Source: a bacterium
Lineage (GTDB): Bacteria; JAHJDO01
Direction: 5' to 3'
DNA: 30,341 nucleotides
Assembly (NCBI GenBank): GCA_030652805.1
Contig: JAUSPT010000046.1
Span: 1-30,341 of the forward strand
A program made the translations under genes and the position numbers. Numbering within the stretch: the stretch's first letter is position 1; each line of letters starts with the position of its first letter. Shown here piece after piece: positions 1-30,341 of this stretch. The notes beneath the pieces were generated by a model. It made no database searches. It was not told the DNA's origin and was given only the letters and a program-made list of their open reading frames with translations.

Positions 1-1
1 A

Positions 2-80
2 TGACTTTTCCTTTCGCTTTTTGTTGTAACTTGTTATTTGGAAAGCAGTTACATTATGCCAAGACTGGAGGGAAAAGTCA
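2..80. other. Nested inverted repeats, possible structured RNA or end of an upstream transcript
   Basis: Bases 2-11 (TGACTTTTCC) are the exact reverse complement of 71-80, and inside them 25-31 (TGTAACT) is the exact reverse complement of 47-53. The two pairs nest, so the segment can fold into an outer 10-bp stem enclosing a 7-bp hairpin. No long U run follows, so it is not a classic intrinsic terminator. It lies just before a small secreted-protein gene. It could be a 5' leader structure, the tail of a transcript from outside the window, or a mobile-element remnant. I recognise no known RNA family. Confidence 0.4.
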
Positions 81-166
81 AGAAATTAATGTTCGCAACT
101 TTCTGTGTGCCAGTAGGTTGTGAGTTTTACAGGAGACTATAAATATCAAAAAAAGGAGGAGGTGCT

Positions 167-433
167 ATGAAGAAACTAGCTATTATCAGTGTAAGTGTAA
201 TCGTGTCTTTGGTATTGATCAGCGGATCAATACTTGCGCAAACCATGAAAAAAAAGGAGCGTCCTTTTAAGCAGACTGTATTATCCTACATCATTCCATC
301 TGAATATGGCAGGCTTGTTGCTGCCAGTCCAAGCTTTAATCAGCTGTGTTTTGAAGCAGAAAACGGAGATATTTATATTGTTCTTAGATCACACACAGCT
401 ATTAGTAGTGTGTATATAATAAAGAGAAAATGA
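167..433 (+). CDS. Small exported protein of unknown function
   Basis: This 88-residue protein has a clear signal peptide: MKK, a hydrophobic run at about residues 4-22, and a plausible cleavage after SILA (about residue 24). That leaves a mature domain of roughly 64 residues rich in beta-forming residues, ending in RK. The start is well supported by a near-perfect Shine-Dalgarno, AAGGAGGAGG, about 6 bases before the ATG. The stop lies 12 bases before glycerate kinase, so the two may be co-transcribed. I do not recognise the family. There is no lipobox cysteine and no CxxC pair. A TATAAA at 138-143 could be a -10 element, but no well-spaced -35 is visible. Confidence 0.6.
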   Translation: MKKLAIISVSVIVSLVLISGSILAQTMKKKERPFKQTVLSYIIPSEYGRLVAASPSFNQLCFEAENGDIYIVLRSHTAISSVYIIKRK

Positions 434-445
434 AAGTGTCATAAC

Positions 446-1597
446 ATGGGCAAGATTCTCATAGCTTCTGATTCTTTTAAAGGGGCTGCTTCAGCTCTGG
501 AGGTGTGTAATGCTATTGAAAACGGGATTAAACAGGTATGTCCAAAAGTAGAGACCATAAAAATCCCAATGGCAGACGGAGGAGAGGGGACTGTTGAGAG
601 TCTCATAGCAGCTACAAAAGGCAAATTAATCACCAAAACCGTAACAAATCCTCTTGGAGAAAAGGTCAAAGCCAAATTTGGAATTCTCGGAGATAATAAA
701 ACTGCTGTTATTGAAATGGCTGAAGCATCCGGACTGCCACTTGTGCCCCCTGGAAAAAGAAATCCACTTAAAACCACCACATACGGAACCGGTGAATTAA
801 TAAAATACGCTCTGGAAAAAGGGTGCAGGAGATTCATAATAGGTATTGGGGGCAGCGCAACTGTTGATGGCGGGGCAGGTATGGCACAGGCATTGGGAGC
901 AAAACTAGTTGACAGGAGAGGCAGAGAAATAGGATTTGGTGGAGGCAGTTTATCAAACTTATTTAAAATAGACATTAGCTCTATGGATGAGCGCATTAAA
1001 GCCTGCGATTTCGAAGTTGCATGCGATGTTCGTAACCCGCTTTGCGGCTCAAATGGAGCAGCATATGTATATGGGTCACAAAAGGGAGCGACTAAGGCAC
1101 AAATACCCAAGCTTGACGAGGCTCTATCCCATTTTGCCAGCGTAATTCGCAGAGATATTGGAGTAGAAGTGGAGAATCTAGCAGGGGCAGGAGCTGCTGG
1201 AGGATTAGGAGCCGGACTGGTTGCTTTCCTTGGCGCACATCTAAAAAGCGGAATAGAACTGGTTATGAATGCAAGCGGTATTGAGCACTACATCCAGGAA
1301 GTTGATCTGGTGATAACTGGTGAAGGCAAAATTGATGGACAGACTATATTTGGGAAAACACCCATAGGGGTTGCAAAACTGGCCAAAAAATATGGCAAAC
1401 CAGTTATCGCAGTATGTGGAATGGTGGATGAAGGATATGAAGAAGTGTACAAAAATGGAATTGATGCAATAATAACTGAGTTTAACAGCTCTCTAACTAC
1501 ACAAGAACAAATAGGTCAATGCAAAGGACTTATCCAGCAAATTACAGCTAATGCAATGCGTTTAGCCGTAATTGCTAAACTTAAATTAAGTCAATAA
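446..1597 (+). CDS. glxK: Glycerate 2-kinase (GarK/GlxK family)
   Basis: The enzyme phosphorylates D-glycerate with ATP, giving 2-phosphoglycerate in this family, and links glycerate or glyoxylate catabolism to lower glycolysis in the cytosol. The 383-residue length is normal for the family. Family hallmarks are the N-terminal ILIASDSFKG, MADGGEGT at about 43-50, the glycine-rich IGIGGSATVDGGAGMAQALG around 132-151, NLAGAGAAGGLG near 244, and ITGEGKIDGQT near 290. The start at 446 is followed immediately by the conserved N-terminus, although its ribosome site is weak. No other glycerate-pathway gene is adjacent. The upstream small secreted protein and downstream PilZ gene share its strand with short gaps, so an operon is possible but functionally mixed. 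Confidence 0.93.
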   Translation: MGKILIASDSFKGAASALEVCNAIENGIKQVCPKVETIKIPMADGGEGTVESLIAATKGKLITKTVTNPLGEKVKAKFGILGDNKTAVIEMAEASGLPLVPPGKRNPLKTTTYGTGELIKYALEKGCRRFIIGIGGSATVDGGAGMAQALGAKLVDRRGREIGFGGGSLSNLFKIDISSMDERIKACDFEVACDVRNPLCGSNGAAYVYGSQKGATKAQIPKLDEALSHFASVIRRDIGVEVENLAGAGAAGGLGAGLVAFLGAHLKSGIELVMNASGIEHYIQEVDLVITGEGKIDGQTIFGKTPIGVAKLAKKYGKPVIAVCGMVDEGYEEVYKNGIDAIITEFNSSLTTQEQIGQCKGLIQQITANAMRLAVIAKLKLSQ

Positions 1598-1612
1598 CAG
1601 AAAGGAGCAGAT

Positions 1613-1942
1613 ATGATAAAATCAAGAGAAAGAAGAAAGCATCCCCGCACACAGCTCACCTATCACCTCCCCCTGAATCTGGCTCTCAAGAACAAAACGA
1701 GTGTTCACGCACATTGCAAGGACATAAGTAAAAGCGGCATAAAAATAGCAGGGAAATTTCGAATAGAAAAAGGTGGAACAATAAGAATCAAGCCTATGTT
1801 TTCAGGGCAAGATTACGCAGAAGAAATTGTAGCTCAAGCCGTATGGTCAGGGCCTGCTTCAGCAAAAGATACTTATGAATATGGATTAAAATTCTTGCAT
1901 GCATATGATAAAGAAATAGATAAAATTACCACACAAGTCTGA
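1613..1942 (+). CDS. PilZ domain protein, putative cyclic-di-GMP binder
   Basis: The protein has 109 residues, essentially one PilZ domain. The N-terminal arginine-rich segment RERRKHPR (residues 5-12) and the D37-ISKSG-I motif match the RxxxR and (D/N)xSxxG signatures that contact cyclic di-GMP in PilZ proteins. A strong Shine-Dalgarno (AAAGGAGC) sits about 7 bases before the ATG. It follows glycerate kinase by 15 bases and converges with the murJ-like gene, leaving only 8 bases between stop codons. No other cyclic-di-GMP gene is in the window, so the target cannot be inferred. A single-domain PilZ protein usually acts as an adaptor rather than an enzyme. Confidence 0.85.
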   Translation: MIKSRERRKHPRTQLTYHLPLNLALKNKTSVHAHCKDISKSGIKIAGKFRIEKGGTIRIKPMFSGQDYAEEIVAQAVWSGPASAKDTYEYGLKFLHAYDKEIDKITTQV

Positions 1943-1950
1943 GCCCAGTC

Positions 1951-3528
1951 TTATCTTTGTCTGAATTTTCCTATTAGCGTAAACACATGTCTTAATTCTT
2001 TGAGCTTTAAAAAATAGGATATGATAAGGAAACTAATAGTTCCAGCAAAAGCAGGGATAAAAAACTGAATAAGACGCACTGTAAGTAGATTCCCTTCAAT
2101 ACCTATTATCCATTTTAATGTAAACCAGCAGGTTATTGCCATTACTGCTGATCCGGGTAACAAACGGGACAACGTATCCCTTATACCATGCCAATTTATT
2201 TTAGCTATTTTTTTATCAAATAGAATAAAGAGAATTACCATATTGGCTGTAGCAGAAATGGAAGTTGCTAGAGCCAGTCCTCCTAGCTTCAATGGCCACA
2301 TCAGCACTAAATTAAGTATAACATTCATAAGCATGCTTAAGCATGCTATTTTTAGAGGAGTTTTTGTATCTTTAACTGAATAGAATGCACGTGTAATGAT
2401 CTGATTAGCTGAATATGCAACAAGTCCAAAGCTATAGCATAAGAGTCCAAAACTTGTTGCTTTTATAGAATAGAATTGAAATTTTCCCCATCCAAATAAT
2501 AACTGGATGATTTGAAATCTCAGGACTATGAATAATACGCTCAAGGGGATAGTGATTGAAATAATCATTTTTATGGAAAAGGTGAAGGTTTCTTTTAGTT
2601 TATCAATATTATTTTCCGAAGCAAAACCAGCCATAGCAGGTAAAATAACAGTGCCTAGGGCTATGGCAAATACAGCCTGAGGAAATTGTATCAAGCGGTT
2701 AGCGTAGTAGAGTGCAGATACAGCTCCTTCGCCTACTATATGAGAGAATGAGGCTAGAAATGTATCAACAAGAATGTTTATATGATACACCCCTGAGCCC
2801 AATATGACAGGAATCAGGAGCGTTCCTATCGTCTTGGCTGCTGGATGATTAAATCTGGGTTTTAGTTCTCTAAAAAATCCCCTGCCTCGCTTTATCAAGC
2901 TGGGTAATTGAATCCCAAGTTGCCCTATTCCTCCAATCAGGACTGCAATTGCCAGGCCTACTACTGGTTCCTTCATCCTGCGGCAGAAAAATATAAGAGC
3001 TGTAATCATACATATATTCAGGATACTGGGAGCAAGTGCGGGAATAAAAAAGATTCTAAAGGAATTCAGGATGCTTGTCATGAGAATGGCTATGCCTATG
3101 AATAAGATATATGGGAACATTATCCTCAGGAGCTTTGTTGCAAGCTCTATTTTGCCTGGAGTTTGAATGAACCCATGAGCTGCTATCTTCATGATAAGAG
3201 GCGCAAAAACAATGCCAATGGCGGTAATAAAGAGTAATATACACAAGAATATCATTCCTACAGATACAGCCATATTCCATGCTTCTTTTTCACCTTTTTT
3301 CTTAAGATAATCTCCCATAACAGGAATAAACGAGGCACTAAATGCATTTTCTCCAAGGAGACGTCTCAGTGTATTTGGAATTCTGAAAGCAACAAAAAAG
3401 ACATCTGCAAACATTGATGTGCCAAAAAGCGAGGCTAATAAAATATCTCTAATATAGCCAAAAACTCTGCTGATAATTGTTGCGAGTCCAACCTTGCCTG
3501 CAGATCTTGTGAGAGAAGTTAGCTCCAT
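1951..3528 (-). CDS. murJ: MurJ/MviN-family lipid flippase
   Basis: This polytopic inner-membrane protein of the MOP/MVF superfamily would flip lipid-linked saccharides (lipid II in MurJ itself) to the outer face of the membrane. Hydrophobic segments recur along the roughly 525 residues, consistent with about 14 helices. The N-terminus reads SRVFGYIRDILLASLFG followed by FVAFRIPNTLRRLLGE, the conserved MurJ opening. I prefer the ATG at 3528 because the conserved sequence starts there; an in-frame ATG at 3558 would add ten residues. Neither start has a good ribosome site. The start overlaps the end of the cytidylyltransferase gene by 10 bases, implying translational coupling. Its place at the end of a nucleotide-sugar operon leaves open a role with another glycan; MurJ is favoured by sequence. 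Confidence 0.9.
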   Translation of the reverse strand: MELTSLTRSAGKVGLATIISRVFGYIRDILLASLFGTSMFADVFFVAFRIPNTLRRLLGENAFSASFIPVMGDYLKKKGEKEAWNMAVSVGMIFLCILLFITAIGIVFAPLIMKIAAHGFIQTPGKIELATKLLRIMFPYILFIGIAILMTSILNSFRIFFIPALAPSILNICMITALIFFCRRMKEPVVGLAIAVLIGGIGQLGIQLPSLIKRGRGFFRELKPRFNHPAAKTIGTLLIPVILGSGVYHINILVDTFLASFSHIVGEGAVSALYYANRLIQFPQAVFAIALGTVILPAMAGFASENNIDKLKETFTFSIKMIISITIPLSVLFIVLRFQIIQLLFGWGKFQFYSIKATSFGLLCYSFGLVAYSANQIITRAFYSVKDTKTPLKIACLSMLMNVILNLVLMWPLKLGGLALATSISATANMVILFILFDKKIAKINWHGIRDTLSRLLPGSAVMAITCWFTLKWIIGIEGNLLTVRLIQFFIPAFAGTISFLIISYFLKLKELRHVFTLIGKFRQR

Positions 3529-4238
3529 ACAGCCCAGGGGGCAGAAGCGGACTTCCATGCCTGGTTAAGCTCAAGATTATCCTTATATGTATCCATACAC
3601 TCCCAAAAACCATGATGCTTATAAGCAGCTAATTCTTTGTCTTTGGATAATTGATAGAAAGGCTTTCTTTCGAGAATATCATCTTTTTCCAAATATTCAA
3701 ATATACGCCTGTTAAACACAAAAAAACCTCCATTTACCCAGTGAGTAAGAACAGGTTTTTCATGGAAATCCTTAACCGTATTATCAGATCCTATATCCAT
3801 AATACCAAACTGCGAACGTGGTTTTACTCCTGTAAGAGTTGCTATCTTTTTGTTTTTATTATGGAACTGAATTAGTCTATTTATATTGACATCTGCTACA
3901 CCGTCACCATATGTTGCAAGAAAATTATCCTCCTCAATATATTTCTCTATTCTCTTAATCCTTCCTCCCGTATTAGTGCTCAGCCCAGTGTCTACAAATG
4001 TAATATTCCAGCCTCTTGTATGAGAAAAATACTCCTCTATCTTCTGTTTTTTATACCCAAGGCATAAAACAAAGCGATTAAATCCATAAAAAGAATAAAT
4101 TTTCATTATATGCCATAGAATCGGCCTTTGCCCTATCTTTATTAAAGGCTTTGGAAGAAATCTTGTATGATGCCCCATTCTTGTGCCTTTACCCCCGCAC
4201 AGAATTACAACCTGCATTGCTTTTTTCATATTTTGCAC
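3519..4238 (-). CDS. rfbF: Glucose-1-phosphate cytidylyltransferase (RfbF-like)
   Basis: The enzyme makes CDP-glucose from glucose 1-phosphate and CTP, the first step to CDP-linked 3,6-dideoxyhexoses. The 239-residue protein carries the nucleotidyltransferase signature VILCGGKGTRMG near residues 11-22, LPKPLIKIG next to it, and the RfbF-specific blocks PILWHIMKIYSFYG, TYGDGVADV, WVNGGFFVFNRR and a C-terminal FWECMDTYKDN. The close ends in APWAVW, as RfbF proteins usually do. It is slightly shorter than the usual 255-260 residues. It overlaps the upstream glycosyltransferase by 13 bases and the downstream flippase gene by 10. No CDP-glucose 4,6-dehydratase (RfbG) is nearby, so the fate of the product is unknown from this window. 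Confidence 0.88.
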   Translation of the reverse strand: MQNMKKAMQVVILCGGKGTRMGHHTRFLPKPLIKIGQRPILWHIMKIYSFYGFNRFVLCLGYKKQKIEEYFSHTRGWNITFVDTGLSTNTGGRIKRIEKYIEEDNFLATYGDGVADVNINRLIQFHNKNKKIATLTGVKPRSQFGIMDIGSDNTVKDFHEKPVLTHWVNGGFFVFNRRIFEYLEKDDILERKPFYQLSKDKELAAYKHHGFWECMDTYKDNLELNQAWKSASAPWAVWS

Positions 4239-4993
4239 TTTCCCGGGAGCCTTTTAATGTAGTAACGCATTAGATACATCCTATAAAATACTGCTAATGT
4301 GTCCCAGTATGTATTTAGAATATCTATAATCCTTATCCTTCCTATTCTTTGCTCTCTGCCAAAGTTAATCTCAATAGGTGCATCTGATATCTTGTACCCA
4401 ATATGATGTGCAACCATTAGAAGCTCTACATCAAAGGCAAACCGCTTAACAAGTATTACATGAAAAAGGGAATCCAATACTTTTCTCTTAAACACTTTCA
4501 AGCCCGTCTGAGTGTCCCTAATCTGAGAGGCAAACAGTACCCTGACAAGCAAATTATAAGCATAACTTATTATTTTCCTTCTTTTGGGATAATTAAGAAC
4601 AGATGCTGAATGCCTTTTTGAACCTATTACAATATCTGAGCCCTCTCTTTTCATAATATCAAAAAGCCCCTTTATCTGCCCGGGATGCAGATCAAGATCC
4701 GCATCTAGAAATACAATGTAATCTCCCTGCGCAAATCTAAAGCCACGTTTTATTGCACGGCCCTTACCTCTGTTTATTATGTTTCTTTTCACAATAACAT
4801 TTGCATGCCCATTTTGGGCTTTTAAAGCCTCTTTATAAGTATTATCCAAACTCCCATCATCAACCACTATGATTTCATAATTGCAAGTGAATTGATCAAA
4901 GACCCTAATAGTCTCCTCTATATTATGAAGAATATGCTTTTCTTCATTATATGCTGGCATAATAACAGAGATTTTTCCTTTTAAATCCTTCAT
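4226..4993 (-). CDS. Family 2 glycosyltransferase, dolichyl-phosphate glucose/mannose synthase type
   Basis: The protein has 255 residues and a GT-A fold. It opens with ISVIMPAYNEE, followed by VVDDGSLDNT and the FLDADLDLHP motif (the DxD metal and sugar-nucleotide site). Further on come GSKRHSAS and RDTQTGLKVFKR, typical of the DPM1/ALG5-like group that transfers a sugar to a polyprenyl phosphate. Several C-terminal helices are amphipathic, but there is no clear pair of transmembrane helices, so it is probably a membrane-associated soluble enzyme. It sits 6 bases after the UDP-xylose synthase gene and overlaps the next gene by 13. In this context it may load a monosaccharide onto undecaprenyl phosphate for glycan modification. 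The exact donor cannot be read from the sequence. Confidence 0.85.
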   Translation of the reverse strand: MKDLKGKISVIMPAYNEEKHILHNIEETIRVFDQFTCNYEIIVVDDGSLDNTYKEALKAQNGHANVIVKRNIINRGKGRAIKRGFRFAQGDYIVFLDADLDLHPGQIKGLFDIMKREGSDIVIGSKRHSASVLNYPKRRKIISYAYNLLVRVLFASQIRDTQTGLKVFKRKVLDSLFHVILVKRFAFDVELLMVAHHIGYKISDAPIEINFGREQRIGRIRIIDILNTYWDTLAVFYRMYLMRYYIKRLPGKCKI

Positions 4994-4999
4994 AAGAAT

Positions 5000-5932
5000 T
5001 TAAACCTTGGTCCTGAAATATCGAATTGTGTTACTAAGCCCTTGTTGAATGTCAACAACAGACTCCCAATTAAGCTCTCTTTTTGCCTTGGAAATGTCAG
5101 GCCTGCGCACTTTTGGATCATCAACAGGCAGAGGTTTAAAGATAATCTTGCTTTTACTTCCTGTGATTTGAATTATTTGTTTTGCAAAATCTAAAATCGT
5201 CATTTCAGCCGGATTTCCTATGTTTACAGGAGTGCTCACATCTGAAAGGAGCAATCTATATATTCCTTCCACGAGATCAGAGATATAACAAAAACTGCGT
5301 GTTTGAGTCCCCTTTCCAAAAACCGTAAGTGCCTTATTCTTCAAAGCCTGGTTTATAAATGCCGGGACTGCTCTCCCATCATTTATTCGCATCCGAGGTC
5401 CATACGTATTAAAAATTCTTACAATTCTCGTTCGAATCTTATGAAAGCGCTGATAAGCCATAGTCATGGACTCTGCAAATCTCTTTGCCTCATCATAAAC
5501 CCCGCGAGGCCCAATAGGGTTTACATTCCCCCAATAAGTTTCTGGTTGTGGATTAACCAGAGGATCTCCATAGACTTCAGACGTGGAAGCAAGTAAAAAC
5601 ACAGCTTTTTTCTCTTTAGCAAGACCAAGCGCCTTATGCGTTCCCAGAGAACCTACTTTTAAGGTTTGAATAGGCAGCTCAAGATAGTCAATTGGACTTG
5701 CTGGGGAAGCAAAATGCAGAATATAATCAAGTCTGCCTTTAATATTAATATAATTAGTAACATCGTGTCTTATAAATGTAAAATTCTTATTCTGCAGTAT
5801 ATGAGCAATGTTATCTTCGCTTCCAGTTATTAGGTTATCCATACAGATTACACGATAGTCTTTGCCTAACAAAAAGTCGCAAAGATGAGATCCTATAAAG
5901 CCTGCACCACCTGTAATTAGGACTGTTTTCAT
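5000..5932 (-). CDS. uxs: UDP-glucuronate decarboxylase (UDP-xylose synthase)
   Basis: This short-chain dehydrogenase/reductase converts UDP-glucuronate to UDP-xylose with bound NAD. The 310-residue protein starts with the Rossmann motif [10 protein letters not shown]. It has [11 protein letters not shown] and [10 protein letters not shown], both characteristic of UXS, then [10 protein letters not shown], a catalytic YDEAK (YxxxK), [10 protein letters not shown] and [16 protein letters not shown]. The blocks ASPASP and RSFCYxxDLVEG separate UXS from dTDP-glucose dehydratases. The substrate would come from the UDP-glucose dehydrogenase encoded three genes upstream in the same operon. Its start overlaps the stop of the upstream epimerase gene by 4 bases, a tight translational coupling. 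Confidence 0.9.
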
Positions 5933-6867
5933 AACTTATTGTCTTTATGCCACGCTATGGTCTTTTTTATGCCCTGTTCAAAACTAGTTTTTGGGCTATA
6001 CCCCAGCATATCCATGGCTTTTGATATATCTGCCAAAGAATGCTTTATGTCCCCTTGCCTTGGCTCAAGATAATCAGGTTTTACTTCACTTGAAAGTAGA
6101 TTTTTAAGCAGCTTAACTAAATCATTAAGAGATGTTTGTCTGCCGCAGGCAATATTCAACACCTGACCAGATGCGTTTTTTGCTTCAGCAGCCAGCATAT
6201 TTGCAGAAACAACATTGTCTATGTACGTGAAATCTCTGGACTGTTCTCCATTACCATAGATTTGAGGAGCAGTATTCTTCAAAAAACAAGTTATAAACTT
6301 AGGAATAACGGCGGCATATTGGCTGTTTGGATCCTGTCTGGGGCCAAAAACATTAAAATATCTCAAACATACTGTGTTAAGACCATAAACAGAATAAAAA
6401 ACACGGCAGTAGTATTCGCCGGTTAATTTGCTTACAGCATAAGGGGATAGTGGGTTAGATTTCATGTCTTCTTTTTTAGGTAAGGAGGGGGAGTCACCAT
6501 ATGCAGAAGAAGAACTGGCATAGATAAATCTTTTTATCTTGTTATTCTTTGCAGCAAAAAGCAGGTTTAATGTGCCATCTGTGTTGACTTGATTTACTGT
6601 TATTGGGTCATTAACAGACCTTGCTACAGAAGGCAAGGCCGCTTCATGAAAGCAAAAATCAACACCCTTCATAGCTTTGTCTAAAAGATTTATATCTCTT
6701 ATGTCGCTTTCTATAAATTCTATATCATTTATTAGGTACGCAAGATTATCAATATTCCCGGTAGAAAGGTTGTCTATTACCCTAACTTTTTTGCCATGAC
6801 TTACAAGCGACTCTACAATATGAGAACCTATAAAGCCTGCACCACCTGTTACCAGATATATACTCAT
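5929..6867 (-). CDS. NAD-dependent epimerase, UDP-GlcNAc/GlcNAcA 4-epimerase-like (WbpP/TviC group)
   Basis: The protein is an extended SDR of 312 residues. It has [12 protein letters not shown] at the N-terminus, SSSSAYGD, the catalytic YAVSK (YxxxK), and a distinctive [19 protein letters not shown] block. The last is typical of the WbpP/WbgU/TviC epimerases that act on N-acetylated UDP-hexoses rather than of plain GalE. The [11 protein letters not shown] segment lies further on. Lying directly after a WbpA-like dehydrogenase, it would interconvert UDP-GlcNAc/GalNAc or their uronates, a combination known from Vi antigen and O-antigen pathways. A plain UDP-glucose 4-epimerase remains the main alternative. 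The gap to the upstream dehydrogenase gene is 8 bases. Confidence 0.85.
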
Positions 6868-6875
6868 TCTAATTT

Positions 6876-8183
6876 TTACAGTTTAAATACATTCTCAAAA
6901 GACCCCTTTAAGCTACCTGTTGCATTTCTTGTATCTAACACAGCAGACGAATTTTCAACAATAAATTTATAATCATAAATACTATGATTTGTAATAATAA
7001 CTGTGCAATTGGATTTTTCCAGCAATGATTTGCTGAGCTTCTTTGAGCGCATTAATGTACCACCTGCATTTATTTCTGAAACATACGGATCGTTAAACCA
7101 TACATGTGCACCCTTTTTTAATAGCATGCTTATGATTTCTATTGCTGGTGATTCTCTCCAGTCCCCCACATCCTTTTTATAAGCAACACCAAGTATAAAT
7201 ACAGTCGAACCGTTAATGCTTTTTTTATGATTATTCAAGATGTCTCTTATCTTTCCGATTACATATGCAGGCATTGTCCTATTAATTTCGCCGGCAAGCT
7301 CTATAAATTTTGCCTCATACCCATGAAGCCTGGATTTCCATGTAAGATAGAATGGATCAAGAGGTATACAATGTCCGCCTATGCCGGGCCCTGGATAGAA
7401 TGGCATAAATCCAAATGGTTTCGTTGCAGCAGCTCCTATAACCTCCCACACATCTATATCCAGATAACCACACATTATTGCCAGTTCATTCACAAGTGCT
7501 ATATTTACACTGCGGAACGTGTTCTCCAAGAGTTTTACCATTTCCGCCACACGCGAAGAAGAGACTGCAATAACATGTCCATTAATCTGGCTGTATAAGG
7601 CTTTTGCGGTTCGGGTAGATATGTCATTAATCCCGCCTATTACCTTTGGGATATTGGCAGTATTGTATCTTTTGTTTCCGGGATCTACTCTTTCCGGCGA
7701 AAACGCAAGATAAAAGTCTTCTCCTGCCTTTAATCCGCTTTTCTCCAGTATCGGCTGTATAACTTCATCTGTTGTCCCCGGATACGTGGTGCTTTCCAAC
7801 ACAACCAGCTGTTCTTCTTTAAGATATTTTGCTATCTTTTTAGATGCGTCAATTATATAGGAAATATCTGGTTCCTTTGTTTTTCTCAATGGTGTCGGAA
7901 CACACATTATAATAGCGTCCTGCTTGCCAAGAACTCTGTAATCCGTAGTTGCCTGAAAAGATTTATCCCTCACACATGATTTAATGTCTGAAGATTTCAC
8001 ATCTCCAATATACGAAACTCCTTCATTAACACTCTCCACTCTCTTTTTATCAACATCTATGCCTGTTACGCAGAACCCCTTTTTTGCAAATTCCATACAC
8101 AAAGGAAGCCCTACATATCCTAAACCAATTACTGCAATTTGGGCTTTTTTATTCTTTATTTTGTGAATTAACGAGTTTGACAT
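6876..8183 (-). CDS. wbpA: UDP-N-acetylglucosamine 6-dehydrogenase-like protein (WbpA/TviB family)
   Basis: The enzyme oxidises C6 of a UDP-N-acetylhexosamine with two NAD to give the uronic acid. The Rossmann motif is VIGLGYVGLPL near the N-terminus. VPTPLRKTKEPD and STTYPGTT follow, then SPERVDPGN, and the catalytic cysteine lies in GGHCIPLDPFYL (Cys272 from the chosen start). HCIPLDP marks the WbpA/WecC branch; the neighbouring UDP-glucose dehydrogenase has SCFPKD there. I chose the ATG at 8183 because GGAAGGTGA lies 7 bases upstream; an earlier start at 8222 would overlap ugd. The gap to ugd is then 7 bases. It is a distant paralogue of its neighbour, and the two probably feed different uronates into the same glycan. 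Confidence 0.9.
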   Translation of the reverse strand: MSNSLIHKIKNKKAQIAVIGLGYVGLPLCMEFAKKGFCVTGIDVDKKRVESVNEGVSYIGDVKSSDIKSCVRDKSFQATTDYRVLGKQDAIIMCVPTPLRKTKEPDISYIIDASKKIAKYLKEEQLVVLESTTYPGTTDEVIQPILEKSGLKAGEDFYLAFSPERVDPGNKRYNTANIPKVIGGINDISTRTAKALYSQINGHVIAVSSSRVAEMVKLLENTFRSVNIALVNELAIMCGYLDIDVWEVIGAAATKPFGFMPFYPGPGIGGHCIPLDPFYLTWKSRLHGYEAKFIELAGEINRTMPAYVIGKIRDILNNHKKSINGSTVFILGVAYKKDVGDWRESPAIEIISMLLKKGAHVWFNDPYVSEINAGGTLMRSKKLSKSLLEKSNCTVIITNHSIYDYKFIVENSSAVLDTRNATGSLKGSFENVFKL

Positions 8184-8190
8184 TGTTTGT

Positions 8191-9480
8191 TCACCTTCCA
8201 ATGCTCTTATAAACAAAACCAAGCTTTTTCATTTTCTCCGGGTCATATATATTACGGCCATCAATAACTACAGGCTGATTAAGTAAGGTTTTTATCTTCC
8301 CTAGATTCAACTTACTAAACTCAGGCCAGTCTGTAATAATAACAAGCGCGTCGCTGCCTTTTGCCACACAATAAGGGTCTTTGCAATATTGTACGTTTTT
8401 TAGGATCTCCTTTGCCCTAGGTCCAGCCGCAGGATCGTACGCTTTAATCTTCGCGCCGTCTTGCTGGAGTTTGTTTATAATGTATATTGAGGGCGCTTCT
8501 CTCATGTCGTCAGTGTTTGGCTTAAAAGAAAGACCCAATATCCCTATGGTTTTGTTATTCATAACCCACATTTCCTGCTTTATTTTTCTAACCAAATCTT
8601 CTCTTTGCATTCTGTTAACACTTTCAACAGACTTGAGCATTTCAAAGTCATATCCTGCCTCTTCAGCTATCTTGATGAATGCAGAAACATCCTTTGGAAA
8701 ACAGGATCCTCCATATCCTATGCCGGCGCGTAAGAAACTCTTCCCTATCCTTTTATCAAGCCCCATACCCTCTGCAACCTTTTCCACATCCGCTCCTACT
8801 CGCTCGCATATATTAGCAACTGAATTAATATAAGAAATCTTGAGCGCAAGATATGAATTCGATGCGTGTTTAATAATCTCTGCGCTTTTTATGTCCGTAA
8901 CAACTATTGGCGCATTAAGCGGCTGATATAATTTTGCCATTATTTTCCTTGCTTTTTCGCTCTCAACCCCAATTACAATCCTGTCAGGATGCATAAAATC
9001 TGATATTGCAGAACCTTCTCTTAAAAATTCCGGATTAGAAACAACATCAAAATCAACACCATGTATATTATTTAACTTCACTGTTCGTCTAACCCATTCT
9101 CCAGTATGTACAGGCACTGTGCTTTTTTCAACAATTACTCTATACCCATCCATTGCCTTTGCCACACTGCGAGCCACAGATTCAACATAGCATAGATCCG
9201 CCTCTCCATTCTTTTTTGAAGGTGTTCCGACTGCAATAAAGATTATCTCAGAATTTCCTACACCTTCAGAAATCTCCGTAGCAAAGGAAACCCTCTTTTC
9301 CCTCAGATTTCGCTTAAGCATGCCCTCCAATCCAGGCTCATATATAGGGATAATGCCCCTCTTTAATTTTTCTATTTTCTCCTTATCAATATCCACGCAG
9401 ATTACATTATTGCCGATATCTGCCAGGCATACACCTGTTACAAGCCCCACATAACCCGTTCCTATTACACATATGCGCAT
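8191..9480 (-). CDS. ugd: UDP-glucose 6-dehydrogenase
   Basis: The enzyme oxidises UDP-glucose to UDP-glucuronate with two NAD. Family motifs run in order: VIGTGYVGLVTGVCLADIG at the N-terminus, CVDIDKEKI, IPIYEPGLE, FIAVGTPSKKNGEADL, VEKSTVPVHTG, SNPEFLREGSAI, and the catalytic cysteine in GYGGSCFPKD (Cys260 from the chosen start). The C-terminal domain ends in ITDWPEF and VIDGRNIYD. The start at 9480 gives MRICVIGTGYVG and has TAGGAAATGA just upstream; a start at 9519 would add 13 atypical residues and overlap the upstream gene. The product is the substrate for the UDP-xylose synthase encoded downstream. Confidence 0.95.
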   Translation of the reverse strand: MRICVIGTGYVGLVTGVCLADIGNNVICVDIDKEKIEKLKRGIIPIYEPGLEGMLKRNLREKRVSFATEISEGVGNSEIIFIAVGTPSKKNGEADLCYVESVARSVAKAMDGYRVIVEKSTVPVHTGEWVRRTVKLNNIHGVDFDVVSNPEFLREGSAISDFMHPDRIVIGVESEKARKIMAKLYQPLNAPIVVTDIKSAEIIKHASNSYLALKISYINSVANICERVGADVEKVAEGMGLDKRIGKSFLRAGIGYGGSCFPKDVSAFIKIAEEAGYDFEMLKSVESVNRMQREDLVRKIKQEMWVMNNKTIGILGLSFKPNTDDMREAPSIYIINKLQQDGAKIKAYDPAAGPRAKEILKNVQYCKDPYCVAKGSDALVIITDWPEFSKLNLGKIKTLLNQPVVIDGRNIYDPEKMKKLGFVYKSIGR

Positions 9481-9481
9481 T

Positions 9482-9679
9482 TCATTTCCTATCTCTCTTG
9501 GAAAAATGAGTAAGCCCAAATTTTACAAATTCAGTGGCATTTTGCGACATTTTTTTGAGTTCTTTCATAATTGTATTCATTCTAATTTCCAAGCTTACAA
9601 TTAAAAAAAGGAGTAGAATAATTATTATGCTTGTTACAACAATAAAGTAAAATTCAAAACTTATACCTAATATTTCCAC
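9482..9679 (-). CDS. Small single-helix membrane protein of unknown function
   Basis: The protein has 65 residues and one strongly hydrophobic stretch at about residues 9-31, followed by a charged tail with MKELKKMSQ and a basic end. The start codon is GTG at 9677-9679, supported by an excellent Shine-Dalgarno (TTAGGAGGT) about 6 bases upstream; this argues that it is a real gene despite its size. The stop is one base from the start of ugd, so it is the first gene of the nucleotide-sugar operon. It might anchor or regulate a polysaccharide enzyme, but nothing in the sequence proves this. I do not recognise the family. Confidence 0.6.
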   Translation of the reverse strand: MEILGISFEFYFIVVTSIIIILLLFLIVSLEIRMNTIMKELKKMSQNATEFVKFGLTHFSKRDRK

Positions 9680-9734
9680 TTTGTAACCTCCTAAATTTGT
9701 TCACATTCTACCTAATGCTCTATTATATTACAAG

Positions 9735-10382
9735 TTACCTTGTTATACGCATTCTTGTTAATGGCCAGTATACAAAGAACGCTTTACCTAATAGATTCTT
9801 TTTGGGAACAAATCCCCAGAAACGCGAATCTTTGCTGTTTCTTGTATTGTCTCCCATAACAAAATATGCGTTATCAGGTATCTTGATCAGTCCTTCTCCA
9901 TACATCCCCTCATTGTAATAATACCGTTCTGCTATTGTTTGGGGAGCTTTCAGTTCCTCTCCATTTATAAAAACACCCCCGTCTTTTATCTGTATTGTTT
10001 CCCCTGGAAGACCTACCAATCTTTTTATGAAATCCTTTTTGGGATTAACAGGATACACAAATACAATAATATCCCCTCTTCTGGGTTTTTTGAAATAGTA
10101 TATAAACTTGTTTACCATAAGATGATTCCCTATATTCAGGGTAGGAATCATTGATCCTGTTGGTATTCTAAAAGTCTGCACAATAAACGTAACAATCATT
10201 AATGCAAGAATAGATGCAGATCTTGCAGAATCCGCATATTCAAAAATAAATTTGAGCACCTTTCTACGTTTAGAAGATACTTTGTCTCTTTTAATAAAGT
10301 ACCTTAATACAGCACTTGCTATAATCAATCCTATAGCAAGATAAAAGATATGCATCGGCACTCTTTTGATCAATATGTTCAT
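9735..10382 (-). CDS. lepB: Signal peptidase I
   Basis: This membrane-bound serine protease (S26) removes signal peptides from exported proteins. It has a Ser/Lys dyad: Ser77 in PTGSMIPTL and Lys120 in KRLVGLPGE, counted from the start at 10382. Other family boxes are RRGDIIVFVYP, and GDNTRNSKDSRFWGFV near the C-terminus. Hydrophobic helices at about 8-28 and 57-70 precede the catalytic serine. I prefer 10382 because AGGAG lies 6 bases upstream; an ATG at 10406 with a weaker TAGGAA would add eight residues. It lies directly behind lepA, the common bacterial order. Confidence 0.93.
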   Translation of the reverse strand: MNILIKRVPMHIFYLAIGLIIASAVLRYFIKRDKVSSKRRKVLKFIFEYADSARSASILALMIVTFIVQTFRIPTGSMIPTLNIGNHLMVNKFIYYFKKPRRGDIIVFVYPVNPKKDFIKRLVGLPGETIQIKDGGVFINGEELKAPQTIAERYYYNEGMYGEGLIKIPDNAYFVMGDNTRNSKDSRFWGFVPKKNLLGKAFFVYWPLTRMRITR

Positions 10383-10418
10383 AAATACTCCTATGTTAAA
10401 ATCCATAATTTAAAATTC

Positions 10419-12209
10419 CTAAACCCTGGTCATAGCCACAAATGCCTCTTGCGGGATAGAAACGCTTCCTATCTGTTTCATTCTCTTCTTGCCTTTCTTC
10501 TGCTTCTCTAAAAGTTTATTTTTCCTTGTAACATCTCCACCATATAGTTTTGCAATAACATCCTTTCTCAAAGCGGAAATAGTTTCTCTTGCAATAACTT
10601 TACTTCCTATTGCCGCCTGGATAGCAATGCTTATAAGCTGCTTTGGTATTGTCTGTTTCAACCTGCCTGTTAGCTCCCTCCCTCTATAATAAGCCTTATC
10701 TCTATGCACCATAGAAGACATTGCAGCTACCGCTTCTCCGTTTATCAATATGTCAAGCTTGACTATATCCGCCTCTCTATAACCAATATATTCATAATCC
10801 ATTGAACCATATCCCTTGGTTATAGATTTTAGCCGATCGTAAAAATCTGTTATCATTTCCATAAGAGGCATCTCATAAACCAGCATTGCTGCTTTTTTAT
10901 TTATATAATCAATGCTCTTATATATGCTTCTTTTATTCTGGCAAAGCTCCATAACGCCTCCGACGTATTCTTTTGGCACAATAAGCATTGCCTTTACATA
11001 CGGTTCTTCTATAGTTTCTATGCGCGCCGGATCAGGAAGCTCGGATGGGTTATGCATCTCAACAATTTGCCCGTTAGTCTTCTTTATCTGATACCTGACA
11101 TTCGGTATGGTGATGATGAGGTTGAGATTGTATTCCCTTTCAAGTCTTTCCTGAACAATATCCATATGCAGCAATCCCAAAAATCCGCACCTGAATCCAT
11201 ATCCTAAAGAAGGCAGGCTCTCAGGCTGGTAACTAAAAGACGCATCATTAAGTGATAATTTCCCAAGCGCATCTCTCAAAGCATCAACATCTGCAGAATT
11301 TACCGGGTAAAGACCGCAGAATACAAATGGCTTTGCTTTTTTGTATCCGGGCAGAGTAGATTTAGCAGGATAAGCCTCGCCTGTGATCGTATCTCCTATT
11401 GTTGCATCAGATATGTTTTTCATATTAGCCATTACATACCCTACTTCGCCTGCAGAAAGCTTGTCTGCGCGAATCATATCCGGCTTAAATACACCTATCT
11501 CATCAACCTCATATACTCTATTTGTCCCCATCATTTTGATTTTCATTGAAGCATAAACTTCCCCATTAACAACGCGGACGTATGTAATCACCCCTCTGTA
11601 CGTATCAAAATTTGAATCGAAAATTAAGCATTGAAGAGGAGCGTCTGCCTGCCCCTTCGGATATGGGATTCTATCTATTATTGCTGACAAAATCTCCTCT
11701 GTACCAATCCCTTCTTTTGCGCTTGCTAATATGATATCTTTATTATCCAGCCCGATATTATTAAGCTGTGTCTTTACACCTTCTATGTCTGCATTCTTCT
11801 GGTCTATTTTATTTATTACAGGAATTACTGTTAAACCTGCATCCAATGCCAGATAAAGATTTGCCATTGTCTGCGCTTGAATACCCTGCGCGGCGTCTAC
11901 CAGGAGAATTGCTCCCTCACAGGCTTTCATGCTTCTTGATACTTCGTAGCTAAAATCCACATGACCCGGAGTATCTATAAGATTTAATATATAAGACTTG
12001 TTGTCCTTATGTTCATAATTTATTCTTACTGCTCTGGCTTTTATTGTTATGCCGCGTTCCCTTTCCAGATCCATATCGTCCAGAACCTGTTCCCGAAACA
12101 ATCTATCATCTATTGTGTTTGTATATTGAAGAATTCTGTCTGCTAATGTAGACTTTCCGTGGTCTATATGAGCAATAATACAAAAATTTCTAATGTTCTT
12201 TATTATCAT
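10419..12209 (-). CDS. lepA: Elongation factor 4 (LepA), ribosomal GTPase
   Basis: LepA is a translational GTPase that acts on the ribosome, proposed to back-translocate or to aid initiation and ribosome maturation. The N-terminus [17 protein letters not shown] contains the G1 loop. [10 protein letters not shown] (G2 region), DTPGHVDF (G3), NKIDQKNAD (G4) and SAKEGIG (G5) follow. The LepA-specific C-terminus [20 protein letters not shown] is present. Length is about 596 residues, normal. ATG at 12209 is preferred, with GAGG 6 bases upstream; the alternative at 12221 is TTG. The start lies inside the end of the DUF3108 gene (20-base overlap), suggesting coupled translation. Confidence 0.97.
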
Positions 12210-13017
12210 CAAAATCCTCAAATCTACTCAAAGTAATCTTTGCCGATCCAATTGGCAGCTCAAGCTGTAATTGGACAGGTATTTGCCTGTCCCCCTCTAA
12301 AAACCAGATTATAAAGTTACCCTCTTTGCCACCCATAGTGGGAAACTTTGCACTGCAACTGACTCTTATTGTATCAACTCTGCCGAGTAATTTACTATCT
12401 ATTTTCTCTTTATCAAGCAATAGTTTAACTGCTCTGATTTCATGTTTTGCATACAACTTTATGCTATCTGCTTCATGTTCTTTGACAAAATAACCTTTTG
12501 CCAGAATACCCAATATATCCGAGACAGGTTCTAAGCCAGGCACCTGCAAATCTAATTTTTCTCTTTTGCCAAGTTTATAATCGTAGATAAATATGATTAT
12601 AGGGTCTGTTTGGCTTAAAGGGAAATCTACTACTTCATAGTAATTTTTCTCTCTAATGCCCCCAAATCCTCTAATCCTCTGATTAATTGTTTTCAACAGC
12701 CTTAGAGAACTGAAATCTGTCTTTCTAATAAACGATTCCATTCTATTATGCATCATATAGAACTTCTTTATAATTGGATTTTTTTCATCCAAGGAATCTA
12801 TCTGAAAGACAATGCGAAAAGAAGGAACTTCTCTGTATATCCCCTTTTCTATCAAGATCTCAGCTTCTGCGATTTTTATCAGCTTACAGAACGAGAGATG
12901 GTAGTTGATATTGTAATGAAACCCAGCAACCTTATTCTCTCTCTTAAATTCTTCTGAAAAACCCGCACAAGACAAAAAAAACAGGCAGAATAAAACTAAC
13001 TTAATTTTTCCCTTCAT
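12190..13017 (-). CDS. DUF3108-family exported protein
   Basis: The protein has about 275 residues. From the start at 13017 it opens with [17 protein letters not shown], a signal peptide. The cysteine in LSCAG is in roughly the right place for a lipoprotein, but FLSC is a poor lipobox, so ordinary signal peptidase cleavage is as likely. The body is beta-rich. The C-terminal pattern REIRAV-like segment, [20 protein letters not shown] and the final SAKITL match the DUF3108 family of periplasmic beta-barrel-like proteins of unknown function. An upstream in-frame start at 13134 would add a lysine-rich stretch inside fmdB and is rejected. It overlaps fmdB by 17 bases and lepA by 20. Confidence 0.75.
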
Positions 13018-13294
13018 CTTTCTTCTTTTTGGATTTGGATTCAGGGGTGGATTTTTTATCCTCTTTTTTCTCTGCTTTACCTGTTTCTTCCTTTGCTTTT
13101 TTATTATAATCACTGCTTCTGTAGTCAGTCGCATAAAAACCAGAGCCCTTGAAGATTATGCCCGTGCCTTTTCCTATCAATCTTCTGAGGATTCCTCCAC
13201 ATTGTGGACATTTTTCCATACGTTTTTCTGTCATTGACTGAAATAGCTCAAAACTGTGTCCACAATCCTTGCATTCATATTCATATGTCGGCAT
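13001..13294 (-). CDS. FmdB-family zinc-ribbon protein
   Basis: The 97-residue protein begins MPTYEYECKDCGHSFE and continues with CPQCGG, giving two CxxC knuckles (about residues 8-11 and 34-37) that bind one zinc. This is the FmdB/CxxC putative regulator family. GSGFYATDYR follows, also typical. The last 30 residues are a low-complexity Lys/Glu tail. The protein may bind nucleic acid or another protein; its role is not established. It is the first gene of an apparent fmdB-DUF3108-lepA-lepB unit, each overlapping or nearly touching the next. Confidence 0.87.
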   Translation of the reverse strand: MPTYEYECKDCGHSFELFQSMTEKRMEKCPQCGGILRRLIGKGTGIIFKGSGFYATDYRSSDYNKKAKEETGKAEKKEDKKSTPESKSKKKKDEGKN

Positions 13295-13362
13295 ACTCTT
13301 TTGTTCCCGATTTTTCGTTGTAGTTTACAAAACTAGTTCTTATAAATCAATTGCATACTAAA

Positions 13363-13842
13363 CTAGTCCTCAATTTCTCTTATAGCATTCAATATCTCAG
13401 TCTTATTCTCCGCGTATAAAAGCCGTTGTCGGAAAGCTTCTTTTTTTAGTAATCTTATCAGATGCGCTAAAACCTGCAAGTATTTGTTGATATCCTTCTT
13501 TGGAGTTCCCATTAAAAAAATCAGTTTTGCAGGTTTGTTATCCGGCGCGTTAAAATTAACTCCATTGATAGATCTTCCAAACGCAATAATAATATTATTT
13601 ACAGCATCTGTTCTGGCATGCGGGATAGCTATCTCATTTCCTATTGCAGTAGGACACAATTTCTCTCGGGCAAAAACATCCTCTAAGAACATATCAAAAG
13701 CTGCGACTTCTTCAGCGTCTTTTAATAATTCAGCCAGCTCTTTTATTGCACTTTCCTTTGTGGTATTTTTCAAATCCAGACAAATCATTTTTTCTGAGAC
13801 ATAGTCCGATATTTTCATGTTTAAGATCTTCTTTTTTTCCAT
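13363..13842 (-). CDS. PTS EIIA domain protein, nitrogen/fructose type (copy 1)
   Basis: The 159-residue protein is a single PTS_EIIA type-2 domain (PtsN/FruA-like). It contains AIGNEIAIPHART with the phospho-acceptor histidine at residue 75, and the later block KLIFLMGTPKK, typical of the fold. No EIIB or EIIC domain and no HPr or EI gene is in the window, so a regulatory phospho-relay role like PTS-Ntr is more likely than sugar transport. The ATG at 13842 has TAGGT 6 bases upstream, lying across the stop of the previous EIIA gene. It is a clear paralogue of the next gene, and both share IPHARTDAV. Confidence 0.87.
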   Translation of the reverse strand: MEKKKILNMKISDYVSEKMICLDLKNTTKESAIKELAELLKDAEEVAAFDMFLEDVFAREKLCPTAIGNEIAIPHARTDAVNNIIIAFGRSINGVNFNAPDNKPAKLIFLMGTPKKDINKYLQVLAHLIRLLKKEAFRQRLLYAENKTEILNAIREIED

Positions 13843-13849
13843 AATTTAC

Positions 13850-14308
13850 CTAGAACTCAACCTTTCTAAATTTCTCTATAACCTCTTTTGAACTGGACGC
13901 GTTAAGAAGCGAATCCCTAAAAGATTTTTCCTGTGAGAGCTTGGTCAAACGGGCCAATATTTTTAAATGCCTGTCTAAATTTTTCTTTTTTGGCGTGCCA
14001 ATCAAAAAGATAAGTTTGACCGGTTTGCCGTCTAAAGAGTTGAATTCCACTCCCTCAGGCAATCTTGCAAAAACTATTACAAAATCCTTGACGGCATCAG
14101 TTCTAGCATGAGGGATAGCCACCCCTTTACCAATTCCAGTTGTCTTTAGTTCTTCCCGTGCAAAGATATCTTTAAGAAAGACATCAAAGTCAATCATTTC
14201 CTTCGCCTTTTTTAAAGGTGCAGATATTTTTTTGATTGTTTCTTTTTTGTTACGCGCCTTCAGATCAAAAATCATCCTGTCATCTCTAAGGTAATCTCCA
14301 ATTCTCAT
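13850..14308 (-). CDS. PTS EIIA domain protein, nitrogen/fructose type (copy 2)
   Basis: The 152-residue protein is again a lone EIIA type-2 domain. The active histidine is residue 67 in GIGKGVAIPHART, and KLIFLIGTPKKK follows in the same place as in copy 1. A strong Shine-Dalgarno (GAGGAGAGG) precedes the ATG. The 7-base gap to copy 1 and the shared motifs point to tandem duplication followed by divergence. With all catalytic residues intact, it should be phosphorylatable by HPr or NPr. The 33-base gap to the HTH-EIIA gene upstream suggests the three form one transcript. Confidence 0.87.
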   Translation of the reverse strand: MRIGDYLRDDRMIFDLKARNKKETIKKISAPLKKAKEMIDFDVFLKDIFAREELKTTGIGKGVAIPHARTDAVKDFVIVFARLPEGVEFNSLDGKPVKLIFLIGTPKKKNLDRHLKILARLTKLSQEKSFRDSLLNASSSKEVIEKFRKVEF

Positions 14309-14341
14309 CCTAACCTCTCCTCATTTAATATATTTTAGTTT

Positions 14342-15052
14342 TCAAGTTCCTTCTGTTGGACATATATTTATTTTTTCGAACTCCAACAATATTTTTATTA
14401 CTTCACTTTCGTCACCTGCCCGCATAAATTTTTGAACAACATTTGTAGTATGAGATAATTTAGAAATTTTTCTTAAGAGTCTCAAATGTGTAATTGTGTT
14501 GGTGGCACATGGCATAAAAAATAAATGTACTTTTTTATTATCGGGAGCAAAAAAATCCGCGCCTTTTTTTGAACGTGCCATTATTATATTTGGTTTTTTA
14601 AATAAGTTGGCTGTAGGGTTGCGTGGATGCGGGATAGCAATACCATCTCCTACCGCAGTGCTTAGCATATTCTCTCTTTCTCTTAATTGATGAAACAGTT
14701 CTTTAGTGTAGAGAGTTAAACCAGTCTTATTCGCAATCTGCGCTAACTCATAGAGAACATCATCCCTCTTTCTGGATTTTAAGTCTAAATTTATAGAAGA
14801 AATCTTCATCAATCTAGATAATGGAATAATATCTTCTTCTATAGTTTTAATAAGGATATTTAAATTGTCACTGGAAGATTTTATTGTGCTTTTCTGTAAA
14901 TGTGTATCGACTGCAGACAAATAAAAACGCCATTGATTAGCAATTTTTATTCCGGGAAGTTTTCCTGTTTGCGCCATTTTTAAAATGGTTTTTTCATTTA
15001 ACTTTATATAATCTGCCAATTCCCTCGTAGTCATTATTGTATTATTTCTCAA
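14342..15052 (-). CDS. Fusion of an excisionase-type HTH domain with a PTS EIIA domain
   Basis: Residues 7-55 form an excisionase/MerR-like DNA-binding domain: MTTRELADYIKLNEKTI, then KLPGIKIANQWRF, the typical recognition helix and wing. After a linker, residues from about 85 to 230 are an EIIA type-2 domain with the acceptor histidine (His142) in AVGDGIAIPHPRN and the LFFMP block that matches LIFLxGTP in its neighbours. The design suggests a DNA-binding protein controlled by phosphorylation state. The 236-residue form starts at TTG (15052) with AGGGA about 8 bases upstream; ATG at 15034 is a good alternative, giving MTTREL. It is the first gene of the EIIA trio and lies right behind a promoter carrying three phased repeats, a likely site for its own product. 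Confidence 0.85.
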   Translation of the reverse strand: MRNNTIMTTRELADYIKLNEKTILKMAQTGKLPGIKIANQWRFYLSAVDTHLQKSTIKSSSDNLNILIKTIEEDIIPLSRLMKISSINLDLKSRKRDDVLYELAQIANKTGLTLYTKELFHQLRERENMLSTAVGDGIAIPHPRNPTANLFKKPNIIMARSKKGADFFAPDNKKVHLFFMPCATNTITHLRLLRKISKLSHTTNVVQKFMRAGDESEVIKILLEFEKINICPTEGT

Positions 15053-15080
15053 TGTTATTTTCCCTATCCTTGGATTAGAT

Positions 15081-15110
15081 AATTACTTATATTAACTTAT
15101 TCTAACTTAT
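15081..15110 (-). repeat. Three tandem 10-bp repeats overlapping the promoter, probable operator
   Basis: Three consecutive decamers, 15101-15110, 15091-15100 and 15081-15090, all begin ATAAGT on the minus strand. The first two share ATAAGTTA and the third reads ATAAGTAATT. The period of exactly ten bases places each copy on the same face of the helix. The first copy overlaps the -10 box and the rest cover the predicted transcription start. This is the usual place for a repressor site. The nearest candidate regulator is the HTH-EIIA fusion encoded 28 bases away. Confidence 0.5.
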
Positions 15111-15136
15111 AATACCATGTAAAATTATAATATCAA
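15109..15136 (-). promoter_or_regulatory. Predicted promoter of the EIIA cluster
   Basis: On the minus strand TTGATA (15131-15136) is followed after 16 bases by TATTAT (15109-15114). Each differs from the sigma-70 consensus by one base. It reads toward the HTH-EIIA gene, whose start is about 57 bases downstream of the -10 box. The assignment is by eye from consensus only. Confidence 0.5.
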
Positions 15137-15198
15137 CTAATTTTTTAACTAGTTCACCTACTAAAAGTGTTCTTGCGAGGAGTGCAGGCTTAAACGAA

Positions 15199-17745
15199 TC
15201 AGCTCTTTGATTTGAATTTTTGCCACATTAGGAGAGTTGGGCTTGCTATGTAAATAGAGGAATATGTGCCCACAATTACCCCAACTATCAGGGCAAAAGC
15301 AAAATCGTGAATAACCTCTCCGCCCAGATAGAATAAAGACACCACTACGAAAAGAGTGGTAACAGAAGTCAGCACTGTTCTGGATAATGTCTGATTTATA
15401 CTAGCGTTGATAATCTCTTTTTCATTGCTCTTTTTCATAAAACGCACATTGTCTCTTATCCTGTCAAATACAACTATTGTATCATTGAGAGAATATCCCA
15501 CAATTGTTAGTAGAGCCGCGACTATAGGCAAGGTTATCTCTTTTCCCATAATAGCGAATGCGCCCATTGTAATAAGCACATCATGCGCAAGCGCCAGTAT
15601 TGCCCCGATTGCGAATCTAAGTTCAAACCTCCAGGTAACATATGCCAAAATACCTATCATAGCAAATATAATTGCCAACACTGCCTGGTTTCTCAAGTCT
15701 CTGCCAACCTGAGCACCGACCATTTCTGTTCGTTCCTCTGTTATATCTATATCCTTAAAAGAGTTCCTTAGTAAATTAGTAATATTGTCCTTTACTTCCA
15801 GAGGCATCTTGATAATAAGATCATTTTCGCTCCCAAATTGCTGTATCACGCTTTTCCCAAGGCCTACATTTTTTAAAACCCTTCTTATTGCTCCTATCGA
15901 CACACTTGGAATAAATCTGAGCTGTATAAGTTTCCCCCCCGTAAAATCTATGCCAAAATTCTCTTCTCCTTTAATAAAAAAGCCTGTCATTCCAACCAAA
16001 ATTAATATTAGTGAAAGACCAAGAGCTATAAAACGCTTATTAACAAAATCCAGGTTAGGCTTATGAAAAAGCTGCAACATCTTTATACTAACAAAACTTC
16101 TTCTCCTGCAAAACAAATCAAGAATAACTCTGGTTACAACAATCGCAGTAAACATGCTTGCAAGAATACCCAGTGTTAGTGTCACAGCAAAGCCTCTTAT
16201 GGGTCCTGTTCCAAACTGATAAAGCACGACTGCCGCTATGAGTGTTGTCACATTCGCATCTACAATAGTCCTAAATGCTTTTTGATACCCGCTCCCAATA
16301 GATGCGCGAATGGTTTTGCCGCTTGAAAGCTCTTCCCTTATTCTCTCGAAAATAAGCACATTTGCATCTACTGCCATACCAATTGTCAGTATGATGGCTG
16401 CAATGCCCGGCAGGGTGAGTGTGGCGCTAAAAGATGCCAGCGCTGCCATTATTATAACTAGATTAAGACACAGAGCAACTCCTGCAATTAAGCCAAGGAA
16501 CATGTAATAAATCATTACGAAACAGAATACAACTATCAGCCCCAGAATACCTGCCCTTATGCCTTTCCTTATAGAATCCGCTCCCAAAGAAGGGCCCACT
16601 GTTCTTTCTTCAAGAATTTCAACTTGCGCAGGCAGTGCACCAGACTTTAGAACATTTGCAAGATCAGGCGCTTCCTGAGCAGATACGCCTGTAATCCGCC
16701 CTTCTCCAATGATTCTATCCTGTATTGTTGCAACTAACTTCAACTTACCATCAAGCAATGTAGCAAGTCTTTCTCCAATATGTGAGCCGGTAAGTCTTGC
16801 AAAGGCTTTCGAACCTTTCCTGTTAAACTTAATTGCTACAATAGATTGATTCATCTGACCATATGTCACATAGGCATTTGTTAAAAGCTCTCCTTTCTTG
16901 CTTGATAGAGCAGATTTTGCTTCCAGGAGATATGGCTCTTTATAGATTGTGCCGTCATCTTTTGTTCTTGCAAGATAAGACAAATCATATCCATCTGGAA
17001 CCTTTCCCGCTAAAGCCTGTTTAATCTTATCCTTGTCCTCACAAACGAGTTTAAATTCAAGCACAGCCTGGCGCCTTATAATCTCTTTTATTCTCTCGGG
17101 CTCTCTAATGCCAGGTAATTCTATAATTATTCTGTTTCTCCCCTTAACTGGTATTACAATAGGTTCTGCGACCCCAAATTCATCTATACGGTTGCGTATA
17201 ACTACAAGCGCTCTTTCTTGGACATCTTTTGCTTCCTTTCTGGACATTCCTTCAGTATCAACAGCAAGCACAAGATGGCTTCCTCCTTGAAGGTCTAAGC
17301 CAAGATTAATAAGCTTTTGAGGCAAAAATTGCTTTAAGAATATAGGGATATTGCCATAGAGCCTTATGCGTTTTAAGATATCATTAACTGCAGATTCTTC
17401 TTTAACCGTTGGTAGTGTGAATGTAATGACATTCTCTTTCTCGTCGATCTGTGTAGATAATTTATGTATTTCCTGTTTTTCTAGGCGGGTTTTTACTATG
17501 TTTGAAGCCCTGCCAAAGGCTGTGATCGGTTCTACATTCTTGGGAAGATTTGCAAAATCAAGCTCCAGAGAAAAATAGCCACATCCATTCTTGTCTATGC
17601 CTGTCTTTATTCCCTCTTCAGGGAGCACGCCCTGCAGCCACACAGGAAGAAAGTATCCATAAATCCCTGTTGATGGCAGATTACACACTATGCCTGCAAT
17701 AACAACTGCTACAACTAATGCTATCCGCCACCTAAGTGATTTCAT
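15199..17745 (-). CDS. secDF: Protein translocase SecD-SecF fusion
   Basis: This is a proton-driven membrane component of the Sec machinery that pulls exported proteins from the periplasmic side. The single 848-residue chain joins SecD (about 1-530) and SecF (about 550-848). The SecD half has a first helix at 7-25, NLGLDLQGGSHL near 147, NRIDEFGVAEP, the ELPGI motif, and TM4-region VDANVLIFERIREEL. The SecF half restarts with a helix, then FGIDFTGGKL and SLNDTIVVFDRIRDN. Each half carries the expected six-helix pattern. The ATG overlaps the yajC stop by one base (TAATG). Confidence 0.96.
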   Translation of the reverse strand: MKSLRWRIALVVAVVIAGIVCNLPSTGIYGYFLPVWLQGVLPEEGIKTGIDKNGCGYFSLELDFANLPKNVEPITAFGRASNIVKTRLEKQEIHKLSTQIDEKENVITFTLPTVKEESAVNDILKRIRLYGNIPIFLKQFLPQKLINLGLDLQGGSHLVLAVDTEGMSRKEAKDVQERALVVIRNRIDEFGVAEPIVIPVKGRNRIIIELPGIREPERIKEIIRRQAVLEFKLVCEDKDKIKQALAGKVPDGYDLSYLARTKDDGTIYKEPYLLEAKSALSSKKGELLTNAYVTYGQMNQSIVAIKFNRKGSKAFARLTGSHIGERLATLLDGKLKLVATIQDRIIGEGRITGVSAQEAPDLANVLKSGALPAQVEILEERTVGPSLGADSIRKGIRAGILGLIVVFCFVMIYYMFLGLIAGVALCLNLVIIMAALASFSATLTLPGIAAIILTIGMAVDANVLIFERIREELSSGKTIRASIGSGYQKAFRTIVDANVTTLIAAVVLYQFGTGPIRGFAVTLTLGILASMFTAIVVTRVILDLFCRRRSFVSIKMLQLFHKPNLDFVNKRFIALGLSLILILVGMTGFFIKGEENFGIDFTGGKLIQLRFIPSVSIGAIRRVLKNVGLGKSVIQQFGSENDLIIKMPLEVKDNITNLLRNSFKDIDITEERTEMVGAQVGRDLRNQAVLAIIFAMIGILAYVTWRFELRFAIGAILALAHDVLITMGAFAIMGKEITLPIVAALLTIVGYSLNDTIVVFDRIRDNVRFMKKSNEKEIINASINQTLSRTVLTSVTTLFVVVSLFYLGGEVIHDFAFALIVGVIVGTYSSIYIASPTLLMWQKFKSKS

Positions 17746-18074
17746 TATGCTTGCTCGGCTTTCTTTTCTACGCGGCTTACTGCGCTTCTGGCAAACTCCA
17801 CCTTTACATTATCTGCAACCTTTATAACCAGCGTTTTTTCTTTTGTCCCTACAACCATGCCATAAATGCCGCCGCTGGTAATTACCTTATCCCCTTTTTC
17901 TACCTTGGAAATCATTTCCTGGCGCTCCTTCTGCTTCTTCTGCTGAGGTCTGATTGTTAAAAAATAGAATATCCCAAATATCAGTGCCATCATAATTAAA
18001 AAACCGAACGGATTACCCTGTCCCTGCTGTGACGCTCCCCCAGCACTTCCCATTGCATAAAGTACACCTAGCAT
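17745..18074 (-). CDS. yajC: Preprotein translocase subunit YajC
   Basis: The 109-residue single-pass membrane protein associates with SecDF. After a Gly/Ser/Gln-rich N-terminus, a helix at about 22-40 is followed by TIRPQQKKQKERQ and KGDKVITSGGIYGMV, the YajC signature, then a charged C-terminus. A strong GAGGAGG Shine-Dalgarno lies about 5 bases before the ATG. tgt-yajC-secDF is a common bacterial gene order and supports the call. A 74-base gap separates it from tgt; that gap carries a heptamer array. Confidence 0.94.
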   Translation of the reverse strand: MLGVLYAMGSAGGASQQGQGNPFGFLIMMALIFGIFYFLTIRPQQKKQKERQEMISKVEKGDKVITSGGIYGMVVGTKEKTLVIKVADNVKVEFARSAVSRVEKKAEQA

Positions 18075-18095
18075 TTTAGCCTCCTCTTATTTTTA

Positions 18096-18123
18096 GGATT
18101 AAGTTATAAGTATTAAGGATTAA
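18096..18123 (+). repeat. Heptanucleotide array, four in-phase GNNNTAA units
   Basis: Four contiguous 7-base units (18096-18102, 18103-18109, 18110-18116, 18117-18123) each start with G and end in TAA; the first and last are GGATTAA and the third is GTATTAA. The array is in the tgt-yajC gap, just upstream of the yajC ribosome site. The same unit sequences appear in the array at 28170-28197. It is not coding in any gene here. Confidence 0.6.
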
Positions 18124-18148
18124 ATAAATATCACATTTAGGAACAAAA

Positions 18149-19354
<1,206 letters not shown>

Positions 19355-19387
19355 TCATTAGTCCTTTTTACCCTGTTAAATTTATAT

Positions 19388-19396
19388 TGTGGATAA
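19388..19396 (-). promoter_or_regulatory. DnaA box
   Basis: TGTGGATAA is the reverse complement of the consensus DnaA box TTATCCACA, without mismatch. A second, degenerate copy (TATGGATAA, one mismatch) follows at 19399-19407 in the same orientation, 11 bases on, so the pair lies on one helix face. Confidence 0.8.
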
Positions 19397-19614
19397 CTTA
19401 TGGATAACTTCTCTCGCACGGTTAGACATCCTTTCTATATGAAAAGCACACATGTTGACGCTAACCAAACTCTTGTTTTGCTTTTAGGTTTTGCTAACCT
19501 CTTACTATTCAATAAGTTAAGTTATTTAATCTAAATTATGTTTACTGATAAGGTTTTTAAGTTTTTATATTATCTAGTGGCCTGCGGTGGTAAAAGTTTC
19601 GCTATTTATATATT

Positions 19615-19623
19615 TGTGGATAA
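19615..19623 (-). promoter_or_regulatory. DnaA box next to the dnaA start
   Basis: TGTGGATAA is a perfect inverse DnaA box, ending 24 bases before the dnaA start codon. Its place close to the gene suggests that DnaA could repress its own transcription as well as assemble at the origin. Confidence 0.8.
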
Positions 19624-19647
19624 CTTGTAGTTAATAGGGGATTAAAC

Positions 19648-21000
19648 ATGGACATGAATCCAGAACTTCTTTGGCACGAAATGGTTAAGTATATTCAAGA
19701 AAAATCCACAGGGCAAAGTTTTGAAATATGGGTAAAAACCATAAAGCCCGTATCCTTTGCTAAAAACGAACTTATTCTGGAGGTCCCTAGTGATTTTATT
19801 GAAAGCTGGTTAAGGGAAAAATATATGGATTTACTCATAGAATCTATTACAAGCGTTACTGGTGAATCTGCTTCTATTAAGTTTACTACTCCTGAGGTTA
19901 AATATACTCCAAAACAGAAACGAACTCATAGCATTAAGAGAATTATCTCTGAGGACAGGTTACACGCTTCCGGTATGGACAGTATACTCAATCCTAGATA
20001 CACCTTTGATAGCTTTGTAGTTGGTTCCAGTAATCGTTTTGCACATGCTGCATCCCTTGCTGTAGCACAATCTCCAGCAAAAACTTACAATCCTCTATTT
20101 ATCTATGGAGACGTTGGATTGGGAAAGACGCATTTGATGCAGGCAATTGGCGACTTTGTTATGAGTAAAAATATAAAGAAGAAGATTGTGTATATATCCA
20201 GTGAAAAGTTTACAAATCAATTTATAGACGCTATTAGAAATGGAAAGACGAATCAATTTAGAAAGCAATATAGAAAAGCTGATGTCCTTTTAATAGACGA
20301 TATTCATTTCATAGCTGGTAAGGAAAGTACGCAGGAGGAGTTTTTCCACACTTTTAACGATCTTCATGATGCTCATAAACAGATAGTTATATCAAGTGAT
20401 AAATCACCTAAAAATATTCCGGAGCTGGAAAATCGCCTTATCTCAAGATTTGAGTGGGGATTGATTACAGATATTCAACCTCCCGACCTTGAGACTCGTA
20501 TAGCTATATTGCAAAAAAAAGCTGAACATGAGAGACTATCCATGCCTAATGATGTTGCATACTTTATTGCTGATAATATAAAAGCAAATATAAGAGAATT
20601 AGAAGGTGCGCTAGTTAGACTTATTGCATTTGCCTCTCTAACCGGAGAAAAAATTGATATTAACCTTGCTAAGGCTGCTTTAAAAGATATAATTCATCAT
20701 AATGAAAACAGGCAGATGAATATTGATTTTATTAAACAAAAAATAGTAGAGTATTTTAAAATAAGGCTTTCTGATCTTACTTCTAATAGACGAAGCAGAA
20801 ATATTGTTCTACCAAGACAGATTGCCATGTATATATCAAGGGAGTTGACAGATTTATCTCTCCCAGAAATTGGGGCATCATTTGGTGGAAAAGACCACAC
20901 TACTGTAATGCATGCATGCACTAAAATAAAAGAGAAGATAAAGAGTAGTAATAACTTTAGAGAGATAATAGATAAAATTAAAGATTTTATTACCTGTTAA
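19648..21000 (+). CDS. dnaA: Chromosomal replication initiator DnaA
   Basis: DnaA binds DnaA boxes, forms an ATP-dependent filament and opens the origin. Domain I (about 1-85) is followed by a short linker. Domain III is the AAA+ core with Walker A GDVGLGKTH near 154 and Walker B VLLIDDIHF near 213, then sensor I region ISSDKSPKNI. Domain IV (about 345-450) has the signature LPRQIAMYISRELTDLSLPE and DHTTVMHA near 415, which contacts the box. The 450-residue length is normal, and domain II is short. ATG at 19648 is supported by AGGGG upstream. The gene sits between two box-bearing gaps and directly before dnaN. Confidence 0.98.
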   Translation: MDMNPELLWHEMVKYIQEKSTGQSFEIWVKTIKPVSFAKNELILEVPSDFIESWLREKYMDLLIESITSVTGESASIKFTTPEVKYTPKQKRTHSIKRIISEDRLHASGMDSILNPRYTFDSFVVGSSNRFAHAASLAVAQSPAKTYNPLFIYGDVGLGKTHLMQAIGDFVMSKNIKKKIVYISSEKFTNQFIDAIRNGKTNQFRKQYRKADVLLIDDIHFIAGKESTQEEFFHTFNDLHDAHKQIVISSDKSPKNIPELENRLISRFEWGLITDIQPPDLETRIAILQKKAEHERLSMPNDVAYFIADNIKANIRELEGALVRLIAFASLTGEKIDINLAKAALKDIIHHNENRQMNIDFIKQKIVEYFKIRLSDLTSNRRSRNIVLPRQIAMYISRELTDLSLPEIGASFGGKDHTTVMHACTKIKEKIKSSNNFREIIDKIKDFITC

Positions 21001-21196
21001 TAAATTGTTTATAAGTGTGGATAATTATTAATAAAAATATTTTATATATATATTTATCGGATAAGTATAATTTTTATTAATAAGTTATGAGGTATGTATC
21101 TTAAATTATAGTAGTAAGTTATAGAGTTTTTAACATAATCCACAGCATTACTATTACTATTAGTATTTAATATTATAAATAAAAGGAGTAATTAAT
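21001..21196. other. dnaA-dnaN intergenic origin segment
   Basis: This 196-base gap is about 80 percent A+T. It contains a perfect inverse DnaA box at 21016-21024 (TGTGGATAA), then a long AT tract (about 21025-21060), a second DnaA-like box at 21136-21144 and a trinucleotide run. It ends with the dnaN ribosome site AGGAG. The arrangement marks it as the probable site of strand opening. Confidence 0.75.
21136..21166 (+). promoter_or_regulatory. Putative basal origin unwinding element: DnaA box plus DnaA-trios
   Basis: TAATCCACA (21136-21144, one mismatch from consensus) is followed by a four-base spacer GCAT and then six in-phase trinucleotides, TAC TAT TAC TAT TAG TAT (21149-21166). An AT-rich tract leads on to the dnaN ribosome site. 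In B. subtilis the same gap carries ATCCACA, a GC-rich spacer and TAC TAT TAC TTC TAC TAT, the DnaA-trio element on which the DnaA filament engages single-stranded DNA. The match in order, phase and sequence is close. The assignment rests on this comparison from memory. Confidence 0.65.
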
Positions 21197-22312
21197 ATGT
21201 TTAAAATAAGTTGTCTAAGAAAAGATTTACTTAAAGCTACTCAAATTATTATTGGTGCAATAACCCCAAAAACAACATTACCTATTTTGTCGAACATTTT
21301 AATAGAAACTAATAAAGATAATGTTACGATATTTGCCACTGATTTAGAAATAGGAATGAAATATACTGTTAAATGCAATGTAATAAAAGAAGGCATTATA
21401 ACCTTACCTGCAAGACACTTAACCAATATAGTAAAAGAATTACCTGAAGGGGAAATAGAGATTATAGAGGAAAAAAACAATATAATTAATATAAAAAGCG
21501 GTAAGATATTATTTCGAATTAACAGTCTTAACAAAGATGAATTTCCTAAATTTCCAAGCTCACCAAAAAAACAAAGTATTAATATAAAAACAAGTGTCAT
21601 TAAGGATATGATAAATAAGACAGCATTTGCTATGTCACATGATGAAGTAAGGTATGTATTAAATGGAGTTTGTTTAGAAATAGAGAAAGGGGACAAGAAT
21701 AAGACTTTATTAAAGGCTGTAACTACGGATGGAAAAAGGTTGGCATATATCTTTGATAGTGTAAATGTACCTGATGATTACACGAAAAAAGTAATAATTC
21801 CAGCAAAAACAATAAATGAGATATCAAAAATTATAGATGAATGGGAAGATATTAAGATTATAATAGGGGAAAAACAAATTAATTTTGAAACAGATAATAT
21901 TATAATAACGTCCAGACTAATAGAAGGACATTTTCCTGATTATAATCAGATCTTGCCAAAAAAATATAAGGAGAGGGTTAAATTAAATACTGAACAATTT
22001 CTTACGTCAGTAAAGAGAGTTTCGCTTTTAATAAATGATAAGACCAATTATATAAAATTAAATCTTAAGAAAGATATGATGCTTTTATCAATAGAAACAC
22101 CTGAAGTAGGCCAGGCACAAGAGGAGATGGAAATAGATTATAAAGGAGAAGAGCTAACGATAGCATTTAATCCTAATTATATAATGGATGTTTTGAAGAA
22201 TATTGGAGATGATGAAGTTTACTTTGATTTCATAGATAGCGAAAATCCAGGGGTTATCAGGCAAGTAAATTTAGACAACTACCTGTGTGTAATAATGCCA
22301 ATAAAAATATAG
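21197..22312 (+). CDS. dnaN: DNA polymerase III beta subunit (sliding clamp)
   Basis: The clamp is a ring-shaped dimer that tethers polymerase III and other factors to DNA. The 371-residue protein has the three-domain clamp fold. Landmarks are TTLPILSNILIE and ATDLEIGM near the N-terminus, LPARHLTNIVKELP, VRYVLNGVCLEI, ATDGKRLAY, and the C-terminal YIMDVLKN followed by VIMPIKI, which resembles the usual VxMPxR/K ending. AGGAG lies 8 bases before the ATG. The stop codon TAG shares its last base with a GTG start of the DUF721 gene. Confidence 0.97.
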   Translation: MFKISCLRKDLLKATQIIIGAITPKTTLPILSNILIETNKDNVTIFATDLEIGMKYTVKCNVIKEGIITLPARHLTNIVKELPEGEIEIIEEKNNIINIKSGKILFRINSLNKDEFPKFPSSPKKQSINIKTSVIKDMINKTAFAMSHDEVRYVLNGVCLEIEKGDKNKTLLKAVTTDGKRLAYIFDSVNVPDDYTKKVIIPAKTINEISKIIDEWEDIKIIIGEKQINFETDNIIITSRLIEGHFPDYNQILPKKYKERVKLNTEQFLTSVKRVSLLINDKTNYIKLNLKKDMMLLSIETPEVGQAQEEMEIDYKGEELTIAFNPNYIMDVLKNIGDDEVYFDFIDSENPGVIRQVNLDNYLCVIMPIKI

Positions 22313-22620
22313 TGGTCGGGTATACTAGACCAGAACATATAAAGAGTATTGTTGATGATATAATATCTAGGATAAAAGAAAAAGAAAGCAAGAAAAAGAG
22401 AGTAAAAATAGGAGAATATATAGCTGAAACTTTAGGAGCGCAAAGCAGGGAGCATGTAGAGGTGCGCGAGTTAAGGAGGGGAAGTTTATATATAAGCGTT
22501 GATAACTCAGCATGGCTTCAAGAATTGAGCTTAATGAAACAGGATTTAATGAATAGTATTAATGTGAAATTTAAAGAGGCTCTTGTAAAAGAGATAAAGA
22601 TTAAACTAAGCAATGGCTAA
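22312..22620 (+). CDS. DUF721/DciA-like protein, putative replicative helicase operator
   Basis: The protein has about 102 residues from GTG 22312, or 111 from GTG 22285. The GTG at 22312 overlaps the dnaN stop as TAGTG, a coupling signal. IGEYIAETLG and the later block LYISVDNSAWLQELSLMKQDL match the DUF721 pattern (a beta strand, then W-x-x-EL and a helix). DciA proteins of this family load DnaB helicase in bacteria that lack DnaC or DnaI. Its place between dnaN and gyrB agrees with a replication role. The usual order has recF before this gene, and recF is absent here. Confidence 0.75.
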   Translation: MVGYTRPEHIKSIVDDIISRIKEKESKKKRVKIGEYIAETLGAQSREHVEVRELRRGSLYISVDNSAWLQELSLMKQDLMNSINVKFKEALVKEIKIKLSNG

Positions 22621-22654
22621 TTTAAAATTAAAATTTTGAAATTTGCACTGATAA

Positions 22655-25075
<2,421 letters not shown>

Positions 25076-25090
25076 AGAGATAGAAATATC

Positions 25091-26479
25091 ATGAAAAAAT
25101 CATGGGATGGAAGATTCAAAAAAACTTTAGATCCATTTATTGAAGAGTTCTCATCCTCAATAGATATTGATGTAAAGCTGGCAGAATATGATCTTCAAGG
25201 CAGTATTGCCCACATTAAAATGCTTGGCAAGGTTAATGTAATCTCCAAGAATGACACAAAAAAAACACTTCATGGACTGGAAGAAATTCTTCAAGAAGCT
25301 TCTAAGGGAGAGCTTAAATATACGCGTGCAGATGAAGACATACATATGGCAATTGAGCGCAGGCTTGTGGAAAAAATAGGAAAGATTGGCAACAAACTCC
25401 ACACAGCAAGGTCCAGAAATGACCAGATTGTGCTTGACGAAAGGTTATATCTGCGTGATGAAATATCGGAGGTATCAGAACTCATTAAAGGGCTTCAGAA
25501 AACAATTATTAATATAGCACAGAAAAACATTGATGTTATTATCCCAGGACTCACCCATATGCAGCATGCGCAGCCAGTCCTTTTTTCGCATTATCTGATG
25601 GCTTACTTTAATATGCTGGACAGGGATAATGGCAGACTCAAAGATTGTTTTAAAAGGGTAAATGTTATGCCTCTGGGCGCAGGCGCAATTGCAGGAACTT
25701 CGTTCCAAATTGATCGTAAATATGTGGCTAAACTGTTAGGTTTCCCCGCTATTACAGAAAACAGCATAGATACAGTTAGTGACAGAGATTTTATTCTGGA
25801 ATTTGTATCTTGCTCTGCCATTCTCATGATGCATCTTTCAAGATTATGTGAAGATATTGTCATCTATTCTTCAGAGGAGTTTGGGTACGTAGAATTGGAT
25901 GATAGTATTTGTACTGGAAGCAGTATGATGCCTCAAAAGAAGAACCCTGATGTTGCTGAACTGATAAGAGGGAAAACTGCAAGAGTGTATGGATCGCTTA
26001 TTACGCTTTTTACGTTAATGAAAGCGCTGCCTCTGTCATATAATAGAGACATGCAGGAGGATAAGTCAGCTCTGTTTGATGCTGTCGAAACAGTCAAGAT
26101 ATGTCTGAGGGCAGGGACAAAGCTTTTAGAGAATATAAAACCCAATAGGAAGAGATTAGAGAATGTTTTATCCATGGATTTTTCATGCGCAACAGAGATA
26201 GCTGATTATCTTGTAAGACAGAGCATGGCTTTTAGGGATGCGCATAAACTGGTTGGCAGGATAGTTAGATACTGTATAGATAACAAAAAATATTTACGAG
26301 ATCTCACCTATTCAGAATTTAAGACGTTTTCAAACTTGTTTTCCAGAGATATTCTGAATTTCACTTCCCCCAGTTCCTCAGTAAAATCCAAGTCCTCCCC
26401 TGGCGGCACATGCCTGAAAAACGTAAAAGCTCAGATAGAAAAAGCAAAGAAATCGCTTAGCAAAGAGTTTGCGCAGTAA
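25091..26479 (+). CDS. argH: Argininosuccinate lyase
   Basis: The enzyme splits argininosuccinate into arginine and fumarate, the last step of arginine synthesis. The 462-residue protein is typical of the fumarase/aspartase superfamily. It begins with a conserved WDGRF, then HMAIERRL, KLHTARSRNDQ, GLTHMQHAQPV, MPLGAGAIAGTSF, and the signature GSSMMPQKKNPDVAEL near 276. Its ribosome site is weak (AGAGA). It follows gyrB by 15 bases, an unusual neighbour with no other arginine gene near, so it is probably only carried on the same transcript. Confidence 0.96.
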   Translation: MKKSWDGRFKKTLDPFIEEFSSSIDIDVKLAEYDLQGSIAHIKMLGKVNVISKNDTKKTLHGLEEILQEASKGELKYTRADEDIHMAIERRLVEKIGKIGNKLHTARSRNDQIVLDERLYLRDEISEVSELIKGLQKTIINIAQKNIDVIIPGLTHMQHAQPVLFSHYLMAYFNMLDRDNGRLKDCFKRVNVMPLGAGAIAGTSFQIDRKYVAKLLGFPAITENSIDTVSDRDFILEFVSCSAILMMHLSRLCEDIVIYSSEEFGYVELDDSICTGSSMMPQKKNPDVAELIRGKTARVYGSLITLFTLMKALPLSYNRDMQEDKSALFDAVETVKICLRAGTKLLENIKPNRKRLENVLSMDFSCATEIADYLVRQSMAFRDAHKLVGRIVRYCIDNKKYLRDLTYSEFKTFSNLFSRDILNFTSPSSSVKSKSSPGGTCLKNVKAQIEKAKKSLSKEFAQ

Positions 26480-26492
26480 GGAACTTACTTAA

Positions 26493-28127
26493 ATGATAAA
26501 AGACATAATTTTTGGTACAGTTGGCGGGCTCGGGTTATTTCTCTACGGCATTCACATAATGAGTGATGCTCTCCAGAAAGCAGCTGGAGATAAGATGAGA
26601 AAAATACTGGGCATGATAACCAATAAGGCTTTTTTCGGCTTACTGGCTGGCGCAGGGATTACCAGTATTATTCAGTCAAGCAGCGCAACAACAGTTATGG
26701 TGATAGGGTTTGTTAATGCAGGTCTTATGACATTAAAACAGGCTATTGGTGTCATATTTGGAGCGAATATAGGCACAACCATTACTGCTCAGCTTATTGC
26801 TTTTAAAATAACTCATTATGTACTTCCTCTTATTGGAATAGGTTTTGCATTGCATTTTTTCTGCAAGAAGCGCACGCCAAAGCAAATTGGTATGGTCATA
26901 TTTGGATTTGGTCTTTTACTCCTTGGTCTGAGCATTATGACAGATACTGTGCGGTTCTTGCGTAGCAGCCAGGCTGCAAAGGATATCTTTGTAAATTTTA
27001 GCAGGACACCTATTTTAGGAGTACTTGCCGGAATGATTGTAACTATGATTGTTCAGTCAAGCAGCGCAACAGTTGGTATTACCATGGCTCTTGGAATAGG
27101 AGGGCTTATTGATATAAGCGCAGCAATCCCGTTATTGCTTGGAGATAATATTGGAACGTGTATAACTGCAATGTTGGCAAGCATTGGAACTAATGTTGGG
27201 GCGCGCCGAGCAGCTGTGGCTCATCTTCTGTTCAATTTAATAGGCACAATAATAGTTCTGTCTCTTTTGCCAGTGTATAAAGTCTTAGTTCTACATACAT
27301 CGGATAATATTGGAAGACAAATAGCTAATGCACACACGCTATTTAATGTTATTAATGCCGTATTGTTTTTACCATTTACAGGGCTTTATACTAAACTAAT
27401 AGAGAAAATCGTGCCGGGAAAAGACGCATCTCTTGATTATGCTCCAAAGTTTCTGGAACCGCACCTTCTAAATACTCCGTCCATAGCAATAGAGCAGGCG
27501 CGGAAAGAGCTTGTAAGAATGACTGACATGGTTAAGACAATGGTTGATAAAGTGATGGATGGGTTCTTTAAAAAGGATATAGATATAATGCATAACGCTA
27601 TAAGTAAAGAAGAGGCTGTTGACAATCTGCAGAGCTCAATAACACATTATTTGGTTGAGCTTTCCGAGAAGAGTTTAAGCTTTGAGATGGCAGAGAAGAT
27701 ACCCGCGTTACTTCATTCGGTTAATGATATAGAGCGCGTAGGGGACATCTCTGAAAATCTCGTAGAACTTGGAGAAAGAGCGATTGAGAAAAAGCTCCCG
27801 TTTAGCGATAAAGCAATTAAGGAATTAAGAGAGATGTATTCGGAAGTTACAGCAATGCTGGAGGATGCAATCAAGGCGCTAGAGCTAAATGATGTAACAA
27901 TTGCGCGTAAAGTCTGGGACAGGGAAAAGAGGATAAATGAATTAACAGAGACATTTGGAAATAATCATACCTCCAGACTGAGAAATAAGGCATGCAATAT
28001 AGTTTCGGGAATTGTTTTCCTTGATCTTCTGAGCAACTTTGAAAAGATGGGCGATCATCTAAATAATGTTGCAGACGCTGTTATTGGCGGACTTCAGTGG
28101 GACAGCCATAAATCAAACGACAAATAA
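26493..28127 (+). CDS. Na/Pi-cotransporter family protein with C-terminal PhoU-like domain
   Basis: The first about 310 residues are membrane-embedded and contain the duplicated family motif: QSSSATTVMVIGFVNAG near residue 60 and QSSSATVGITMALG near 187. GANIGTTITAQ and GDNIGTCITAM follow the two copies. This is the NptA/YjbB (PNaS) family, which moves phosphate with sodium; some members export it. From about residue 335 a helical PhoU-like region contains the EKIPALLHSVNDIERVGDI and NFEKMGDHLNNVADAV repeats that bind metal in PhoU. The 544-residue length fits the fusion form. AAGGA lies before the ATG. The gene follows argH by 13 bases. Confidence 0.92.
   Translation: MIKDIIFGTVGGLGLFLYGIHIMSDALQKAAGDKMRKILGMITNKAFFGLLAGAGITSIIQSSSATTVMVIGFVNAGLMTLKQAIGVIFGANIGTTITAQLIAFKITHYVLPLIGIGFALHFFCKKRTPKQIGMVIFGFGLLLLGLSIMTDTVRFLRSSQAAKDIFVNFSRTPILGVLAGMIVTMIVQSSSATVGITMALGIGGLIDISAAIPLLLGDNIGTCITAMLASIGTNVGARRAAVAHLLFNLIGTIIVLSLLPVYKVLVLHTSDNIGRQIANAHTLFNVINAVLFLPFTGLYTKLIEKIVPGKDASLDYAPKFLEPHLLNTPSIAIEQARKELVRMTDMVKTMVDKVMDGFFKKDIDIMHNAISKEEAVDNLQSSITHYLVELSEKSLSFEMAEKIPALLHSVNDIERVGDISENLVELGERAIEKKLPFSDKAIKELREMYSEVTAMLEDAIKALELNDVTIARKVWDREKRINELTETFGNNHTSRLRNKACNIVSGIVFLDLLSNFEKMGDHLNNVADAVIGGLQWDSHKSNDK
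26671..26690 (+). repeat. 20-base exact repeat inside the Na/Pi transporter gene (copy 1)
   Basis: The 20 bases encoding the first QSSSAT motif are identical to 27052-27071, which encode the second. The match is inherent to the two halves of the duplicated transporter, but complete identity at synonymous positions is not required for the protein. Confidence 0.7.
27052..27071 (+). repeat. 20-base exact repeat inside the Na/Pi transporter gene (copy 2)
   Basis: This is the second copy of the 20-base tract at 26671-26690, in the same reading frame and encoding the second QSSSAT motif. The flanking bases differ between copies. Confidence 0.7.
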
Positions 28128-28169
28128 CAAGATCCAAATATCAAATAAAACCCGAACTTTAAATTTTTA

Positions 28170-28262
28170 GTATTAAGTCGTAAGGATTAAGAATTAAGCG
28201 AAAAACATAGTTATTTATTTGTAAACTTAGTCCTTAGAGCGAAGCGTCTTAATCCTTAATTC
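28170..28262. repeat. Converging heptanucleotide arrays between nptA-like and gatC genes
   Basis: On the plus strand, 28170-28197 is four in-phase heptamers of the form GNNNTAA, including GTATTAA and GGATTAA. On the minus strand, 28249-28262 (two units) and 28227-28240 (two units) carry the same form, separated by an eight-base spacer. The two arrays face one another and could pair over several units, for instance GGATTAA-GAATTAA with its near complement. GCGAAGC at 28239-28245 forms a small self-complementary core. The region lies between convergent genes, where a bidirectional terminator would be expected, but there is no GC-rich stem with a T run. Confidence 0.55.
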
Positions 28263-28549
28263 TAAATAACTTTAGGTACTCTGAAAAAATTATCCTTTTT
28301 ATCAGGTGCGTTTTGAAGGGCATTGTCAACAGGGATGGAAGGCGTTGCGGTATCTTCTCTGAACACGTTCTGCATTTTGACTACATGAGACGTAGGCTTT
28401 ATATGAGTCGTATCAAGCTGGTTAAGTTTGTCCATATATCCGAGGATTTTGTTTAACTGTTCAGCATGCGCTTCTTTTTCTTTTTCTCGTAATTTCAATC
28501 TTGCAAGCCTTGCCACATATTCAACATCTTTTTTTGATATCTTTGGCAT
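28262..28549 (-). CDS. gatC: Aspartyl/glutamyl-tRNA amidotransferase subunit C
   Basis: GatC holds GatA and GatB together in the enzyme that converts Glu-tRNA(Gln) and Asp-tRNA(Asn) to their amides. The 95-residue protein has VEYVARLARLKL at the N-terminus, LNKILGYMDKLNQLDT, then HVVKMQNVFREDT and a C-terminal FFRVPKVI, all standard. GAGGA lies about 8 bases before the ATG, inside the end of the HNH gene. gatA and gatB do not follow: the next gene downstream converges on it. It is therefore separated from its partners, which must be elsewhere if the complex is functional. Confidence 0.95.
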   Translation of the reverse strand: MPKISKKDVEYVARLARLKLREKEKEAHAEQLNKILGYMDKLNQLDTTHIKPTSHVVKMQNVFREDTATPSIPVDNALQNAPDKKDNFFRVPKVI

Positions 28550-28551
28550 AA

Positions 28552-29166
28552 TTATTTATCCTCATCGCTTTCAAGCTCTGTGTTCCAATATGCTGTGTCA
28601 ATAAAATGCTTCCAGCTTTCATGATGCATAGTTTTTATATTAAAGTGCACAAGATATTGCCACCTAGGTTCCTTCGGAGTCTGAATCAGTTTCATTCCAG
28701 CCTGTTGCGGGGTTCTTCCCCCTTTGTGGAGATTGCAGTTCATGCAGGAACAAACTACATTTGTCCACACGCTTTTTCCTCCAAGCACTTTAGGAATTAC
28801 ATGGTCTATATTGAGGTTCATGATGTCAAACTTTCGGCCACAATACTGACATATATTTTTATCCCTTTGGTAAATATTTTTTCTATTGAATTTTATAGAT
28901 GAGCAGGGTAGTTTCTCATAGAGTAGCAGAAGTATGACTTTTGGGATCCTTATTGTAAAGGAAATGGTGCGTATAACTTCCTCATACTTTTCAAAAGAGG
29001 CTGATAGATCCTTCCAATCTTCGAAATTAAAGGCACTAAACTTTCCCTCTTCAACATTAATTACCTGAGCCTGGCCTGTATAAAGCAAAGAGAAAGCTCT
29101 CCTTGCCGTACATATGTTTACAGCCTGCCACAATCTGTTTAGTACCAGTACATTTGCATCTAACAT
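28552..29166 (-). CDS. HNH endonuclease family protein
   Basis: The 204-residue protein has an HNH fold at about residues 100-150: CQYCG, then LNIDHVIPKVLGG with the catalytic histidine, and NVVCSCMNCNLHKGGRTP, giving two CxxC pairs for zinc. The N-terminal half starts MLDANVLVLNRLWQAVN and contains INVEEGKFSA, which recur in a widespread group of genomic HNH proteins next to housekeeping genes; that group's function is unknown. No restriction or methylase partner is adjacent. The ATG overlaps the end of the isomerase gene by 7 bases and the stop is 2 bases before gatC, so the three are transcribed together. Confidence 0.85.
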   Translation of the reverse strand: MLDANVLVLNRLWQAVNICTARRAFSLLYTGQAQVINVEEGKFSAFNFEDWKDLSASFEKYEEVIRTISFTIRIPKVILLLLYEKLPCSSIKFNRKNIYQRDKNICQYCGRKFDIMNLNIDHVIPKVLGGKSVWTNVVCSCMNCNLHKGGRTPQQAGMKLIQTPKEPRWQYLVHFNIKTMHHESWKHFIDTAYWNTELESDEDK

Positions 29167-30008
29167 TCTTCACACCCGTGCAGTAGTTGTTTCAGTGTAT
29201 TTACATACTCTCCAATAACCTCCAGACTGTCAGTCCAGTAAGTCTCAAGGGAATACCAGCCGTTATAGGAGCGACTTTTTAGAAACGCTGTGAATTCTTT
29301 TATTCCTGCGATTCCTGTTCCTAGTTCAGCTTGTCCCAGCCACCTATCTTCTTTTGCAGGATACCCGGTGCCTTCTTGTGTTTTCTTTACATCTTTTATA
29401 TGCACATGTCTTAATCTATCCCAGAATTTCTCAAGCGCAACTACAGAAGATTCTCCCCCATAGCATGAATTGGCTGAATCTCCTACAAAATACAGTGGGA
29501 ATTTTTTTACCATAGAAAATATCTTTTCAAGCATATCAGATGTTGACATAATATCATAAGAGATACCAAATGCCTCAATAGCAATATCTAAATCGTGCTT
29601 TTTGCCAGCTTCAATTGCATTATCAATAGAAAGAGCAACAAGTTTCCTTGCCTCTTCAGGGCACATATCTTCGGGCAATCTACTTCCATTAGTCATGACA
29701 AGATCAGGTTTTAAAACAGAAGCAGAGTTAATCATTGTTCTTGTTTTTTCACATGCCTCCTCAAAACATCCGGGTTTTAGATGGTTGACAATAAGGTCAA
29801 TATTAGGAATACACATGTTTCTCCTCACTATTTCTTCTAAAACTTCATGCAATAAGTCATGATTAAGATAGAAATCCTCTGCTTCCAGGAACATAGGCTC
29901 CACTCCTGTAATGCCATACGATTTTATGGTATCTAAAAAGTTACAAAGAACACCTAAATCAGTAAACAGCTCCTTAGTGTGCTTATAGGTCATTAATGAG
30001 ATTTTCAT
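29160..30008 (-). CDS. Sugar phosphate isomerase/epimerase-like TIM barrel protein
   Basis: The 282-residue protein belongs to the xylose isomerase-like/AP endonuclease 2 superfamily. Candidate metal ligands are the glutamate in ITGVEPMF, AIEAFG, D in VGDSANSC, the HVHIKD pair, and the glutamate in YSLETYW. The C-terminus ends in HGCEEC. Substrate cannot be inferred. The ATG at 30006-30008 is only two bases from the tRNA-Glu 3' end, and the only purine-rich site upstream is the GGGGA in the tRNA acceptor stem. ATG at 29993 is another possible start. The family N-terminus (MKISLMTY) supports the first. Confidence 0.82.
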   Translation of the reverse strand: MKISLMTYKHTKELFTDLGVLCNFLDTIKSYGITGVEPMFLEAEDFYLNHDLLHEVLEEIVRRNMCIPNIDLIVNHLKPGCFEEACEKTRTMINSASVLKPDLVMTNGSRLPEDMCPEEARKLVALSIDNAIEAGKKHDLDIAIEAFGISYDIMSTSDMLEKIFSMVKKFPLYFVGDSANSCYGGESSVVALEKFWDRLRHVHIKDVKKTQEGTGYPAKEDRWLGQAELGTGIAGIKEFTAFLKSRSYNGWYSLETYWTDSLEVIGEYVNTLKQLLHGCEEC

Positions 30009-30010
30009 TG

Positions 30011-30083
30011 CGTCCCCAGGGGGAATCGAACCCCCGTTGGTAGGTCGAAAACCTACAGTCCTAGGCCACTAGACGATGGGGAC
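30011..30083 (-). tRNA. trnE: tRNA-Glu (anticodon UUC)
   Basis: The 73-base gene folds as a normal cloverleaf. The seven-base acceptor stem GTCCCCA pairs with TGGGGAC (30012-30018), with G as the discriminator. The anticodon stem GTAGG/CCTAC encloses the loop TTTTCGA, giving the anticodon TTC. The T arm is CGGGGGTTCGATTCCCCC-like with the invariant TTCGA. CCA is not encoded: after the discriminator come C, A, A. It reads toward the isomerase gene with two bases between. Confidence 0.95.
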
Positions 30084-30101
30084 ACTCTTGAAGCGAGTCA
30101 T

Positions 30102-30131
30102 AATGTAGCATATCGGATTATCTTAAGTCAA
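30102..30131 (-). promoter_or_regulatory. Promoter of the tRNA-Glu transcript
   Basis: On the minus strand TTGACT (30126-30131, one mismatch) lies 18 bases before TACATT (30102-30107). The latter is preceded by TGC, an extended -10. Transcription would start near 30095, leaving a short leader before the tRNA. This promoter may serve the downstream isomerase, HNH and gatC genes as well. Confidence 0.55.
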
Positions 30132-30136
30132 GCAGG

Positions 30137-30165
30137 AATGTCCTATTTTGGCTAATTAGGACATT
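30137..30165. repeat. 9-bp inverted repeat with 11-base loop
   Basis: AATGTCCTA (30137-30145) and TAGGACATT (30157-30165) are exact reverse complements. No T-tract follows on either strand, which is poor for an intrinsic terminator. It lies just outside the tRNA promoter and 25 bases beyond the stop of the partial ORF. It could be the end of a transposable element, or an operator next to the -35 box. Confidence 0.5.
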
Positions 30166-30190
30166 ATCATTTTGGTGTTACAATCTCATG

Positions 30191-30340
30191 TCAAAAACTA
30201 TAGGGAACGGTCAACACATCATTACCCCCCTTGCCAGAAAAAGACTGATCTAATCTGATCACGACATCAAGGTCAATAGGTGGAATCATAAGCAAGCGCT
30301 TGTCCAGATCCGGCACCTTCTCTCTAGCCAACTGCCATGG
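30191..30340 (-). CDS. C-terminal end of an ORF running off the window, possible transposase remnant
   Basis: The minus-strand frame is open from the window edge (first full codon ends at 30340) to a TGA at 30191-30193, 49 codons. The translation reads like natural protein: charged start (LAREKVPDLDKRLL), then MIPPIDLDVVIRLDQ, and ends with VPYSF. I cannot assign it by motif. A transposase or its decayed end is plausible because of the adjacent inverted repeat and the tRNA neighbour. There is no start codon to evaluate. Confidence 0.3.
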   Translation of the reverse strand, partial: PWQLAREKVPDLDKRLLMIPPIDLDVVIRLDQSFSGKGGNDVLTVPYSF

Positions 30341-30341
30341 C

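Follow-up and report, generated by a model that had tools for sequence, protein, structure and literature searches.

The question raised by this locus is which protein reads a short row of direct repeats lying on a promoter, and with what effect on the genes behind it. The window, that is, the whole 30,341-nucleotide stretch that was analysed (contig JAUSPT010000046.1), carries these repeats in a 146-bp gap downstream of secDF, ahead of a gene that encodes a helix-turn-helix (HTH) domain fused to an EIIA domain of the phosphotransferase system (PTS). The array, its spacing, conservation and promoter phasing, its association with the gene, the folds of the two domains and the presence of a phosphorelay were computed here. 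The array is very probably the site through which the HTH-EIIA protein controls the gene cluster that it belongs to, as well as ion-antiporter genes in relatives. The best explanation, to which we assign a probability of roughly 0.72, is a cooperative autorepression operator that is tuned by phosphorylation of the EIIA domain.

The first-pass annotation had described ATAAGT-type repeats behind TTGATA-16-TATTAT at exact 10-bp steps, and this arrangement was found to hold, with no repeat at any other lag. On the minus strand the copies are ATAAGTtaga (15110-15101), ATAAGTtaat (15100-15091) and ATAAGTaatt (15090-15081). The first of them shares the last two bases of the -10 element, and the 16-bp spacer of the promoter ends in TGG. 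When the 110 nt upstream of the HTH-EIIA gene were shuffled with dinucleotides preserved, not one shuffle out of 5000 contained a hexamer present three times at lag 10; with all lags from 6 to 15 allowed, 4 did. The exact ATAAGT triple occurs only once in the 2.0-Mb assembly. The three 10-bp copies thus stood as claimed; their register, starting at ATAAGT, was slightly off and was replaced by the unit RRGTTAAWAT once relatives had been compared (Table 1). As secDF lies on the same strand, on the other side of this 146-bp gap, transcripts begun farther upstream could run through, so that the promoter may lie inside a longer transcription unit.

Table 1. Features of the HTH-EIIA promoter and operon in the window
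Feature	Position	Strand	Remark
-35 element TTGATA	15131..15136	minus	TTGACA-like hexamers at the matching place in nearly all relatives
-10 element TATTAT	15109..15114	minus	in phase with the array
Weak fourth repeat unit ATGGTATTAT	15109..15118	minus	contains the -10; the triple including it has a weight-matrix score of 27.1
Repeat unit 1 AAGTTAGAAT	15099..15108	minus	weight matrix from relatives
Repeat unit 2 AAGTTAATAT, equal to the consensus	15089..15098	minus	weight matrix from relatives
Repeat unit 3 AAGTAATTAT, imperfect	15079..15088	minus	perfect AAGTTAATAT in sister genome G002
Possible ribosome binding site AAGGATAGGG	15062..15071	minus	read from sequence
HTH_17-PTS_EIIA_2 regulator, 236 aa, TTG start	14342..15052	minus	N-terminus MRNN matches relatives' MKNN
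Stand-alone EIIA (PF00359), IPH motif present	13850..14308	minus	Pfam profile
Second stand-alone EIIA (PF00359), IPH motif present	13363..13842	minus	Pfam profile

Homologues of the HTH_17-EIIA protein were taken from five named Omnitrophota assemblies, from the same-genus sister genome G002 and from 18 of 384 genomes of the phylum, the five named assemblies being among these 18 carriers. As the closest named homologues belong to Omnitrophota, the organism of the window is provisionally assigned to that phylum or to a neighbouring lineage. This gave 22 loci with usable upstream DNA, the window included, whose proteins share 45-99% identity. In 18 of the 22, the -10 is overlapped or closely followed by a clear array; two loci have a degenerate one and two have none. 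Absence of the repeat from close relatives had been set beforehand as the observation that would speak against the operator; instead, the sister genome and a further 16 loci carried a clear array, and the proteins of these 16 are roughly half identical to that of the window. The best three-copy repeat was found at lag 10 in 20/22 loci, with a mean of 4.77 identical columns at that lag versus 2.1-2.7 at each other lag from 6 to 15 (22 loci). In the conserved unit RRGTTAAWAT, positions G3, T4, T5, A6 and T10 are nearly fixed. With a leave-one-out 10-bp weight matrix, three tandem units scored 20-38 bits in the 18 loci, and the controls at lags 8, 9, 11 and 12 gave about -18 to +13 bits. The two degenerate arrays, G060b (4.9 bits) and G269 (8.2 bits), still had lag 10 as their best lag. 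No array was found by the matrix at G257 (G257a) or G226 (about -20 bits); the G226 gene begins 18 bp after the preceding gene of its operon, so that no promoter is expected there. Nor was any array evident upstream of two distant HTH-EIIA proteins outside the group (L012 and L016, about 28-29% identity). Upstream of HTH-EIIA copy b in G060:C54 (L073), diverged 10-bp periodic units were observed, GGCGGAACAT and AACGGAATAC, perhaps reflecting a changed binding specificity.

In an array-anchored comparison of 17 loci, pairwise identity was 0.65-0.78 within the array, 0.46 in the ten bases preceding it, where the -10 often sits, and 0.26-0.35 in most flanking blocks farther out. Since the array is conserved and its flanks are not, the conservation does not reflect the inertia of recent ancestry. 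The region is AT-rich, as a chance or low-complexity tract would be; however, the shuffling result, the conservation against unconserved flanks and the recovery of the site by a model trained on other genera make the probability of such an origin negligible. The array is a real observation, not a product of chance.

The array is tied to the promoter. In almost all loci the array is preceded or overlapped by a TTGACA-like and a TATAAT-like hexamer with 16-18 bp between them. Counted from the end of the -10, the first unit begins at -20, -10, 0 or +9 to +12, except in G432 (+6) and in G247 (+28), where the promoter prediction had a weak score. The use of TAAWAT within the unit as the -10 accounts for part of this phasing; even so, about one turn is also kept at the loci whose -10 is separate (G061, G062, G335, G216b and G312). 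Every HTH-EIIA array is in the sense orientation. The distance to the start codon is variable, about 11 to 45 nt, which favours a DNA site over an RNA site. A role of the repeats at the RNA level, as a leader element or translational operator in the 5' untranslated region, would agree with their place mostly between the expected transcription start and the ribosome binding site. Nevertheless, the exact 10-nt spacing in 20 loci would be needless for an RNA reader, the phase is set by the -10 rather than by the start codon, and units overlapping the -10 in several loci are not transcribed, so this reading is very improbable. Judged from the position of the units, the predicted effect of the HTH-EIIA protein on its own operon is likely repression.

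The fusion of an HTH domain with an EIIA domain, proposed for the first gene, was confirmed by Pfam profiles, which placed HTH_17 (PF12728) at residues 7-54 (E 3e-9) and PTS_EIIA_2 (PF00359) at residues 82-224 (E 1.8e-29). In a full-length AlphaFold2 model built from 20 homologues, the EIIA domain was modelled confidently and matched EIIANtr (1a6j, 4gqx; VIA Z 19.7, rmsd 2.0 over 147-149 residues), and the linker between the domains was loose (residues 56-74, pLDDT under 50). Because VIA returned only matches to the EIIA part of this model, the HTH was modelled alone (residues 1-57), which gave a winged helix with a pLDDT of 85.9. Its best Foldseek match was BldC (6ama; prob 1.00, TM 0.72-0.74, E 7.7e-3), and its best VIA matches were BldC 6ama and 6amk (Z 8.4 and 8.3, rmsd 2.2 and 1.6, over 53 and 51 residues, respectively). 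Xis and RdfS were among the next-best folds, and at such low Z values, on a domain of 57 residues, BldC, Xis and RdfS are not firmly separated. The match to BldC came from fold comparison only; a sequence-profile search of the PDB did not report it.

BldC of Streptomyces (PMC5859096; PDB 6AMA, 6AMK) assembles head to tail into filaments on 9-bp direct repeats and may repress by a steric block of RNA polymerase. Like the HTH studied here, for which it is the nearest solved fold, it is a small MerR-like winged helix of the HTH_17 class. Its sites are also direct repeats in variable number, about one helical turn apart at the promoter, with an AT-rich unit containing a conserved G-C pair. Of the BldC-type features, the HTH_17 winged helix and direct repeats on one face (3-4 units at 10 bp, 18/22 loci) were found. 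Two were not: the BldC repeat AATTXXXX(C) is 9 bp long (PMC5859096) whereas the HTH-EIIA unit RRGTTAAWAT has 10 bp, and BldC is a free 68-residue protein without an effector domain whereas the HTH here is fused to a PTS EIIA. In addition, BldC governs a developmental regulon, whereas the HTH-EIIA protein has its own promoter as almost the sole strong site per genome. The cooperative binding of a small HTH protein, which had been expected from the spacing, is supported by the exact 10-bp steps and by the closeness of the HTH model to BldC.

This kinship also bears on whether the HTH-EIIA protein binds the array but activates through a MerR-like distortion of the promoter, as its HTH belongs to the MerR/BldC/Xis superfamily and BldC distorts and shortens its DNA (PMC5859096). 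Activation is unlikely, however, as the units lie over the -10 and the initially transcribed region, not in the -35/-10 spacer, and most of the promoters look near-consensus unaided.

The specificity of the site was assessed by pattern and model searches, on which the genome-wide statistics rest. A sequence-only covariance model (R1) was built from 15 loci, all outside the window's genus. Its top site in the window's genome was the window site, at 21.4 bits (E 6e-4), and the next reached 12.0 bits; in the sister genome the array site scored 29.7 bits and the next 13. Across the 384 Omnitrophota genomes, 13 of the top 14 sites were HTH-EIIA promoters, and the best site of the genome was the HTH-EIIA promoter in 17/20 carriers. 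In the other three carriers, the best site lay elsewhere (G226), there was none (G257), or the own degenerate site came second, at noise level (G269). Array and gene are thus closely associated, and the autoregulation proposed by the first-pass annotation is well supported. As to a wider regulon in the window's own genome, the model search gave no second site above 12 bits, and nothing was evident before the EIIA-CPA2 pair on C97, the EIIA-PilZ gene on C55 or the HTH_17 gene on C41.

From this comparison of genomes, the HTH-EIIA protein is the predicted binder of the array, with high likelihood. Alternatively, another protein, an HTH_17 or nucleoid-type one, might bind it, with the HTH-EIIA gene merely one target. 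Similar 10-bp-periodic arrays of the GGTTACTAT/GGTTAACAT type do occur in multiple copies before housekeeping genes in some Omnitrophota genomes, and the window's genome encodes a standalone HTH_17 protein, the domain of which shares about 47-50% identity with the window's HTH. Yet the HTH-EIIA promoter is the sole strong site in most carriers, as expected of a dedicated local operator, and the housekeeping-type arrays have no copies in the window's own genome, which renders a different binder rather unlikely. The standalone HTH_17 gene (G000:C41:937-1170, L076) lacks an evident 10-bp array, and its product resembles MAD1 of the methylation-associated defence system.

The window operon consists of HTH-EIIA, EIIA and EIIA, with no antiporter in it; a paralogue of the distal EIIA, 78% identical, adjoins a CPA2 antiporter on contig C97 of the same genome. 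In most relatives one EIIA gene follows HTH-EIIA. A CPA2 antiporter lies downstream in G111, G335, G061, G223 and G325, and also in G269 and G060b without an intervening EIIA, and a CitMHS/ArsB-type transporter lies downstream in G144, G216a, G060a and G432. The carrier G432 has, moreover, a four-unit array (GAGTTACTTT AGGTTAGTTT AAGTCACTTT AGGTTAAGGT) situated 10 bp after TTGACA-17-TATAGT and preceding a gene that reads from its sequence as a CPA2 antiporter. Transport of ions or anions is the probable physiological output, given that CPA2 Na+(K+)/H+ antiporters or CitMHS/ArsB-type transporters are encoded in the operon of relatives and, in one case, at a separate locus. Unphosphorylated Escherichia coli PtsN is cited in PMC13104625 as inhibiting the K+/H+ antiporter YcgO, which makes ion transport a sensible output.

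Contig C24 of the window's genome encodes hpf-EIIA-HprK-tpiA-HPr-EI (tpiA named from sequence, the others by profile), so that EI and HPr, the possible phosphoryl donors, are both present. For the PF00359 class of EIIA, the EIIA fold, the phospho-acceptor His of the IPH motif and encoded EI and HPr were all found. The window protein has the phospho-acceptor, His142, as do all aligned orthologues but one: in G062 (L062/L035, MHFD01000030.1), Pro replaces the active-site His (IPPPR) in an intact gene with a well-kept operator array. Phosphorylation therefore cannot be needed for function everywhere, and phospho-control of the HTH-EIIA protein is tentative, with chances slightly below even. The protein shares the EIIA fold (VIA Z 19.7) and the IPH motif with EIIANtr (PtsN), and the EIIANtr-type EIIA here stands next to cation/proton antiporters in relatives; PtsN, however, lacks a DNA-binding domain and works through contacts between proteins, whereas HTH-EIIA has the HTH. 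A second unusual EIIA fusion, to PilZ, was observed in the window's genome (G000:C55 20000-26000; L081:2445-3287).

Under autorepression, HTH-EIIA monomers would align head to tail, one per turn, over three to four consecutive turns. Spanning the -10 and the first ~25 transcribed bases, the row would repress the HTH-EIIA, EIIA, EIIA operon. The stability of the oligomer would change once the conserved His of the EIIA domains is phosphorylated by the EI-HPr relay, which is encoded elsewhere in the genome. A more specific version, in which BldC-like monomers at every 10 bp form a filament that is opened or closed by phosphorylation of the EIIA His, is speculative and perhaps one step less probable than phospho-control as such. 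If true, Omnitrophota would have a direct coupling between PEP/energy status and the transcription of genes for EIIA and for cation/proton antiporters.

Both domains, the binding mode of BldC and the annotation of HTH-EIIA fusions in other bacteria are already known. Chlamydia ptsN_2 (Cpn0061) has the same two-domain layout, by annotation only: an expression table in PMC5723314 lists it as 'PTS IIA protein + HTH DNA-binding domain', with no operator given there. The excisionases RdfS and Xis (PMC11963761; PDB 8DGL, 4J2N, 2IEF) are similar in HTH class and form head-to-tail filaments, but unlike HTH-EIIA they act on recombination sites and have no EIIA domain; for RdfS, no consensus motif was found (PMC11963761). 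No described operator for an HTH-EIIA fusion was found in the open-access literature. What is new is a BldC-like direct-repeat regulator with a PTS domain, a 10-bp unit and a precise predicted operator. The comparison gives a family from an uncultured phylum an operator, a predicted binding mode and a likely output, the antiporter genes, and would link the PTS phosphorelay, which in E. coli acts on K+/H+ antiport via protein contact, to direct control at the DNA.

Several further arrays were noticed in other genomes. The multi-copy 10-bp-periodic GGTTACTAT/GGTTAACAT arrays were located in G382:C133, G421, G410, G223 (C44 and C57) and G380 (C6 and C55), at loci L124, L127-L128, L130, L137 and L146-L147, with 6-17 pattern matches per genome versus 0-1 in controls; several are antisense and lie 3-28 bp before the starts of apparent pth, leuD, trmD, gyrA and ilvE genes. 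The sole non-HTH-EIIA site among the top 14 R1 sites, G226:C4:73877-73907 (L106, L145), is a 23.4-bit array upstream of an apparent anaerobic ribonucleotide reductase gene. It adjoins two CAATATATTG elements resembling NrdR boxes, gene and boxes being named from the sequence.

Forty weaker sites were read in context, and five of them, in other genomes, were 14-57 bp before standalone HTH_17 genes. The probability of this enrichment is 1e-8 to 1e-5 under an assumed, not measured, background of 5-20 HTH_17 genes per 1500. Three of these five genes are followed by Fic/Doc genes. AAGTTAACAT-type 10-bp repeats stand directly before the HTH_17-Fic/Doc genes in L143 (G392:C44, 270-292), L138 (G153:C2, about 1531-1556; its HTH_17 assignment is below Pfam's cut-off) and L157 (G241:C131, 116-136). 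The RRGTTAAWAT motif can be used to find sites of related HTH_17 proteins, HTH_17-Fic/Doc pairs included, and the HTH_17-Doc loci with such repeats look like autoregulated toxin-antitoxin pairs with a related operator.
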